Positions 1 through 64,000 of a stretch of 64,000 nucleotides of DNA are shown here, piece after piece. Origin of the DNA: Devriesea agamarum (lineage in GTDB: Bacteria; Actinomycetota; Actinomycetes; Actinomycetales; Dermabacteraceae); the NCBI RefSeq assembly GCF_900070355.1, contig NZ_LN849456.1, positions 1 to 64,000 on the forward strand, in the 5' to 3' direction. Every line of letters begins with the position of its first letter. Within the stretch, counting starts at the first letter, position 1. Position numbers and translations under genes: made by a program. The notes beneath the pieces are model-generated. The model worked only from the letters and a program-made list of their open reading frames with translations. It did not search any database and was not told the DNA's origin.

Positions 1-195
1 ACACCCACCCACCGGGGGATGGTGCGATTGGATGAGGCGCGCCTTGGGGTATGCAGAGCACATGGTGTGGGTGTGATGTGTTTAAACAGCAAGCGGGTCC
101 TCCGAGAGCCGTGCTGATCGTAGCTGGCCGCTAGACTGTCTGGTGCGCCCACAGCGCAAGTTTCTGTTCGTCAAACCTCTCGTGAGGACTGGTTG

Positions 196-1206
196 ATGCA
201 TTCGCTGCTGGTATCCCTGCCTGATCTGGATCAGGGTCTTGCTGGTTTCCTCTCCGAACGCCTTGACCGTGTGGAAGAACGGCTGCGTCAGTCGGTTCAC
301 ACCTCAGATTCTTTGACCCGTTGGACTTCCACCTATCTGATGGAAGCAGGCGGCAAGCGGGTCAGGCCGGTTTTGACTCTTCTGGCCGCTGCATTTGGCG
401 ATGGCATGAGGGCGGAAGTTCTCGATGCGGCCGTGGCTGTGGAGCTCACGCACCTCGCTTCTCTCTATCACGACGACGTGATGGATTCAGCCCCAACCAG
501 GCGCGGGCGAACCAGTGCTCACGAGGTTTGGGGAAATTCGGTTGCGATCTTAACGGGCGATTTTTTGTTCGCGAGGGCTTCGCGAATCTCCGCTGGTTTA
601 GGCCCGGAAGCTGTTCGTATTCAGGCAGAAACCTTTGAGCGTCTGTGCATCGGCCAATTACATGAAACTGTGGGCCCCGCGGACGATGACGATCCCTACG
701 CGCATTATTTGCGGGTCCTGTCCGATAAAACGGCGTCGCTGATTGCAACCGCAGGCCGCTTTGGAGCCATGTTTTCCGGCTGTGATGCCACCGTCGTCAA
801 CGCCTTGGAGGAATACGGTGAAAAAGCCGGTGTGGCGTTCCAGCTCGTCGACGATGTGATTGATCTTCGCTCCGATGGTGCACGCACCGGGAAGACTCCT
901 GGCACTGACTTGCGTGAAGGTATTCCAACCATGCCATCCTTATTAGTCAGGGCGCGCTATGCCGCCGGAGATCGCAATCCTGAAACGGTTGCCGTGGTCG
1001 AAGCGTTGGATTCCGATCTCAGCGACGATGAGCACCTCGCTCAGGCTGTAGCCCTGCTGCGCGAAGACCCGGCGACCGACGAGACCGAAAAATTGGCGAC
1101 CAGCTGGGCGAACGATGCGTTAAAGGCGCTGCGGAACGTACCGGATCGTCCCGCCCGCGCTGGGCTCGAAGCGTTCACCGAGCAGCTAGTGAACCGCAGC
1201 GCCTGA
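196..1206 (+). CDS. Polyprenyl diphosphate synthase (trans-isoprenyl chain elongation)
   Basis: Protein of 336 residues. It carries both aspartate-rich motifs of trans-polyprenyl synthases, DDVMD at residues 93-97 (within LYHDDVMDS) and DDVID at 219-223, which bind Mg2+ and the allylic and isopentenyl diphosphates. The GGKRVRP motif near residue 54 is also typical. Length fits the hexa- to octaprenyl type that makes the menaquinone side chain in actinobacteria, but chain length cannot be read from sequence. A TTG lies three bases from the GAGGA at 184-188, so ATG 196, seven bases away, is preferred. The protein probably acts at the inner face of the membrane. It is not obviously part of the secretion locus that follows; a 250-bp gap separates them. 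Confidence 0.9.
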   Translation: MHSLLVSLPDLDQGLAGFLSERLDRVEERLRQSVHTSDSLTRWTSTYLMEAGGKRVRPVLTLLAAAFGDGMRAEVLDAAVAVELTHLASLYHDDVMDSAPTRRGRTSAHEVWGNSVAILTGDFLFARASRISAGLGPEAVRIQAETFERLCIGQLHETVGPADDDDPYAHYLRVLSDKTASLIATAGRFGAMFSGCDATVVNALEEYGEKAGVAFQLVDDVIDLRSDGARTGKTPGTDLREGIPTMPSLLVRARYAAGDRNPETVAVVEALDSDLSDDEHLAQAVALLREDPATDETEKLATSWANDALKALRNVPDRPARAGLEAFTEQLVNRSA

Positions 1207-1463
1207 TTGTGCGCCGGTTCGTTCCTTTATGTCGGCTCGGCTCCACTGGTGATTGACATTCGCGCGTCGAGGCACCTCGGTCATCCCTGGTTGAGAACTG
1301 CTTCACTTTGAGTATCCGGTTTTACAGCGATAAGTAGCTGTGTGTAGTTCGCGTCCACAGTGTAGGTATAAACCTGCTTCACCATGAGTTATCCACACAC
1401 CTCCTGAAAACCTCTGCTGGGAACTAACCTGTCATCAGGAGTTCTACTAGGGGCGGAGGTGTG

Positions 1464-2570
1464 ATGCCGGTGTGCCAGGCGCGATACTGCGGATATTGCA
1501 GTTCCTTGCTCGCTCCGTCCACGCGATGGTGCGCAGAATGTGGCCGGCCATGCGTTCCTTTGTCCGATCATAGGGTCAAGCGTTCCTCTCGACCGTCAGC
1601 GTGGCAATCTGTCTTGCCGCCTGAGCAGGTTATTCCGGGATGTAGCGAGAGCCGACGGATTGCGCTCGTTGATTTCGGCAGCGGTTTGGATATTTCTCGA
1701 ACGCGCCGGCTGGTGGCGTTTTTTCTTGATGTGGTGGCCTCGTTTGCTGGTTTTGCACCGCTGATCACTGGGATCACTCTGTTGTGTTCTGCTTGGCCGT
1801 CGCCCTGGACAGGATTACCGGTCGCTGTCACGGCTTTAGGCGCTGCAATAGCGGTGACGTGTATAGCCGGAGCGATCTGGCTGCACAGGGTCAAAAACAC
1901 CAGTGTCGGAAAAGCTTGTATGGGCCTTCGTGCTGGGGCAGAGCATGTGAAGTCGAAACCCGACCAAATCCTGTCGCATCAACCGGTTCATGCGGCAACC
2001 GCCCTGCGGGTGCCCGCTGGACAGCCATGGCAGGGTGCATTACTGGACCAGGTAGCTCTAACGGACGGGCGTAGAAGTCGGGTTACTGAACGAGCCGAGC
2101 CTGGTTTGAATCCGTATCTGACGGCAGGTGAGGTGTTACCAGGGACGCACCGAGAATCCCCTAATCCCGATTCGGGAGTGGCAAGCTCCGATAGTGTAGT
2201 CAACGAAAAGTTTATGGCGGGTAACCGTGTAGGCCCTCCCGTGCGGCGTATTGTGCTGACCATGGACGATGGGGCGCGATACGAGTGTCCAGCGGGAACT
2301 CTGATCGGAAGATCTCCAGCGGTCGTTCAGGGAACGGGTTCGCTGCTTGCCATTGAGGATTCGACGCGTTCAGTGTCGAAGAGTCACCTGACGTTAAATG
2401 TGCGAGGCCAGGAGGTTTTCGTGACCGACCAGGGTTCTGTGAACGGCTCTGCGCTGGTGTCTAAGAGCGGCCTCGAACATGTGTTGATCCCAGGTGTATC
2501 CGAGGTGCTTCCTCCTGACTGCACCCTACGCCTGGGAGAGCGCACCCTAACCGTGGAGGTTTGCCCATGA
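1464..2570 (+). CDS. Zinc-ribbon / RDD-like membrane protein with C-terminal FHA domain
   Basis: About 368 residues. The N-terminus has a four-cysteine ribbon (CGYCSS and CAECGRP near residues 9-28). Residues about 80-155 resemble an RDD domain: a TRRLVAFFLDVV start, two hydrophobic segments, and a closing NTSVGKACMGLRAG. After a low-complexity linker, residues about 260-368 form an FHA domain with GRS, SKSHL and GSVNGS signatures, so it should bind phosphothreonine peptides at the membrane. A GTG lies three bases upstream of the chosen ATG; both follow GGAGG at 1455-1459. The stop overlaps the next start (ATGA), so the gene is coupled to the PP2C phosphatase. It is the first gene of the T7SS-like locus. 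RDD-FHA proteins are known near actinobacterial FHA/PP2C/FtsK clusters; their exact role is not. Confidence 0.75.
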   Translation: MPVCQARYCGYCSSLLAPSTRWCAECGRPCVPLSDHRVKRSSRPSAWQSVLPPEQVIPGCSESRRIALVDFGSGLDISRTRRLVAFFLDVVASFAGFAPLITGITLLCSAWPSPWTGLPVAVTALGAAIAVTCIAGAIWLHRVKNTSVGKACMGLRAGAEHVKSKPDQILSHQPVHAATALRVPAGQPWQGALLDQVALTDGRRSRVTERAEPGLNPYLTAGEVLPGTHRESPNPDSGVASSDSVVNEKFMAGNRVGPPVRRIVLTMDDGARYECPAGTLIGRSPAVVQGTGSLLAIEDSTRSVSKSHLTLNVRGQEVFVTDQGSVNGSALVSKSGLEHVLIPGVSEVLPPDCTLRLGERTLTVEVCP

Positions 2571-3391
2571 CTGACTCACCTGCATCTAGCGCTCCCATTG
2601 CGCCGGATATGCCCGCACCCGGTAGCATCCTCACCCGCTGCGCTGCGGCCACTCACGTAGGTAAAGTGCGCACAACAAACGAGGACAGCTTGCTGGCCCA
2701 ACACCCCATTTTTCTTATCGCTGACGGTGTTGGTGGCCACAACGCTGGAGAAGTTGCCAGTGCATTTGTTGTAGAAGAGTTCCGCCGGTTGGTCGGGCAA
2801 CCGAATGTCGAGGTCGAACAACTTGCAGGCACGCTACGGGCAGCAGCCGACCGCGTGAATGCCATTGAGCCGGATGATTCCGAAGGCCCAGCGGCGGGAA
2901 CCACGGTGGCTCTGGTTGCGACCACTGTCGTCGATGGAAACGGGTACTGGGTTGTGCTCAACCTCGGTGATTCCCGGGTGTATCGCTTGACCTCTGGGGG
3001 CCTAGAACAGGTCAGTGTGGATCATTCAGTCGTTCAAGAACTGTTGGATCAAGGGCTCATCAGCAGCGAACGCGCACGGCATCACCCGTACCGCCACATG
3101 ATCACCAGGGCGCTCGGGGCAGGACACGATGCCGAGCCAGACTGTTGGTTGATTCCAGCCCAGGTCGGCGACCGCCTGCTCATCTGTTCGGATGGGCTGA
3201 CCGATGAGGTGAGGGACGAGGCCTTGGAGGACGTCCTCCAAACCCAGCCTGACCTCGACTCGGCAGCACAAACCTGCGTAGACCTTGCGTTGCAAGCGGG
3301 TGGCCACGACAACGTCTCGGTTGTAATCGTCCAAGCCGTCGATATCGTGGGCGCGCAGCATCACAGCGAGGACGGTGAAAGCCAACCCTAG
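2567..3391 (+). CDS. PP2C-family Ser/Thr protein phosphatase
   Basis: Protein of 274 residues with all standard PP2C motifs: the VRTTNEDS start with Asp40, DGVGGHNAGE with Asp53, AAGTTV, NLGDSRVY, SVDHSVVQ, CSDGLTDEV with Asp209, and GGHDNVSVV with Asp248. These aspartates form the dinuclear metal centre that hydrolyses phosphoserine and phosphothreonine. There is no membrane segment, unlike mycobacterial PstP, so it is probably cytosolic. The start is the ATG that overlaps the previous stop (ATGA), with GGAGGT six bases upstream. Its place between three FHA-domain genes and the FHA-ATPase suggests that it resets phosphothreonine marks read by those domains. The matching kinase is not in the window. 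Confidence 0.93.
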   Translation: MTDSPASSAPIAPDMPAPGSILTRCAAATHVGKVRTTNEDSLLAQHPIFLIADGVGGHNAGEVASAFVVEEFRRLVGQPNVEVEQLAGTLRAAADRVNAIEPDDSEGPAAGTTVALVATTVVDGNGYWVVLNLGDSRVYRLTSGGLEQVSVDHSVVQELLDQGLISSERARHHPYRHMITRALGAGHDAEPDCWLIPAQVGDRLLICSDGLTDEVRDEALEDVLQTQPDLDSAAQTCVDLALQAGGHDNVSVVIVQAVDIVGAQHHSEDGESQP

Positions 3392-3474
3392 AAAGATAGG
3401 CAATCGCATGACCGGGCACCCTGGCGTCATAGGGGGACGCAGCACACTGCCTGGGTACAACGTAAGGGGGAACA

Positions 3475-5091
3475 ATGGCAGGGGAGAACCGAGCCCACGC
3501 AGCGCCGCTCAATGATCGAGGCCTGTTTTATGAACCGGGGCCGTGCACGCTCATCCATCGAAACAGACAATTCGCACTACTAGTTCCGGGTATCCGGGCT
3601 CAGGTCATTGCAGGGGTATGGGAAGCTCTCGACAAGGTACCTGATCCGGACGATGTCTTGGAGCACATCGTTGCCCATACCGACTACGAGTCAGTGAAAA
3701 CCTTGGGCCCCATCCTGTATGGGCGATACATCGGGGAATGTAGCGTCATGATTGTGCATGCAGATACTGCCGTTGCGGTGTACTCGCGTGCATCCCACGC
3801 ACTGCTGTGCGGCTCAGCAACGGCAAAAGCTGAGCCTGTGCGCACAGAGGATACCGTCCGTATCGCATGGGGAGATCTTCCTGAGGAAGGTAACGCAGGC
3901 GTTTTGCGTTTGGTGGAAGGAATGGCCCGGGTGCGAGGTTTTGTGCTCACCTGCTGCGACCTTCAATCGCTATCCGGACAGGAACGCACCCGGCTGGTCG
4001 CTGCGGTGCATGACCATGGGCGCTCTATATCCGCCCCGCAATCGCCTGAGGTGAGCGCTCCGGAACCTTCGAGCGGCGCCCCACCGGACGACCTCGCTTC
4101 CGAGGCGTCCTTAGCTTTGATAACGAATCAGGATTCGTCTTTAGCCGCGAGCCATAATGTGCATTTAACATCCACGCCTACGTCATCGGTGCCACAGAGC
4201 GGAGTGCTAGACCAGCTTTTGAACCCGGGGTCGGTGCGGTCAGAGTTTAAGTTGAGATCGGTCGTGGAGCCGGCGCGGCCAGAACTGGGGTTGCTGCCGC
4301 TGGAAGGACCTCCGCGCCTGAACCTCCGGCAAGGTCATGCGAGCGGGCATCGCGGCCGCCATGCCCAAAGATCGATGCCAGTCGGTGAGCTCGACGAAAT
4401 GGATATTTCTGCTGCGTCCACGAGCAATCCAGTATCCGGACACTCCCCAGAACGACTTCCCACTCAGCATGCGGTAGAGGAGATTGGGCCCGACCGGGGT
4501 GATACTCCTGCGAACACCTCGATTGACTGCACTGCGTCCTACCACGATGCTTCCCATCGCGCGAGTCCTTCACATCGAGCCACGGTCTGCACGATGAGTG
4601 GATCATCGCCCCTGCGCGCACCGGAAAAGGACGGGCACACAGTGCTTGGCCTGGCCTGTTCAGGACAACACATAAACCCGCCGGATATTCGCCGATGTCG
4701 AGTGTGTGGTGAGCACCTGAATACAACTGCCTCCAAGATGCCGCGACCAAGGCTTGGAACAGTTGAAATATCGGACGGTACCGTCGTTGAGCTCGACCGC
4801 ACCGTAATCATTGGACGCAAACCCCGCGCCCCGAGCGACGCTGCGGGTGAGGTGCCACGTATCGTCACCGTGCCCAGTCCATCCCACGATATTTCCCGTA
4901 ACCACCTCGAAATTCGCCTCGAGGGATGGAACGTGATCGGCCGAGATATGGGGAGCATGAACGGAACCGTGATCACCAGGCCGGGCCAGCCCCCGATGCG
5001 CCTGCGAGCTCATGACGGTGTCCTCTTACGAAGCGGTGATGTCATAGAAATTGGCGATGGGCTCACACTGAGGTTAAAAGATGTTCCGTGA
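3475..5091 (+). CDS. FHA-domain protein with Cys-His zinc motif (T7SS-associated)
   Basis: Protein of 538 residues with three parts. Residues 1 to about 180 form a globular N-domain (starting near GLFYEPGP) of the kind found in actinobacterial FHA proteins beside FtsK/WXG100 genes. A long Ser/Pro/Ala-rich, probably disordered linker covers about 185-390. A C-terminal part has a probable zinc site (CSGQHINPPDIRRCRVCG) and then an FHA domain (GRKP, SRNHLEI, GSMNGT) at about 435-535. The start has a strong AAGGGGGA ribosome-binding site at 3464-3471. The next gene overlaps its end by 11 bases. No catalytic motif is visible. A scaffold that binds a threonine-phosphorylated partner is the likely role, by inference. 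Confidence 0.75.
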   Translation: MAGENRAHAAPLNDRGLFYEPGPCTLIHRNRQFALLVPGIRAQVIAGVWEALDKVPDPDDVLEHIVAHTDYESVKTLGPILYGRYIGECSVMIVHADTAVAVYSRASHALLCGSATAKAEPVRTEDTVRIAWGDLPEEGNAGVLRLVEGMARVRGFVLTCCDLQSLSGQERTRLVAAVHDHGRSISAPQSPEVSAPEPSSGAPPDDLASEASLALITNQDSSLAASHNVHLTSTPTSSVPQSGVLDQLLNPGSVRSEFKLRSVVEPARPELGLLPLEGPPRLNLRQGHASGHRGRHAQRSMPVGELDEMDISAASTSNPVSGHSPERLPTQHAVEEIGPDRGDTPANTSIDCTASYHDASHRASPSHRATVCTMSGSSPLRAPEKDGHTVLGLACSGQHINPPDIRRCRVCGEHLNTTASKMPRPRLGTVEISDGTVVELDRTVIIGRKPRAPSDAAGEVPRIVTVPSPSHDISRNHLEIRLEGWNVIGRDMGSMNGTVITRPGQPPMRLRAHDGVLLRSGDVIEIGDGLTLRLKDVP

Positions 5092-5866
5092 CCTTGCACC
5101 CCGTGCACAACCATCTCTGTCGGATAAAGATATGGATGAAGACGCCGCAGCTGGCGCCGTTGTTAGTGGCTTATCAATAGAGTTTTGCGGAGAGTATGTC
5201 AGCGTGCATCCGGGCTGCGAGTTCGTCATCGGGAGAGCGGGTGATCTCATCCTCGACGACGACAACCAGTTTCTACATCGTCGCTTCCTAGTGCTCACTT
5301 ACGCGGCGTCCCTATGGTGGATTGAGAATATCGGGTCACGTTTATCGGCCACACTCACTGATGCCACCGGGTCGTTGCACTCGTGGCTTGCGCCCGGTGC
5401 GAGAACCCCGCTCGTATCTGCGAGGACCAACGTAGTGTTCACCGCCGGTCCCACAACCTACGAGCTGTCCATTCATGTCGATCCACCGGCAACGACCCAG
5501 CCTCCGATCAGCATCCCAGAGTCAGGGGAGCATACAGTTGGGGAGGTCCTGCTGACCCCGTCTCAAAAACTATTGATCCTTGCTTTAGCTGAGCCGCTAC
5601 TCGTAAAGGATGGAGCCGGCCTCAGCTCGGTTCCCTCATCACGGCACGCAGCGCGCAGACTCGGATGGACCCAAACCAGGTTTAACCGCAAGCTGGACAA
5701 TGTCTGCGACAAGCTTGACCGGCTAGGAATTCGAGGATTGCGGGGTGCTCCCGGTCGTTTAGCGTCGAACCGGAGGGCGCACCTGGTTGAATATGCTGTC
5801 TTTTCTCGATTGGTGACCTCTGCGGACCTCCCGCTACTCAATGCTACCGCCGATATCGACAAATAA
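5081..5866 (+). CDS. FHA-like protein with putative C-terminal helix-turn-helix
   Basis: Protein of 261 residues. Residues about 25-135 look like a divergent FHA fold: a VIGRAGDL strand-turn, then HRRFLVL in place of the usual SRxH, and a WWIENIGS segment. After a short linker, residues about 155-230 (starting LTPSQKLLILALAEPLL, then SRHAARRLGWTQTRFNRKL) read like a sigma-70 region 4 or LuxR-type helix-turn-helix, with ARRLGWTQTRFNRKL as the recognition part. The gene overlaps the preceding FHA gene by 11 bases, so the two are translated together. It could link phosphothreonine signalling to transcription of the locus, or the C-domain could be a protein-binding helix bundle. The function is inferred. 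Confidence 0.6.
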   Translation: MFRDLAPRAQPSLSDKDMDEDAAAGAVVSGLSIEFCGEYVSVHPGCEFVIGRAGDLILDDDNQFLHRRFLVLTYAASLWWIENIGSRLSATLTDATGSLHSWLAPGARTPLVSARTNVVFTAGPTTYELSIHVDPPATTQPPISIPESGEHTVGEVLLTPSQKLLILALAEPLLVKDGAGLSSVPSSRHAARRLGWTQTRFNRKLDNVCDKLDRLGIRGLRGAPGRLASNRRAHLVEYAVFSRLVTSADLPLLNATADIDK

Positions 5867-5933
5867 TGGGAGGTGCTCATGCCGGGTGTAGATAGCAAAT
5901 AATGCATTATTGTCGTTGCTGACTTGGGGGAAT

Positions 5934-6085
5934 GCTTAAAGCGGGGATACAGTTAAAGTGGGGATACGGTTAAAGCAGAGGAATAGTTAAAGTGGGGGAT
6001 ACCTAAAACAGGAGAATAGTTAAAGTGGAGGGATAGTTAGAACAGGAGAATGGCGAAAACGGAGCAATGACCAAAACGGGGGAAT
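5934..6085 (+). repeat. Degenerate tandem array of ~17-bp Shine-Dalgarno-like units
   Basis: Nine consecutive units of mostly 17 bp (one of 18, one of 15) begin at 5934, 5951, 5968, 5985, 6003, 6018, 6035, 6052 and 6069. The consensus is RGTTAAARYRGRGGAWAY. Each unit has an AAA core followed by a purine-rich GGGGA or GGAGAA block. The array fills most of the 285-bp leader of the large ATPase gene. The ATPase's own ribosome-binding segment at about 6132-6149 is an eleventh, near-identical copy (TATAAAAAGGGGGATAC). It is not CRISPR: there are no spacers. Function is unknown. Confidence 0.85.
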
Positions 6086-6131
6086 GGTTAAAATATTTAT
6101 GCGGACAGACAGCTTTACGGAAACTACCGCA

Positions 6132-6151
6132 CTATAAAAAGGGGGATACCT
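6132..6151 (+). promoter_or_regulatory. Strong ribosome-binding site of the T7SS ATPase gene
   Basis: AAAAAGGGGGATACCT directly precedes ATG 6152. The extended AAGGGGGA block recurs before the FHA gene at 3475, the WXG100 genes at 11321 and 11681, and (weaker) inside the tandem array upstream. It decides the ATPase start. The recurrence suggests a shared high-efficiency translation signal in this locus. Confidence 0.7.
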
Positions 6152-9100
6152 ATGCGGATATCGCTGACGCTGAGAAGGCCAGACGGCAGCCTCACCGACC
6201 TTGAAGTCACGGCCGACGCGACTGTTACGGTGGCCGATTTAGCCACCAGCTTGTTCTTGGCTGATCCGATGCGGAAGTCTGCACGGTTGCCGGACGGTCT
6301 TACTATTCAGGTCCAAGACGCAGGGGCTCATCACAGCATGCAGCTCAGAACGCTAAACCCTGAGGATGACCTCATGGCTGCGCAGCTTCGCTCGGGAGCG
6401 GTGATTGCCACAACTCATTCCGGGCATGGCATGCTGCCTGGACCTCAGAAAAAAGCTGAGACGTGCGCGCTGTTGCGGGTGATAGACGGCCCAGACAAGG
6501 GTCGAGAATTCTATCTACCAGCGGGCGTCAGTATTGTGGGTCAGGGATCTGACTGCGATATCAAACTCAACGACCCGATGCTTGCGATGCAGCATTTTAG
6601 AGTCGATATTGCTCACGCTATTGAAATTAGCGACTTACAATCAGAATATGGTATAAGCATTGGCGGGCGCGCCACGCGACACGCGACTTTAAGTCCGTCA
6701 GATATTGTGGTCGTTGCTGATACATCATTGTCCGTGACCGCGCTGAAAAAGCCCATCAGAGGCACCTCGGAATCTTTGACGGTGGAGTTTAATCGTGCCC
6801 CGAGGATCGTGCCGCGATGCCCCGACACATCAATTAAAGCCCCATCACCTCCAACGCGCCCCACTCCTCAGGCTTTTCCTTATCTGATCATGATTGCCCC
6901 CTTACTCCTTGGAGTCGCAATGTTTGCTGTGACCAGGAGTGTGTACTCCATCATGTTTATCGCCATGATGCCGTTGATGGCTGTGGCCACCTATGTGCAG
7001 GGCAAAATGCAAGCGGCCAAAATTTTTAAAGAACAGACCCGCCAGTTTCGCGAGGGGATGCAGTCGGTGCGCTGCAAGCTTAACGACGCACACGATATTG
7101 AACGAGCGGTGCGACTGGCCGAGGCGCCGAGCGCGGCTGACGCTGTAGATGCGATATATCGTCGTGGGTCCCTGCTGTGGACCCATCGCCCTGAGCATCG
7201 GGCCTTTGGGACCGTCCGCTTAGGGATTGGAACAGATAGCTCCCGCGTGCGTCTCGAGCTTCCGGCAGAGCACGACACCATGCCGCAGTTTCGCGACGAA
7301 TTGGAAAGCCTAGCCGAGGAATATGCGGTGATTACAGGGGTCCCCGTTATCGCTGATCTGCGTTGGTGTGGCGGGGTGGGCCTGGCCGGGGCGGGCGAGG
7401 ATGCGGATGGCATTGCGCGTGGCATCGTCAGTCAGCTGATCGGCTTGCATTCTCCGGCGGAGCTCGCGCTCGCCGTCATGGCATCCTTTCGCACCAAGGA
7501 GCAGTGGGAATGGCTGAAATGGGTGCCGCACACCTGTAGCCCGCATTCCCCTCTCGCGGGTGACCATCTCGCACAAAATGCTGGTGAAGCCGCATCACTG
7601 CTAGCCCAACTCGAGGACCTGATACAGCGCCGACACGGAGAGCACCCAGCGACTGGTCACGTTGCGCGTACAGCTGATATGGAGTCGGGCTCAACACCGA
7701 ATGACAGCTGGTCCTCTCAGCACGCTTCATCCTCCGCCTGCGTTCCCGTTATTCCGGCTGTTGTTCTTATCGTCGACGATGATGCTCCCGCCCAGAGGGC
7801 TCACCTGGTGTGGATCGCTGAGCATGGCCCCAAGGTCGGGGTCTATGTCCTTTGGCGAGCAGGGGGAGTCGCAGCACTTCCCGCAGCGTGTCGCACCTAT
7901 TTAGACATCGACGGTTCCGGGAGTGCGACAGCTGGGCACGTTCAAGGCGGTGAACGCTTTTCCCCCGTCACCTGTGACACCGTGGATCAGCAAGTCGCGC
8001 ACGGCATTGGGCGATATCTGGCACCCGTTACAGACGCCGGGGTGCCCGTCCGCGATGAATCAGATCTTCCCACGGTCCTGAGCTTTTTAGCGCTCACGGA
8101 CCATGATCTTCTCCGCAACCCGCAAACCATCATGAAGACCTGGGCTCGGCAGGAGAGTTCCATGTCCCCGGATCCAAGGGCAGTATCGAGTCCATCAGGC
8201 GCGCTGGGCTTAGAGGCTCTTGTGGGGCACAGCGGGCTAGAACCATTGTCGTTGGATCTTCGACGCGACGGTCCGCATGCCCTCGTGGGCGGTACCACGG
8301 GTTCAGGTAAGTCAGAGTTTTTGCAGACCTGGGTTCTGGCAATGGCTGCTGGCCATAGCCCTGACCGGGTCTGTTTCCTATTTGTGGATTATAAGGGAGG
8401 TGCAGCCTTTGCCGACTGCGTCAACCTGCCCCATGCCGTAGGGCTTGTCACCGACCTGTCTGCGCATCTAGTGCACAGGGTGCTGGATTCATTGCGCGCC
8501 GAACTGAGACTACGAGAACGTTTGTTCCACCGGAAAAAGGTGAAAGATCTGGCGTCACTTGAACGACGCGGTGATTCAGAATGCCCTCCGAGTTTGGTCA
8601 TCGTGGTGGATGAGTTCGCGACCCTCGTTCACGACATTCCGGAGTTCATCGACGGGGTGGTCGATATCGCTGCGCGCGGTCGGTCGCTCGGTGTGCATTT
8701 GATCTTGGCTACGCAACGCCCTGCCGGGGTCATTAAAGAAAATCTGCGTGCTAACACCAATTTGAGAATTGCCCTGCGCATGGCTGATGAGGACGACTCG
8801 AAAGACATTGTGGGAGAGCCAATCGCCGCACATTTTGACCCGACGATCCCTGGTCGAGCTGTCGTTAAAAAGGGGCCTGGGCATCTGGTCATGTTTCAAA
8901 GCGGATACGTCGGTGGGTGGACGGCGGATCAACCCGGTCCCGCCCAGATCCAGATTGTCGAGAAGAACTTTGCAACCGGACCCGCCTGGCAGCTACCCAA
9001 ACCCTGCGAGAGCGCACAGAATCAGGGTCCTGAAGACGTGATCCGGATCGTTCACGCCCTTCGGCAAGCAGCTGGCATCGCGGGTGTATCACCGCCTCGC

Positions 9101-10639
9101 CGACCGTGGCTTGCGGAACTGGCTGAACACTATGACCTCGCTAAACTGGCCCATACGGGCGGTGATGATGACCTGGTGCTGGGGATCAGCGACGTTCCTG
9201 ACCAGCAGCGGCAACCGATTCTCGGCTATAAGCCGGATCGGGACGGAAACCTGGCTATTTACGGAGCTAGTGGGGCGGGTAAATCCACGACACTGCGCAG
9301 CATTGCGCTTTCTGCCGCGATAGCACTGCGTCAGGGGCCCGTGCAGATCTACGGGCTCGACTTCGCTGGTTCCAGCCTCACCATGCTCGAGGCGCTCCCG
9401 CAGGTTGGCTCGGTGATCTCTGGCGAGGACGAGGAGCGAGTCATTCGCTTACTGAGGAGAATGCATGCTCTGGTCGATGAGCGAACCAAAGAGTTTGCGA
9501 GCGTCCACGCCGGAACCATAGCCGAGTACCGACAGATAACCTCACGGTCTAAAACTCCACGTATGTTCCTTCTCGTGGATGGGATCGGGAATTTCCGCGA
9601 GACCTATGACTGCGGTGAGCTGAGCAACTGGTTTTCGACGTTCATGCACATTGCGGCGAACGGGCGCTCAGTCGGGGTGCATGTGATCGTTACCGCTGAC
9701 CGACCGGCTGCGATGCCCGGTGCGCTGGGAGCATCCATTCAACGGCGGCTCATACACCGGATGGCAGCTGCTGACGACTACCGAAGTTTAGGTGAGCGGA
9801 CAGACCTTCTTGCGATGAGTTCCCCGCCTGGGCGCTGTATCGCAGACGGATATGAGGCGCAGATCGCACTCCTGGGAGGGGGAACGAATCTCTGTGACCA
9901 GGCTCGAGCTATTGACCAATGTGCTGATGCGATGACGCGCGCCGGTGCGGACAGAGCGCCCCCTATCGAGCGCATGCCCGCACGAATTCCGGTCACCTCG
10001 CTATCTCAGAGCGTTTGCGGTCTGCCAACGCTCGGACTGGGTGACGAGACATTGTCGGAAGTGGGTTTTACCCCGCGGGGGTCGTTCATGGTGGCTGGAC
10101 CCGCAGGCAGCGGTCGCAGCCAGGCGATGCTCACGATGGCGGTTGCCCTTCGGCTTCAGCTACCTGCCGTGCGGCTAGTCCATATCTCGCTCAGGATCAC
10201 GCAGCTTAGTAATCATCCGGTCTGGGACCTCGATATCAGCACGCTCGCTGAGGCCCAGACCGTGTTGAGTGACCTTCTGCACCGGCTTGACAGTGGAAGT
10301 GTCCCGGAGGGCTCCTTGGCAGTGTTTATAGAGGAGGTCACCGAGAGCAGCGAAGCCGGTCTCGACAATGCAATGGCGGCACTGGCCCGGCTCGCCCAGC
10401 GAACGGGTCAATTCGTGGTCGGCGAGGGGGAGAGCGCTACGTGGTCGCGCGCCTACACGGTTGCGCAACCGTTTAAAGCGAGCCGCTGTGGTCTTATTCT
10501 GCAGCCGTCCGATATGGATGGCGAGATGCTGTTGGGCACCTCGACCGGACACAGCAGGCGTACAGTTTTCCCGCCCGGGCGAGGATTCCTCATCTCATCC
10601 GGGTCGGCGGTGTCGTTGCAGGTTGCTCTGGCCGAATAA
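6152..10639 (+). CDS. eccC: EccC/EssC-type FHA-FtsK/SpoIIIE ATPase of a type VII secretion-like system
   Basis: Single polypeptide of 1495 residues, like firmicute EssC in length and order. The N-terminal ~90 residues may be a ubiquitin- or FHA-like domain, then a clear FHA-type domain at about 105-195. Two membrane segments lie at about 243-285, followed by three FtsK/SpoIIIE domains. Domain 1 has an intact Walker A (GGTTGSGKS, 713-721) and Walker B ending VVDE (Asp820-Glu821). Domain 2 has a good Walker A (GASGAGKS, 1038-1045) but its Walker B reads LLVDG, with Gly1144 where the catalytic Glu should be. Domain 3 has GPAGSGRS with Arg1322 in place of Lys. So only domain 1 looks fully catalytic, as is usual for EccC/EssC. 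It would power export of the WXG100 proteins encoded downstream. Confidence 0.9.
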   Translation: MRISLTLRRPDGSLTDLEVTADATVTVADLATSLFLADPMRKSARLPDGLTIQVQDAGAHHSMQLRTLNPEDDLMAAQLRSGAVIATTHSGHGMLPGPQKKAETCALLRVIDGPDKGREFYLPAGVSIVGQGSDCDIKLNDPMLAMQHFRVDIAHAIEISDLQSEYGISIGGRATRHATLSPSDIVVVADTSLSVTALKKPIRGTSESLTVEFNRAPRIVPRCPDTSIKAPSPPTRPTPQAFPYLIMIAPLLLGVAMFAVTRSVYSIMFIAMMPLMAVATYVQGKMQAAKIFKEQTRQFREGMQSVRCKLNDAHDIERAVRLAEAPSAADAVDAIYRRGSLLWTHRPEHRAFGTVRLGIGTDSSRVRLELPAEHDTMPQFRDELESLAEEYAVITGVPVIADLRWCGGVGLAGAGEDADGIARGIVSQLIGLHSPAELALAVMASFRTKEQWEWLKWVPHTCSPHSPLAGDHLAQNAGEAASLLAQLEDLIQRRHGEHPATGHVARTADMESGSTPNDSWSSQHASSSACVPVIPAVVLIVDDDAPAQRAHLVWIAEHGPKVGVYVLWRAGGVAALPAACRTYLDIDGSGSATAGHVQGGERFSPVTCDTVDQQVAHGIGRYLAPVTDAGVPVRDESDLPTVLSFLALTDHDLLRNPQTIMKTWARQESSMSPDPRAVSSPSGALGLEALVGHSGLEPLSLDLRRDGPHALVGGTTGSGKSEFLQTWVLAMAAGHSPDRVCFLFVDYKGGAAFADCVNLPHAVGLVTDLSAHLVHRVLDSLRAELRLRERLFHRKKVKDLASLERRGDSECPPSLVIVVDEFATLVHDIPEFIDGVVDIAARGRSLGVHLILATQRPAGVIKENLRANTNLRIALRMADEDDSKDIVGEPIAAHFDPTIPGRAVVKKGPGHLVMFQSGYVGGWTADQPGPAQIQIVEKNFATGPAWQLPKPCESAQNQGPEDVIRIVHALRQAAGIAGVSPPRRPWLAELAEHYDLAKLAHTGGDDDLVLGISDVPDQQRQPILGYKPDRDGNLAIYGASGAGKSTTLRSIALSAAIALRQGPVQIYGLDFAGSSLTMLEALPQVGSVISGEDEERVIRLLRRMHALVDERTKEFASVHAGTIAEYRQITSRSKTPRMFLLVDGIGNFRETYDCGELSNWFSTFMHIAANGRSVGVHVIVTADRPAAMPGALGASIQRRLIHRMAAADDYRSLGERTDLLAMSSPPGRCIADGYEAQIALLGGGTNLCDQARAIDQCADAMTRAGADRAPPIERMPARIPVTSLSQSVCGLPTLGLGDETLSEVGFTPRGSFMVAGPAGSGRSQAMLTMAVALRLQLPAVRLVHISLRITQLSNHPVWDLDISTLAEAQTVLSDLLHRLDSGSVPEGSLAVFIEEVTESSEAGLDNAMAALARLAQRTGQFVVGEGESATWSRAYTVAQPFKASRCGLILQPSDMDGEMLLGTSTGHSRRTVFPPGRGFLISSGSAVSLQVALAE

Positions 10640-10747
10640 AACCATGTGCAGCTGGTGGGGGATGAATGTGCATCCGGTGCGACCACGAGGAGCTACCGGT
10701 GCGAGAAGGCGCACTTTCAGTGCGAAAACAATTCAAGGGAGAAAACA

Positions 10748-11017
10748 GTGCGGGAGAGCAAGGGAATGGACGCGGCTGTCGTGAGGCGGTTGGCGGATCA
10801 ACTCGACCACATGGCTGATGAAGCCCGCCATGTGGAATCACGTCTTATAACCGAGTTTCACGCGATGGAGTGGACAGGGCCGGACGCTGATATTTTTCGC
10901 CGAACCTGGGACACAGATATCGTCACACCGCTGCACCAGATGCTGGGAGAGCTCAAGGAGCTTTCCCACACAGCCCGCCGAAACGCACAGGGGCAGGATC
11001 GCACGTCTGCTCAATGA
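10748..11017 (+). CDS. WXG100-family protein 1 (putative T7SS substrate)
   Basis: An 89-residue helical-hairpin protein. The turn is EWTG (Trp-x-Gly) at about residues 38-41. GTG 10748 was chosen because AAGGGAG lies six bases upstream; a longer reading frame from 10646 has no such signal. The C-terminus (RRNAQGQDRTSAQ) resembles those of the other two WXG100 proteins here and differs from the YxxxD/E signal of mycobacterial ESX substrates. It starts 108 bases after the ATPase gene. It probably forms a dimer and is exported by the system. Confidence 0.85.
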   Translation: MRESKGMDAAVVRRLADQLDHMADEARHVESRLITEFHAMEWTGPDADIFRRTWDTDIVTPLHQMLGELKELSHTARRNAQGQDRTSAQ

Positions 11018-11320
11018 GTTCTCTGTGGGCGGGGAGTTGTGCCCATCGCCAGCCGGGGCATCCCTGCATAGGCTCGAATTGATCGAGGCGCAGCATGGGC
11101 GTCGCCTTGAGACCATCAGCTTGAGGTTGTCAGCGCGAGGCCTTGAACTCGGGTGTATCACTGCGTGCGACGCTGAAATGAGGTAACTCGACGGTGACCT
11201 GAGCTGGCGGTGGCCCGAGCGGGCTATGACCCGAGCGGGCTATGACTCGAGCGGGCTGTGACCCGAATGAGCGTGTGGCCTGAACATGTGAATGTGACGA
11301 CGATAGAAAGGGGGAATGCA
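11018..11320. other. Gene-free leader between WXG100 genes 1 and 2
   Basis: This 303-bp stretch holds no convincing reading frame. Its last third contains the 16-bp tandem repeat described separately, and it ends in the ribosome-binding site AAAGGGGGA at 11307-11315. No clear promoter or terminator was recognised. Confidence 0.6.
11211..11274 (+). repeat. 16-bp tandem repeat upstream of the second WXG100 gene
   Basis: About four units of the form TRTGACCCGAGCGGGC: a partial first unit (TGGCCCGAGCGGGC), then copies beginning TATGACCC, TATGACTC and TGTGACCC. Each of the first three contains the inner palindrome-like GAGCGGGCT. The last unit is decayed (CCGAATGAGC). The array ends about 45 bp before the GTG start of the second WXG100 gene. 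Confidence 0.8.
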
Positions 11321-11590
11321 GTGGCGACGAAAAAAGGGATGGTCCCCGCCGAGGTAAGAAACATGGGGGCTCAAATTAAAGAGGCGGGTGATCGGGTGAA
11401 AGTACTGGTCGAACAGGCGAAGCACGCTGTCGAAGGGGTCGACTGGACGGGAGCAGATCGCGATCAGTTCATGAAGCATTTTGATGGCGACATCGCGCAC
11501 AAGGCTGCGGTGATACAAACCAAGTGTCACGAATTTCAAGAACGCGCGGACCGCAATGCCTCTGCTCAAGAGGCCACCTCATCCCATTGA
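11321..11590 (+). CDS. WXG100-family protein 2 (putative T7SS substrate)
   Basis: An 89-residue protein with the WXG turn as DWTG at about residues 42-45, flanked by amphipathic helices (AQIKEAGDRVKVLVEQ and IQTKCHEFQERAD). GTG 11321 has AAAGGGGGA five bases upstream. The ATG at 11316 is out of frame. The C-terminus, RNASAQEATSSH, matches the tails of its two neighbours. It contains one cysteine (in KCHEF), unusual for this family. Likely exported as a homodimer or with one of the adjacent paralogues. Confidence 0.85.
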   Translation: MATKKGMVPAEVRNMGAQIKEAGDRVKVLVEQAKHAVEGVDWTGADRDQFMKHFDGDIAHKAAVIQTKCHEFQERADRNASAQEATSSH

Positions 11591-11680
11591 TGGCTGGCAT
11601 CGGGGCACACGGCATGTGAACGCACCTGAATCTGCAACCTTCAGGGTGCAGCTGATAACCCAAAAAGGGGGAGTGACGAT

Positions 11681-11950
11681 ATGGCTTTTCAAGGTATGAG
11701 TCCGGAGCAAGGCCGAGAAGCCGCTGGGAAACTCAAGCACATCGGGCAGCAGGTTGCTGAATCATTCGATCACCTCAGCGGCGTTGTGAACTCGGTGAAC
11801 TGGCTCGGTCCTGATGCCGAAGCCTTCAAACAAGACTGGCTCCACGTGAAAGGATCTTCTGTTCACGAGCTGGCAGAGGCACTAAAACAACGCGGAGAGA
11901 ATCTTGCGGCGCAGGCTGACGATCAGGACGCCACCTCGAATCAGCGCTGA
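11681..11950 (+). CDS. WXG100-family protein 3 (putative T7SS substrate)
   Basis: Again 89 residues. The turn is NWLG at about residues 40-43, and the rest is helical. ATG 11681 is preceded by AAAAAGGGGGAG, the same strong ribosome-binding block as the ATPase. The tail AAQADDQDATSNQR aligns with the other two as [NQ]A-x-x-Q-[DE]-[AR]-T-S. A weak hairpin (arms 11622-11630 and 11640-11649) sits in the 90-bp gap before it. Three equal-length paralogues in a row suggest duplication followed by divergence. Confidence 0.87.
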   Translation: MAFQGMSPEQGREAAGKLKHIGQQVAESFDHLSGVVNSVNWLGPDAEAFKQDWLHVKGSSVHELAEALKQRGENLAAQADDQDATSNQR

Positions 11951-12120
11951 ATGCGGGCAGGTCGCCAGGTATCCGATACTCGCGCTCAAATGCGCGAAGT
12001 CGGTTCCTGCCAGGGGAATCACAGAGTGGTTCCCCTGGCCCATTGCTTGCGCACCCTTCTAGGATGGGCGAGTATGCATGGGGTGCGAACGCACCCGTCC
12101 GCGAGATACCGGGAGGCATT

Positions 12121-13008
12121 GTGAACGGGCAGAGCTTAATGAATACGGTTCGCACCGCGGCGCTGTTCGGGGTCCTCTGGGGTGTCCTGCTTGCAGTGGG
12201 GTGGTTTGTAGGAAACGGGCGGTGGATCTGGCTCTTCGCCCTGGTCGGGTTGATTGGGACCGCGATCTCGTTTTGGAACAGCGACAAAATCGCGCTGCGA
12301 TCGATGCGTGCCTATCCGGTGAGCCCGGAACAAGCGCCTCGTATGTACGCCATCGTCTCTGAGCTTTCCGCCAAGGCAAATGCGCCCATGCCAAGGCTCT
12401 ATGTCTCCCCCACCCAGGCTCCCAATGCCTTCGCTACAGGGCGCAGCCCTCGCCATGCGGCGGTGTGCTGCACCGAAGGAATCCTGAGCCTGCTCGACGA
12501 CCGCGAACTGCGCGGGGTGCTCGGACATGAACTCATGCACGTGTACAACCGCGACATCTTGACCTCATCGGTGGCGGCAGCTATCGGTGGCATCATCACC
12601 TCCATCGCCCAGATGCTGATGTTCTTCGGTGGCGGTGGCAACGACCGTGAACGCAACGGCGGAGGTTTCGGCATGCTCGGTGCCCTAGCCGCGATGATTC
12701 TCGCTCCCTTGGCGGCGACGCTGATCCAACTCGCGATTTCTCGCACCAGGGAATATTCGGCGGACTCTGACGGTGCGACGCTCACCGAAGACCCGCTGGC
12801 TCTCGCCTCAGCACTGCGTAAGTTGCAAAGCGGAACCGCTCAGGCCCCGTTAAAGCCCGAACCCGACTTGATGAACTCCTCGCATTTAATGATTGCGAAC
12901 CCATTCAAAGCGGGGGAGGGGCTGGCGGGAATGTTCGCCACGCATCCGCCGATGGAGCAGCGCATCGCGCGGCTTGAGCGAATGGCTGAGGATCGCTATC
13001 GCAACTAA
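12121..13008 (+). CDS. htpX: HtpX-like M48 zinc metalloprotease
   Basis: Membrane protease of 295 residues for quality control of membrane proteins. Two N-terminal membrane segments (about 10-55) are followed by a catalytic domain with HELMH (His136, Glu137, His140) and two further hydrophobic segments. A conserved EYSADSDGA supplies the third zinc ligand, and the end (ATHPPMEQRIARLE) is typical of HtpX. GTG 12121 was chosen for the GGGAGG four bases upstream; upstream in-frame codons lack a signal. It lies 170 bp after the WXG100 genes on the same strand, but htpX is common in actinobacteria, so a link to secretion is only possible. Confidence 0.92.
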   Translation: MNGQSLMNTVRTAALFGVLWGVLLAVGWFVGNGRWIWLFALVGLIGTAISFWNSDKIALRSMRAYPVSPEQAPRMYAIVSELSAKANAPMPRLYVSPTQAPNAFATGRSPRHAAVCCTEGILSLLDDRELRGVLGHELMHVYNRDILTSSVAAAIGGIITSIAQMLMFFGGGGNDRERNGGGFGMLGALAAMILAPLAATLIQLAISRTREYSADSDGATLTEDPLALASALRKLQSGTAQAPLKPEPDLMNSSHLMIANPFKAGEGLAGMFATHPPMEQRIARLERMAEDRYRN

Positions 13009-13040
13009 GCGATGTGCGCCTTCCGACCTCGACTAAGCAA

Positions 13041-13119
13041 TGTGCGACGTAGAGTCGAAAATAGGCGGTGTGCGACTAGACCACCCATCAACGGCTACGT
13101 CCTACGTCGCACACCGCCT
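13041..13119. terminator. Inverted-repeat hairpin between convergent htpX and yajQ
   Basis: Perfect 14-bp arms AGGCGGTGTGCGAC (13063-13076) and its complement (13106-13119) enclose a 29-nt loop. A second upstream copy, TGTGCGACGTAG (13041-13052), can pair instead with 13102-13113, so two exclusive folds are possible. There is no clear U-tract. Its place between convergent genes suggests a bidirectional terminator. A near-duplicate of the htpX stop region (ACTAAGCGATGTGCG at 13004, ACTAAGCAATGTGCG at 13032) lies beside it. Confidence 0.6.
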
Positions 13120-13161
13120 GATCGCTGCGTATTAGGTGTGAGTTAGGCGTGAGGAAGCGTC

Positions 13162-13653
13162 TTAGCGGTAGTTGACAAACTGCAGGGCGACGTCCAGATC
13201 CTTGCCTTTGAGTAGCGAGATCACGGCTTGGAGGTCGTCGCGGCTCTTAGACGACACCCGCAGCTCATCGCCTTGGATCTGGGCCTTAACTCCTTTGGGG
13301 CCCTCGTCTCGAATGATCTTAGAAATCTTCTTGGCCTGATCGGAGGCAATTCCCTCTTTCAGCGAGCCCTCGAGCTTAACGAGCTTGCCGGATTGCCGAG
13401 GCTCACCAAACTCCACCGCTTTCAAAGAGACACCTCGACGCAACAGCTTCGTTTGCAATACGTCAAGAACAGCGCGCACTCGATCCTCGGAGTTCGCTGC
13501 CATCACCACGGAATCCCCGGACAGCTCAACGGATGCATTGACACCTCGGAAGTCGTAGCGTTGAGCAACTTCTTTGGATGCCTGAATAACTGCGTTGTTG
13601 ACCTCTTGGCGGTCGAGCTTACTGACAATGTCAAACGACGAATCCGCTGCCAT
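13162..13653 (-). CDS. yajQ: YajQ-family (DUF520) nucleotide-binding protein
   Basis: Protein of 163 residues, the usual family length. It begins [19 protein letters not shown] and includes [13 protein letters not shown] and a C-terminal LQFVNYR, all hallmarks of the YajQ/DUF520 family. Members have two ferredoxin-like folds and bind RNA or cyclic di-GMP in other bacteria; the role here is not known. It is transcribed towards htpX, with a hairpin between them. The tRNA-Tyr gene starts about 160 bp upstream on the opposite strand. Confidence 0.93.
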
Positions 13654-13809
13654 GGCGTCCTCCTAGTCGTGGGGTCGTAATGGCACCACTGTAACCAGTC
13701 CCAGGGGGCTGTGAGCGGGATCATGCAGGTAGATGCCGCTGTGGATTCGCGTGATCGCTGCAGGGCCGCTACGATAAGACGGTCGGTTCGCCTGGCGGAC
13801 CGCAGACCC

Positions 13810-13894
13810 GGCAGGTTACCCGAGTGGCCAAAGGGGGCTGACTGTAAATCAGCTGGCATTGCCTACGGGGGTTCGAATCCCTCACCTGCCACCA
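13810..13894 (+). tRNA. tRNA-Tyr (anticodon GTA)
   Basis: A class II tRNA with a long variable arm. The acceptor arms GGCAGGT (13810-13816) and ACCTGCC (13884-13890) pair fully, followed by discriminator A and an encoded CCA. The anticodon GTA is at 13844-13846 in the loop of GCTGA/TCAGC. The T-loop GTTCGAATC is standard. Confidence 0.95.
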
Positions 13895-13978
13895 GGAATC
13901 ACGCTATGTGATTCCGTGCACGGATAGCGAAGCAGAGTTTGCTCCGAAGAGACAGACTGTGTAAAGTTTTCCGAGCTT

Positions 13979-14051
13979 GCCCTGATAGCTCAGTCGGCAG
14001 AGCATCTCCATGGTAAGGAGAAGGTCAAGGGTTCGATTCCCTTTCAGGGCT
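13979..14051 (+). tRNA. tRNA-Thr (anticodon GGT)
   Basis: Acceptor arms GCCCTGA (13979-13985) and TCAGGGC (14044-14050) pair, with discriminator T at 14051 and no encoded CCA. The anticodon loop is ATGGTAA, reading GGT. The T-loop GGTTCGATTCC is standard. It is followed by tRNA-Met and rpmG, an order conserved in actinobacteria. Confidence 0.95.
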
Positions 14052-14108
14052 CGTATCGCAGCGGACGGCCCGGTTCTCTTCGTGAGGCCGGGCCGCCGTG
14101 ACGATCAC

Positions 14109-14185
14109 GCCGGGGTAGCTCAGACGGTCAGAGCGCACGACTCATAATCGTGAGGTCGCGGGTTCGATCCCCGCCCTCGGTACCA
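14109..14185 (+). tRNA. tRNA-Met, elongator type (anticodon CAT)
   Basis: Acceptor arms GCCGGGG (14109-14115) and CCTCGGT (14175-14181) pair with two G:U pairs, followed by A and an encoded CCA. The anticodon loop is CTCATAA. The first pair is G:U, not the C:A mismatch of an initiator, and the anticodon stem lacks the initiator's three G:C pairs. Context next to tRNA-Thr and rpmG also fits the elongator. A tRNA-Ile with a modified CAT anticodon is less likely. Confidence 0.9.
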
Positions 14186-14291
14186 CCCCCTCTCGCGGAA
14201 ACGCGTGAGAGGTGTGCACGTGTCACCTTTGGGTGGCATGCCCCATCGCGCGACCACCGGGCGCGCACGAGACCGGAAGAAGGCGACTCCC

Positions 14292-14462
14292 ATGGCGAGC
14301 AAGAGCTCCGACGTGCGGCCCAAGATCACCATGGCCTGCGTCGACTGCAAGGACCGTAACTACATCACAAAGAAGAACCGTCGCAATACCCCTGACCGGC
14401 TGGAGCTGTCGAAGTTCTGCCCGCGCTGTGGAAAGCAGACGGTTCACCGCGAGACCCGCTGA
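14292..14462 (+). CDS. rpmG: 50S ribosomal protein L33 (zinc-binding form)
   Basis: A 56-residue protein, [19 protein letters not shown] and so on. It has both CxxC pairs (CVDC and CPRC), so it is the zinc-binding C+ form. ATG 14292 was chosen; GAAGAAGG lies about 10 bases upstream, and longer in-frame extensions do not resemble L33. It follows tRNA-Thr and tRNA-Met, as in many actinobacteria, and a strong hairpin terminator follows. Confidence 0.95.
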
Positions 14463-14499
14463 GTTAGACCTCAACCCGTCGATATGACGACGGTTTTCT

Positions 14500-14537
14500 C
14501 GAAAGCCACCCAGGATATTCTGCCTGGGTGGCTTTCG
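14500..14537. terminator. Hairpin after rpmG
   Basis: A perfect 15-bp stem (CGAAAGCCACCCAGG at 14500-14514 with its complement at 14523-14537) and an 8-nt loop, 38 bp after the rpmG stop. There is no long T-run, as is common in high-GC actinobacteria. Confidence 0.8.
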
Positions 14538-14629
14538 TGCGATGAGCCAGTGTCTGATGACGATGCGGTAACCGATGTGGTCGGTATCGCCGTGAAAGCG
14601 CCAACCGTTTTCTGCCGTAGGAGTGTGAA

Positions 14630-15127
14630 TTGTCGATGTCGAGTGTGAACCCTGAGTTCGCGGGGAAAACATATCCCCCCGGGCCGGTGCATGTCGTTAG
14701 CGCAACAAAAATTGCCGAGTTTGCGCGGGCCACGGGCGCGAGTAGCTCCATCCATACTGATCCGAAAGCGGCAGCCCGCGCCGGATACCGAAACGTTGTG
14801 GCACCACCCACGTTCTTAGTCTCTCTCGCGCAGGCCACAGAAGCTCAGTACATCGAAGACCCGCAGGCTGGTATTGATTTTTCCCGTGTGGTGCACGGCG
14901 AAGAAGCATTTGTGCTCCATCGGGCGGTCATGGCCAACGACCGGCTCGTCCCGACACTCACCGTGGAACGTATTCGTGAAGCCGGTGGTCACGCCATGAT
15001 TACGACTCGGGTGGATGTTCGTACGGAAGCGGGTGAGGATGTGGCCACCGTGCGGTCGGGCATCGTTGTCCGGGGCGAAGAATCACCGGAACGAACCACC
15101 TCGGAACGTACGGAGGATGCACAGTGA
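14630..15127 (+). CDS. MaoC-like dehydratase, HadA-type N-terminal hot-dog subunit
   Basis: Protein of 165 residues that resembles the FAS1-type dehydratase N-domain seen in HadA: GKTYPPGPVHVVSATKIAEFARATG, then PPTFLVSLAQAT and VHGEEAFVLHRAV. In mycobacteria HadA pairs with HadB to dehydrate 3-hydroxyacyl-ACP in fatty acid elongation. The gene overlaps hadB by four bases (GTGA), so they are co-translated. The start is TTG 14630 with TAGGAG six bases upstream; ATG 14636 is the alternative. Order rpmG-hadA-hadB is that of mycobacteria, but here murB follows instead of hadC. A fatty-acid role in this organism is inferred. Confidence 0.82.
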   Translation: MSMSSVNPEFAGKTYPPGPVHVVSATKIAEFARATGASSSIHTDPKAAARAGYRNVVAPPTFLVSLAQATEAQYIEDPQAGIDFSRVVHGEEAFVLHRAVMANDRLVPTLTVERIREAGGHAMITTRVDVRTEAGEDVATVRSGIVVRGEESPERTTSERTEDAQ

Positions 15128-15597
15128 GTACCAACCATGATAAATCCGTCGTCGTTTTAGAAGACCTCGAGGTGGGCGCCGAAATTGGTCGGTGCCAGCA
15201 ACATATTAGCCGGGCAGATCTGGTCCGGTATGCCGGGGCGTCGGGTGACTTTAACCCAATTCATTACAACGATGCGTTTGCTCAGGACGTTGGCCTGCCC
15301 GGAGTTATCGCCCACGGCATGCTGACCATGGGGCGGGCGATTACCCTGGTGCTCGATTGGATTGGAGACCCGGGCGCAATCTGCGAATACGGGGTGCGCT
15401 TTACCCGTCCGGTCCCCGTGCCTGCTCTCGGGGAAGCTGTTCTCGACGTGGTGGCGACCATTGGGGCTATCGATCTCGATGCATCCACGGCCCGAGTCGA
15501 TCTCACGGTTTCGTTAGATGAACGCACCGTCTTAGGGCGGGCACGCACCGTTGTGGCGGTACCTCGCCGTGAACAGACCACGGGGTTGCCGACCTGA
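15124..15597 (+). CDS. MaoC-family (R)-hydratase/dehydratase, HadB-type subunit
   Basis: Protein of 157 residues with the catalytic hot-dog motif GASGDFNPIHYND, which places the Asp and His of (R)-specific hydratases near residue 45, followed by PGVIAHGMLTMG. This is the active partner of the HadA-like protein encoded just upstream. The GTG start overlaps the hadA stop, and its own stop overlaps the murB start (TGATG), so hadA-hadB-murB form one translational unit. It would remove water from, or add it to, 3-hydroxyacyl thioesters. Confidence 0.88.
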   Translation: MSTNHDKSVVVLEDLEVGAEIGRCQQHISRADLVRYAGASGDFNPIHYNDAFAQDVGLPGVIAHGMLTMGRAITLVLDWIGDPGAICEYGVRFTRPVPVPALGEAVLDVVATIGAIDLDASTARVDLTVSLDERTVLGRARTVVAVPRREQTTGLPT

Positions 15598-16826
15598 TGT
15601 CCGTTGAGACATCCCAGCAGAATATCGACGGCGAAAGAAGCGGTGTGCACCACAGCAGCGGGGCAAAGCTTAAAGACCTCACCACTCTCCACATTGGCGG
15701 ACCTGTTGCGGATTATGTGCAGGTTCATGACGAGGAGTCCTTAATTGAAGCCGTTCGGGACGCCGATGCGGCACAACGCCCCCTGCTCGTGCTCGGGGGA
15801 GGTTCAAACCTCATCGCCTCAGACGACCCCTTCGATGGCACTGTTGTGCACGTGCGTCCGCCTCTGGAATCGGATGAATCTGGGGTGAGATCAGCCCTCG
15901 CCCCGGAATGCGGCGGCATTATGGTTGAGCACTTTGCCGGGGTGTCGTGGGATGCGGCGGTTGCCCATGCGATCCAACACGAGCTGGTCGGTGTGGAGTG
16001 CCTTTCGGGGATCCCCGGGACGGTCGGTGCCACCCCGATCCAGAATGTCGGTGCCTATGGCCAGGATGTCTCTCAGAGCATCGCCCGGGTGAGAACATGG
16101 GATCGCCACACCGGGACCGTACGTACGTTCTGCGCGGCAGACTGCGAATTCGGATACCGCACGTCGATATTTAAACGCACGCCCTATCGGAACGACGCTG
16201 AGGGTTCGCCTTCACAGGTGGCGGGGGTGAGCACAGCCCCGTCGGAGCAGCCCGCTTCTTTTCCTGCTGAGAGTGGTACGGCATCGGCGCATATCGCCCC
16301 AACCGGCCGGTACGTGGTGCTGTCGGTCACGTTCCAGCACAGTCAGGGCGATTTATCGCGGCCAATTGAATATCCGGAGCTGGCTAAGGCTTTGAATGTC
16401 TCCGTCGGCCAGCGAGTGCCGATGACGCAGGTGCGCGAAGCGGTGTTGAACGTACGCCGGAAAAAAGCCATGGTGGTCGATCCGGGCGATCATGACACCT
16501 GGAGCGCAGGCTCGTTCTTCACCAATCCCATCGTGACGCCCGACGAGATGGCCGGTTTGCCGAAGGATGCGCCGCGCTTCCCACTCGCGGACGGTCGAGT
16601 TAAGACCAGTGCTGCATGGCTGATATCGCACGCTGGTTTGACCCGAGGCTTCGGTCTCAATGATCGTGCGACGCTGTCTGGACAGCATGTGCTGGCGTTG
16701 ACGAACCGAGGCGGAGCATCGTCGGAGGATATCCGCGAGCTAGCGCTGTATGTCCGAGGCAAGGTGAGTGAATCCTTCGGAATCCACCTAGAAGTAGAAC
16801 CAGTTCGACTGGGGATGCAGCTGTAG
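15597..16826 (+). CDS. murB: UDP-N-acetylenolpyruvoylglucosamine reductase
   Basis: Protein of 409 residues that reduces UDP-GlcNAc-enolpyruvate to UDP-MurNAc with NADPH and FAD, in the cytosol. Visible signatures are LVLGGGSNLIASDDPFDG, ECLSGIPGTVGATPIQNVGAYGQ, a GSFFTNP segment with the catalytic Ser, and LTNRGGASSEDI. It is longer than the common 300-350 residues because of a Ser/Pro/Ala-rich insertion at about 200-240 (nt 16195-16310), between the FAD domain and the VVLSVTF strand. The start overlaps the hadB stop by one base. Confidence 0.95.
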   Translation: MSVETSQQNIDGERSGVHHSSGAKLKDLTTLHIGGPVADYVQVHDEESLIEAVRDADAAQRPLLVLGGGSNLIASDDPFDGTVVHVRPPLESDESGVRSALAPECGGIMVEHFAGVSWDAAVAHAIQHELVGVECLSGIPGTVGATPIQNVGAYGQDVSQSIARVRTWDRHTGTVRTFCAADCEFGYRTSIFKRTPYRNDAEGSPSQVAGVSTAPSEQPASFPAESGTASAHIAPTGRYVVLSVTFQHSQGDLSRPIEYPELAKALNVSVGQRVPMTQVREAVLNVRRKKAMVVDPGDHDTWSAGSFFTNPIVTPDEMAGLPKDAPRFPLADGRVKTSAAWLISHAGLTRGFGLNDRATLSGQHVLALTNRGGASSEDIRELALYVRGKVSESFGIHLEVEPVRLGMQL

Positions 16827-16967
16827 TCCAGAGCGCACCTCGGATGGCCTGTTGCCACCGAACGCGGCAAGCGTTCACATACCGGGGTTCGCGCACTCGA
16901 GACTCCACGCCGGCCTAGGATGGTGGGTGCACGGATCACCCCGCTAAGCACCCGCCAAGGAGCCCCT

Positions 16968-18248
16968 GTGAACGATGCCCTGTCCATCCTCGACCGCTCG
17001 CTTCCGCAGATTGATCCGGAGATCGCTGCGGTTCTCGACGCTGAGCTTGCCCGTCAGCAGGGCACGCTGGAGATGATCGCGAGTGAGAACTTCGTGCCGC
17101 GCGCTGTGCTGGAGGCACAAGGTTCAGTCCTTACCAATAAATACGCAGAGGGTTACCCGGGCAAGCGTTACTACGGGGGATGCGAAGAAGTCGATATCGC
17201 AGAGTCGCTGGCCATTAGCCGCGCTAAGGATCTGTTTGGTGCTGAGCATGCCAATGTTCAGCCCCATTCGGGTGCGACCGCTAATGCTGCTGTGATGCAC
17301 GCGCTGGCGCGCGCGGGCGACACTCTCATGGGGCTTTCATTAGCTCATGGTGGACATCTCACCCACGGGATGAAAATTAACTTTTCCGGACGCCTCTACG
17401 ACATCGTTGCGTACGAGGTCGATCCCGCGACCGGTCGTATCGATATGGACCGTGTGCGTGAGCAGGCGCTCGCCGCACGTCCGCAGGTGATTTGCGCCGG
17501 GTGGTCAGCGTATCCGCGGCAGCTGGACTTCCCAGCGTTCCGCGCTATTGCCGACGAAGTGGGCGCAAAACTGTGGGTGGATATGGCTCACTTCGCAGGT
17601 TTGGTCGCAGCGGGTTTGCATCCCAGCCCGGTGCCGTACGCGGATGTGGTCTCCACGACCGTGCATAAGACGCTAGCGGGGCCCCGGTCTGGCTTGATCC
17701 TGAGCACGCAAGAGTGGGCTAAGAAGATTGACTCCGCGGTTTTCCCTGGTCAACAGGGTGGTCCGCTCATGCATGTGATCGCTGCGAAGGCTGTGGCGTT
17801 GAAGATTGCCGCGGGCGAAGAATTCGCTGAACGGCAGCGCCGTACGCTTGAGGGTGCGCGTCTGTTGGCAGACCGTCTTCAGGCTTCAGATACCCGGACG
17901 GCTGGGATTTCAGTGCTGTCAGGTGGTACCGATGTGCACCTGGTTCTGGTTGACCTGCGCAATTCGCATCTGGACGGGCAGATGGCTGAAGACCTTCTGC
18001 ATGAGGTAGGTATCACCGTCAACCGCAACGCGGTGCCGAACGATCCCCGCCCGCCACGGGTTACGTCCGGGTTGCGGATCGGTACTCCTGCACTGGCTAC
18101 CCGCGGATTTGATGCGAAGGATTTTGAGGAGATCGCGGACATCATTGCTCTTGCGCTACTGCCGGGCGCCGACCTCCCGGCTCTGCGCGCTCGTGCCAGC
18201 CGTTTGGCCGAAAGTCGTCCGCTGTACCCGGGTCTGCGGCAATACTGA
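16968..18248 (+). CDS. glyA: Serine hydroxymethyltransferase
   Basis: Protein of 426 residues, a PLP enzyme interconverting serine and glycine with tetrahydrofolate. The PLP lysine is Lys234 in [15 protein letters not shown]. Other signatures are [25 protein letters not shown] and [14 protein letters not shown] 16968 has AAGGAG five bases upstream and is preferred over the ATG at 16920, which would add 16 unusual residues. folD follows on the same strand, so the pair supplies and interconverts one-carbon folates. Confidence 0.96.
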
Positions 18249-18373
18249 CGAGTACACTCCGGTCTGCCCGGTGTGGTGAGCTGGGATAAGGCGAACACAC
18301 CGGGCTAAGCCTTGGATAGAACGTGGCAGCACAGCAGAACGCGGCAATAACGGTTGACGAAGGAGACCCGGCC

Positions 18374-19285
18374 ATGAGTGCACGTATTCTCGACGGTAAA
18401 GCGACAGCAGCCGAGATCAAACGAGATCTCGCTGAACGAGTGGACATTCTTAAGCAGCGAGGCGTGGTGCCGGGGCTTGGCACTGTGCTGGTGGGGGAGG
18501 ATCCCGGAAGCCAGTGGTACGTCGCGGGAAAGCATAGGGATTGCGCGGAGGTGGGGATTTCCTCCATCCGCAAAGAACTGCCCGAGACCGTCACCCAGGC
18601 GGAGCTGGAAGCAGTGATCGATGAACTCAACGCCGACCCGGCGTGCACGGGGTATATCGTCCAGCTTCCGCTGCCAAAGCACCTGGATACAGACGCGATT
18701 CTCGAACGAATCGATCCGGCTAAGGACGCAGACGGATTACACCCCACCAATCTCGGGCGCCTCATCTTGAATGTGAACAGGCCAATTACCACCCCGCTGC
18801 CCTGCACTCCGCGCGGCGCGATCGACCTCATGCTGCGACACGGGATTGATCTGAACGGCGCCCATGTGGTGGTGATCGGACGGGGGGTCACTGTTGGACG
18901 CTCCATTGGGGCATTGCTGACGCGCCGAAATCTGAACGCCACGGTGACCCTCACTCATACCGGCACGAAAGACCTTCCCTCCCTGTTGCGTCAGGCCGAC
19001 GTGATTGTGGCGGCTGCGGGGTCGGCCCGGCTGGTTGGGCCAGGCGATGTGAAGCCCGGTGCGGTGGTGCTCGATGTTGGTGTCTCCCGTGAGATTGACC
19101 CGGAGACTGGGAAGAAGAAAGTCGTGGGCGATGTGGATGTAGCGGTTCGTGAGGTTGCGGGCTGGATCTCTCCAAATCCCGGTGGGGTTGGGCCCATGAC
19201 CCGGGCGCTGCTCCTAGCAAACGTGGTGGAAGCGGCGGAGCGGTCATTGACCGAGTCTGGTGATGCGGGATACTTGAGCGCATGA
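18374..19285 (+). CDS. folD: Methylene-tetrahydrofolate dehydrogenase / cyclohydrolase
   Basis: Bifunctional enzyme of 303 residues: 5,10-methylene-THF to 5,10-methenyl-THF to 10-formyl-THF. Motifs seen are [34 protein letters not shown], the nucleotide-binding [14 protein letters not shown], and the C-terminal [19 protein letters not shown] 18374 follows GAAGGAG by nine bases; an in-frame start at 18323 lacks support. Its stop overlaps the start of xthA (ATGA). It acts with glyA upstream in one-carbon metabolism. Confidence 0.96.
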
Positions 19286-20085
19286 GTTTCACCGTCGCTA
19301 CCGTTAACGTCAATGGCCTGCGCGCTGCGATGCGCAAAGGCATGTCTGAATGGCTCGCCAGCTGCGGAGCCGATGTCGTCACTATGCAGGAGGTTCGAGC
19401 GCCAGATGCACTGGTGGCGGGGCTTATCGGCGAGGACTGGCATGTGGTTCATTCCGAATCGGAAGCAAAGGGCCGCGCTGGGGTAGCCATTGCAACCCGT
19501 GAGCCCTATATGGCGACGCGTATAGGCGTGGGGCCTGAGCGGTTCGCAGCGACCGGTCGCTGGATTGAAGTTGATCTCGATAATCCGCTAGGTGATGGCA
19601 GCATGCTGACGGTGATCTCGGCCTACGTTCACACCGGTAATGCTGATGATCAGCAGAAAATGGATGACAAATACGCGTTCATGGACGCGATGGTTGACCG
19701 GATTGGTGCCCTGAGGGCAGACGGTCGGCATGTTCTGCTCACCGGTGATCTCAATGTCGCCCACCGCGAAGTTGATATTAAGAACTGGAAGGGCAATCTC
19801 AAAAAGGCCGGTTTCCTTCCGCAGGAACGCGCCTATTTTGATCGTCTTTTCGGCGACTTGGGGTGGGTGGATGTTCATCGCACGCTTGCGGGTGAAGGTC
19901 CTGGGCCGTATACCTGGTGGTCTAATCGGGGCCAGGCGTTTGATAATGACGCAGGCTGGCGGATTGACTATCACGTGGCGTCCTCTGAGCTGGCGGCAAA
20001 AGCTGTTGCTGCTCGGGTTGACCGTGCCCCCAGCTATGACACGCGTTGGTCAGACCACGCGCCCTTGGTGGTGACGTACAGCTGA
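19282..20085 (+). CDS. xthA: Exodeoxyribonuclease III / AP endonuclease
   Basis: Protein of 267 residues of the exonuclease III (EEP) superfamily. Motifs are [10 protein letters not shown] at the start, TMQEVR with the metal-binding Glu, [22 protein letters not shown] and the terminal [10 protein letters not shown] with the catalytic Asp-His. It cleaves abasic sites in base-excision repair and degrades 3' ends of duplex DNA. It overlaps folD by four bases and is followed by a hairpin that would end the glyA-folD-xthA transcript. Confidence 0.93.
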
Positions 20086-20383
20086 AAGGCGCGCGGCTAA
20101 TAGTGGGCTGTCCGAGGGTATTTCATACATGACATGGGCTTTCTCGCGTGAGTGCCGAGATATATAAGGTGTGCCCCTGAACACATTCGATGCTCAGGGG
20201 GCACGCCTTATGGAGTATTCATGATGTAGTAGCAGTAGCAGCTAATGGGGAGTAACTGCTCTTGGCGGCAGCAACTATTGTCAGTTGCGCTAAAGCTAGT
20301 AGCTGTAGCCACGTTAGAGGCCGGTATCCGTGAGAGTGCACAGCGTAATGTGTATGGACTGCTGCATTATCCGTGCGGGCGGG
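20086..20383. other. Intergenic region after xthA
   Basis: A 298-bp region between convergent genes. It contains the hairpin at 20165-20210. The rest, including a short forward reading frame from 20245, shows no coding signature. Confidence 0.6.
20165..20210. terminator. Hairpin terminator between xthA and the accessory gene pair
   Basis: Arms TAAGGTGTGCCCCTGA (20165-20180) and TCAGGGGGCACGCCTTA (20194-20210) pair with one G:T and one bulged G, closing a 13-nt loop. It sits between convergent genes and could serve both. Confidence 0.75.
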
Positions 20384-20860
20384 TCAGGAATCTTGGCGAC
20401 CTTCTTTTATCATTCGTTCCGTCATCTCGACGGTTTCCTTCATCGCTTTCCGAACCTCACCGCTGGTCATCCCTGGTCGCCAAGGTGTTAACCACAGGAT
20501 GAATGCAATTTCAGCGATAACGGCGGCGGCAACAGTTACGTACGCGGCCGGAGTGTTTCCTAGAGTGATAAGCGAGATTGGCACATAGGCGATGAGGCAG
20601 CTGACCAGGTTCATGATGGGAACTGGCCATCCGCCTGGTTGCGGATGCTCGTTCTTGTTAGCCCACCAATGATCAAAGAGTGCCGAAAAGGTCTCTTTGA
20701 TGGCGAAACTTGCTGCCACAGTCAGGAAAACTAGTGAGTACTGTGGCGCATCAACGAAGAGCCAGCATGCAAGCATCGCGAGGACAAGCGCAAGAAAACC
20801 TATGAGCAAACCTGTGAAAAGATGCCCGAATATCAGTACCCAAAAGAAATGGGCTTCCAT
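20384..20860 (-). CDS. Small polytopic membrane protein, unknown function
   Basis: Up to 158 residues with four to five hydrophobic segments (residues about 5-35, 42-60, 82-100, 105-125) and a charged C-terminal helix (EVRKAMKETVEMTERMIKEG). No family was recognised. It is the second gene of a pair: the upstream gene encodes a secreted helical protein and ends 10 bp before a strong AAGGAGG. That signal serves ATG 20877, which is out of frame and opens only a 14-codon frame; this protein's own ATG 20860 has no good ribosome-binding site. One extra base in the CCCC run (20871-20874) would join them as M-P-P-R-S-R-M-E-A. So the gene may be frameshifted, or translated by coupling. An immunity or export partner is possible but unproven. 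Confidence 0.55.
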   Translation of the reverse strand: MEAHFFWVLIFGHLFTGLLIGFLALVLAMLACWLFVDAPQYSLVFLTVAASFAIKETFSALFDHWWANKNEHPQPGGWPVPIMNLVSCLIAYVPISLITLGNTPAAYVTVAAAVIAEIAFILWLTPWRPGMTSGEVRKAMKETVEMTERMIKEGRQDS

Positions 20861-20877
20861 TCTGGATCTCGGGGCAT
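20833..20877 (-). other. 14-codon frame with strong ribosome-binding site overlapping the membrane-protein start
   Basis: TAAGGAGGTACCATG: the TAA is the stop of the upstream secreted-protein gene and the AAGGAGG is ideally placed for ATG 20877. The frame reads MPRDPEWKPISFGY and stops at 20833. It is either a leader peptide that couples translation to the membrane-protein gene, or the true start of that gene interrupted by a one-base shift in a C4 run. Confidence 0.45.
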
Positions 20878-20886
20878 GGTACCTCC

Positions 20887-21420
20887 TTAGCTAAAACATG
20901 CTGTAATGACACTATCGAATCCAAGAAGCATTTCGATGAGTTTGACTGCCTCCTCGCCAATGTCAACGATCGCATTGCCGTTATGGATAGCGCGTAAAAT
21001 CCCCCGGACACTACCCCAAAGTTTTCGGGCATCTTTGATCCACTTGATCACCTTGGCTATAGGCACTCCATACTGAATGATGATCTTTGCGACCTCAATG
21101 CCGCAATGAATCCACGACACTCGGTTGGCAATGTCGGAACTGCGTGCAAGCCTTAGGCCATTAAGAGCCTTGGAAAGGTTGCGCTCGTAGTCAGGGGTGG
21201 TCTTTGGATCGGCGTTTTTAAGGTCCTCGGGAACGTTGTCCAGCGCCTTAATCAAACGGTCGAAGTCGGAATCCGCCATAACGGACTCAGGAAGACTTGC
21301 CGCTCGAGGCTGGGAAAGACCGCTATGGCTCACAGGAGAAGCGAACGCGGCTCCCGTGCCGCCGGAGACTGTGGCGGCGGTGAGGAGTGTTGCGCCTGTT
21401 ATAAAGTTTCGGCGCTTCAT
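20887..21420 (-). CDS. Secreted helical protein with Tat-like signal peptide, unknown function
   Basis: Protein of 177 residues. ATG 21420 follows CGAGGGA by four bases and is preferred over ATG 21438. The N-terminus MKRRNFITGATLLTAATVSGG has a twin arginine and a hydrophobic stretch ending near AFASP, so export by Tat (or Sec) is likely. The mature part has a charged first half and a C-terminal half of about 80 residues made of amphipathic helices, with only two cysteines (IHCG and TACFS at the very end). It runs straight into a membrane-protein gene. This layout resembles secreted effector plus immunity pairs, but no toxin family was recognised. Base composition looks more AT-rich than in neighbouring genes. 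Confidence 0.6.
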   Translation of the reverse strand: MKRRNFITGATLLTAATVSGGTGAAFASPVSHSGLSQPRAASLPESVMADSDFDRLIKALDNVPEDLKNADPKTTPDYERNLSKALNGLRLARSSDIANRVSWIHCGIEVAKIIIQYGVPIAKVIKWIKDARKLWGSVRGILRAIHNGNAIVDIGEEAVKLIEMLLGFDSVITACFS

Positions 21421-21894
21421 GTTCCCTCGTTTCACCATTGTCGATATGGGGGACAGGTCACCGGTGTGTGGATATGGTAACTGTGCGCATGTCGTCTCGT
21501 CAACGGCCTTAGATGGCTATTTAGTTGTTTTGGTCAGGGCTGGTTGCGGTCCAGTGTGGTGAGGCAACTTTGCTGGCCGGCAAGGTCGAAATAGAAAGCT
21601 TAATCGCGAGCGGACACGGGTTCTCGCAGGTCAGTCGGCTAGAGAGGCCGAGTGATGAAGGTGCGTGCGTGAACGCAGGGAACTGCTTTCAACCGCTACC
21701 TTCGTATCTCGCCAGCTGCGCTGTATTTTACGAGTGGCTCAGCTCCGACGCGGCATGTGCACGCAGCTCACACAGAAACGTCTATGTAGAGACGCCGCGC
21801 TGGCGGCACACGGTTAGTGCCTCGCCAACACGGCGTCGCTACACGCAAGGTGTCACCGCATCCTCTCCATGACGCGAGGTTTTACACGCGTTCT
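21421..21894. other. Gene-free region between the accessory pair and sdhB
   Basis: About 470 bp with short overlapping frames on both strands and no recognisable product or repeat. It should carry the promoter of the minus-strand secreted-protein gene and the 3' end of the sdh transcript. No clear terminator hairpin was found. Confidence 0.5.
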
Positions 21895-22662
21895 TTAGAT
21901 GCGTCCGCGGATAACGGCCTGCTTGACTTCCGCAATAGCCTGAGTGACCTGGATACCTCGCGGGCACGCCTCCGAACAGTTGAAGGTGGTCCGGCAACGC
22001 CAAACACCCTCGCGACTGTTGAGGATTTCAAGCCTTTGCTCAGCGGCATCGTCGCGCGAATCAAAGATGAACCGGTGGGCGTTAACGATTGCTGCCGGGC
22101 CGAAATACTGGCCGTCGGTCCAAAATACAGGGCACGATGAGGTGCAGGCGGCGCACAGAATGCATTTGGTGGTGTCATCAAATCGGGCGCGGTCTTCAGG
22201 GGACTGCAAGCGTTCCTGAGAAGGTTCCTGCCCGTGAGCGACCAGGAACGGCATGACCTCGCGGTAGGCATCGAAGAACGGTTCCATATCTACGATGAGG
22301 TCTTTGAGGACCGGGAGCCCCTTGATGGGTTCGATGACCACGGGCTTCTTCAGGTTCAGATCCTTCAAAAGCGTTTTGCAAGCTAAACGGTTGCGGCCGT
22401 TAATGCGCATCGCGTCTGAACCACACACCCCGTGGGCACAGGAACGCCGAAATGATAAGGAGCCATCGAGGCGCCACTTCACTTCGTGTAGCGCATCCAG
22501 AACGCGGTCGGTGCCGTACATCGTCAGAGTGTGTTCATCCCAGTAGTGACCGCGGTCGGACTCTGGGTCAAAACGTGCGATCCGCAGTGTGACCGAGAAC
22601 GAGGGGATTTCTCCGGCGCCGCCCGACGAGGCGGTCGTAGCAGTCTGGGTGGGTGCGCTCAT
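21895..22662 (-). CDS. sdhB: Succinate dehydrogenase iron-sulfur subunit
   Basis: Protein of 255 residues. It has all three cluster motifs: a [2Fe-2S] site in CAHGVCGSDAMRINGRNRLAC, and CILCAACTSSCPVFW and CRTTFNCSEACPRG for the [4Fe-4S] and [3Fe-4S] clusters. It passes electrons from SdhA to the quinone at the membrane. The ATG shares one base with the sdhA stop (TGATG), so the two are coupled. It is the last gene of sdhCDAB. Confidence 0.97.
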   Translation of the reverse strand: MSAPTQTATTASSGGAGEIPSFSVTLRIARFDPESDRGHYWDEHTLTMYGTDRVLDALHEVKWRLDGSLSFRRSCAHGVCGSDAMRINGRNRLACKTLLKDLNLKKPVVIEPIKGLPVLKDLIVDMEPFFDAYREVMPFLVAHGQEPSQERLQSPEDRARFDDTTKCILCAACTSSCPVFWTDGQYFGPAAIVNAHRFIFDSRDDAAEQRLEILNSREGVWRCRTTFNCSEACPRGIQVTQAIAEVKQAVIRGRI

Positions 22663-24434
22663 CAGAAGGTCCGCTCCTTCGGCTCGTATCGGGTGATGAC
22701 GACGTCCTTGCGTCCGAGGCGGACGGAGGTGCCATCCTGGCCGTTACCGTCGAGGGTCTTATACGCCATGGTGTGCCACAGGAAGTTCACATCGTCGCGA
22801 GCGGTGAAGTCTTCCCTGAAGTGTCCGCCGCGTGACTCCTTGCGTTCCAGCGCGCCCAGGGCGATCACCTCGGCGAGGTCGAGCAAAAAGCCGAGCTCAA
22901 TCCCTTCGAGGAGATCGAGGTTGAAACACTTGCCTTTGTCCTGGACGCTAACGGCCCGGTAGCGCTCGCGCAGGGCCTGAATGTCGCGCAGCGCCTTACG
23001 GCAGGTTTCATCAGTTCGGAAAACCTGGACGTTCGCATCCATGGTTTCTTGCAGATCGCGCCGGATATCAGCCACCCGATCGGTGGAGGTGCTGTGTGAT
23101 CGCAGCTCGTCTAGGAGGTCAGCGGTGGGTTTCCATGCGTCATCGGGAAGGGCTGGAAGCTCAGCGGACATCGCGTATTCGGCGGCGGCAATGCCTGCGC
23201 GGCGCCCGAAGACGTTGATATCCAGCAGCGAGTTAGTTCCAAGCCGGTTCGCGCCGTGAACGGAGACGCAGGCAACCTCCCCGGCGGCATACAGGCCCGG
23301 GATCACGTCGTGTTCGTTGCGCAGCACCTCAGCGCTGATATTGGTGGGGATACCGCCCATCGTGTAATGCGCGGTGGGGTAGACGGGCACGGGTTCGGTG
23401 TAGGGCTCCACGCCTAAATATGTGCGGGCGAACTCGGTGATATCAGGAAGCTTCGCGTCAATATGTGCGGGCTCCAGGTGTGTGAGATCGAGGTACACAT
23501 AGTCTTTATTGGGGCCGCAACCCCGCCCTTCGCGGACCTCGTTGGCCATAGCTCGCGCCACCACATCGCGTGGGGCGAGATCTTTAAGCGTGGGGGCGTA
23601 CCGCTCCATGAACCGTTCCATCTCGCAGTTGCGCAAGATGGCGCCTTCTCCGCGCGCCGCCTCAGAGAGCAGGATTCCCAGACCGGCAAGACCGGTGGGA
23701 TGGAACTGGTAGAACTCCATGTCTTCGAGCGGGATACCTCGGCGAAGAGCGATGGCTTGTCCGTCACCGGTTAAGGTGTGCGCGTTGGAGGTTGTCTTGT
23801 ACACCTTGCCGGCACCGCCGGTCGCAAAAACAATCGATTTTGCCCGGAATATATGGAGTTCACCGGTTGCTAGCTCATAGGCGACCACACCCGCTGCACG
23901 GACATCGTCGTCGGTACGTGGATCTCCGGTGAGCACAATGTCCAGCACGTAGTACTCGTTGAAGAACTCCACGTGCTGCTTCACGCAGTTTTGGTAGAGG
24001 GTCTGCAAAATCATGTGGCCGGTGCGGTCAGCCGCATAGCATGCGCGCCGGACAGGGGCCTCGCCGTGCTCGCGGGTATGCCCGCCGAACCGCCGCTGAT
24101 CGATGCGCCCTTCCGGGGTGCGGTTAAATGGCAGCCCCATCTTCTCTAGATCTAAAACGGCGTCGATAGCTTCTTTGGCCATGACTTCCGCGGCGTCCTG
24201 ATCAACCAGGTAGTCGCCGCCCTTAACGGTGTCGTAGGTGTGCCACTCCCAGTTGTCTTCTTCGACGTTGGCCAGTGCGGCACACATACCGCCTTGGGCC
24301 GCTCCCGTATGGGAACGGGTCGGATACAGCTTGGTTAAAACCGCGGTGCGGGCACGGGTCGAAGATTCCAGTGCGGCGCGCATCCCAGCTCCGCCGGCAC
24401 CGACGATCACGACATCGTACTTATGGGTCTGCAT
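22662..24434 (-). CDS. sdhA: Succinate dehydrogenase flavoprotein subunit
   Basis: Protein of 590 residues. The FAD dinucleotide fold is VIVGAGGAGMRAALES near residue 9; covalent flavin attachment is expected at the His of RSHTGAAQGG. The active-site HPTGLAGLGILLSEAARGEG and the C-terminal REDFTARDDVNFLWH are typical. It oxidises succinate to fumarate. The start has GGAGAG upstream. Confidence 0.97.
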   Translation of the reverse strand: MQTHKYDVVIVGAGGAGMRAALESSTRARTAVLTKLYPTRSHTGAAQGGMCAALANVEEDNWEWHTYDTVKGGDYLVDQDAAEVMAKEAIDAVLDLEKMGLPFNRTPEGRIDQRRFGGHTREHGEAPVRRACYAADRTGHMILQTLYQNCVKQHVEFFNEYYVLDIVLTGDPRTDDDVRAAGVVAYELATGELHIFRAKSIVFATGGAGKVYKTTSNAHTLTGDGQAIALRRGIPLEDMEFYQFHPTGLAGLGILLSEAARGEGAILRNCEMERFMERYAPTLKDLAPRDVVARAMANEVREGRGCGPNKDYVYLDLTHLEPAHIDAKLPDITEFARTYLGVEPYTEPVPVYPTAHYTMGGIPTNISAEVLRNEHDVIPGLYAAGEVACVSVHGANRLGTNSLLDINVFGRRAGIAAAEYAMSAELPALPDDAWKPTADLLDELRSHSTSTDRVADIRRDLQETMDANVQVFRTDETCRKALRDIQALRERYRAVSVQDKGKCFNLDLLEGIELGFLLDLAEVIALGALERKESRGGHFREDFTARDDVNFLWHTMAYKTLDGNGQDGTSVRLGRKDVVITRYEPKERTF

Positions 24435-24514
24435 GGTGGTGAGCTCTCCCAGCTACTTAGCTTGTCGAGGTGGCCAGCGCGCAGGTGCGCGGCCGTCAGA
24501 TTATGGCGTGGCGG

Positions 24515-24958
24515 TTACTTACAGATTGTCGGCAGCAGGCTCGGGTCGGCGCCGGATGGGCAGGGATCGAACGTGAAAATCACGAGGGTTCCCAGCACGA
24601 CGGTGATAATGGCCGCTGCGTAAGTGATGAACTTCAGAACCTGCCGGGTTCCAGGACGCTCGGCGTAATCGTTAATGATGGTGCGCACGCCGTTGGTGCC
24701 GTGGATAAGGCCAAGCCACAGCATGAGCAGGTCCCACACCTGCCAGAAGGGGTTAGCCCACTTTCCGGCGACGAACGCGAAATCGATTGCTTTAACCCCT
24801 TGGCCGAGCCAGAGATTTACAAACAGGTGGCCGAACACCAAGATCACCAGCACCACACCGGAAATGCGCATAAACAACCATGAAAGCATCTCCATGTTGC
24901 CGGGGCCGCGCCCCGTCCGGCGGTAACGGCTCTTGGGGGCAGGAATCGTTGTTGTCAC
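24515..24958 (-). CDS. sdhD: Succinate dehydrogenase membrane anchor subunit
   Basis: Protein of 147 residues with three membrane segments (about 27-48, 70-92, 107-130). The haem-ligand His is likely in VFGHLFVNLW or LGLIHGTNGVRT. The latter motif is characteristic of SdhD in actinobacteria. GTG 24958 follows GGAGG that lies inside the end of sdhC. With SdhC it forms the quinone and haem b site. Confidence 0.9.
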   Translation of the reverse strand: MTTTIPAPKSRYRRTGRGPGNMEMLSWLFMRISGVVLVILVFGHLFVNLWLGQGVKAIDFAFVAGKWANPFWQVWDLLMLWLGLIHGTNGVRTIINDYAERPGTRQVLKFITYAAAIITVVLGTLVIFTFDPCPSGADPSLLPTICK

Positions 24959-24961
24959 GGG

Positions 24962-25339
24962 TCAGCCTCCGAAGATGTGCATCAGGTGGCGGGGCAGGAA
25001 TCCGGCCATCACGAGCGCCCAGGCGCCAAGCACAATCCACAGCATGAGCCGCTGGTGCTTGGGGCCGCGGGACCAGAAGTCCACGAGAATGATGCGCAGG
25101 CCGTTAAATGCGTGGAAGACGATGGCTGCAACCAGACCAGCTTCCCCCAGGCCGAAAATGACAGTTTTGTAATGGCCGATCACCTCGTTGTAGGCCACTG
25201 GTGACACTCTGACGAGTGCGGTGTCCAGAACGTGCACGAGGAGGAACAGGAAGATCAGCATCCCCGTGATGCGGTGAGCGACCCAGGACCACATCCCCTC
25301 GCGTCCGCGATAGAGCGTCCCGGCTTTGGCTGAAGCCAC
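24962..25339 (-). CDS. sdhC: Succinate dehydrogenase cytochrome b556 subunit
   Basis: Protein of 125 residues with three membrane segments. It contains GTLYRGREGMWSWVAHRITG, the family's N-terminal signature with the quinone-site Ser/Arg, then LVHVLDTALVRVSP and VFHAFNGLRIILVDF. GTG 25339 was chosen because GGGAGG lies nine bases upstream and the resulting N-terminus (MASAKAGTLY) fits the family. Longer frames to 25384 or 25414 lack a ribosome-binding site. First gene of the sdhCDAB operon; the promoter should lie in 25340-25612. Confidence 0.88.
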   Translation of the reverse strand: MASAKAGTLYRGREGMWSWVAHRITGMLIFLFLLVHVLDTALVRVSPVAYNEVIGHYKTVIFGLGEAGLVAAIVFHAFNGLRIILVDFWSRGPKHQRLMLWIVLGAWALVMAGFLPRHLMHIFGG

Positions 25340-25612
25340 GAAAACAAGCCTCCCGGTAGATCCGACTCGGCGATGAGTGGACATCACGACGGCGAGGCCG
25401 CCATAGGTCCGCATCGGTGCCCGAGAGTCTTAATGATTCGCGGGCGAATCGCCGCGACCCCCGCACAACCCTGTGACCTGGACAACCGCCCTATGTGCAG
25501 TGTGCCGGGCGAACCGGCTTTCCGCGGCCTGGGAAATGACGGGGTGTCATGACGAATTCATCCTACTCCTGATGATGAGCGTGCGTGACCATGACGACTG
25601 TATTCTTTACCC

Positions 25613-26833
25613 ATGGCACCCGTGGAGCGACCTGATCAAATTCGTGACCAGCAACGTCATACGTCTTCGCTCAACGTGACGCCGTCTGATCCGGATGCGT
25701 TGCAGGCGTTGCGCGACCGTCTAACCCCGGTGGTTCCAGCAGGCGGCGCCGGTACCCGGCTGTGGCCGTTATCTCGCCGTGAGCGTCCCAAGTTCTTGCT
25801 CGACCTCCTTGGAAGTGGACGGTCGTTACTGCAAGAGACGCTGGACCGGCTCACGCCTATCGCTGGTGATCGCACCATCGTGGTGACGGGTCATCACCAT
25901 GCTGAACAGGTGCGCCACCAGGTTGGCTCGAGCGCCACCGTGCTCGCAGAGCCCTCCCCGCGTAACTCGATGCCTGCCATCGCGTTAGGGGCTGCGCTCG
26001 CCGCACGCCGAGATCCAGATGCGATTGTGGGATCGTTTGCCGCAGACCACTTGATTAGGGATGTTCCGGCATTTCACCGGGTTCTTGATCGGACCCTCAT
26101 CGCCGCCGATGGGGGAGCGCTAGCGACGATCGGCATCACTCCGACACGTCCATCCACCGGCTTCGGATACATCGAGGTGCCCGCCGGAGCTGAGCCAGTC
26201 ATCGCCGGCGATATCCCGGTGCTGCCGGTAGCCCGCTTCGTCGAAAAGCCCGACGCCGAGACCGCCGAGTGTTTCCTCGCATTTGGTACATTCCAATGGA
26301 ACGCCGGCATGTTTGTGTGCCGAGCCGATGTGCTTCTGGCTGACCTCGATGACCTGATCCCGGGGCTCGCGCGCGGTGCGCGTCTCATCGCTGAGGCTAT
26401 CGGCACCGAATGTGAAGCGGACACCTACGCTGAACAATGGCCCCAGATGATGTCCATCGCCATTGATCACGCGCTGGCTGAGCCATTAGCGGCCCGCGGG
26501 CGAGTGGTGGTAATCCCCGGAGAATTCGGATGGGACGATATCGGTGATTTTTCCTCGCTCGGGCGCCAACTGCGGAGCTTGAGCCGCGGGCGTGCGGTCA
26601 CCCCCTCAGATTCCGATGACAACCTAGACGTGGTGGTGATCGGAGACGCAGATGTCGACGCGGTTGCCTCTCGCGCCACTGTCTACAGCGATACCGGTCA
26701 ACGATTCGCCCTGGTAGGCCTGGACGGGGTCAGCGTTGTGCACACGGACGAGGTTCTGCTCGTCCTCGCGGACGCCCATGCGCAGAAACTCAGTGACCTC
26801 GTGAAGCAGCTGAGCGATCCGTCACTGCGATGA
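25613..26833 (+). CDS. manC: Mannose-1-phosphate guanylyltransferase
   Basis: Protein of 406 residues. It has the nucleotidyltransferase signature PAGGAGTRLWPLSRRERPKFLLDL at about 45-68, then FAADHLI and the sugar-binding VEKPDAETA and WNAGMFVCRAD. It makes GDP-mannose from GTP and mannose 1-phosphate, which feeds mannosylation of lipids, polysaccharides and polyprenyl phosphate. It is shorter than the bifunctional ManC/isomerase enzymes, so there is no isomerase domain. Divergent from sdhC. ATG 25613 is used; no strong ribosome-binding site is seen, so the start could be further in, before LRDRLTPV. Confidence 0.9.
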   Translation: MAPVERPDQIRDQQRHTSSLNVTPSDPDALQALRDRLTPVVPAGGAGTRLWPLSRRERPKFLLDLLGSGRSLLQETLDRLTPIAGDRTIVVTGHHHAEQVRHQVGSSATVLAEPSPRNSMPAIALGAALAARRDPDAIVGSFAADHLIRDVPAFHRVLDRTLIAADGGALATIGITPTRPSTGFGYIEVPAGAEPVIAGDIPVLPVARFVEKPDAETAECFLAFGTFQWNAGMFVCRADVLLADLDDLIPGLARGARLIAEAIGTECEADTYAEQWPQMMSIAIDHALAEPLAARGRVVVIPGEFGWDDIGDFSSLGRQLRSLSRGRAVTPSDSDDNLDVVVIGDADVDAVASRATVYSDTGQRFALVGLDGVSVVHTDEVLLVLADAHAQKLSDLVKQLSDPSLR

Positions 26834-27074
26834 GCGTGTCGCTGCGGTTGCCCACCCCTCTGCGCAGTCGAAGTGCCCATAAAGAGCGCCGGTGACCAGG
26901 CAAAGAGCTTCGGTTTCATAACGGTTGCTTTCGGCCCGTTTTAGTCCCACGGAATGGCCCTTGGCGGACGGTAGCCTATTGCGTGTCCAGAAATCGGGTG
27001 CTGTCGCCCGGCCTGGAATCCCTGACCGGAGCCTAGACCTGGGGCAACCGGCCCGTTCACCCTGGAGGATGCAC

Positions 27075-28181
27075 GTGAAAAACCTGACTCGCACCGCGGC
27101 GATCACCGGTGCCATGGCCCTTTTGCTTGGAGCGTGTGGCGCGCCCCCGAGCTCGTCGAACTCGTCCAGTTCAGGGGCTTCCGACGGCAGCTCAGCGGGC
27201 AAATTTAAAGCGTGCATGGTGTCCGACTCTGGCGGTTTTGACGATAAGTCGTTCAACGAATCGGGTAAGCGTGGTCTTGATGCCGCTCAAAAGCAACTGA
27301 GCATCGAAACCCAGACAGCGCAGTCCAAGAGCAACTCCGAATTCCTTCCCAACATCAACAACCTGGTGGGTTCCAAGTGTGACCTGGTGTTCACCGTTGG
27401 GTACCTTCTGGCTACCGCCACGGGTGATGCGGCGAAGGCAAACCCCAATGTCGAGTTCGCCATTATTGACTCCACTGCGCAGGATAAGAGCGGAAAGTCG
27501 ATTGCGCTAAAGAACGTCAAGCCGATTGCTTTTGACACCGCACAAGCCGCGTTCCTCGCCGGATACCTTTCAGCCGGGATGTCCAAGACCGGCAAAGTCG
27601 CGACCTACGGCGGCATGAAGATCCCGTCGGTCACCGTATTCATGGATGGCTTCGCCGACGGGGTCAAGAAGTACAACGAGGTGCACGGCAAAGACGTGCA
27701 CCTGCTCGGCTGGGAAAAAGCGAAGCAGGACGGCTCCTTCGTCGGCAGCTTTGAAGACCAGACCAAGGGCAAGGCTTTGACCGAAGGGTTCTACACCCAG
27801 GGCGCCGATATCGTGATGCCCGTGGCAGGACCGGTGGGAGCCGGAACGCTTGCCGCAGCTAAAGAAGCTCCGGGCCGCATGGTGGTCTGGGTCGACGCGG
27901 ACGGTGTGCTGACCAACCCGGATGCGACGGGCGTTATTCTCACCTCGGTGATGAAAGGTATTTCACCCGCGGTCGAAGATGTCGCCAAGCAAGCCAAGGA
28001 CAACAAGTTCGACAGCAAGGACTATGTTGGAACGCTGAAGAACGGCGGGGTCGATCTCTCGCCTTACCACGACTTCGACAGCAAAGTTCCGCAGGAGCTC
28101 AAGGACGAAGTTAAGCAGCTCAAGCAGGACATCATCGACGGAAAGATCAAGGTCGAGTCCGTCAGTTCCCCCAAGGCATAA
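27075..28181 (+). CDS. BMP-family substrate-binding lipoprotein (nucleoside ABC transporter)
   Basis: Lipoprotein of 368 residues. The signal peptide MKNLTRTAAITGAMALLLGAC has a lipobox LGAC with Cys21, followed by a Ser-rich spacer. The body is of the Med/BMP (PnrA) type: SGGFDDKSFNESGKRG, FTVGYLLATATGDAA, AQAAFLAGYLSAGMSKTGKVATYGG, and PVAGPVGAGT. The family binds purine and pyrimidine nucleosides. GTG 27075 has GGAGG six bases upstream; ATG 27069 touches it. An ABC ATPase and two permeases follow, then cytidine deaminase and thymidine phosphorylase, which supports nucleoside uptake. Confidence 0.93.
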   Translation: MKNLTRTAAITGAMALLLGACGAPPSSSNSSSSGASDGSSAGKFKACMVSDSGGFDDKSFNESGKRGLDAAQKQLSIETQTAQSKSNSEFLPNINNLVGSKCDLVFTVGYLLATATGDAAKANPNVEFAIIDSTAQDKSGKSIALKNVKPIAFDTAQAAFLAGYLSAGMSKTGKVATYGGMKIPSVTVFMDGFADGVKKYNEVHGKDVHLLGWEKAKQDGSFVGSFEDQTKGKALTEGFYTQGADIVMPVAGPVGAGTLAAAKEAPGRMVVWVDADGVLTNPDATGVILTSVMKGISPAVEDVAKQAKDNKFDSKDYVGTLKNGGVDLSPYHDFDSKVPQELKDEVKQLKQDIIDGKIKVESVSSPKA

Positions 28182-28210
28182 GGCGAACCATCCTTAGCCT
28201 TATAGAGCCA

Positions 28211-28244
28211 ACGCGCCCGTGGGTTTGGATATCCACGGGCGCGT
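28211..28244. terminator. Hairpin after the lipoprotein gene
   Basis: A perfect 12-bp stem (ACGCGCCCGTGG at 28211-28222, complement at 28233-28244) with a 10-nt loop, 30 bp after the stop. It would reduce read-through into the transporter genes, giving excess binding protein, or end the transcript. Confidence 0.8.
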
Positions 28245-28274
28245 TCGCTGGAAAGGTGAGCCATTGCCTGACGC

Positions 28275-28293
28275 TTAGGTTAGCTATACCTCT
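28275..28293 (+). promoter_or_regulatory. Possible DtxR/IdeR-like iron box
   Basis: TTAGGTTAGCTATACCTCT matches the 19-bp DtxR/IdeR consensus (TTAGGTTAGSCTAACCTAA) at 14 positions; the left half is perfect. It lies about 195 bp before the ABC ATPase gene. The rest of the 307-bp gap (28182-28488) shows no gene. Iron control of a nucleoside transporter would be unexpected, so this may be chance or belong to a -10 region. Confidence 0.35.
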
Positions 28294-28488
28294 CCTTAGT
28301 GTTGTTGTGGCGCACGCGATACCGATGACCGGGTCCTGCGCTGGACCTGGTAATCTCCGGTCGTCACTAATCGCCCGTTGCATGAGAGTTTCATGAAATG
28401 GGTATCAGGCCAGCGGACCATCCGGTCGCCCGCACGAGGCGCATAGACGCCCCCGTGCACCGACGAGAAATGAGCGAGACGCGAGACC

Positions 28489-30060
28489 ATGGAGCTCGAA
28501 CTCAAAGGCATTACGAAGATCTTCGGATCGCTCGTAGCCAACGATCACATCGACTTAACGGTGAAGGCCGGTGAAATCCACTGCCTCCTTGGCGAGAACG
28601 GCGCCGGTAAGTCCACGCTAATGAACGTCCTCTACGGGCTGTACCAACCCGATGAAGGCGAGATCTTGCTGGACGGCAAACCCGTGTCCTTCTCAGGCCC
28701 GGGTGAAGCGATGGCTGCGGGGATCGGTATGGTGCACCAGCACTTCATGCTGATCCCGGTGTTCACCGTCGCCGAAAACGTCGTGCTCGGTCATGAACCG
28801 TTGAAAAAAGGTTTCCTCGACCTCGACGCAGCGCGCAAGCTCGTGCGGGAAATCTCCGACCGGTTCGGCTTCGATATTGACCCCGACGCCAAGGTTGAAG
28901 ATCTACCGGTCGGTGCACAGCAGCGCGTCGAAATCATTAAGGCGCTGTCCCGGCGGGCTGAGGTGCTGGTCCTGGACGAGCCCACTGCGGTTCTCACCCC
29001 GCAGGAAACCGATGAACTGATGTCGATCATGTGCCAGCTGCGCGACGCCGGCACGTCGATCGTGTTCATCACCCACAAATTGCGTGAGGTGAGGGCCGTT
29101 GCCGACCGAATCACCGTCATCCGCCGGGGCGCCGTGGTTGGGACCGCAGATCCTTCCTCTGACCAGTCTGAACTCGCCTGTCTGATGGTGGGGCGTGCCG
29201 TCCGACTCGATGTTGAAAAAGCCCCGGCCGAGCCCGGAGAAGCCGCGCTGGTGGTTGAAGACCTCACCGTGCGCGAGGCCAGCGGAACCGTGGCGGTTGA
29301 TCAGGCTAGCTTCAGTGTTCACCGGGGAGAAATCCTCGGCATTGCCGGTGTCCAAGGCAACGGTCAAACCGAACTCACCGAGGCTCTGCTCGGTCTCGCC
29401 GACGATGTCGTCGGATCCATTCGCCTGGATGGACAGGAACTCGTTGGACGCAGCACCCGCCAGATCCTGAACGCCGGGGTCGGTTTCGTGCCCGAAGACC
29501 GCACCCACGACGCCCTGGTGCCCACCTTCTCCGTCGCCGAAAATCTTGTGCTCGACCAGCACGACCGGCAGCCGTTCGGTGACGCGGTCAGCTTGCACCC
29601 GCGCGCCATCCGTGCAAATGCTCACGATCGGGTCAAGGAATACGACATCCGCACGTCGGGTATCGACCATGCGGTGACCACTCTGTCAGGCGGTAACCAG
29701 CAAAAGGTTGTGATGGCACGGGCATTGGGACGCAATCTCAGCCTGTTCATCGCAGCTCAGCCGACCCGCGGTGTTGACGTGGGATCCATCGAATTCCTGC
29801 ACGGACGCATCGTTACCGAACGCGACAAAGGCACGCCCGTCATTATCGTCTCCACCGAATTAGACGAGATCTGCCAGTTGTCTGATCGGATCGCGGTCAT
29901 GTATCGCGGCGCGATCCTCGGCATCGTGCCGGGTCACGAAAGCCGAGATGTGCTCGGGCTCATGATGGCGGGATACACCGCCGACGCGGCTCGAGAGGCT
30001 GTGGCGGCCGGCGCCCGCACCGCCGACTCGAAGCTTGCCGAAGAAGGAGAAATCGCGTGA
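28489..30060 (+). CDS. Nucleoside ABC transporter, duplicated ATPase subunit
   Basis: Protein of 523 residues with two ABC domains in tandem, as in RbsA/NupO-type ATPases. The first has Walker A GENGAGKST (about 36-44), the degenerate signature LPVGAQQRVE and Walker B VLVLDEPTAVLT. The second has a degenerate Walker A (GVQGNGQTE, no Lys), a full signature LSGGNQQKV, and FIAAQPTRGVD in place of the usual FDEPT. This asymmetry is normal for the family. It energises the two permeases encoded next; the GTG start of the first overlaps its stop. Confidence 0.93.
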   Translation: MELELKGITKIFGSLVANDHIDLTVKAGEIHCLLGENGAGKSTLMNVLYGLYQPDEGEILLDGKPVSFSGPGEAMAAGIGMVHQHFMLIPVFTVAENVVLGHEPLKKGFLDLDAARKLVREISDRFGFDIDPDAKVEDLPVGAQQRVEIIKALSRRAEVLVLDEPTAVLTPQETDELMSIMCQLRDAGTSIVFITHKLREVRAVADRITVIRRGAVVGTADPSSDQSELACLMVGRAVRLDVEKAPAEPGEAALVVEDLTVREASGTVAVDQASFSVHRGEILGIAGVQGNGQTELTEALLGLADDVVGSIRLDGQELVGRSTRQILNAGVGFVPEDRTHDALVPTFSVAENLVLDQHDRQPFGDAVSLHPRAIRANAHDRVKEYDIRTSGIDHAVTTLSGGNQQKVVMARALGRNLSLFIAAQPTRGVDVGSIEFLHGRIVTERDKGTPVIIVSTELDEICQLSDRIAVMYRGAILGIVPGHESRDVLGLMMAGYTADAAREAVAAGARTADSKLAEEGEIA

Positions 30061-31367
30061 AGTCCTCGCCGACACCACTGGCCCAGAAAATAGGGCGCAG
30101 CAACGTCCTGGTGGTGATCGCCTCGTTCATCGTGGCATTTCTTATCGGGTCGATTCTGATCCTGGTTGTCAACCCCCAGGTTCAAAGCAGCGTGCAGTAT
30201 TTCTTTGCGCGCCCCACCGACACCTTTGTGGCGGGCTGGAACGCGATCGCTGACGCCTACTCCGCAATGTTCCGCGGAGCGATCTTCGATTATCACGCTC
30301 CGGATCCCATCGCCCAGTGGCGCCCCTTAACCGAGACCTTGGTTGTGGCAACGCCCCTGATCATTGCCTCCATCGGTATCGGGATCGGTTTCCGCGCCGG
30401 TCTGTTTAACATCGGTGGAACCGGTCAGCTGATCGTCGGCGCGATCGCCTCCGCGTGGGTTGGTTTCGCCCTGCACATGCCGCCCGTTATCCACCTGCTG
30501 GTGGCGCTGCTCGCGGGCGTGGTCGCGGGCGGTATCTGGGGCGGTATCGCTGGGTTCCTAAAAGCGCGCTTTGGTTCCAATGAGGTCATCACGACCATCA
30601 TGCTGAACTGGGTCGCCACCTACTTGCTGGCATATCTGCTGACCACCAAGGCATTTACTGGTGAAAATATTGCCCAGCCGACATCCCCCGCGGTCGACAA
30701 CACCGCGACCCTGCCGCTGATGTTCCCGAGCCTCGGCTACCGCCTGCACTGGGGGCTTGTGATCGTGGCCTTGGCGGCTGTGTTCCTGTGGTGGCTGATG
30801 AACCGCTCTGTTCTCGGTTTCCGTTTCCGGGCAGTTGGCTCCAACCCGCGGGCCTGTGAGGTCGCCGGTGTCAACGTCGGCAGGACTTCTTTCTACGTGA
30901 TGATGGTCGCCGGTGCCGTGGTCGGTCTCGCGGGTGCAGTGCACCTGCTGGGCACGGAACAACGGCTCGATGACGGAGTCGCCGGAAGCGTCGGCTTCGA
31001 TGCGATCACGGTGGCGCTACTCGGGCGGTCCGGACCGGTGGGCATTGTGCTGGCGGGTCTGCTGTTCGCGGCATTGGGCGTGGGTGGACGCTACATGGAA
31101 ACCACCCAGGGTGTCCCCATCGACCTGGTCCAGGTGATCCAGGCATTGGTCGTGCTGTTTATTGCGGCACCTCCGCTGGTTCGCACGATGACCGGCCTTG
31201 GATGGCTGTCCCGGCGAGGACAATCAACCTCAGCTGAGGAATCCGTAGACACCAGCAAAACCACTATTGCCGATACGGAGAAGTCCGGAAACGGCTCCGG
31301 GGTGACCGGTACAGACAAAGCACAGGCTGCCGACCAACAGCCCGGTACGACGGGAGAGACGCGATGA
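30057..31367 (+). CDS. Nucleoside ABC transporter permease 1 (NupP-like)
   Basis: Protein of 436 residues with about nine membrane segments and the BPD_transp_2 core (GIGFRAGLFNIGGTGQL, FGSNEVITTIMLNW, VGSNPRACEVAGVNVGR). It pairs with the next gene product to form the channel. After the last segment there is a hydrophilic tail of about 45 residues rich in Ser, Thr and Gly, absent from most relatives. It overlaps both neighbours by four bases (GTGA and ATGA). Confidence 0.93.
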   Translation: MKSSPTPLAQKIGRSNVLVVIASFIVAFLIGSILILVVNPQVQSSVQYFFARPTDTFVAGWNAIADAYSAMFRGAIFDYHAPDPIAQWRPLTETLVVATPLIIASIGIGIGFRAGLFNIGGTGQLIVGAIASAWVGFALHMPPVIHLLVALLAGVVAGGIWGGIAGFLKARFGSNEVITTIMLNWVATYLLAYLLTTKAFTGENIAQPTSPAVDNTATLPLMFPSLGYRLHWGLVIVALAAVFLWWLMNRSVLGFRFRAVGSNPRACEVAGVNVGRTSFYVMMVAGAVVGLAGAVHLLGTEQRLDDGVAGSVGFDAITVALLGRSGPVGIVLAGLLFAALGVGGRYMETTQGVPIDLVQVIQALVVLFIAAPPLVRTMTGLGWLSRRGQSTSAEESVDTSKTTIADTEKSGNGSGVTGTDKAQAADQQPGTTGETR

Positions 31368-32719
31368 GCACCACCTCCATAACCAATGGGCCGCTGCCCG
31401 ACGCCGATGCCCCGATTCAGCCGGTGATCGCACAAGAACGCCTGAAATCGTGGTGGCACACGCCAACCACACTGACGGTGTTCGGTCTGATTGCGCTGAT
31501 TGGATTCGGTATTCTCGCCCCCGGCGGCAGCTGGGATTCAACCCTGCATATCGCGACAGACCGCGACCTGCTGGCCGTGCCCGACATCGCTGTGCCAGCG
31601 CAGCTCACCTCGGTGATTCTGGCCGTGGTCTGCTTGGTGATTGCAGGTGTGACCTGGTGGCTCGCCTTCCGCTATCCGGTGGTGCGCCCCGCCCTGCGGG
31701 CAACCCTGCTGGTTCTCTTCGGGATTTTCTGGGTGTTGTCATTCCTGGTTTGGATCGTGGTAGGGCAAACCCTCGATCTCACCGCACTGTTGCAGTCCAC
31801 ACTGGCACTCGCAGTGCCGCTGGTGTTCGGCTCACTCTCGGGTGTTCTGAGTGAACGAGCAGGCGTGGTGAATATTGCGATTGAAGGGCAGCTGCTGTTC
31901 GGAGCATTTGGAGCCGCGATCCTCGCCTCGATGACTGGTAACCCATGGCTTGGAATCATCGCCGCACCGATTATGGCGCTGGTCATTGGCGTGCTGCTGG
32001 CCCTGTTCGCAGTTGGCTACCACGTGCAGCAGATCATTGTCGGCGTCGTTCTCAACGTGCTGGCGATTGGTCTGACCAGCTTCTTCTTCAGCACGGTGAT
32101 GAAGGCTCATCCCGAGATGCTCAACACCCCGACGCGTCTGCCAAATCTTCCAATCCCGGGTCTTTCGCACATCCCCCTGATTGGGCCGGTGCTGTTTAAC
32201 CAGAACATCCTCGTGTATCTGATGTACGTGATCGTGGTGGTTTTGACCGTCGCGCTCTACCGCACCCGCTGGGGTCTGCGCGTTCGAGCCGTGGGCGAGC
32301 ATCCTCTGGCTGCCGATACCGTTGGTATTAATGTGAGCCGGACCCGCTGGTCAAACGTGCTTTTGGGCTCTGCTGTGGCAGGTCTTGGCGGCGCTACCCT
32401 GACTATCGGCACCGGTGTCGCCTTCGGTGAGGAAATGTCAGCGGGTAAGGGCTATATTGCGCTGGCTGCCATGATTCTTGGCCGCTACAACCCGATTGGT
32501 GCAGTGTGCGCGGCGCTGTTCTTCGCGTTCGCCGACGCCTTACAGCTGCGGCTTGGGATTTTGAAGACGGTGGCGGTTCCCGACGGGCTAGACAAGTTCA
32601 CGTTGCCGGGTGAGTTCCTGCTGATGCTGCCGTACATCGTGACGCTGTTTGCGGTCGCCGGATTCGTCGGCCGTGTGCGGGTGCCCGCAGCCGACGGAGA
32701 GCCCTACATTAAGCAGTGA
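31364..32719 (+). CDS. Nucleoside ABC transporter permease 2 (NupQ-like)
   Basis: Protein of 451 residues. The last ~300 residues are the permease core (SGVLSERAGVVNIAIEGQLL, VGEHPLAADTVGINVSR, AAMILGRYNPIGA). The N-terminal ~140 residues add three membrane segments before it, longer than the ~320-residue NupQ, a form known in actinobacteria. It is the last transporter gene; a hairpin and cdd follow. Confidence 0.93.
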   Translation: MSTTSITNGPLPDADAPIQPVIAQERLKSWWHTPTTLTVFGLIALIGFGILAPGGSWDSTLHIATDRDLLAVPDIAVPAQLTSVILAVVCLVIAGVTWWLAFRYPVVRPALRATLLVLFGIFWVLSFLVWIVVGQTLDLTALLQSTLALAVPLVFGSLSGVLSERAGVVNIAIEGQLLFGAFGAAILASMTGNPWLGIIAAPIMALVIGVLLALFAVGYHVQQIIVGVVLNVLAIGLTSFFFSTVMKAHPEMLNTPTRLPNLPIPGLSHIPLIGPVLFNQNILVYLMYVIVVVLTVALYRTRWGLRVRAVGEHPLAADTVGINVSRTRWSNVLLGSAVAGLGGATLTIGTGVAFGEEMSAGKGYIALAAMILGRYNPIGAVCAALFFAFADALQLRLGILKTVAVPDGLDKFTLPGEFLLMLPYIVTLFAVAGFVGRVRVPAADGEPYIKQ

Positions 32720-32748
32720 CGGTTGCTGCCGACGCTGATGACTGCCGT

Positions 32749-32782
32749 GCGCGGTGACATTTGCGACCGCATGTCACCGCGC
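32749..32782. terminator. Hairpin between transporter operon and cdd
   Basis: A perfect 12-bp stem (GCGCGGTGACAT at 32749-32760, complement at 32771-32782) with a 10-nt loop, 30 bp after the permease stop. It could terminate or attenuate transcription into cdd. Confidence 0.7.
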
Positions 32783-32831
32783 GTCGGCACGAGGCGATAT
32801 TTCGCGTGCCTCGACGGCGGGGGACGCAGCG

Positions 32832-33326
32832 ATGACCGGGAAAGTTGATTACATGGATAATGCGGGCTTAAATGCTCATCCACATTGCACCTCTGACCAG
32901 GGGCGGAACCGCGACGCCGATGCTCAGCGCACCGAGTGGGATGGGCTCCTTCACCACGCACGAACGATGCGTCAGCGTGCCTATGCGCCATATTCACGAT
33001 TCCAGGTGGGTGCTGCTGCGCTCACAGATGACGGCCGACTGATCGGTGGCTGCAACGTTGAAAACGCTGGGTATGGCGTGACTCTCTGCGCCGAATGCGG
33101 TTTAATCTCAGATCTCATCGCTGGCGGAGGGGGCAAACTCACCGCGTTCGTGTGCGTTGGCGCGAATGAAAATCACGATGGCCCAGCTCCCATTGTGATG
33201 CCATGCGGACGATGCCGTCAGCTGCTCTCCGAGCATTCTGCCCCCAGTTTGGTGGTGCTAACTCCCAAAGGGGAGCGCACCATGGCAGAAGTCCTGCCCG
33301 AGGCCTTCGGACCGGACTCTCTGTAG
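32832..33326 (+). CDS. cdd: Cytidine deaminase
   Basis: Protein of 164 residues. The catalytic motif is CNVENAGYGVTLCAECG (zinc Cys and catalytic Glu) with PCGRCRQLL supplying the other zinc cysteines. YAPYSRFQVGAAAL binds the ribose. It converts cytidine and deoxycytidine to uridine and deoxyuridine. ATG 32832 follows GGGGGA. A frame open back to 32754 covers the hairpin and is unlikely to be translated. About 35 extra residues precede the family's usual start. Its place after a nucleoside importer and before deoA marks a pyrimidine salvage group. Confidence 0.93.
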   Translation: MTGKVDYMDNAGLNAHPHCTSDQGRNRDADAQRTEWDGLLHHARTMRQRAYAPYSRFQVGAAALTDDGRLIGGCNVENAGYGVTLCAECGLISDLIAGGGGKLTAFVCVGANENHDGPAPIVMPCGRCRQLLSEHSAPSLVVLTPKGERTMAEVLPEAFGPDSL

Positions 33327-33449
33327 CGATAAATTGGTTCGTCTACGGCTTTGGTGCAGACACACTTTGCGTGCCACCGCCTAACACCTCTAGTCAATCC
33401 CGTTGTCCACTAAAAGCTCCCGGCTATTTCACCGATCACGGAGGATCTA

Positions 33450-34802
33450 ATGACCGAAAATCAGCACGTTGCTGAGCCCACGTCCACTACCGATGCCGGG
33501 ACATCTGCGCCACACACAGCTGAGGCTTTTGACGCGGTTGACATTATCCGCACTAAACGTGACGGGGGTGAGCTCACTCCCGAACAAATTGACTGGGTTA
33601 TTGATGCCTTTACCCGCGGAGTGGTGGCTGATTACCAGATGTCAGCATTGGGGATGGCAATTCTCCTGCGGGGGATGAACCGCGGTGAAATTGCGCGCTG
33701 GACCCACGCCATGATCGCCTCCGGCGAGCGTATGGATTTCTCCTCCCTCAGCCGCACTACCGTAGATAAGCACTCCACGGGCGGGGTCGGTGACAAAATC
33801 ACCTTGCCGCTGGCACCGTTGGTTGCCTGCTACGGCGTTGCGGTGCCACAGCTGTCGGGTCGAGGGCTCGGCCACACCGGCGGTACCTTAGACAAACTTG
33901 AATCCATTCCCGGTTGGCGGGCGCTGCTGTCCAACGAGGAAATGATGCGGCAGCTGGAGGATGTCGGCGCGGTGATTTGCGGGGCGGGAAGCGGCCTAGC
34001 GCCAGCAGACAAAAAGCTTTACGCCCTGCGCGATGTCACCGCGACGGTCGAGGCGATTCCGCTGATTGCTTCGTCCATCATGAGCAAGAAGATTGCCGAA
34101 GGCACCGCGAGCCTGGTGCTTGACGTCAAAGTTGGCTCGGGTGCCTTTATGAAGACCGAGGATAGCGCGCGTGAGCTCGCCCGCACCATGGTCGATCTCG
34201 GCACCGATGCCGGGGTCAAGACAATCGCTTTACTCACGGACATGTCGACCCCACTTGGTTTGACCGCTGGTAATGCGCTGGAGGTGCGCGAGAGCCTTGA
34301 GGTCTTGGCCGGAGGTGGTCCCAAGGACGTGGTTGATCTGACGGTGGCGCTGGCCTGCGAGATGCTTGGAGCAGCGGGAGTCACGGGTGTTGATCCGGCC
34401 GAGGCGCTCGCTGACGGCCGGGCTATGGATGTGTGGCGTCGGATGATTACCGCTCAGGGTGGGGATCCCGATGCGCCGCTACCGGTTGCCTCCCACACCC
34501 ATGAGGTGCGGGCTGATGCCGACGGTATGGTGACCGCTGTGGACGCGATGCCGGTGGCATTGGCTGCATGGAGGCTGGGCGCTGGGCGCGAACGGCAAGG
34601 TGAGCCGGTGCAGTTCGGGGCCGGGGTGGAGCTACACAAGACCGTTGGAGACAGCGTGCGGGCTGGCGACGTGCTGGCGACCCTGCACACCGACACTCCG
34701 GAACGGTTCGATCGTGCGCTGTCCTCACTTGAGGGTGCGTGGAGCATCGATGACGTTCCGTCGGTGCCAGAACGCACCATCGTGCTGGACCGGATTTCTT
34801 AA
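33450..34802 (+). CDS. deoA: Thymidine (pyrimidine-nucleoside) phosphorylase
   Basis: Protein of 450 residues. The glycine-rich phosphate and nucleoside site is KHSTGGVGDKITLPLAPL and SGRGLGHTGGTLDKLESIPG, followed by KKIAEGTASLVLDVKVGSGAFMK. It cleaves thymidine or uridine with phosphate to base plus (deoxy)ribose 1-phosphate. ATG 33450 has GGAGG eight bases upstream. A hairpin follows. Confidence 0.95.
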   Translation: MTENQHVAEPTSTTDAGTSAPHTAEAFDAVDIIRTKRDGGELTPEQIDWVIDAFTRGVVADYQMSALGMAILLRGMNRGEIARWTHAMIASGERMDFSSLSRTTVDKHSTGGVGDKITLPLAPLVACYGVAVPQLSGRGLGHTGGTLDKLESIPGWRALLSNEEMMRQLEDVGAVICGAGSGLAPADKKLYALRDVTATVEAIPLIASSIMSKKIAEGTASLVLDVKVGSGAFMKTEDSARELARTMVDLGTDAGVKTIALLTDMSTPLGLTAGNALEVRESLEVLAGGGPKDVVDLTVALACEMLGAAGVTGVDPAEALADGRAMDVWRRMITAQGGDPDAPLPVASHTHEVRADADGMVTAVDAMPVALAAWRLGAGRERQGEPVQFGAGVELHKTVGDSVRAGDVLATLHTDTPERFDRALSSLEGAWSIDDVPSVPERTIVLDRIS

Positions 34803-34812
34803 ACGTGTAGGT

Positions 34813-34857
34813 ACCCCGACCCGCGATGATCGGTTCCTCTCGTCGGGTCGGGGTTTT
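34813..34857 (+). terminator. Rho-independent terminator after deoA
   Basis: Arms ACCCCGACCCG (34813-34823) and CGGGTCGGGGT (34844-34854) form an 11-bp stem with a 20-nt loop, followed by a short T-run. It lies just after the deoA stop. Confidence 0.85.
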
Positions 34858-35113
34858 CCTGCGCACCGGGGATGGGGAGTGGTCTCATGTGAGTCGTCAC
34901 CGTGTGGGCACGTCTGGCGCAGACAGGATCCGGGGCCTGGACCTGGGTCTAAGTGCCTAAATCGCTGACCGTCTCACGCCTCAAATTCAGGTGTAAAGTC
35001 GCAGGTAAAAGCCGTATTCACCGATATCTTGATGGTAATTCCCAGGTATTTTTGAGGATTACTGTGACATAGTCGGCCCTCGTGACCGTTATCGCCTCAG
35101 GGAAGAGCGCTAT
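34858..35113. other. Intergenic region before the amino-acid permease
   Basis: The remainder of a 311-bp gap. No gene, repeat or clear operator is seen. It should hold the permease promoter. Confidence 0.5.
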
Positions 35114-36664
35114 ATGACAATGCCGCCACACTCCACACAAGGCCAGTCGTCCAGCGCAGCGAAGGATACTCAGGACCAGACCGACCGCGGTCGGGCTGAT
35201 ATGTCCAACCATGTGCTCCACGCAGAAGACTCGGGATATCACAAATCCCTGCGCCCTCGCCAGATCCAGATGATTGCCATTGGCGGGGCCATTGGCACAG
35301 GTCTGTTTCTGGGTGCGGGAGAGCGGCTTGCCAAAGCTGGACCCGCGGTTGCCATTGCCTACGCTATTTGCGGGTTTTTCGCGTTTCTGATTCTGCGTGC
35401 GCTCGGTGAGCTCGTATTGCACCGTCCATCCTCGGGCTCATTCGTCTCGTATGCTCGCGAGTTCTACGGTGAGAAAGCCGCCTTTATCTCGGGCTGGTTT
35501 TACTGGGTCAACTGGGCGATGACCACCGTGGTGGATACGACCGCGGCAGCTGTCTACATGGCATTTTTTGGCCGCTACGTCCATTGGATCGGGAATATTC
35601 CGCAATGGGCCTGGGCTTTGATAGCCCTCGCCCTCGTCCTGTGCCTGAACCTCGTTTCCGTTCGGGTGTTCGGCGAACTAGAGTTCTGGTTTGCTTTGAT
35701 TAAGGTCGCCGCCTTGGTGATCTTCCTCGTCGTTGGCGTGTACTTCGTGATCTTTGGGACGCCGACCGGAAGTCACGTTGGATTCAGTATGGTCCCGGAC
35801 AACGGTGGCTTCTTCCCCAACGGCTTCCTCCCGCTCATTGTGCTGATGCAGGGTGTGGTCTTTGCCTATGCTTCCATCGAACTCGTCGGCACCGCTGCCG
35901 GTGAGACCGAGAACCCTGCCAAGATCATGCCCAAGGCCATTAACTCGGTGATCTTCCGCATCGCGGTCTTCTACGTGGGATCAGTCGTTCTGCTCTCGCT
36001 GCTGCTTCCATACACGGCCTATTCCGCAACGGAAAGCCCCTTCGTAACGTTCTTTAGCTCTATCGGTGTCAACGGCGTCGGCGCGATTATGAATATGGTG
36101 GTGCTGACGGCGGCTTTGTCCTCACTCAATGCTGGTCTCTATTCAACAGGGCGTATTCTCCGGTCCATGGCGGCGGCTGGATCCGCTCCAAAATTCGCTC
36201 TGCGCATGAATCGGGCGGGAGTGCCGTATGGTGGTATCGCTTTGACTGCACTAGTTTCTCTGGTCGGCGTCCCGCTCAATTACCTTATTCCGAGTGAGGC
36301 ATTTGAATTCGTCCTCAATATTGCGTCGGTCGGTATCATCGGCTCCTGGGCCACGATCGTGCTGTGCCAGCTGCGACTGTTCTCCTGGTCCCGTAAAGGA
36401 CTAGTCCGCCGCCCCTCATTCCGGCTCTTCGGCGCGCCCTATACGGGGTATGCAACACTACTCTTCTTGCTGACCGTGTTGGTCATGATCTTCTTGGACT
36501 CGCCGTGGACGCTCGCAGTTACCTTCATCTTCTGCCTCGGCATGGTGATCCTGTGGTTCTGCTACCGGGGGCGAATCCGGGAGATAGCGGCGGTACGCAG
36601 TGGTTACACGGGTGCACATCCGGTGGTAGCAAATCGTCCGCTGGATGACCCTGAAAAGATCTAG
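35114..36664 (+). CDS. APC-family amino-acid permease (AnsP/CycA-like)
   Basis: Protein of 516 residues with twelve predicted membrane segments and the family opening MIAIGGAIGTGLFLGAGERLAKAGPA. Further signatures are ELVLHRPSSGSFVSYARE and FAYASIELVGTAAGETENPAKIMPKAIN. It imports a neutral amino acid with protons; similarity to asparagine permease AnsP seems closest, but CycA-type substrates cannot be excluded. A hydrophilic N-terminal tail of about 50 residues precedes the first segment. Monocistronic, facing thyA. Confidence 0.88.
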   Translation: MTMPPHSTQGQSSSAAKDTQDQTDRGRADMSNHVLHAEDSGYHKSLRPRQIQMIAIGGAIGTGLFLGAGERLAKAGPAVAIAYAICGFFAFLILRALGELVLHRPSSGSFVSYAREFYGEKAAFISGWFYWVNWAMTTVVDTTAAAVYMAFFGRYVHWIGNIPQWAWALIALALVLCLNLVSVRVFGELEFWFALIKVAALVIFLVVGVYFVIFGTPTGSHVGFSMVPDNGGFFPNGFLPLIVLMQGVVFAYASIELVGTAAGETENPAKIMPKAINSVIFRIAVFYVGSVVLLSLLLPYTAYSATESPFVTFFSSIGVNGVGAIMNMVVLTAALSSLNAGLYSTGRILRSMAAAGSAPKFALRMNRAGVPYGGIALTALVSLVGVPLNYLIPSEAFEFVLNIASVGIIGSWATIVLCQLRLFSWSRKGLVRRPSFRLFGAPYTGYATLLFLLTVLVMIFLDSPWTLAVTFIFCLGMVILWFCYRGRIREIAAVRSGYTGAHPVVANRPLDDPEKI

Positions 36665-36843
36665 AGCAAAGGCTTGGCATACGTAGCTGTGTTCGCATAC
36701 CCCGGGCACCTGGGAAGGTTAACAAGGGTCCAGCCAAGCCGCTCCAGGTAGTAGCAAAAAGACCACCAACAGTGACGTTTAGCAGCCTACAAGAGGGAGC
36801 GCATGCCTGTAGCAGGAGACGTTAGCTTCTAATGAGGCCTTAA

Positions 36844-37668
36844 TCAGACCGCGATAGGGGCTTTAATCGTCGGGTGCGGGTCGTATCCATCGACGCAGAT
36901 ATCGTCAATCGCGTAATCGAATAGCGATGCGGGTTTACGAGCAAAACACAGTGTCGGATACGGGCGGGCAGTGCGAGATAACTGTTCGCGCACCTGCTCG
37001 AGGTGATTGTCGTAAATATGGATGTCGCCGCCCGTCCAAATAAATTCGCCCGGTGCATAGCCCAATTGGTCTGCCATCATGCAGGTCAGCAGCGAATAAC
37101 TTGCGATATTGAACGGAACCCCAAGAAAGAGATCGGCACTACGCTGATACAGCTGACACGATAAAGATGGCCGGTCACCGGTATCGGATGCTGGACGCAC
37201 ATAGAACTGCACAAAGGCGTGGCACGGCGGCAGCGCCATGTTCTCCAGCTCGCCGACATTCCACGCCGACACAATGTGGCGGCGTGAATGAGGGTTCGTG
37301 CGCAAGGAATTCAAAACAGCGCTGATCTGGTCCACCGTGCGTCCATCCGCGGTGGGCCACGCCCGCCATTGCACGCCGTAGATAGGGCCGAGTTCACCCT
37401 CCTCATCGGCCCATTCGTTCCAAATTCGCACACCTTGCTCTTGGAGCCAGCGCACATTTGAATCGCCCCGCAAGAACCACAGCAGCTCTGCCACCACGCT
37501 GCGAAGATGCACTTTCTTCGTGGTGATGAGAGGGAACGAGTCCGACAGGTCAAAACGCATCTGCCGCCCAAAGACCGACCGAGTACCGGTTCCGGTGCGA
37601 TCGGGCACAGCAACTCCATCGGCGAGGACTTCCGCGAGGAGATCCTCATAGGGCGTAGGCACCGTCAT
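36844..37668 (-). CDS. thyA: Thymidylate synthase
   Basis: Protein of 274 residues. The catalytic Cys is in [13 protein letters not shown]; folate and dUMP sites are seen in [37 protein letters not shown] and the C-terminal PIAV. It methylates dUMP to dTMP with methylene-THF. The start overlaps the stop of the kinase-Nudix gene (ATGA), so the two are co-translated. No dihydrofolate reductase gene is next to it, unlike in many bacteria. Confidence 0.97.
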
Positions 37669-38837
37669 CTAAACCTCCTGGCAAGCTCGGGCATCACATG
37701 GTCGGTCGATAACGGCGCAAGGCGAATGCCCTCCAGCGGCTGATGCAGAGGGAACCACAGATGCTCAGCCAATTCTGCGCGCACAATCACAGCCGAATTA
37801 GCGGTGAGAATACCTTCCGGAGCGAGGAAGACGTGGGACCGCACCCGAGTGTTGGGCTCATTGGCGGCCTCCGCTTCAAAATCACCGAGATGCTCAATGC
37901 TCTCAGGATCGACGGTAATCCCGAGTTCTTCGTGAATCTCACGGACCGCGCACGCTTCGCCGCTTTCACCAGGCTCCAGTTTTCCACCCGGCAACATGAA
38001 CGCGGACGTATTGCGTTTTCGGACCATTAGGACCTCAGGACCATTCTCACCGCGACGCACGAAACACAGGGCCGCGATTCGCAGGACCTGAGCAGGAGGA
38101 CTTGCGGCAGGGCTAGGGGCTGAGGGCTGGAGACAGGAAGGGTCCGTATTGCCGCGACCGGCAGCTGCGCCTACACGCTGGGCAGCTGTGCTTGCGCGCT
38201 GGGATGCAGCGCTCGTGTGGTCCTGTTCGATGCACTTGCACAGCTCCCGTTCCGCAGCGCGTAAACCAAACGGCCGCATTCCCGCATCTCGCCACCGGCG
38301 CACTAGCGACGCCTCCTGAAGCAGCAGACCCAGGCCCCGACGCACCAGAGTCAGCGGAGGTTTCCGTCGCTGTCGAAAATCCCGGATCAAACGCAAAGTA
38401 AACGTGAGCAACCGGGGACGATGCAACACCACAGCGTCGGCGAGAAGTTTTCGTTCCCGCAGCGGCGCAATGAGCTCCGCGGCAAAAATTCCCTCGGCCA
38501 GCACAATCGGGTGATCTCCGAGGCACAGACGCTTGGTTCCAACCCTTTGTGAACGAGGAATGGAATAAACCGGCGTGTCGAGCTCATCGACAGAGCACGC
38601 TGACTCTAGAGCCTTAAGCGCGTACTCGGCATTCCACGACGCCGGATCATCCCAGTCCACAATGCCAAACCGGTGCGGCAAACCCGGTTCATCGTGATCG
38701 CGATAAAAATCGTCGAGCTCTATCACCGGGATACCCAAGCGACGCCCCAATAGACCTTTACCGCTGCCCGATGGGCCGGCAAGCAACACAATGCGCCGAC
38801 GGGGGCGTATATCTACCCCACGAGATTCACAGAACAC
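37665..38837 (-). CDS. Fusion of a uridine-kinase-like P-loop domain and a Nudix hydrolase
   Basis: Protein of 390 residues in two halves. Residues 1 to about 210 are a P-loop kinase resembling uridine kinase: Walker A GPSGSGKG with Lys27, [23 protein letters not shown], and a lid-like [11 protein letters not shown]. Residues about 250-390 are a Nudix hydrolase with a complete Nudix box at 285-307 (G-x5-E-x7-REIHEELGI). An Ala/Ser/Gly-rich linker with imperfect repeats ([14 protein letters not shown]) joins them. The GTG start at 38837 has no strong signal. It is coupled to thyA and follows purine nucleoside phosphorylase, so a role in nucleotide salvage or pool cleaning is inferred; the substrates of both halves are unknown. 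Confidence 0.85.
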
Positions 38838-38860
38838 AGAAACTTCTACGGAGTTGCCAG

Positions 38861-39691
38861 TCAGTGGTTTTCTTCGGCAAGGCGGGTGGTGACCTCCGCG
38901 AGCAGATGCGAGATCCGCGGCGCCGCCTCCTGACCAGCCTCAATCACTTCCTGATGGGATAGCGGAGAATCGCTGATACCCGCGGCTAGGTTTGTGACCA
39001 GCGATATCCCCAGCACACACAGACCAGCTTCACGTGCCGCAATGGCTTCGAGTGCGGTGGACATCCCCACAAGCGTTGCCCCCACGGTTTGCGCCATACG
39101 CACCTCGGCAGGGGTCTCGTAGTTAGGCCCGCTGAACTGCATGTACACGCCCTCAGGAAGGTTCGGATCGACCTCGTGGGCGATCTCCCGCCAGCGCGGG
39201 GTGTATAGGTCGGTCATATCAATGAACGTGGCACCGGACAGCGGAGTGGCTCCGGTGTGGTTGATCTGGTCTGCGATCAACACCGGTGAACCGGCCCCAA
39301 TCGACGGATCGACACCGCCGCAACCGTTAGTAAGCACGATGCCCCGGCACCCGAGCGCAGCAGCGGTGCGCACACCGTGTACGACCGGCGCAACCCCGTG
39401 ACCTTCGTAAAAATGAGTGCGTGCGCCAATGACCAGAACATGCGCTCCGCCGCGGGTGCGGACCGCGCGCAGGGTCCCGACGTGCCCCTCCAAAGCGGGC
39501 CGACGGAAACCCGGAATGCTGGGAGCTTCGTCCTGCCACATCGTCTCACCGAGAAGATCTGCCGCGGCGGACCATCCCGATCCGAGAACGACGGCGATGT
39601 CGAACGAGGAGACATTGCTGCGTTGGGCGATAGTCGCGGCGGCATCGCGAGCGAGATCATATGGCGAAGAAGGCTCAGTGCTCATAGTCAT
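38861..39691 (-). CDS. punA: Purine nucleoside phosphorylase (trimeric type)
   Basis: Protein of 276 residues with the PNP signatures VVLGSGWSAAADLL, GHVGTLR, HFYEGHG, LTNGCGGVDP, the substrate segment QFSGPNYETPAEVR and VGMSTALEAIAAREAGL. It splits purine nucleosides with phosphate. A frame stays open to 39808, but ATG 39691 gives the family N-terminus. It is followed 23 bp later by the kinase-Nudix and thyA genes, forming a salvage operon. Confidence 0.93.
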   Translation of the reverse strand: MTMSTEPSSPYDLARDAAATIAQRSNVSSFDIAVVLGSGWSAAADLLGETMWQDEAPSIPGFRRPALEGHVGTLRAVRTRGGAHVLVIGARTHFYEGHGVAPVVHGVRTAAALGCRGIVLTNGCGGVDPSIGAGSPVLIADQINHTGATPLSGATFIDMTDLYTPRWREIAHEVDPNLPEGVYMQFSGPNYETPAEVRMAQTVGATLVGMSTALEAIAAREAGLCVLGISLVTNLAAGISDSPLSHQEVIEAGQEAAPRISHLLAEVTTRLAEENH

Positions 39692-39765
39692 GAATCTACC
39701 TGACACAGAAGGGACGGCAGATCCCAAGTTGACGTGATTCTCTCGCTCGCACCCTTTAACGCGCG

Positions 39766-41244
39766 GTGTGGGCCACAATAGTGGATGTGACCGACCCGAG
39801 TATTGCACTGCCCCCGGAATCTGACCGTGTTCGACTGAGCGGCGATCAGCCCCATGTGGCGGTGATCGGAGGTGGACCAGGCGGCTATGAAGCGGCGCTG
39901 ACCGCCGCGCGCCTGGGAGCTGACGTCACGCTGGTCGAGAGCCAGGGAGTAGGTGGAGCCGCCGTTCTCACCGACGTAGTGCCGTCTAAAACCCTGATTG
40001 CCACCGCTGAAGTTCTCGATCTCGTGGCCGATTCTCATGCGTTGGGTATCCGCGGTGAGGGAGGCCGCGATCTTGTGGCGGGTGCGAGCCTGTGCGTGGA
40101 CCTCGATAAGGTCAATGAGCGCGTGCGGGAACTGGCAGCCGCCCAGTCGCGGGACATCACTGCGTCCTTGACGGCGGCAGGGGTGCGGATCGTGTGTGGG
40201 CGCGGTGCCCTAGCAGGACCCCGTCAGATCCGGGTTGAGCTCAGTGACGGCGGTGAAGAAGTCCTCACCGCCGATGTTGGACTGCTAGCGGTAGGGGCAC
40301 GACCGCGTCAGCTTCCTACGGCACCAATCGACGGTGAACGCATCCTCACCTGGACCCAGCTCTACAACCTGACAGAGCTTCCCGCGCACCTGGTGGTGGT
40401 TGGATCGGGCGTCACCGGAGCCGAGTTTGCCAGTGCTTACCGGGCGCTTGGTAGCCAGGTCACGTTGGTGTCCTCGCGCGATCAAGTGCTGCCAGGGGCC
40501 GACCGCGATGCGGCAGCGGTTTTGGAAAATGCCTTCGTCCGACGTGGAATCACAGTGCGTTCACGTACGCGCGCGATCGCGGTGCGCCGTGACGGTGACG
40601 GTGTTCAGGTTGAACTCTCAGACGGTGACATTGTGCAGGCTAGCCATGCGTTGATGGCGGTCGGTGCCGTCCCGGCAACTGACGGGCTGGGCTTAGAACA
40701 GGCGCATGTGCGGTGTTCGGCCAGCGGTCATATCCAGGTTGATAGGGTATCCCGCACGAACGTGCGCGGACTGTACGCGGCGGGCGACTGCACCGGCATC
40801 TATCCACTGGCATCGGTAGCGGCTATGCAGGGACGCATCGCGATGTATCACGCCCTCGGGGATGCGGTTTCGCCGCTAATCGCCCGACAGGTTGCCTCGG
40901 CCACGTTCACCGCACCGGAAGTGGCGACCGTCGGCTATACGGAACAGGACATCGAGGACGGTCTGATTCCCGGTGAGGTGCGGTTGTTCCCACTTTCCAC
41001 CAACCCCAGGGCCAAGATGCAGGGGGTGTCCGAAGGTTTCGTAAAACTGATTGCCCGCCCAGGTTCGGGGACGGTGATCGGGGGTGTTGTGGTGGCCCCG
41101 CGCGCCAGCGAACTTATTCACCCCATTTCATTGGCGGTCAGTCACCGCATGACCGTGGATGAGCTGGCAGCGGCGTTTACGGTCTATCCCTCGCTGTCTG
41201 GCTCCCTTGCCGAGGCAGCTCGGAGTCTCCACCTCAGCGTGTGA
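39766..41244 (+). CDS. LpdA-like flavoprotein disulfide-reductase family NAD(P)H dehydrogenase
   Basis: Up to 492 residues with the FAD fold VIGGGPGGYEAALTAARLG, the NAD fold VVVGSGVTGAEFASAYRALG, and LYAAGDCTG. The redox-active CxxxxC is missing: the site reads GVGGAAVLTDVVPSK, so it cannot be a true dihydrolipoamide dehydrogenase. It resembles mycobacterial LpdA (Rv3303c), a quinone reductase. The start is uncertain: GTG 39766, 39781 and 39787 are all possible and none has a good ribosome-binding site; a leaderless transcript is possible. Divergent from punA. Confidence 0.85.
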   Translation: MWATIVDVTDPSIALPPESDRVRLSGDQPHVAVIGGGPGGYEAALTAARLGADVTLVESQGVGGAAVLTDVVPSKTLIATAEVLDLVADSHALGIRGEGGRDLVAGASLCVDLDKVNERVRELAAAQSRDITASLTAAGVRIVCGRGALAGPRQIRVELSDGGEEVLTADVGLLAVGARPRQLPTAPIDGERILTWTQLYNLTELPAHLVVVGSGVTGAEFASAYRALGSQVTLVSSRDQVLPGADRDAAAVLENAFVRRGITVRSRTRAIAVRRDGDGVQVELSDGDIVQASHALMAVGAVPATDGLGLEQAHVRCSASGHIQVDRVSRTNVRGLYAAGDCTGIYPLASVAAMQGRIAMYHALGDAVSPLIARQVASATFTAPEVATVGYTEQDIEDGLIPGEVRLFPLSTNPRAKMQGVSEGFVKLIARPGSGTVIGGVVVAPRASELIHPISLAVSHRMTVDELAAAFTVYPSLSGSLAEAARSLHLSV

Positions 41245-41381
41245 TCACTGGCGGTGGGACTTTTCATCTCGGATGAACCTAGCCACGGCGGCAGGTCCAG
41301 CGACCCGGTAGCCGGCTGTGCCGCAGTGTCGGCGCGTGTGTCACCGCATCATCGGCGCATGCCGCCGCAGATGTGGAGCGT

Positions 41382-43157
41382 TTAGTCCTCGATCCGACAG
41401 AGCACAGCGCCGGCGGACACCGTCGCTCCCACCTCGGCGTCCAGACCGCGCACAACACCGGCACGGTGTGCGGTGAGGGGTTGTTCCATCTTCATGGCTT
41501 CAAGCACGAGGATGGTGTCTCCGTCAGAGACTGTCTGGCCCTCCTGCGCGATGACCTTCACGATCGTGCCCTGCATCGGCGCGGTGAGTGAATCCGAGGA
41601 CGCCGTGGCAGCAGCGGCCTTGTGCGAACGTTTGCGACGCGCTTTGACCGGCTGACGAGGGGCCCTGAGGCTTGCAGGCAGACTGATCTCCACCCGCCGG
41701 CCATTGACCTCGACCGTCACCGACTCGCGATCCTCAGGGCTTTCAGGCGCTGAGGGGAGGGAGGCCGGGGGAATCTCGCCGGTGAACTCGGTTTCAATCC
41801 AGCGGGTATGCACGGTGAACGGCTGCTCGGGGTCGGCCGGAGCGAACGCGGGATCGGTGACCACCACACGGTGGAAGGGGATCACCGTCGGGATCCCTTC
41901 GATCTGGAACTCTGCCAATGCCCGGCGCGACCGTTCAAGGGCTTCGGCCCGGTCTTTACCCGTGACGATGAGCTTGGCGAGCATGGAGTCAAAAGCACCG
42001 GAGACCTGGTCGCCTTGCCGCACGCCGGAATCGACTCGGACCCCGGGGCCGCTGGGCACATCGAACACCCGGATCGGACCGGGAGCGGGCAAGAAGCCTC
42101 GGCCCGGGTCTTCGCCGTTGATTCGGAACTCAAAGGAGTGGCCGCGCGGGAGTGGATCCTGGTCACTGATCCGTTCCCCTGCGGCAATGCGCAGCTGCTC
42201 ACGCACCAGGTCAATTCCGGTGACTTCCTCGGTCACCGGATGTTCGACTTGAAGGCGCGTGTTTACTTCGAGGAAAGAAACTGTGCCGTCGACGCCGATC
42301 AGGAACTCGCAGGTGCCGGCGCCCACATAGCCAGCCTCTTTCAAAATAGCTTTGGAGGCGCGGGTCAGCTCGGCTGTCTGGCTCTCGGTCAGGAACGGGG
42401 CTGGTGCTTCTTCCACCAGTTTTTGGTGACGCCGCTGCAAAGAACAGTCACGGGTTGACACCACTTGGACCGTTCCGTGGATATCGGCCAGACACTGCGT
42501 TTCCACATGCCGCGGAGAATCTAGATACCGCTCGACGAAACACTCGCCGCGTCCGAATGCTGCGGTTGCTTCCCGCACCGCAGAATCAAACAGCTCACGA
42601 ACTTCGGATTCCTGGCGTGCCACCTTGAGGCCGCGGCCGCCACCGCCGAATGCGGCTTTAATCGCGATGGGCAGGCCGTGTTCGCGCGCGAACGTCACCA
42701 CATCATCACTGCTGGCCACCGGATCTTTTGTGCCTGCCACCAACGGGGCGCCAACTTTTTGCGCTACATGGCGGGCGGAAACTTTGTCGCCGAGCACCTC
42801 GATGGCCGCCGGCGGTGGACCGATCCACACCAACCCCGCATCGAGCACTGCCTGCGCAAAATCGGCGCGTTCAGAAAGGAAGCCGTAACCGGGATGGATA
42901 GCATCCGCGCCGGAGCGGTCAGCAATATCGAGAATCTTGTCAACAACCAGGTAGGAACTGGCTGCGGTGGTGCCCCCGAGCGAATAGGCCTCATCCGCGA
43001 CCTTGGTGTGCATCGCATCCCGGTCGGGGTCCGCATAGACGGCAACCGACCGTAAACCAGCGTCACGACACGCCCGGGCGATCCTCACAGCGATTTCTCC
43101 GCGGTTAGCGATCAAAACCGTCCGGAAAGGCCGATGATGCGGGGAACGCGACGCCAT
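41382..43157 (-). CDS. accA: Acyl-CoA carboxylase alpha subunit (biotin carboxylase + biotin carrier)
   Basis: Protein of 591 residues. It begins [19 protein letters not shown], has the ATP-grasp loop [10 protein letters not shown], and ends with a biotin carrier domain whose biotin Lys is Lys556 in [10 protein letters not shown]. It carboxylates its own biotin with bicarbonate and ATP, then serves the beta subunit. ATG 43157 follows GAAGGAAGG by eight bases; the frame's earlier start at 43211 lacks support. It lies downstream of accD-accE with DUF885 and maf between. BirA, encoded divergently, should biotinylate it. Confidence 0.94.
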
Positions 43158-43298
43158 AGAGGGGGCCTTCCTTCTTTTTACTTGCAATCGGGGACGGTGA
43201 AGTCCGTTCAACGGGATGCGACAGGGTAATTGCGACGCGCGGTCTCAATCCGGCGTGGCAGCGACGAAAACGCGTAACCGCCTCGGCCAATCTGTCGA

Positions 43299-44090
43299 TC
43301 AACCGCCCAGCATAGCGCGAGAAGTCCAGAGATCTGTGACGGGCACTCCGATCTCGGTCAGAAGGTCCCGTAAAACTGGTAAGGACAGGCCGATAACGCC
43401 GTGAGGATCACCTTCTATACCGGTGATGAAGGGGCCGCCGAGCCCGTCGATCGTGAACGCTCCCGCCACCTGAAGCGGTTCACCGGTGGCGACGTAGGCG
43501 TCGATCTCGTCATCGCTGAGGTTTGCGAAATGCAACGCGGTGGAGGAGACCCGGCCCAGGGTGGCACCGGTTCCCTCCTCACGGTCATCTATCAGCCAGT
43601 GTCCCGAATGCAAGATGCCGGTGCCGCCGCGCAGAGCACGCCAACGCTGAATGGCGCGCTCTGCGGTCAGGGGTTTGCCCACCACCTGTCCATCAAACTC
43701 CAGCATGGAATCGCAGCCGAGTACGATATGGCCCCGCTCCTGGCCTAACTCGCCACTATCGCCGCAGTCATTGACGTCACCAGACTCGGTGCTGGCGCGG
43801 GACATGGAAGCTCCGCCGGTGTCGGCAGCACTGAACGGATTATCTAGCTCTGCCAGCATGTGCACGGCGGCCTGGGCCTTTGCCTGGGCTAACAGCAGCA
43901 CCTGGTCCTCCGGGGCGAGGTCACCAAACCGCTGCGTGGCATCACGCAGAGCCGCCTCTTCATCAACATCGGTGGCAAGGGCATCGTGCGCAATACCGGC
44001 GCGGGTCAGCAGTGCACGACGCCCCGGAGACGCAGACGCCAGCACCAGCACATGCCCGCCCCAGCCGGACGAGACGGCGTCAAGGGTCAC
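43299..44090 (-). CDS. maf: Maf-family nucleotide pyrophosphatase
   Basis: Protein of 263 residues. It has LASASPGRRALLTRAGI, the catalytic GCDSMLEFDGQVVGKP, and GGPFITGIEGDPHGVIGLSLP. Maf proteins hydrolyse dTTP, UTP or modified nucleotides. Compared with the usual ~200 residues it carries a Ser/Asp/Gly-rich insert of about 40 residues near 83-120, just before the catalytic strand. The start overlaps the upstream DUF885 stop (ATGA). Confidence 0.92.
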   Translation of the reverse strand: MTLDAVSSGWGGHVLVLASASPGRRALLTRAGIAHDALATDVDEEAALRDATQRFGDLAPEDQVLLLAQAKAQAAVHMLAELDNPFSAADTGGASMSRASTESGDVNDCGDSGELGQERGHIVLGCDSMLEFDGQVVGKPLTAERAIQRWRALRGGTGILHSGHWLIDDREEGTGATLGRVSSTALHFANLSDDEIDAYVATGEPLQVAGAFTIDGLGGPFITGIEGDPHGVIGLSLPVLRDLLTEIGVPVTDLWTSRAMLGG

Positions 44091-45811
44091 TGCATGGCTC
44101 CGACGAGAACCGACAGTGGCACCGACCCCAAAGCCAGTGCCCGGGCGTGGAATGTCGGTGCATCCTCACCGCGCGCAGCTGACGTACGGCGCAAAGACTC
44201 CCAGATGCGTTGTCCGATTTTGTACGACGGGGCCTGCCCCGCCCATCCGAGATAACGGTGCAGTTCAAAGCGCTGGTGAGCCTCTTCTAATCCCCAGTGA
44301 CGGCTCATGAAGTCCCAGGCTTTCTCGTACGTCCATTCGCCACCGCCGATTTCTTGGGGCGCGGGAAGCTCACAGTGCAGGCCGATGTCGAGGACCACTC
44401 GGCCGGCGCGCATTCGCTGAGCATCTAGCATGCCGAAGCGGTCCCCGTCATCGCTGAGGTAGCCCAGTTGTTCCATGAGGCGTTCGGCGTACAGTGCCCA
44501 TCCCTCACCGTGCCCGGCGACCCAGCAATCCAGTGCGCGCCAGCGATTGACCGTCTTAGCGCCGAGCACCTGCGTGGACAGTTGCAGGTGATGGCCGGGC
44601 ACACCCTCGTGGTAGACGGTCGTGGCCTCTGCCCAGGTCTGGAAGGTATCCACTCCCTTGGGGACGTCCCACCACATGCGGCCCGGGCGAGAGAAGTCCT
44701 CGCTCGGACCGGTGTAGTAAATGCCTCCCGAGCCGGTCTCGGCAATGCAACACTCCAGCTTCATCAGTGGATCCGGAATGTCGAAGTGCACACCCCGCAG
44801 ATCAGCAAGAGCCTTATCCGATAGGTCCTGCATCCAACGCTGCAGGGCGTGTGTTCCGTGCAAGGTTCGTGAGGCATCAGCCATCAGCACTCGCCGTGCG
44901 GCGGCAATGGGATCCTGGTCGGCGTCAAGATCTTCCCCAGCGGCAGACAGAATCCTCCGGGCGACGTCCTCTTGTTCGGCGACGATCTGCGCAAGCTCGT
45001 TCATGCCCCACGCATAGGTTTCGTCCAGGTCAACCTGCATTCCAAGATGCTGCCTAGAGAACAGGGAGTAAAGTTCCCGCCCCACCGCGTCCTTGGCGTG
45101 GCCGCGGGGAACCAAGGTGTCAAAAACTTTAGCGAGGTGGTCGTAAGCCTTGCGGGCAATGGTTACCGCCTCGGTGAGGTCAGCACGAAGGCTCTCATCA
45201 AGGCCCTCGACCGACTCAGCGTTACGTGGGAGCGTTGCGAATTTACTGGGGAGCGTTGCGAAAAACCCATCCTTCGCGGCGTAGGAACGGCACTGTTCAG
45301 CTGCCAGCGTGAGTTGCCGCTGAGAAGAGATCACACCGCGATCAGCTGCATAGTTCAGCGAGGCTTCCAGGGATTCGGTCGCCTCACCAGTACGGCTCAG
45401 GCGCTTGGCGATGACCGCCCAGTCCTTGGCCGTCGCCTGCGGCATCAGATCGTAGACCTGCCGAATATCCTGGATAGGAGAGGCAATATTGTTGATCTGC
45501 GAATGTGGAATAAGGGCCTCGGCCATTTCAATCTCAAGACCTAAACGCTCTGACATGGCCGCACGGGTGACCCGGTCGACGTCATCGGCATCCTCGACGT
45601 CATCCAGCCGGCGCAGAAAGTCGCGGCTTAAGTCTGTTCGGGTCTCGATGGCTTCTGGAGAGAAAAGCGTGATGTCCTCGTCATATCCCGGGATCCCGGA
45701 CGAGGTAGCGAAATATGGATTAAGACGCGCCTTCGCGTCGAGATAGTCATTGGCCAGGGCATCGAGCGCGGATTGTTCACGTGGCGGGGCAGAAGCGCTA
45801 TCGGTGGTCAT
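44087..45811 (-). CDS. DUF885-family putative metallopeptidase
   Basis: Protein of 574 residues, mostly helical. It has the zinc-site motif VYHEGVPGHHLQL and the downstream GHGEGWALYAERLMEQLG, both diagnostic of DUF885, a family related to M32/gluzincin peptidases. It lacks a signal peptide, so it is cytosolic. It sits between accE and maf in a carboxylase operon, as in other actinobacteria, but any link to carboxylation is unknown. Confidence 0.9.
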   Translation of the reverse strand: MTTDSASAPPREQSALDALANDYLDAKARLNPYFATSSGIPGYDEDITLFSPEAIETRTDLSRDFLRRLDDVEDADDVDRVTRAAMSERLGLEIEMAEALIPHSQINNIASPIQDIRQVYDLMPQATAKDWAVIAKRLSRTGEATESLEASLNYAADRGVISSQRQLTLAAEQCRSYAAKDGFFATLPSKFATLPRNAESVEGLDESLRADLTEAVTIARKAYDHLAKVFDTLVPRGHAKDAVGRELYSLFSRQHLGMQVDLDETYAWGMNELAQIVAEQEDVARRILSAAGEDLDADQDPIAAARRVLMADASRTLHGTHALQRWMQDLSDKALADLRGVHFDIPDPLMKLECCIAETGSGGIYYTGPSEDFSRPGRMWWDVPKGVDTFQTWAEATTVYHEGVPGHHLQLSTQVLGAKTVNRWRALDCWVAGHGEGWALYAERLMEQLGYLSDDGDRFGMLDAQRMRAGRVVLDIGLHCELPAPQEIGGGEWTYEKAWDFMSRHWGLEEAHQRFELHRYLGWAGQAPSYKIGQRIWESLRRTSAARGEDAPTFHARALALGSVPLSVLVGAMQ

Positions 45812-45920
45812 ACGCGAAGTCTACGAAAAGAAGCGCGGCCAGTGCAGGCGTGACCGAAGTCAGATCCGACCATGCCCCGAAGGTTTAGAGCCGATGAGGT
45901 TTTAGCCGACTGCCCCGGGA

Positions 45921-46202
45921 CTAAAAGTGCGCAGAGAACTGCCAGGTTGCGGGGCCCGGGATTAAGGCGAGATGCCTAGCCCCGCGCATCCCGTATGCGC
46001 TCACACCCCATGCGGTGAGCGGGCCATCGGTGCGTTCGATGAGCTCCCGGGTTACGGCTTCTTCCCGCGAGATGGTCGAGAGTGCAGAGATAGCGACGGT
46101 GACAGCGACAAGCTCCTCGTCGGACATGGACCCTGACACCAGCTGGACAGCGGGGCTGACAGGATCGTGACCTGCCGCGTCATCCTTCGTTGAGACGGTC
46201 AC
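45921..46202 (-). CDS. accE: Acyl-CoA carboxylase epsilon subunit
   Basis: Small protein of 93 residues. GTG 46202 overlaps the accD stop (GTGA). The N-terminal [23 protein letters not shown] helix and the tail ending [11 protein letters not shown] match actinobacterial AccE/PccE, which stabilises the alpha-beta complex. A longer frame to 46319 overlaps accD and is rejected. Confidence 0.85.
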
Positions 46203-47788
46203 AGCGGAATGTTCCCGTGCTTCTTGGGCGGAAGTGTCTCGCGTTTTGTGCGCAGTGCGCGCAGCGCTTTTGCGATTTCCACTCGTGTGGCGCGAGGGGA
46301 GATGACACCGTCTAGCCATCCTCGTTCAGCAGCGGTGTAGGGGGTCGCAAACTGTTCTTCGTACTCCGTCACTAACCGAGTGCGTTCTGCCTCCACATCC
46401 TCACCGTGCTCAGCCGCCGCCTTCAACGTCTGGCGGTGCAAAATATTGACGGCACCCTGGGCGCCCATCACCGCGAGCTGAGCGGTGGGCCACGCTAAGT
46501 TAATGTCGGCGCCCAGTTCCTTGGAGCCCATCACAATGTATGCGCCACCGTACGCTTTGCGGGTGATCAGTGTGATCAGTGGGACGGTTGCTTCCGCATA
46601 GGCGTAAATCAGCTTTGCTCCGCGACGAATAATGCCATCCCATTCCTGGTCGGTGCCCGGTAAGAATCCGGGGACATCCACCAAAGTCAGCACCGGAATG
46701 TTAAACGAGTCGCACAGTCGCACAAAGCGGGCGGCTTTCTCCGAGGCATCAATGTCGAGGGTTCCGGCAAAGTGGGCTGGTTGATTGGCGATAATGCCGA
46801 CGCTGTGTCCCTCAATCCGGCCAAATCCGACGACTACATTCTGGGCGAAAAGCGGGTGAACTTCTAAGAACTCTTGATCGTCAACAATGGTATGGATCAA
46901 CGTCTTCATGTCGTACGGCTGATTTGCCGAATCGGGGATTAGTGTGTCCAGTGCAATGTCGTCGGGCGTGAGTTCTTCGCTCAAAGCCACCGGATAGGAC
47001 GGAGGGGTCGACAGGTTATTGGGGGGAAAGTAACTGAGCAGGTCTTTCACGTACTCGATGGCTTCGTCCTCGTCGGGTGCCATGTAGTGTGCGACTCCGG
47101 ACCGGGTGGAATGCGTTTGTGCCCCGCCGAGTTCTTCAAAGCCGACGTCTTCGCCGGTCACCGTTCGGATCACGTCCGGGCCAGTGATGAACATGTGGGA
47201 GGTTTTCTCCACCATGACCACGACGTCTGTGATGGCGGGGGAGTATACGGCGCCACCGGCGGATGGACCCATGATCAGTGAAATCTGTGGGATCACCCCG
47301 GACGCACGGGTGTTGCGGCGGAAAATTCCGGCGAAGGCAGCTAAGGAGGCGACGCCTTCTTGGATACGTGCTCCGCCGCCGTCGAGGATGCCGATGATTG
47401 GAACCCCGGTGCGCATCGCGAGGTCTTGGATTTTTTGTACTTTCAACCCGTGGGCTTCACCCAGGGACCCACCAAAAACGGTGAAATCCTGAGAATATAC
47501 ACAGACTTGGCGACCATCAATGGTGCCGTAGCCGGTGACGAGTCCGTCGCCATATGGTCTGCGTCGATCCATACCGAATCCGCTGGCCTGGTGTCGAACG
47601 AACCGGTCGGTCTCGACAAATGAGCCCTCGTCGAGCAGATCATGAATGCGTTCGCGAGCGGTTTTCTTTCCGCGGGCATGCTGTTTTTCCACCGCGATAG
47701 CACTGGCTGCATGGACGGCTTCTTCTTCCCGGGTATGCAGGTCGGTGAGCCGGTCGGCTGTGCTGAGCGGTCGGGGTGCGTCGCTCAC
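46199..47788 (-). CDS. accD: Acyl-CoA carboxylase beta subunit (carboxyltransferase)
   Basis: Protein of 529 residues. It has [17 protein letters not shown], the oxyanion-hole GGARIQEGV and [11 protein letters not shown] in the N-half, and the C-half [13 protein letters not shown] and [15 protein letters not shown]. This is the propionyl/acetyl-CoA carboxylase beta type with both carboxyltransferase halves fused. GTG 47788 has AGGAG six bases upstream. With AccA and AccE it makes malonyl- or methylmalonyl-CoA; acyl preference cannot be read here. Confidence 0.94.
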
Positions 47789-48098
47789 GATTGCTCCTGA
47801 CTGGTCGTGCTCCCTCACGGGAGGGTGATAAAACGGGCCGGTCGGCACGCCGTGGGCTGGAAGTCCCGCGCTGTGCGGACGTGGCCCGCGACACGGAGAT
47901 ACTACGCTACGTCAGGTGCAGTGACCTGGTGCTCACCGCAGAATATCGCGATTATGGCTGTTCTTTTCGCAGGTGAGTATCAGCTTTTGGCAGATCAGTG
48001 TCAGCATCGCGGGGGATAGTAGGCCAACGGCGATAACTGCGACCAGAACAACCGTGGTAAGCAACGCCGGCAAAACGTCGGCACAGAGGAGAAATGTA
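47789..48098. other. Divergent intergenic region accD-birA
   Basis: A 310-bp region without a convincing gene. It must hold the promoters of the carboxylase operon (leftwards) and birA (rightwards). No BirA-type operator was recognised, in line with BirA lacking a DNA-binding domain. Confidence 0.5.
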
Positions 48099-49070
48099 GT
48101 GGTCGAGAGCGAGGCGAGCGCAGTGGCTAAAGGTTTGTTTTCTGATGGATGCGCGTCGGGGTATGAGGCGGCGGATCAGGTCTCACGGGATGGGACTGTT
48201 CAGGATGGTGTGATCATGTTGCCGTCGGCGCGCTCGACTATGGATGAGGCGTTTGAACACTGCGCGGAGCGTGCTGGGAACGTCGGCGATGCGATCACGG
48301 TCGCGACCTGGAATCAGACCCATGGGCGCGGGCGTGCGGGACGGGCGTGGATGAGTCGTCCTGGCGACATGCTGGCCTTGACGAGGGCGTGGCGTTCGTC
48401 AATAGATCGTGCCCACTGGGGTTGGTATCCGCTGATCGGAGCGCTTGCAGTGTGTGAGGCGCTGTCGGGAGATGAGGGATTGTTGGCGGCGTCGGCATCG
48501 GCTGGGGCAGCTAGGGGCGAGGCCTGTCCGGGGACGCCGAAAACGGTGGCGGTGAAGTGGCCCAATGATGTTCTGGTTGAGGATTCCACCCCTGCGGGCC
48601 CGGTGCCCGGGTTCGGCAAGATTGCCGGGGTTCTCGCCGAGGTACGCGATGGGGTGCTCGCTCTCGGGATTGGAATCAATATGAACGATGCGCCGGTGGC
48701 TGGTTCAACCAGTCTTGCGCGGGCGAGCGGTTTGTCGAGCTGTGCGGGCGGAGATCAATTGAGGGCTGAGGTTCTTACCCGGATTACCTCTGCGCTTAAT
48801 TCCAATATTGCGACGTACGAACGCTATGCGGGCGATCCCTCGCGGTCGGGACACCTCACCCGCTATGGTGAGAGGTGCATCACAATAGGAATGGAAGTGG
48901 TGATTGTGCTGGACGACCACGGAATAGGTGTATCAGGTAGTGAAGCCCTTGAAGGGCGTGCAGTGGGGATAGATCTCAGCGGGGCCCTCCTGGTGGAAAC
49001 CTCCGAAGGATGCCAGGTCATTACGGCGGGGGATGTTGCGCGAGTGCGCCCCGTGGGGTGTGAGCGCTGA
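48099..49070 (+). CDS. birA: Biotin--[acetyl-CoA-carboxylase] ligase
   Basis: Protein of 323 residues. The biotin site GRGRAGRAWMSRPGDML, KWPNDVLVE and FGKIAGVLAEVRDG, then GIGINMND, are all seen. It has no N-terminal helix-turn-helix, so it is a ligase only, not a repressor. Insertions near residues 140-175 make it longer than the ~270 usual. GTG 48099 follows GAGGAG. It is divergent from accD and would biotinylate AccA Lys556. Confidence 0.92.
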   Translation: MVESEASAVAKGLFSDGCASGYEAADQVSRDGTVQDGVIMLPSARSTMDEAFEHCAERAGNVGDAITVATWNQTHGRGRAGRAWMSRPGDMLALTRAWRSSIDRAHWGWYPLIGALAVCEALSGDEGLLAASASAGAARGEACPGTPKTVAVKWPNDVLVEDSTPAGPVPGFGKIAGVLAEVRDGVLALGIGINMNDAPVAGSTSLARASGLSSCAGGDQLRAEVLTRITSALNSNIATYERYAGDPSRSGHLTRYGERCITIGMEVVIVLDDHGIGVSGSEALEGRAVGIDLSGALLVETSEGCQVITAGDVARVRPVGCER

Positions 49071-49071
49071 T

Positions 49072-50421
49072 ATGGACGTTGCTCTGAGCGATAAGCGGCT
49101 AGTGTCATCGACAGTAGATAATCCGTTAGCGGAAAATAACTCATCAACCGGTAATTCGTCGGGAGATCATACGTCAAGCGATAATTTCCCAACCGCCCAT
49201 CAGTCGCCTGACAAGTCGCTTGATAAGTTGCCCGATCGGTTGCCACAGGCAGACAATGCCGCACCAGCAGAGCTGGCAGCGGCGGTCAACGACGACGTGG
49301 AGATTGATAAGGCGGATGATTTAAACTCCTCATCAGATTCCCAGGATGTTTCGGACGGGGATAGCGACACCGATACCAGCGGTTTTAATAAACGTTTTAT
49401 GCGGGTTCGGCGAGCAGTGAGTGCAGTCGAGCGTTTGCTTCTGCACGGATCGCGCGAATACTCGCGGGGGGAACTCGCGCATCGCCGGGGGATTCCAGAA
49501 AAACTGTCAAAAATCTATTGGCGCTCGATGGGCTTTACCAATGTCGATGACGATGTTGCGGTCTTTACCGACGAAGACGCCGACGCTATCGCCGAACTCG
49601 CCGAGCTGGTTGCCGACGGCACGGTGACTGAGCGAACCTTTGCAAACCTCACCCGCGGTCTCGGTTTTCATATGGGCCGTCTGGCCATGTGGGAAACCGA
49701 AGCACTGGTCGAGGAATACAAACGAGAGGGCATGCCCGATGCTGAAGCCCGCCTGCGCATGCTCGATGCGATGCCCGACATGATCGACCTGATGGAAGCC
49801 CAGGCACTATATGTGTTCAGGCGGCAACTGGCCGCCTACACGGCGCGCGCCGGAGCCGAAATCTTGCAAGCCGGGGAAGGGGACAACGACGACGCGATGC
49901 CGCTTCTGCGGGCAGTCGGGTTCGCAGACCTCGTCTCGTTTACCCGCTTGGCACAGTCCCTCTCCGGCCATGAGCTAGCGGATGTGATCGGTGACTTCGA
50001 GTCTACGTGCCGCGACATTGTGTCTATCGGCGGCGGACGTGTGGTGAAAACAGTCGGCGACGAAATCATGTTCCTCGCCGATGCCCCAGAAGACGGGGTG
50101 CAAATTGCGTTATCTATTGCAGAAGCCCTCACCGCAGACGATGACATGCCCGATGTGAGAGTCGGACTGTCCTGGGGCAGCATGTTCTCCCGGTTTGGTG
50201 ACGTGTTCGGCCCGACCGTTAATCTCGCCGCCCGGCTCGAAGGCATTGCGATGCCGGGAACGGTGCTTATAGACCAGGCGGCGGCCACCGCCGTTGAAGA
50301 AGCCCTACCAGGGGCATTTGTGTTGGAAAGGCTTGGTGAACGCGAATTGCAAGGCATCGGCGCTGTCCATCCGTATCTAGTCCGACGGGGTGCTTCCCGC
50401 GGTATCGACCTCGACGCGTGA
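49072..50421 (+). CDS. Class III adenylate/guanylate cyclase
   Basis: Protein of 449 residues. An acidic, Ser-rich disordered N-terminus (about 1-105) is followed by a helical region (about 110-270) with a MerR-like YSRGELAHRRGIPEKLSKIYWRSMGF, then the cyclase domain. Metal-binding Asp286 (VGFADLVSFT) and Asp330 (KTVGDEIMF) are present, as is FGPTVNLAARLEG. This architecture is known for mycobacterial cyclases with a regulatory N-domain. It starts two bases after birA. Product (cAMP or cGMP) is not certain. Confidence 0.88.
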   Translation: MDVALSDKRLVSSTVDNPLAENNSSTGNSSGDHTSSDNFPTAHQSPDKSLDKLPDRLPQADNAAPAELAAAVNDDVEIDKADDLNSSSDSQDVSDGDSDTDTSGFNKRFMRVRRAVSAVERLLLHGSREYSRGELAHRRGIPEKLSKIYWRSMGFTNVDDDVAVFTDEDADAIAELAELVADGTVTERTFANLTRGLGFHMGRLAMWETEALVEEYKREGMPDAEARLRMLDAMPDMIDLMEAQALYVFRRQLAAYTARAGAEILQAGEGDNDDAMPLLRAVGFADLVSFTRLAQSLSGHELADVIGDFESTCRDIVSIGGGRVVKTVGDEIMFLADAPEDGVQIALSIAEALTADDDMPDVRVGLSWGSMFSRFGDVFGPTVNLAARLEGIAMPGTVLIDQAAATAVEEALPGAFVLERLGERELQGIGAVHPYLVRRGASRGIDLDA

Positions 50422-50434
50422 GGCGGGACGTATC

Positions 50435-51142
50435 ATGGTCGCTGTGACTCGCTTACTTCTCGTTGAGGACGATTCAGCTATCGCCGAACCGTTGTCCCGC
50501 GCACTCGACCGCGAGGGGTATGCGGTAACGCGCGCGTCTCGCGGTATCGATGCCCTGACCATTGCCGCGGACGAGGAACCCATCGACTTTGTGATCCTCG
50601 ATCTCGGTCTACCCGATATTGACGGGCTGGAAGTATGCCGCCGTCTACGCAAAGGCGGGCTCGAAGTTCCCATCCTGGTGCTCACGGCACGAGCCGATGA
50701 AGTGGACGCCGTGGTCGGGCTGGACGCCGGAGCCGATGACTACGTCACCAAGCCATTTCGACTCGGTGAACTGCAAGCGCGCATCCGGGCCCTGCTGCGT
50801 CGGGCTCAGGTCGCGGAAGATTCCAGCAGCGGTCTGAGCGTTAACGGGGTGGAACTCGACGTGGCTGCCCGCCGGGCTTTTGTGGACAACGAAGAGATTT
50901 CGTTATCTGCCAAGGAGTACGATCTGCTCACCGTGCTGGTGCGAGAAGCGGGCAGTGTGGTGACCCGCGAAGACTTAATGCGTGAAGTGTGGGGCGCTGA
51001 ATGGTGGGGCTCCACCAAAACGCTCGACATGCACGTGTCCTGGCTGCGCAGAAAACTGGGTGACGACGCTACGTCGCCGCGTCGCATCACGACGGTGCGC
51101 GGCGTGGGATTCCGGTTCGAGCAGAGCTCCTCCGAAAGCTGA
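50435..51142 (+). CDS. OmpR-family response regulator
   Basis: Protein of 235 residues. The receiver domain has LLLVEDD, phospho-acceptor Asp in VILDLGLPD (about residue 52), VLTARAD and the Lys of VTKPF. The C-terminal winged helix has SLSAKEYDLLTVLVREAG and WLRRKLGDD...TVRGVGFRF. ATG 50435 is preferred over upstream frames. It is followed nine bases later by the sensor kinase, so they form a two-component system of unknown signal. Confidence 0.94.
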   Translation: MVAVTRLLLVEDDSAIAEPLSRALDREGYAVTRASRGIDALTIAADEEPIDFVILDLGLPDIDGLEVCRRLRKGGLEVPILVLTARADEVDAVVGLDAGADDYVTKPFRLGELQARIRALLRRAQVAEDSSSGLSVNGVELDVAARRAFVDNEEISLSAKEYDLLTVLVREAGSVVTREDLMREVWGAEWWGSTKTLDMHVSWLRRKLGDDATSPRRITTVRGVGFRFEQSSSES

Positions 51143-51151
51143 GCCGCCCCC

Positions 51152-52585
51152 GTGCGTCAACGGGTCCTCCAAGCGACCATCGTCACCGTCATGCTCGCGG
51201 TTTTAATGCTTGGCATACCGCTGGGGTTTTCGTGGCTCAGAATTGTGGAAACGAACCTCAATGAGCAGGTTCGCAATATCAACACCCAGGTTCTGACCGA
51301 TGTGGATCGTGCAATCACGAACGGGCGCCCGATTGACCGGACCATGCTCCAGCGCTACGTCGATAACGAGCAAGATCTCAGCATCTACGTAGAAGTGACC
51401 TACGGCGACAATGTGATGAGCGCCGGAAACCCGTCTGGTGATAACCCCGTGACCACCACCGGCCTTGGCACCCAAGGCGAGCGGGTGAAAGTTTCGGTTC
51501 CTCGCTCCGATGTGAACGGGCATGTGGCCAGCGCGTGGGTGCTCATTATCGTGGCGGGCCTGTCGGCGATCTCGGTGGGCGTGTCGGTTGCGCTCTGGCA
51601 GGCCCAGCGGCTGTCGGCGCCGTTGTCGATGCTCACCAGGAGGGCAGAAGAACTCGGATCGGGTAGGGCGCGCGACTCGTGGACCCCGAGCGGGGTCGTC
51701 GAAATTGACACCGTGGCCGATGAACTGGCCAAGGCTGGGGCGCAGTTGGCTGAACGGCTTGCAGCTGAGAGTGCGCTCGCCTCCGATGCCTCCCATCAGC
51801 TACGCACCCCGCTCACCGCGCTCTCTATGCGGCTCGACGAAATTTTGGCGACCAGTTCCGAGGAATGGGTGCGCGAAGAAGCCCGGATCGCTCTGGAACA
51901 AATTGACCGTTTGACCACGGTGGTTCACGACCTGATTAACGCTCCTCGGTCCTCGCAGCGCAGGACCCCAGGCGTGGTTGAGCTTAATTCTGTGCTCACT
52001 CAGCAGAGCGAAGAGTGGTCCCCTGCATTTAAGGCGGCTCGCCGTGAGCTTCGCGTCCAAGTCCCGCACAGCGCTGCGGTGTGGGCGAGCGTTGGACCGC
52101 TCACCCAAGTCATCGCAACCCTGATCGAAAATTCACTGGTCCACGGTGATGGTCGCACCCTGGTGAAAGTCCGTCGCAATGAACGCTCGACGGTGGTTGA
52201 GGTCTCCGACGAAGGGGCGGGCATCGAACCTGGGCTCGGCAAACGCATCTTCGAGCGTTCGGTCTCGGGTCGTTCCTCTTCTGGCACCGGCGTGGGCTTG
52301 GCGCTGGCCAAAACTTTGGTGGAGGACGACGGTGGCCGTCTGGAGCTGCTCACCGAACGCCCGGCCACGTTTGGTGTCTTTTTGATTTCTGCTCCCGATG
52401 ATGATCACAGCGACGGGATGGACGATGAGATTCTAGGGACCTCGCCAGGGTCTTTAGCTCCTGAAGATCTTCCTGCTCGAGGTCGAGTGAGCCCCAGGAA
52501 ATCGCGTGGGGGTGCAGGCTCTCGCGGGAATAACGCAGGCAGTGATAAATCGGGTGCCCACAGCGGGCGAGATCATTCGCAATAG
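51152..52585 (+). CDS. Two-component sensor histidine kinase
   Basis: Protein of 477 residues. Two membrane segments (about 10-30 and 125-150) flank an extracytoplasmic loop. HAMP, then the H-box SDASHQLRTPLTAL, N-box IENSLVHGDG and G-boxes DEGAGIEPGL and GTGVGLALAK follow. The last ~60 residues are hydrophilic and Gly/Ser/Arg-rich. GTG 51152 lies nine bases after the regulator's stop. The loop gives no clue to the ligand. Confidence 0.93.
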   Translation: MRQRVLQATIVTVMLAVLMLGIPLGFSWLRIVETNLNEQVRNINTQVLTDVDRAITNGRPIDRTMLQRYVDNEQDLSIYVEVTYGDNVMSAGNPSGDNPVTTTGLGTQGERVKVSVPRSDVNGHVASAWVLIIVAGLSAISVGVSVALWQAQRLSAPLSMLTRRAEELGSGRARDSWTPSGVVEIDTVADELAKAGAQLAERLAAESALASDASHQLRTPLTALSMRLDEILATSSEEWVREEARIALEQIDRLTTVVHDLINAPRSSQRRTPGVVELNSVLTQQSEEWSPAFKAARRELRVQVPHSAAVWASVGPLTQVIATLIENSLVHGDGRTLVKVRRNERSTVVEVSDEGAGIEPGLGKRIFERSVSGRSSSGTGVGLALAKTLVEDDGGRLELLTERPATFGVFLISAPDDDHSDGMDDEILGTSPGSLAPEDLPARGRVSPRKSRGGAGSRGNNAGSDKSGAHSGRDHSQ

Positions 52586-52718
52586 CCGCCGGATAGCCGC
52601 TGGGACTGGCGCGGAGAGCTCGGTCCGTATTCGCGCGGGGTTGTGGTCCGCGCGGCGGAGATCACGGCGGATCTGGGCTTGTCAGCGTCTGATGCGCGCA
52701 GCCTCTAGGATTATCGCC

Positions 52719-53972
52719 GTGAGCCATACCCCTGCGGATGATCTAAACAGCCCTGAACGCCCTGTTAAGGCGCAGTCGGCAGTTGAGCCCACGGTGCTGG
52801 GTGGGGTCGCAGTCCGTCGTAAGCGCCCGGTGGTCGGTGTTGTGGGCGGTGGGCAGCTAGCCCGCATGTGCGTCGGTCCTGCGGCTGAACTCGGTATTGA
52901 ACTGCGGATTCTTGCCACTGATCCGGCAGAGTCAGCCGCCCAGGTCGCCGCTAAAGTCAGTATTGGGCGGCATGACGATGCGCAAGCCCTCACCCGCTTC
53001 AGCGAGGGTCTGGACGTGTTGACGTTCGATCATGAACACGTTCCCACCGACATCCTGCACGCTCTTCACAAGCGCGGGGTTGCGGTGCATCCCGGCCCAA
53101 ATGCCCTCATCCATGCGCAAGACAAACTCGTCATGCGTCGACGTCTCACCGAACTGGGCTACCCTTGCCCACGGTGGTGGGAGGCGCGCGAAGAGGCGGA
53201 TATTCGCCGGGCTTTAGCGCAGTGTCCGCAGGGCGTGGTGGTGAAAACTCCGCGCGGCGGTTACGACGGACACGGTGTGCGGGTCATTCAGCATCCCGAC
53301 GCCATCGCAGAGCTGAGGGCTTGGTGGGATAAGCACGACAGTCTTCTGGTCGAAGAAAAAGTGTCGTTTACGCGTGAACTTGCGGCCCAGGTGGCCCGGC
53401 GGCCACACGGAGACTGCCTGGCCTACCCGGTTGTGGAGACTGTTCAGCGCAATGGCGTGTGCTTTCAAGTCATAGCGCCTGCCCCCAAGCTGGAGACCGC
53501 TGTACATCAGCGGATCGCCGATCTGGCTCGGGCACTCGCCGATGATCTCGGCGTGGAGGGCATGCTCGCGGTGGAACTTTTTGAGCTTCCCGACGGGCGC
53601 GTGGTCATTGTGGAACTGGCGATGCGACCCCATAACTCAGGGCATTGGTCCATGGACGGGGCCGTGACCGGGCAGTTTGAACAACATCTGCGGGCGGTGC
53701 TCGATCTGCCTTTGGGGGATACCTCTTTGCGCTCGGACGTGAACGTCATGGTGAACCTGCTCGGCGATGAGGGAACGGATGTGGTGGCCGGGAGACAGCG
53801 CGCGATGCAGACCGATCCCGGTGTGAAGATTCACCTGTACGGTAAAGAGGTTCGGCCAGGACGCAAACTCGGCCATGTCACCGTGAGCGGATCTGACCTG
53901 GACGACGCGCTGCACCGAGCCCATGCTGCAGAACGCGCGCTGATCGCTCCAGCTTTCGGACACAGCTCATGA
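52719..53972 (+). CDS. purK: N5-carboxyaminoimidazole ribonucleotide synthase
   Basis: Protein of 417 residues, an ATP-grasp enzyme that carboxylates AIR. Signatures are VVGVVGGGQLARMC, LTFDHEHVPTDIL, HPGPNALIHAQDKLVMRR, KTPRGGYDGHGV and VELAMRPHNSGHW. GTG 52719 gives the family N-terminus after a ~35-residue tail; the frame's earlier start at 52506 overlaps the kinase and is rejected. purE follows. Confidence 0.94.
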   Translation: MSHTPADDLNSPERPVKAQSAVEPTVLGGVAVRRKRPVVGVVGGGQLARMCVGPAAELGIELRILATDPAESAAQVAAKVSIGRHDDAQALTRFSEGLDVLTFDHEHVPTDILHALHKRGVAVHPGPNALIHAQDKLVMRRRLTELGYPCPRWWEAREEADIRRALAQCPQGVVVKTPRGGYDGHGVRVIQHPDAIAELRAWWDKHDSLLVEEKVSFTRELAAQVARRPHGDCLAYPVVETVQRNGVCFQVIAPAPKLETAVHQRIADLARALADDLGVEGMLAVELFELPDGRVVIVELAMRPHNSGHWSMDGAVTGQFEQHLRAVLDLPLGDTSLRSDVNVMVNLLGDEGTDVVAGRQRAMQTDPGVKIHLYGKEVRPGRKLGHVTVSGSDLDDALHRAHAAERALIAPAFGHSS

Positions 53973-54092
53973 CTTTGCTAGGCGGGCCCATCGGACACTG
54001 CGTAGCCGACGTACGCATCCCTGCTCTAGTTTTTGCCCTATCTCACCCCTGTTGACCTCACTGATTGCGTGCTCACGCCGAAGGAGACTGTC

Positions 54093-54626
54093 ATGACCGT
54101 GACCGACCCCCAAAACCCTTCCCTCGCCCCGACTGTCGGGATCGTGATGGGCTCTGACTCAGACTTCGCGGTCATGCGTGAAGCCGCAGATATCCTCGCT
54201 GAGTTCGGTGTCCCGATCGAAATCGACGTGGTGTCAGCGCATCGGATGCCCGAAGACATGATCACGTGGGGCCGGGAAGCCGCTCAGAGGGGGCTGCGTG
54301 TGATCATCGCCGGAGCGGGGGGAGCAGCGCATCTGCCGGGAATGCTCGCGGCTTTGACGCCGCTGCCTGTGATCGGGGTGCCGGTGCCGCTCAAGCATCT
54401 CGACGGGATGGATTCACTGCTGTCTATAGTGCAGATGCCAGCGGGCGTGCCGGTGGCGACGGTTTCGATCGGTGGCGCCCGCAATGCGGGCCTGCTCGCT
54501 GTGCGCATTCTGGCTTCTGGGGTCGACGATGACGCGCTGGTTCTGCGTGAGCGCATGACGCGGTATCAGACGCAGCTGCGGGCGCTGGCGCGTCGTAAAG
54601 GGGAAACGCTGCGCGCATCCCTTTAG
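54093..54626 (+). CDS. purE: N5-carboxyaminoimidazole ribonucleotide mutase
   Basis: Protein of 177 residues. It has [16 protein letters not shown], the catalytic [24 protein letters not shown] and [30 protein letters not shown]. It moves the carboxyl group of N5-CAIR to make CAIR, after PurK. ATG 54093 has AAGGAG six bases upstream. Its stop codon (TAG 54624-54626) lies inside the first unit of a 15-bp tandem repeat. Confidence 0.95.
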
Positions 54627-54729
54627 GTCACGGCCCTGTAGGCCACAGCCTTGCAGGTCACAGCCTTGCAGGTCACAGCCTTGCAGGTCACAGCCTTGCA
54701 GGTCACAGCCTTGCAGGTCACGGCCTTTA
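54625..54729 (+). repeat. Tandem repeat of seven 15-bp units at the end of purE
   Basis: Units AGGTCACAGCCTTGC start at 54625, 54640, 54655, 54670, 54685, 54700 and 54715. Units 3 to 6 are identical; 1, 2 and 7 have small changes. The purE stop codon falls in unit 1. In the purE frame the array reads V-T-A-L-(stop), then A-T-A-L-Q and V-T-A-L-Q repeats; a TAG in place of CAG closes units 0 and 1. It is likely a variable-number repeat. Confidence 0.95.
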
Positions 54730-54813
54730 GACGATGGGTGGGCGGGAAGCTAGTGGTGGGTTTGAGACCCCGCTGAGCGCTAGAGGTCGCTGCGACCTGA
54801 ACGTCGAAATTCC

Positions 54814-56784
54814 CTAGACGTCACAGATCACCTCGAGCATCCGCGAATGTGGCGTAGTGAAAACCACGCGACCGATGCTCGGTGGAACATGCTTGAGGGC
54901 GTCGTAGCGGCGGTCGTGCTGATACGGCAAATTGTCCTGATAGATATAGCGAATGCCCTGGCGGCGCAGCGCCAGACACTTACGCGGCGATGTGTCTGCC
55001 TCCTCGGCATCCCGAAGCAGCGCGGCGTCCTCCTCTGTCACCTGGGTGCCGGCGACCGGAAAGTGCACTTGCTGCCCGAACAGAATGTACAGGTATGGGG
55101 CCCCTGAGAATGGGCTCGCTAACACAACCCCTTCATGGTTCATCTCGGGCCCATACCGGGTGAAGGCTTCCAGCTCGGCCTCGCGCACAAAACGCGGCCG
55201 GTCGGGGTAGGACAGGTCAGCGTTTTTCGCCGTGTTGTCGAGCCGAACCGGAATAGTCGCAAGCGTGGCGAGCGCGCACAGCACCGCGCAGGCGATACCA
55301 ACCAGCTTCGGTACCCGGATGGCAACATCACCCGTCCCGGACCGGGCACTAGCCCGAGCGCTGAGGCGCGTACTCCACACGGACACGCGCCGAGCCCACC
55401 AGGCGAGCCCGCCCGGCATGAGAATCACTAGCACCGCCGTCAGGAGCACCGAGATCCGGTCCTGGCCGCGGTAGAAGAGTGCCGACAGGCCCAGTGGCGA
55501 GTCCACTGAGGCATCGATGTACAACGCGGCCATCACAATCCACCATGCGGCTAGCCATCGCGGTGCCCGGCCTGCGCAGGATGCCACCAAAGCGGGAAGA
55601 GCGACCAGCATAAAGACGGGGCCGAGAACCATCGGCCACACTGTGTAGAGCCCGCTCGCCACCTCGCCGAGACTTTGCGGGAGTGACACTTTCAGGCCGC
55701 CTTGAAACCCCGTCACCCGGTTAGCGAGCGGGGTTGCCATGAGAATCACAATCGGCGTGAAAGCAATGAGCGGGACGAGACCAGCGAGGGGCCGCTGCCG
55801 CCGACCTGGCCACCAGCTCACCGCAGTCCCCACCCCTGCGAAAAACAACGCTGCCACCGCCGAAATGGGGTGAGCAATCGCCAGACTGCTTAAAAAGAGG
55901 GCCGACAGGATGACGATGCCGACGAGTTCGCGCCATTGCGCCCCGGGTGCACTAAGCACGCGCCGCCAGCACAATAGGGCAAACGCGAGCACGCCCGGCA
56001 GAGCCGAGAACGCGGCGAGGTTCGGAATCGGCGAAAGATGGACCCACTCCGATAACGGGGCGGATGGGGCCAGCACCGCTGCCAGCGCGGCAACAGTTCC
56101 CGCGTAGCGAACCTTCGGCCAGGCAAGATGCGCCAGCACAGTCAGACCGACCGTCCAAGGAACGAGCAAGAGCACACTGACAGAAGCGTTGAGCAGAATC
56201 GGCAGGGGGACACCCGGCACCAGCGAGGTCAGGTCGTGGAAACCCGCCGGATAGAACGAGGGCACGTGGGCACTGGACGCGATCTCGCCCAGGTGCAGCG
56301 CTGAACCGTCGGCACCCTCATGGATCCACCGCAGTGCCACCAAGTGAAAAATGGTGTCCCAGCGCTGCAAAATAGCTGTCGGTGAACCGAATCCGATGGC
56401 GATGGGGATAAGTACCACGGCGATGGAGAAGGCCAGGCAGATTCCCGGACCGATGAGCTGCTTTGCTGGTCCCGGTCGGCCGCACAGCACGTGGACGGGG
56501 CTGCGTTCAGGAAGCCCCCGGACGACGAACCCTCCGGCGGACAGCAAAGCAGCGCTCAGAGCCGCCACCAGAGCCAGCGCGAAGAACGGGACCAGGCCCC
56601 ACGGCACACCAATAAATGCTGCGATGATGGCGCTGAACCCAGCGAGTCCGAGCGATGCAGCGGGTGCCACCGCGACAGCCAGATACCACGGGATGCCCAG
56701 AAGTCTCAGCGCCGGAAGCGGCGGGACGAATGCGAGAAAGAAAATACCCGCCGCCGCATAGGCGAGGACCAGGATGTCGTTCAC
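54814..56784 (-). CDS. DUF6541-type polytopic membrane protein
   Basis: Protein of 656 residues with about 14 membrane segments and a C-terminal extracytoplasmic domain of ~120 residues (from about PVRLDNTAKNADLSYPDR). This matches the DUF6541 family of actinobacterial surface-glycan loci, which resemble membrane glycosyltransferases of the GT-C type. IFHLVALRWIHEG fits a GT-C loop. GTG 56784 overlaps the stop of the DUF2304 gene (GTGA). Role inferred from its neighbours. Confidence 0.75.
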   Translation of the reverse strand: MNDILVLAYAAAGIFFLAFVPPLPALRLLGIPWYLAVAVAPAASLGLAGFSAIIAAFIGVPWGLVPFFALALVAALSAALLSAGGFVVRGLPERSPVHVLCGRPGPAKQLIGPGICLAFSIAVVLIPIAIGFGSPTAILQRWDTIFHLVALRWIHEGADGSALHLGEIASSAHVPSFYPAGFHDLTSLVPGVPLPILLNASVSVLLLVPWTVGLTVLAHLAWPKVRYAGTVAALAAVLAPSAPLSEWVHLSPIPNLAAFSALPGVLAFALLCWRRVLSAPGAQWRELVGIVILSALFLSSLAIAHPISAVAALFFAGVGTAVSWWPGRRQRPLAGLVPLIAFTPIVILMATPLANRVTGFQGGLKVSLPQSLGEVASGLYTVWPMVLGPVFMLVALPALVASCAGRAPRWLAAWWIVMAALYIDASVDSPLGLSALFYRGQDRISVLLTAVLVILMPGGLAWWARRVSVWSTRLSARASARSGTGDVAIRVPKLVGIACAVLCALATLATIPVRLDNTAKNADLSYPDRPRFVREAELEAFTRYGPEMNHEGVVLASPFSGAPYLYILFGQQVHFPVAGTQVTEEDAALLRDAEEADTSPRKCLALRRQGIRYIYQDNLPYQHDRRYDALKHVPPSIGRVVFTTPHSRMLEVICDV

Positions 56785-57254
56785 GAAGCGGTGGGGGAGC
56801 TCCCGGGTTCGTCCGTGCGAGGCGAGGGACGATCGGCAAGGCACCGTGTGCGAGCAACGTCAGGCTGTTCGGCTTCATCCAGCGCAATATGGCGGGCTAG
56901 GTAGGTGGTGCGTTTTTCAGCGTTCTTGGTTCGCGCTTCCTGGAGGGCAAGGAACCCGAGTAAAACCACCACGGTGGCGTACAAGAGAAGATCGGTGCCG
57001 CGCCCAACGCCGACAAACTTAGCTACCGCTGAGGTGAGGCCCGGGAAAATGACGGCGAGAACAGCAAAGCATGCGAACGCGATGATCAGCAGACGGCGGA
57101 TAGCCAGCTGTTTTGCGCCGCGGTTGATCAGCATCCAGGCGGTAATCGCCACAATGCCGATGACCAGCAGGATTTGGGTGATGATCACCCTGGTTGGGTA
57201 TTCCGCGAACGGACCCCCGAGGGCGAGTAGCTGGTCGGCAAGTGTGCTTGTCAT
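56781..57254 (-). CDS. DUF2304 membrane protein
   Basis: Protein of 157 residues with three membrane segments (about 23-45, 53-72, 85-103) and the family signature VGRGTDLLLYATVVVLLGFLA. A charged cytoplasmic tail follows. DUF2304 genes typically sit beside a GT2 gene of the polyprenyl-phosphate sugar transferase type, as here (divergent at 57511), and are thought to act with it. Confidence 0.85.
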   Translation of the reverse strand: MTSTLADQLLALGGPFAEYPTRVIITQILLVIGIVAITAWMLINRGAKQLAIRRLLIIAFACFAVLAVIFPGLTSAVAKFVGVGRGTDLLLYATVVVLLGFLALQEARTKNAEKRTTYLARHIALDEAEQPDVARTRCLADRPSPRTDEPGSSPTAS

Positions 57255-57510
57255 AGTGTCCTCAGATCGTCGCGTTCGACCGCTGACAGCGACCGAACGG
57301 GAGGTCTTCTCGTCCTAGTGACGACGTGTGGTGCATGAACAGAGTATCGTTCAAGAAGGCCTTGGCGCTGTTTCGTGGCGCACAGGTTCCATCTGACGAT
57401 GTCCGTTGCGGTGATATGCCGTATTCTGACATGCCGTATTCAGTTGCGTTGAAAACTCGCGCAACCAGTTTGATTTGTCCGCCGCATAAGCGTCAGCCAG
57501 GAGGTTGTCG

Positions 57511-58194
57511 ATGCCCGACCTGACCGGGGAATTCACCACCTGGTTCGTGATCCCGCTCTACAACGAAGCCAGTGTGATCGGTGACGTGATTCGCCAGGTG
57601 CGGACACGATTCCCATTTGTGGTGTGCGTGGATGACGGTTCTACCGACGGCTCTGCGCAAGCAGCGCGTGAGGCAGGCGCCGTGGTTGTGCGGCATCCGT
57701 ACAACATGGGGCAGGGTGCTGCCCTAAAAACCGGGATTGACTATGCACTTCGCGACCCGCAGATGCGCTGCGTGGTGACTTTTGACGCCGACGGACAGCA
57801 CCGCTTAGAAGATGCTGAGGCAATGGTGGCACGAGTGGAGAACGAGGATGTCGATGTGATTGTCGGCTCCCGCTTCTTGGACGGTAGGACCAAGCCCGGC
57901 CTGCTTAAACGCATGGTGCTCAAAGCAGCGGTTGTGTATACGAATATGACCACCGGGGTGAAGCTGACGGATGCTCACAATGGTTTGAGAGCGCTATCCC
58001 GCCATGCGTGTGAGGTAATCGTCATCGAGCAAAACCGGATGGCTCACGCCTCTGAGATCGTGGCGGAATTTGGACGACGCAAGCTTCGGGTTAAAGAGCA
58101 GCCGGTGCACATTCTGTACACCGACTACTCGCGTGCGAAGGGGCAGTCACTGCTGAACTCGGTCAACATTTTGATCGACCTGATCATTAGGTGA
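57511..58194 (+). CDS. GT2 glycosyltransferase (polyprenyl-phosphate sugar transferase type)
   Basis: Protein of 227 residues, GT-A fold: FVIPLYNEASVIGDV, VCVDDGSTDGSAQ, NMGQGAALKTGIDYA and FDADGQHRLED (the DxD). It resembles dolichol/polyprenyl-phosphate mannosyl or glucosyl transferases, without C-terminal membrane segments. ATG 57511 is six bases from AGGAGG; a TTG at 57505 touches it. Tail to tail with the LCP gene, one base apart. Would make a lipid-linked sugar for a GT-C enzyme such as the DUF6541 protein. Confidence 0.88.
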   Translation: MPDLTGEFTTWFVIPLYNEASVIGDVIRQVRTRFPFVVCVDDGSTDGSAQAAREAGAVVVRHPYNMGQGAALKTGIDYALRDPQMRCVVTFDADGQHRLEDAEAMVARVENEDVDVIVGSRFLDGRTKPGLLKRMVLKAAVVYTNMTTGVKLTDAHNGLRALSRHACEVIVIEQNRMAHASEIVAEFGRRKLRVKEQPVHILYTDYSRAKGQSLLNSVNILIDLIIR

Positions 58195-58195
58195 T

Positions 58196-59443
58196 CTAAG
58201 GCTTTTCCTTAGCTGCCGCGGTGCCATCTCCGATTGCTGCGAAAAACTTTTTGACCTCGGCGTCATTTACCTTGATTGCTACGCCCGAGTTCTTCGTGCG
58301 GTACGCCGGGTTTTCAATCGGCATTGTCAGCACGCGGTTATTGGATGATGCGTTGCGGAAGGCGAGCCCAGCCTGACCGAGCCCAAGTAAACCGGTTCCC
58401 GGGTCCGTCGTCAGCGAGTCGGTTCCAGCGCGCACCAGTGCCAGCTGCGAGAAGGGGTTTAGCACAGTCCCAGGGCTAACTACCCGCTTCATTAAAGACC
58501 CTACGAATTGCTGCTGACGTTTTTGCCGACCGAGGTCAGCCGTCGGGTCGAAATAGCGGGCGCGGACGAATGCCAGCGCCTGTTCCCCTCCGACATCGTG
58601 GCAGCCGCTGACCCAGTTCAAACCAGATTTAGGGTCGTTGACATTGCGATCTAAACAGAGATTGACCGTTCCCACAGCGTCAACGATGTTGCGAACCCCA
58701 TCGAAGCCCACCTGCACATAGTGGTCCACGGTCAGACCGGTGAGGTTCTCGACGGTTTGCACCAGCAGCTTGGGTCCCCCGAAGGCGAACGCGGCATTGA
58801 GCTTGTACATTCCCTTGCCCGGGATATTGACCAGGGTGTCGCGAGGAAGCGATACCAAATACGACTTCCCGTTCGGGGCCTTATGTAAAAGCATCATGGT
58901 GTCGGCACGTTGGCCGCGGGTTCCGTCCTGCGGGACAGCATCCTCATTGGCCCGCGAGTCAGAGCCTGCGATCAGCCAGGTGGTTCCGCCGGTGTCGGGG
59001 GCGCCCGACAGCGCCTCAACATGGTGCATCCGGCCATTTGCCCAAAGGAAGAGCCCTGCGAACCAGCCCACGGTTACAACCAGCCACAGGATAATCAGGG
59101 TCCGAGCTAGGCGTGCCCAGCGCGGGAGCCGAAATCGGCGGCCTGGACCGTGCTGACGCCGGTCGCTAGGCATCGAATTGTCGACCCCGGACGGTGAGCT
59201 ATTAAAGGCATGATCGGTGGAGTGGTGAGCAGGCGGGGCATAAGTAGATTCATAGCGTCTGCGTTCGCCTGCGGGCAGCGCACGGGTTGGGGTACGGGCA
59301 GGGGCTGGACCTGGAGGGTTGGAGCGAGAGCGACGAGTCCCGGGCTGGGGGACACGTGGAACTGGGCGGGCTGCACCACCGGGGCGTGCGCGCGAGGTCG
59401 AGGAGGGCCCTGGTTTCCGCGGGTCGTAGCCTGACACATCCAC
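58196..59443 (-). CDS. LytR-CpsA-Psr (LCP) family cell-wall glycopolymer ligase
   Basis: Protein of 415 residues: a Pro/Arg-rich cytoplasmic tail (~100 residues), one membrane segment (about 113-135, ILWLVVTVGWFAGLFLW), then an extracytoplasmic LCP domain with AGSDSRAN, RADTMMLLH, SLPRDTLVNIPG and ALAFVRARYFDPTADLGRQKRQQ. LCP enzymes move glycopolymers from undecaprenyl phosphate to peptidoglycan. Its position in a glycosyltransferase/glf cluster fits attachment of a galactofuranose-containing polymer. Confidence 0.92.
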   Translation of the reverse strand: MDVSGYDPRKPGPSSTSRARPGGAARPVPRVPQPGTRRSRSNPPGPAPARTPTRALPAGERRRYESTYAPPAHHSTDHAFNSSPSGVDNSMPSDRRQHGPGRRFRLPRWARLARTLIILWLVVTVGWFAGLFLWANGRMHHVEALSGAPDTGGTTWLIAGSDSRANEDAVPQDGTRGQRADTMMLLHKAPNGKSYLVSLPRDTLVNIPGKGMYKLNAAFAFGGPKLLVQTVENLTGLTVDHYVQVGFDGVRNIVDAVGTVNLCLDRNVNDPKSGLNWVSGCHDVGGEQALAFVRARYFDPTADLGRQKRQQQFVGSLMKRVVSPGTVLNPFSQLALVRAGTDSLTTDPGTGLLGLGQAGLAFRNASSNNRVLTMPIENPAYRTKNSGVAIKVNDAEVKKFFAAIGDGTAAAKEKP

Positions 59444-59953
59444 CGCCTTTTCTTATCGTCTGAGGTTCAGTCGACGGGTTGATTTCTTCCTAGTCCGAGT
59501 TCGTTAAGCGTTGCAGAGGCAAATCTACCCGGAGCTGTTATCTGGAACTGTCATACAGCTCTCATCTTGAGCGAATCAACGCATCGATAATTTTAGTGTC
59601 AACCATGTTTAGGCAGGTTTGAATACGCCGCCACTGAGGATCGCGCCCTCCTGGCCGCACCGCAAAAACGCCGGCGAAACGGGGTAAGCAGGGGATAAGT
59701 CAAGGGCGTGCGGCGGGAAAGGCGTGAGGTGGCGCATGTCCGCCCTAAGGTGGGGTTAAGGGTCTCATATGCGAATGGCTGCAGTGAGATGAGGAGACTT
59801 TGGGGAGGTTTCTTCGACACCCGGTGAGATCCCATAGCTCGTGGCGCAAATGCGCAGGGATAGCCTGGTTCTGCTTTGTAGACTGACACCATCGCAAGCA
59901 GCTACCGTGCTCGCGCTTTAGTTCACATTGATGGTTCCGCCCGAAGGAGCTTT
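59444..59953. other. Large divergent intergenic region
   Basis: 510 bp between the LCP gene (leftwards) and the epimerase-transferase gene (rightwards). A minus-strand frame of 97 codons (59599-59892) has no coding signature. A sequence like TTGAGC, 15 bp, TAATTT at 59567-59593 could be a weak promoter; nothing firmer is seen. Confidence 0.5.
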
Positions 59954-61993
59954 ATGCCCACGCGTCTTCGTCCCTCATCCAGGGTCCTCGTTGTCGGCGG
60001 AGCGGGTTTCATTGGTTCGCACTTACCCGCTGCCCTCCATGCGCTGGGTATCACGATGGGCGTCTATGACCTGCATCCGGTGAGATACCCGGTCCCCGAC
60101 GGAATTGAGATTAAAGAACACCGCGGCGACATTCGAGACGTCGAGGCCCTCACAGAGGCAATGCGCGGCTACGACGCCGTGCTGAACCTAGCTGCTGCAC
60201 ACCACGACTTTGGAATCACCGAGGCCACGTTCGAGTCGGTCAACGTGGGAGGCGCACGCAGCATCTGCCAGGCGATGGAGCGCAACGGCATCCAGAATCT
60301 ATGTTTCTACTCGTCTGTCGCCGTCTATGGCGAACACCAGGGAGAAGAGGGTTTCCCCGAGGTTCCCGACGAGAACACCCCGCCGCGTCCGACCAATACC
60401 TATGGCCGCACCAAGCTTGCCGCCGAAGATATTTACCGCCGCTGGCAAGCAGGTGATGGCGAGCAGCGGCGCCTACTCATCGTGCGCCCGGCTGTTGTGT
60501 TCGGACCGCGTAACGTAGCCAACGTTTTCCGCCTGATTGATCAGATCGCGCGCCGCCGCTTCTATCCGGTCGGCCCCGGATCCAACATTAAATCCATGGC
60601 ATACGTGGAGAACATTGTTGCCGCGATTTTGACCCTGTGGTCGCGGCCCAGCGAACTGCCGATGGATCGGGAAATCTACAACTACGCCGATAAACCCGAC
60701 CTCACCAGCGCGCAGGTCATCGCAATTATCCACGAAGCCTTGGGGCGACGAGCACCGAGTCACCCGCTGCCGTTGGCACCGGTCATGGCAGCGGCTAAAC
60801 CCTTCGATCTGCTTGCGGGCGTCACCGGACGAGACCTGCCCATTACCTCAGCGCGAGTGCGCAAGCTCAGCGACGCGCGAACCCAGTTCGCTGCGGACCG
60901 GGTGCATTCGGTCTTCACCGCTCCGCGCACACTCGCCGAAGGCCTCGCCGAGATGGTGCGCTGGTACCGCGACACCCCCGTGTCTGAGCGTCCCCTGCCG
61001 CACCGGCCACCCGAACATGTGGTGCGCTTTGGACAGCAGGAAGGGCTGCCCGCTCCACGGGTAGTAGCAGTGGTTGTCAGCTACAACCGAGAGCAGCTGC
61101 TGCGCGAATGCCTCGATGCGCTCGCCGCACAGACCCGACCCGTCGACGCGGTAGTGGTGGTCGATAACGCCTCCACCGATGGTTCCGGTCAGGTTGCCGA
61201 CAATCACCGGGTCGTCACCGAGGTGGTGCATCTGACCCGCAACGTCGGAGGTGCAGGCGGATTCGCTGCGGGCATTGCGCGAGCCATGCTGGCCCATCGC
61301 CCGGATTGGGTTTGGATCATGGACGACGACACCATCGCACGCCCCGAAGCCTTGGAAGCCCTTCTACGGGCCGCCTCGGGTCCGCAAGAGCAACCCGCCG
61401 TGCTCTCCTCCACCGCGGTGTGGACTGACGGGCGCGAACATCCGATGAACACCTCTCGTCAACGGCTCGGAGCCAATGACGACGAACTCGCTGCTGCCCA
61501 GGATGCCGGATGCCGTGCCATTCGCACTGCCTCCTTCGTGTCCGCCATGATCGATGCTCGTCACATCGCCCACGCGGGCCTACCCGAGGCCGACTACTTC
61601 ATTTGGAGTGACGATTTCGAGTACACAGGCCGTATCCTGCGCAAGGGCCGAGGCCTGCGGGTGCCGGACAGCATCGTCGAACACCGCACCCGAGCCTTTG
61701 ACTCCGCCCGCTCCGACCCGGGTGATCGGTTCTACTACGAGGTGCGCAATAAGATCTGGGCACTGCTTCGATCCGGGTCGTTTAGCTGGTGGGAAGCCGT
61801 TTTATACGGCGGTCGAACGGCTCTGTCCTGGGGCGGTGTGATAGTTCGCACCCGCGGTAAACGCCTGGGTGCCGGCCTGCGGGGCCTGCGGCACGCCGTG
61901 GGCTCTAAGCCTCGTCCCTCGGCAGCTGTGCTCGCCTCGGATCCCGCCAGCGCGGCCGATATTCGAGCGATGGAAGCGGTGAGACGTCCATGA
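59954..61993 (+). CDS. Fusion of NAD-dependent sugar epimerase and GlfT1-like GT2 glycosyltransferase
   Basis: Protein of 679 residues. Residues 1 to about 350 are an extended SDR epimerase/dehydratase: GGAGFIG (15-21), FYSSVAVYGEH, and the catalytic Tyr150 and Lys154 in YGRTK. Residues about 365-650 are a GT2 domain of the galactofuranosyl/rhamnosyl type: VVVSYNREQLL, VVDNASTDGSG, RNVGGAGGFAAGI and WIMDDDT with Asp457-459, then IWSDDFEYTGR. Such N-GGAGGFAAG segments mark GlfT1-like enzymes. ATG 59954 has GAAGGAG upstream. It lies two genes before glf, so UDP-galactofuranose is the probable donor. The role of the epimerase half is unknown. Confidence 0.88.
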   Translation: MPTRLRPSSRVLVVGGAGFIGSHLPAALHALGITMGVYDLHPVRYPVPDGIEIKEHRGDIRDVEALTEAMRGYDAVLNLAAAHHDFGITEATFESVNVGGARSICQAMERNGIQNLCFYSSVAVYGEHQGEEGFPEVPDENTPPRPTNTYGRTKLAAEDIYRRWQAGDGEQRRLLIVRPAVVFGPRNVANVFRLIDQIARRRFYPVGPGSNIKSMAYVENIVAAILTLWSRPSELPMDREIYNYADKPDLTSAQVIAIIHEALGRRAPSHPLPLAPVMAAAKPFDLLAGVTGRDLPITSARVRKLSDARTQFAADRVHSVFTAPRTLAEGLAEMVRWYRDTPVSERPLPHRPPEHVVRFGQQEGLPAPRVVAVVVSYNREQLLRECLDALAAQTRPVDAVVVVDNASTDGSGQVADNHRVVTEVVHLTRNVGGAGGFAAGIARAMLAHRPDWVWIMDDDTIARPEALEALLRAASGPQEQPAVLSSTAVWTDGREHPMNTSRQRLGANDDELAAAQDAGCRAIRTASFVSAMIDARHIAHAGLPEADYFIWSDDFEYTGRILRKGRGLRVPDSIVEHRTRAFDSARSDPGDRFYYEVRNKIWALLRSGSFSWWEAVLYGGRTALSWGGVIVRTRGKRLGAGLRGLRHAVGSKPRPSAAVLASDPASAADIRAMEAVRRP

Positions 61994-62889
61994 CGACACC
62001 GGAGCATGCCGGCTCTGGCCGAGCCAAGGGCAGTCATCGTAGCTCCGCTCACGGAGATGTCACCGTGCTCATGGCCGTGTGGAAGGGGGACCGTCCGGAG
62101 CTTTTAGCTCAGGCGTTGCGCTCGGCAGGGCCTGAGCAGACTCTTCCGCCCCGGGAGATCCTGGTGATGGTGGACGGTCCGCTCACTGCTGAGTTGGACG
62201 CTGTGCTGGACCAGGCCTCGCGCCAGGCACAAGACCACGGCGAGGTGCCGGTGCGCATTATTCGCTGTGCTGAACACCGGGGACTGGCCGACACTCTTGC
62301 CGACGGCGTCCGACAGGCTCGCACCGAGCTCATTGCCCGGGCTGACGCCGACGACATCAACGCGCCCGACCGTCTGGCACGGCAAGTACCGTTCCTCATT
62401 GACAATGACGTGGATATCCTCGGCAGCGCCATGCGGGAAATTGGGGCGGATGGATCTCCGGTAGCTGGAGCACCGGTGCGCACCCGTCCGATAGACCAAG
62501 CCGAGATCCGCCGTTACGCACGCACCCACAACCCGTTCCAGCATCCGACGGTGCTGATGCGTCGCCGCGTGGTGCTGAACGCAGGTAACTACCACCGAAT
62601 GCCCTATCTGGAAGACTGGTGGCTGTGGATCCGGATGCTCATGATTGGTGCCCGGGCTGCAAATCTCAACGAACCGTTGGTGTCCTATCGCGTAGACGCT
62701 GGCCTGTATGCCCGGCGAGGTGGTCTGGAACTTGTGAAAAGCGATATCCGATTGCACCGCCTTTTGGTAACGACCGGTTTCACCCCGTGGCCGCTAGCGC
62801 TGCGGAACTTGGCGGTGCGGATCGCCTACCGTGTGGTTCCCAATCGGCTGCGGTCGCGGATGCACCGGCTGTTGGTGAATCGAGTGTGA
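61990..62889 (+). CDS. GT2 glycosyltransferase
   Basis: Protein of 299 residues, GT-A fold: VTVLMAVWKGDRPELLAQAL, ILVMVDGPLT, HRGLADTLADGVRQA, ARADADDINAPDRL (DxD), and YLEDWWLWIRML. C-terminal helices are amphipathic. It resembles WcaA-type transferases of surface polysaccharide synthesis. ATGA overlap with the fusion gene indicates co-translation. Confidence 0.88.
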   Translation: MTTPEHAGSGRAKGSHRSSAHGDVTVLMAVWKGDRPELLAQALRSAGPEQTLPPREILVMVDGPLTAELDAVLDQASRQAQDHGEVPVRIIRCAEHRGLADTLADGVRQARTELIARADADDINAPDRLARQVPFLIDNDVDILGSAMREIGADGSPVAGAPVRTRPIDQAEIRRYARTHNPFQHPTVLMRRRVVLNAGNYHRMPYLEDWWLWIRMLMIGARAANLNEPLVSYRVDAGLYARRGGLELVKSDIRLHRLLVTTGFTPWPLALRNLAVRIAYRVVPNRLRSRMHRLLVNRV

Positions 62890-62974
62890 TGTATGACCCG
62901 CCTGCAGACTTTGGCAATACGTCCTTCACAAGGCCTGCACGGTGCTTAGGTTACTGTGAAGGGCGTTCTTATGA

Positions 62975-64000
<1,026 letters not shown>

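What the first reader, a model, noticed from the sequence alone, without database searches (positions are those of the whole stretch)
37665..38837. Uridine-kinase-like / Nudix fusion coupled to thyA
Two nucleotide-acting domains are fused and co-translated with thymidylate synthase. The Nudix part could hydrolyse dUTP/dCTP or damaged nucleotides, and the kinase part could phosphorylate a (deoxy)nucleoside, steering pools to dUMP. The linker has repeat-like Ala/Ser/Arg segments.
Basis: partly seen in the sequence, partly recalled or inferred. Interest (0 to 1): 0.5.

Follow-up and report, generated by a model that had tools for sequence, protein, structure and literature searches.

The report
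Uridine-kinase-like and Nudix fusion enzyme
A gene joins a kinase resembling those that salvage RNA building blocks to an enzyme part that typically destroys faulty nucleotides; the pairing is a trademark of one small bacterial family, while its link to the thymidine-making gene was seen only in this genome.

Summary
ORF 37665-38837(-) encodes a UCK-fold P-loop kinase (residues ~13-209), a loose linker and a Nudix domain with an intact Nudix box (252-367). Its stop overlaps the thyA start (ATGA) and thyA's Shine-Dalgarno lies inside its 3' end. The fusion occurs in 44 of 45 kinase-bearing genomes of the family (apparently Dermabacteraceae); in 35 of 35 other genomes compared the domains are apart. 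Usual neighbours are nucleoside uptake/breakdown genes. Adjacency to thyA was seen in 1 of 25 ThyA genomes. The kinase motifs match ribonucleoside kinases, but the base-reading His is missing and Udk equivalog cut-offs are failed. Best reading: pyrimidine-ribonucleoside salvage kinase fused to a nucleotide-cleaning hydrolase; substrates unproven; no comparative support for steering to dUMP. By-product: this genome has ThyA but no ThyX or canonical DHFR found, whereas the 24 other ThyA genomes have DHFR next to thyA. A new variant of known kinds.

The parts
37665..38837 (-). kinase-Nudix fusion gene, GTG start, 390 aa
38211..38801 (-). P-loop kinase domain of uridine-cytidine kinase fold (residues 13-209)
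   Evidence: AlphaFold 10-residue blocks 11-210 all pLDDT 86 or more; best structural match human UCK2, Z 18.5, rmsd 3.0-3.3, 191 residues; PRK05480 E 1.1e-9
38757..38777 (-). P-loop GPSGSGK (residues 21-27); G21, G24, G26, K27 invariant in 41 of 41 aligned rows
38085..38210 (-). low-complexity linker (residues 210-251)
   Evidence: variable in length and sequence; 21-nt tandem repeat at 38160-38203
37737..38084 (-). Nudix domain (Pfam PF00293, residues 252-367)
   Evidence: E 5.8e-18
37917..37985 (-). Nudix box [23 protein letters not shown] (residues 285-307)
   Evidence: catalytic pattern G-x5-E-x7-RE-x2-EE found in 30 of 30 fused rows (29 distinct genes)
37674..37679 (-). AGGAGG, apparent Shine-Dalgarno of thyA inside the fusion gene's 3' end
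36844..37668 (-). thyA, thymidylate synthase, ATGA overlap with the fusion; adjacency seen only in this genome among 25 ThyA genomes of its family
38861..39808 (-). purine-nucleoside phosphorylase, 23 nt upstream of the fusion start
33450..34802 (+). deoA, thymidine/pyrimidine-nucleoside phosphorylase; tail-to-tail neighbour of the fusion in relatives
32754..33326 (+). cdd, cytidine deaminase
26925..32719 (+). BMP-type ABC importer (binding protein, ATPase, two permeases), probably for nucleosides
   Evidence: best named matches are a putative B6 transporter, below cut-off; nucleoside role inferred from gene order

Best explanation
A salvage enzyme of nucleoside-scavenging Dermabacteraceae-type bacteria. 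The N-terminal half is a uridine/cytidine-kinase-like enzyme that phosphorylates an imported ribonucleoside, most likely uridine and/or cytidine, to its 5'-monophosphate. The C-terminal half is a Nudix pyrophosphohydrolase that probably removes aberrant nucleoside triphosphates. The fusion probably arose once in the family from two genes that elsewhere stand apart. In this genome alone the gene lacks the leaderless-type promoter motif of its relatives and sits as the middle gene of a PNP / kinase-Nudix / thyA row, after a stand-alone thyA came in; thyA probably rides on it for expression and is not functionally tied to it. Shown: anatomy, active-site motifs, distribution in the genomes compared, gene order, absence of the -10 motif, ATGA overlap. 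Inferred: both substrates, the cleaning role, single origin, promoter loss, transcription as an operon, gain of thyA by transfer.
For: Kinase fold: UCK1, UCK2 and Thermus UCK fill the top 15 structural rows, Z 17.3-18.5 over 184-194 residues; a profile search finds a uridine kinase (9y3v, 3e-13) and UCK2 (9e-12) first. Invariant in 41 of 41 aligned rows (40 distinct proteins): P-loop G/G/G/K, D42, Y45, R46, D61, D63, Y91, E115, R149, R152, D153, R158. 0 of 47 family genomes have a match above the TIGR00235 Udk cut-off, against 7 of 14 control genomes; the window genome's only two matches are this gene and a 416-aa frame, so this is its leading uridine-kinase candidate. In 17 of 17 fetched regions the kinase gene lies next to deoA with cdd and the importer genes beyond; PNP is in 16 of 17 stretches, thyA in 0 of 17; a phosphomutase and deoC lie between PNP and the fusion in L035. 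Of 10 kinase-only loci outside the family, 4 had a neighbour scanned: adenosine deaminase, aldehyde dehydrogenase or cdd/deoA in 3 (L040, L041, L045), an unrelated gene in L036. Fusion in 44 of 45 kinase-bearing family genomes; in 35 of 35 other-family genomes shown in both match lists the two domains are over 170 kb apart or on different contigs. Nudix box intact in 30 of 30 fused rows. TANNNT exactly 14 nt before a start codon in 29 of 30 family loci, the window being the exception.
Against: The UCK2 base-reading His (His117, recalled) corresponds to a column with nine different residues and no His in 41 rows (register), so the base may differ. Scores are far below the uridine-kinase equivalog cut-offs (38 against 180, 33 against 220), and the window protein alone fails Pfam PF00485. 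Every family genome has a uracil phosphoribosyltransferase (47 of 47), so uridine can also be salvaged without a kinase. Many genus-g2 genomes have a further Udk-like match below cut-off in a frame of about 216-300 aa that could do this job there. An annotated Thermotoga uridine kinase showed no NMP-forming activity (PMC10248530, abstract), so resemblance is no proof. Two family genomes, G031 (a 520-contig draft) and G044, lack the kinase. In G006 the Nudix part is gone, with only a C-terminal remnant in another frame, and the kinase is kept. The Nudix half of the model is poor (pLDDT 35-61). No activity was measured.
Confidence: 0.55

Rival explanations
1. One reading: the kinase makes dUMP from deoxyuridine and the Nudix part hydrolyses dUTP/dCTP, together feeding ThyA.
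For: ATGA overlap and a Shine-Dalgarno inside the fusion suggest coupled translation with thyA here; cdd and deoA lie in the same region.
Against: thyA adjacency in 1 of 25 ThyA genomes; 18 of 19 kinase-bearing ThyX genomes keep the fusion; the ribose-holding residues of UCK are kept (roles recalled); no deoxynucleoside-kinase or thymidine-kinase family among the Pfam matches.
Confidence: 0.07
2. The kinase acts on something other than a pyrimidine nucleoside (a purine nucleoside, nicotinamide riboside, a sugar or sugar phosphate from nucleoside breakdown), and the Nudix part works on the matching dinucleotide or nucleotide sugar.
For: Base-reading His not conserved; below the Udk cut-offs; phosphoribulokinase, pantothenate kinase and nicotinamide riboside kinase share the fold at Z 12-16; neighbours in L035 are of the kind that breaks nucleosides down to sugar phosphates.
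Against: UCK structures and sequences are the best matches; the UCK motif set is invariant in 41 rows.
Confidence: 0.3

Closest known systems
Uridine-cytidine kinase (human UCK2, Thermus thermophilus UCK; Udk, TIGR00235)
   Same: Fold (Z 18.5 and 18.3), P-loop, DxFYR, WD[DH]P, PxY, EG and RxxRD motifs.
   Different: Below Udk equivalog cut-offs; base-reading His replaced by variable residues; fused to Nudix.
MutT / 8-oxo-dGTP diphosphatase and related Nudix hydrolases (PF00293)
   Same: Complete Nudix box; the best NCBIfam match of the C-terminal half is MutT, E 1e-7; solved Nudix relatives include plant Nudix hydrolase 1, diphosphoinositol phosphohydrolases and MutT types.
   Different: 32 bits against a cut-off of 97.9 for MutT; substrate cannot be named from sequence.
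Plant TTM1, uridine-kinase-like domain fused to a triphosphate tunnel metalloenzyme
   Same: A UCK-like domain in tandem with a phosphate-hydrolysing domain; matched.
   Different: The partner domain is a tunnel metalloenzyme (entry title), not Nudix; different lineage.
thyA-DHFR pairs of genus g2 of the same family
   Same: ThyA of the same enzyme family, 63-64% identical in the 3 compared.
   Different: There thyA is followed by DHFR in 24 of 24; here thyA follows the kinase-Nudix gene and no PF00186 DHFR is found in the genome.

Membership tests
Uridine kinase Udk/UCK (TIGR00235, PRK05480) | score above the curated equivalog cut-off | tested here: not met
   33.1 against 220.3 bits and 38.1 against 180 bits; 0 of 47 family genomes over the TIGR00235 cut-off, 7 of 14 control genomes over it
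Uridine kinase Udk/UCK (TIGR00235, PRK05480) | UCK fold with P-loop, catalytic Asp and LID arginines | tested here: met
   Z 18.5 to UCK2; residues invariant in 41 of 41 rows; residue roles recalled
Uridine kinase Udk/UCK (TIGR00235, PRK05480) | base-reading His (His117 of UCK2, position recalled) | tested here: not met
   aligned column holds R, A, T, E, L, Q, D, V, S, never His, in 41 rows; register rests on the profile alignment
Uridine kinase Udk/UCK (TIGR00235, PRK05480) | phosphorylation of uridine or cytidine | not testable with these tools
   needs enzyme assay
Phosphoribulokinase/uridine kinase family (Pfam PF00485) | Pfam match over the cut-off | tested here: inconclusive
   window protein 11 bits against 22; 16 of 19 members of alignment A2 match at E <= 0.01, best 8.2e-8
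Nudix hydrolase (Pfam PF00293) | Pfam match over the cut-off | tested here: met
   65.6 bits against 21.1
Nudix hydrolase (Pfam PF00293) | catalytic Nudix box G-x5-E-x7-RE-x2-EE | tested here: met
   30 of 30 fused rows, 29 distinct genes
MutT 8-oxo-dGTP diphosphatase (TIGR00586) | score above the equivalog cut-off | tested here: not met
   32 against 97.9 bits
Deoxynucleoside kinase / thymidine kinase | match to a deoxynucleoside-kinase or thymidine-kinase Pfam model | tested here: not met
   only NUDIX, NUDIX_2 and PRK listed at E <= 1 for the window protein; none among the 13 families matched by 19 kinase domains at E <= 0.01
Thymidylate synthase ThyA (neighbour gene) | score above the equivalog cut-off | tested here: met
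   444 against 327 bits for NF002497

The most novel reading that the evidence does not exclude
The fusion is an 'admit and proofread' salvage gate: the kinase traps scavenged ribonucleosides, including oxidised or modified ones, and the tethered Nudix domain destroys the aberrant nucleotides that such promiscuous salvage brings into the pool. In this genome the gate drives an operon with a thyA that works without any canonical dihydrofolate reductase.
Probability: 0.15. Interest if true: 0.6.

Novelty: new variant of a known kind. Interest (0 to 1): 0.3.

Why it matters
A uridine-kinase-like domain fixed to a Nudix domain across a bacterial family would be a natural coupling of nucleoside salvage to nucleotide-pool cleaning; the start of a 2026 abstract seen in a search listing (PMC12887539) states that salvage kinases let damaged nucleosides into the dNTP pool. 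The ThyA-without-DHFR genome gives a concrete test of how dihydrofolate is recycled when FolA is missing. The case also shows how a one-genome gene row can suggest a pathway link that relatives do not share.

Tried and rejected
dUMP-steering: rejected as the main reading, because thyA adjacency was seen in this genome only (1 of 25) and 18 of 19 kinase-bearing ThyX genomes keep the fusion. Reading-frame artefact: rejected, since 30 fused rows (29 distinct genes) were translated without a stop. Plasmid origin of the fusion: tblastn of the whole fusion gave 43 plasmid records, none covering 80% of it, the ten shown all Nudix-only; the kinase part alone gave none. Origin of thyA: 937 plasmid records carry a ThyA match, best 69.5% in Tsukamurella, a little nearer than the three family ThyAs compared (63-64%); thyA and the permease have 57% GC against 60% for the window. 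Compatible with transfer; no tree was built, and phage records were not searched. Literature: searches (3 papers; none; none; 10 of 32 shown; 7) listed no paper on a uridine-kinase/Nudix fusion; only titles and abstract starts were seen, apart from passages of PMC13118837, which names udk and NUDIX proteins separately. Nudix specificity from solved structures: no clear nearest subfamily (60 of 95 shown). The structural look covers residues 4-211 only; the Nudix half was not predicted on its own. RibD_C as the missing DHFR: this genome has 2 hits, no more than ThyX relatives such as G043, so no candidate stands out; in M. tuberculosis the DHFR activity of RibD is described as quite low (PMC10812664, passages).

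Full report
What is there. The minus-strand ORF 37665..38837 (390 aa, GTG start) lies 23 nt after a purine-nucleoside phosphorylase gene and overlaps thyA by ATGA. AGGAGG, the apparent thyA ribosome site, is inside the last codons of the fusion. Residues 252-367 are a Nudix domain (PF00293, E 5.8e-18). Residues about 13-209 are a kinase: weak by Pfam for this protein alone (E 0.38), clear by the uridine-kinase models of NCBIfam (E 1.1e-9 and 4.1e-8, both far below their equivalog cut-offs). The linker holds one short tandem repeat and looks like a spacer: 11-65 aa long in 30 fused rows (29 distinct genes), 17% identical on average to the window.

Kinase identity. A profile of 19 kinase domains finds a uridine kinase entry 9y3v (3e-13), human UCK2 (9e-12) and Thermus uridine kinase (1.6e-10) first in the PDB. 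The predicted kinase half is confident; the Nudix half is not, as the alignment that could be used held one fused relative. Fifteen UCK rows lead the structural comparison at Z 17.3-18.5; phosphoribulokinases, pantothenate kinases and nicotinamide riboside kinases follow at about 12-16. P-loop, Asp42, Tyr45-Arg46, Asp61/Asp63, Tyr91, Glu115, Arg149, Arg152-Asp153 and Arg158-Lys159 are invariant in 41 aligned rows; the column aligned with UCK2 His117 (position and role recalled) has nine residue types and no His. [quoted passage not shown] that it is this same position is recalled. So the protein works like a UCK, but I do not file it as a Udk.

Distribution. The window genome is one 2,958,880-base contig. 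Its family is probably Dermabacteraceae: contig CYUG01000011.1 (Helcobacillus/Dermabacter record, 695,305 bases) equals in length the contig of G040 and encodes the identical protein (L028 and L035); that family holds Brachybacterium, Dermabacter, Devriesea and Helcobacillus. The Devriesea agamarum genome is reported as 2,953,346 bases (PMC4543515, whole text), so the window may be from it; this is an inference from size. In 47 family genomes the kinase is found in 45 (not G031, G044); in 44 of those 45 the Nudix match lies in the same open frame (7 single spanning hits, 37 pairs with equal frame length), and in G006 there is none. In G006 the kinase ORF is 224 aa, and a C-terminal Nudix-like remnant (PLMVRRSLPALRAR) follows in another frame: the fusion came first and the Nudix part decayed there. 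In 396 genomes sampled from the order (family members included), 241 have a match to the fusion and 179 to the Nudix part at the thresholds used. In the 35 genomes outside the family that appear in both shown match lists, kinase and Nudix lie over 170 kb apart or on different contigs in 35 of 35. The fusion therefore looks family-specific; unlisted genomes were not checked.

Neighbourhood. I fetched 17 regions around the gene in relatives. In 17 of 17 the kinase gene is tail-to-tail with deoA, followed by cdd and the importer genes; PNP is in the stretch in 16 of 17 (at times several kb away); thyA in 0 of 17. In L035 a phosphomutase (PGM/PMM domains) and deoC lie between PNP and the fusion. 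Of 10 kinase-only loci outside the family, 4 had a neighbour scanned: adenosine deaminase and aldehyde dehydrogenase (L040); cdd, deoA, adenosine deaminase and a uracil-DNA-glycosylase-family gene (L041); aldehyde dehydrogenase (L045); and a lactate-utilisation-type protein, not salvage (L036). In the window genome the phosphomutase homologue is elsewhere (position 1,468,181), and thyA plus an amino-acid permease stand between the fusion and deoA. Before the fusion start, 29 of 30 family loci have TANNNT exactly 14 nt upstream of a start codon, as in leaderless genes; three of these needed a start 6 or 42 nt further in than first taken (26 of 30 before that). The window gene alone lacks it.

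thyA. ThyA is present in 25 of 47 family genomes (genera g1 and g2 only), ThyX in 20, none has both, two have neither (G016, G031). In none of the 24 other ThyA genomes does thyA lie by the fusion: in each it is on another contig or more than 800 kb away. In 24 of 24 g2 ThyA genomes a DHFR match (PF00186) above cut-off lies directly after thyA; 0 of 20 ThyX genomes have one above the cut-off; the window genome has none even at E <= 1 (9 of 14 control genomes ring). So thyA here seems to have replaced thyX without bringing folA. ThyA without a recognised DHFR has a precedent: Bartonella henselae in Table 1 of PMC1971073 (passages). This genome's two RibD_C hits are as many as in some ThyX relatives.

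Function. Best reading: pyrimidine-ribonucleoside salvage kinase plus nucleotide-cleaning Nudix, with thyA as a passenger (confidence 0.55). Against it: base-reading His absent, cut-offs failed, uracil phosphoribosyltransferase in 47 of 47 genomes offers another route, many g2 genomes have a further Udk-like match below cut-off, an annotated Thermotoga uridine kinase was inactive (abstract of PMC10248530), two family genomes lack the kinase and one lost the Nudix part.

Novelty. Five literature searches listed no paper on such a fusion; they cover open PubMed Central only, and one search showed 10 of its 32 papers. It is a new combination of known domains.

Noticed in passing
window 36844-37668 and the whole genome G000: ThyA is present but neither ThyX nor a PF00186 dihydrofolate reductase is found in a one-contig, 99.99% complete genome; all 24 other ThyA genomes of the family searched have DHFR directly after thyA.
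   Followed up: partly
L026:1436-2148 (G006): The fusion has decayed: kinase kept at 224 aa, Nudix part lost except for a C-terminal remnant in another frame.
   Followed up: yes
upstream of the kinase start in 29 family loci (L006-L034, one locus per genome): A strictly placed -10-like TANNNT, 14 nt before a start codon, suggests leaderless transcripts.
   Followed up: partly
L063, L064, L065 (thyA regions of three g2 genomes): thyA and a DHFR gene form an adjacent pair far from the fusion; gain of the pair in g2 and of thyA alone in g1 look like separate events.
   Followed up: partly
L041:4597-5421: A uracil-DNA-glycosylase-superfamily gene overlaps the end of a kinase-only homologue.
   Followed up: no
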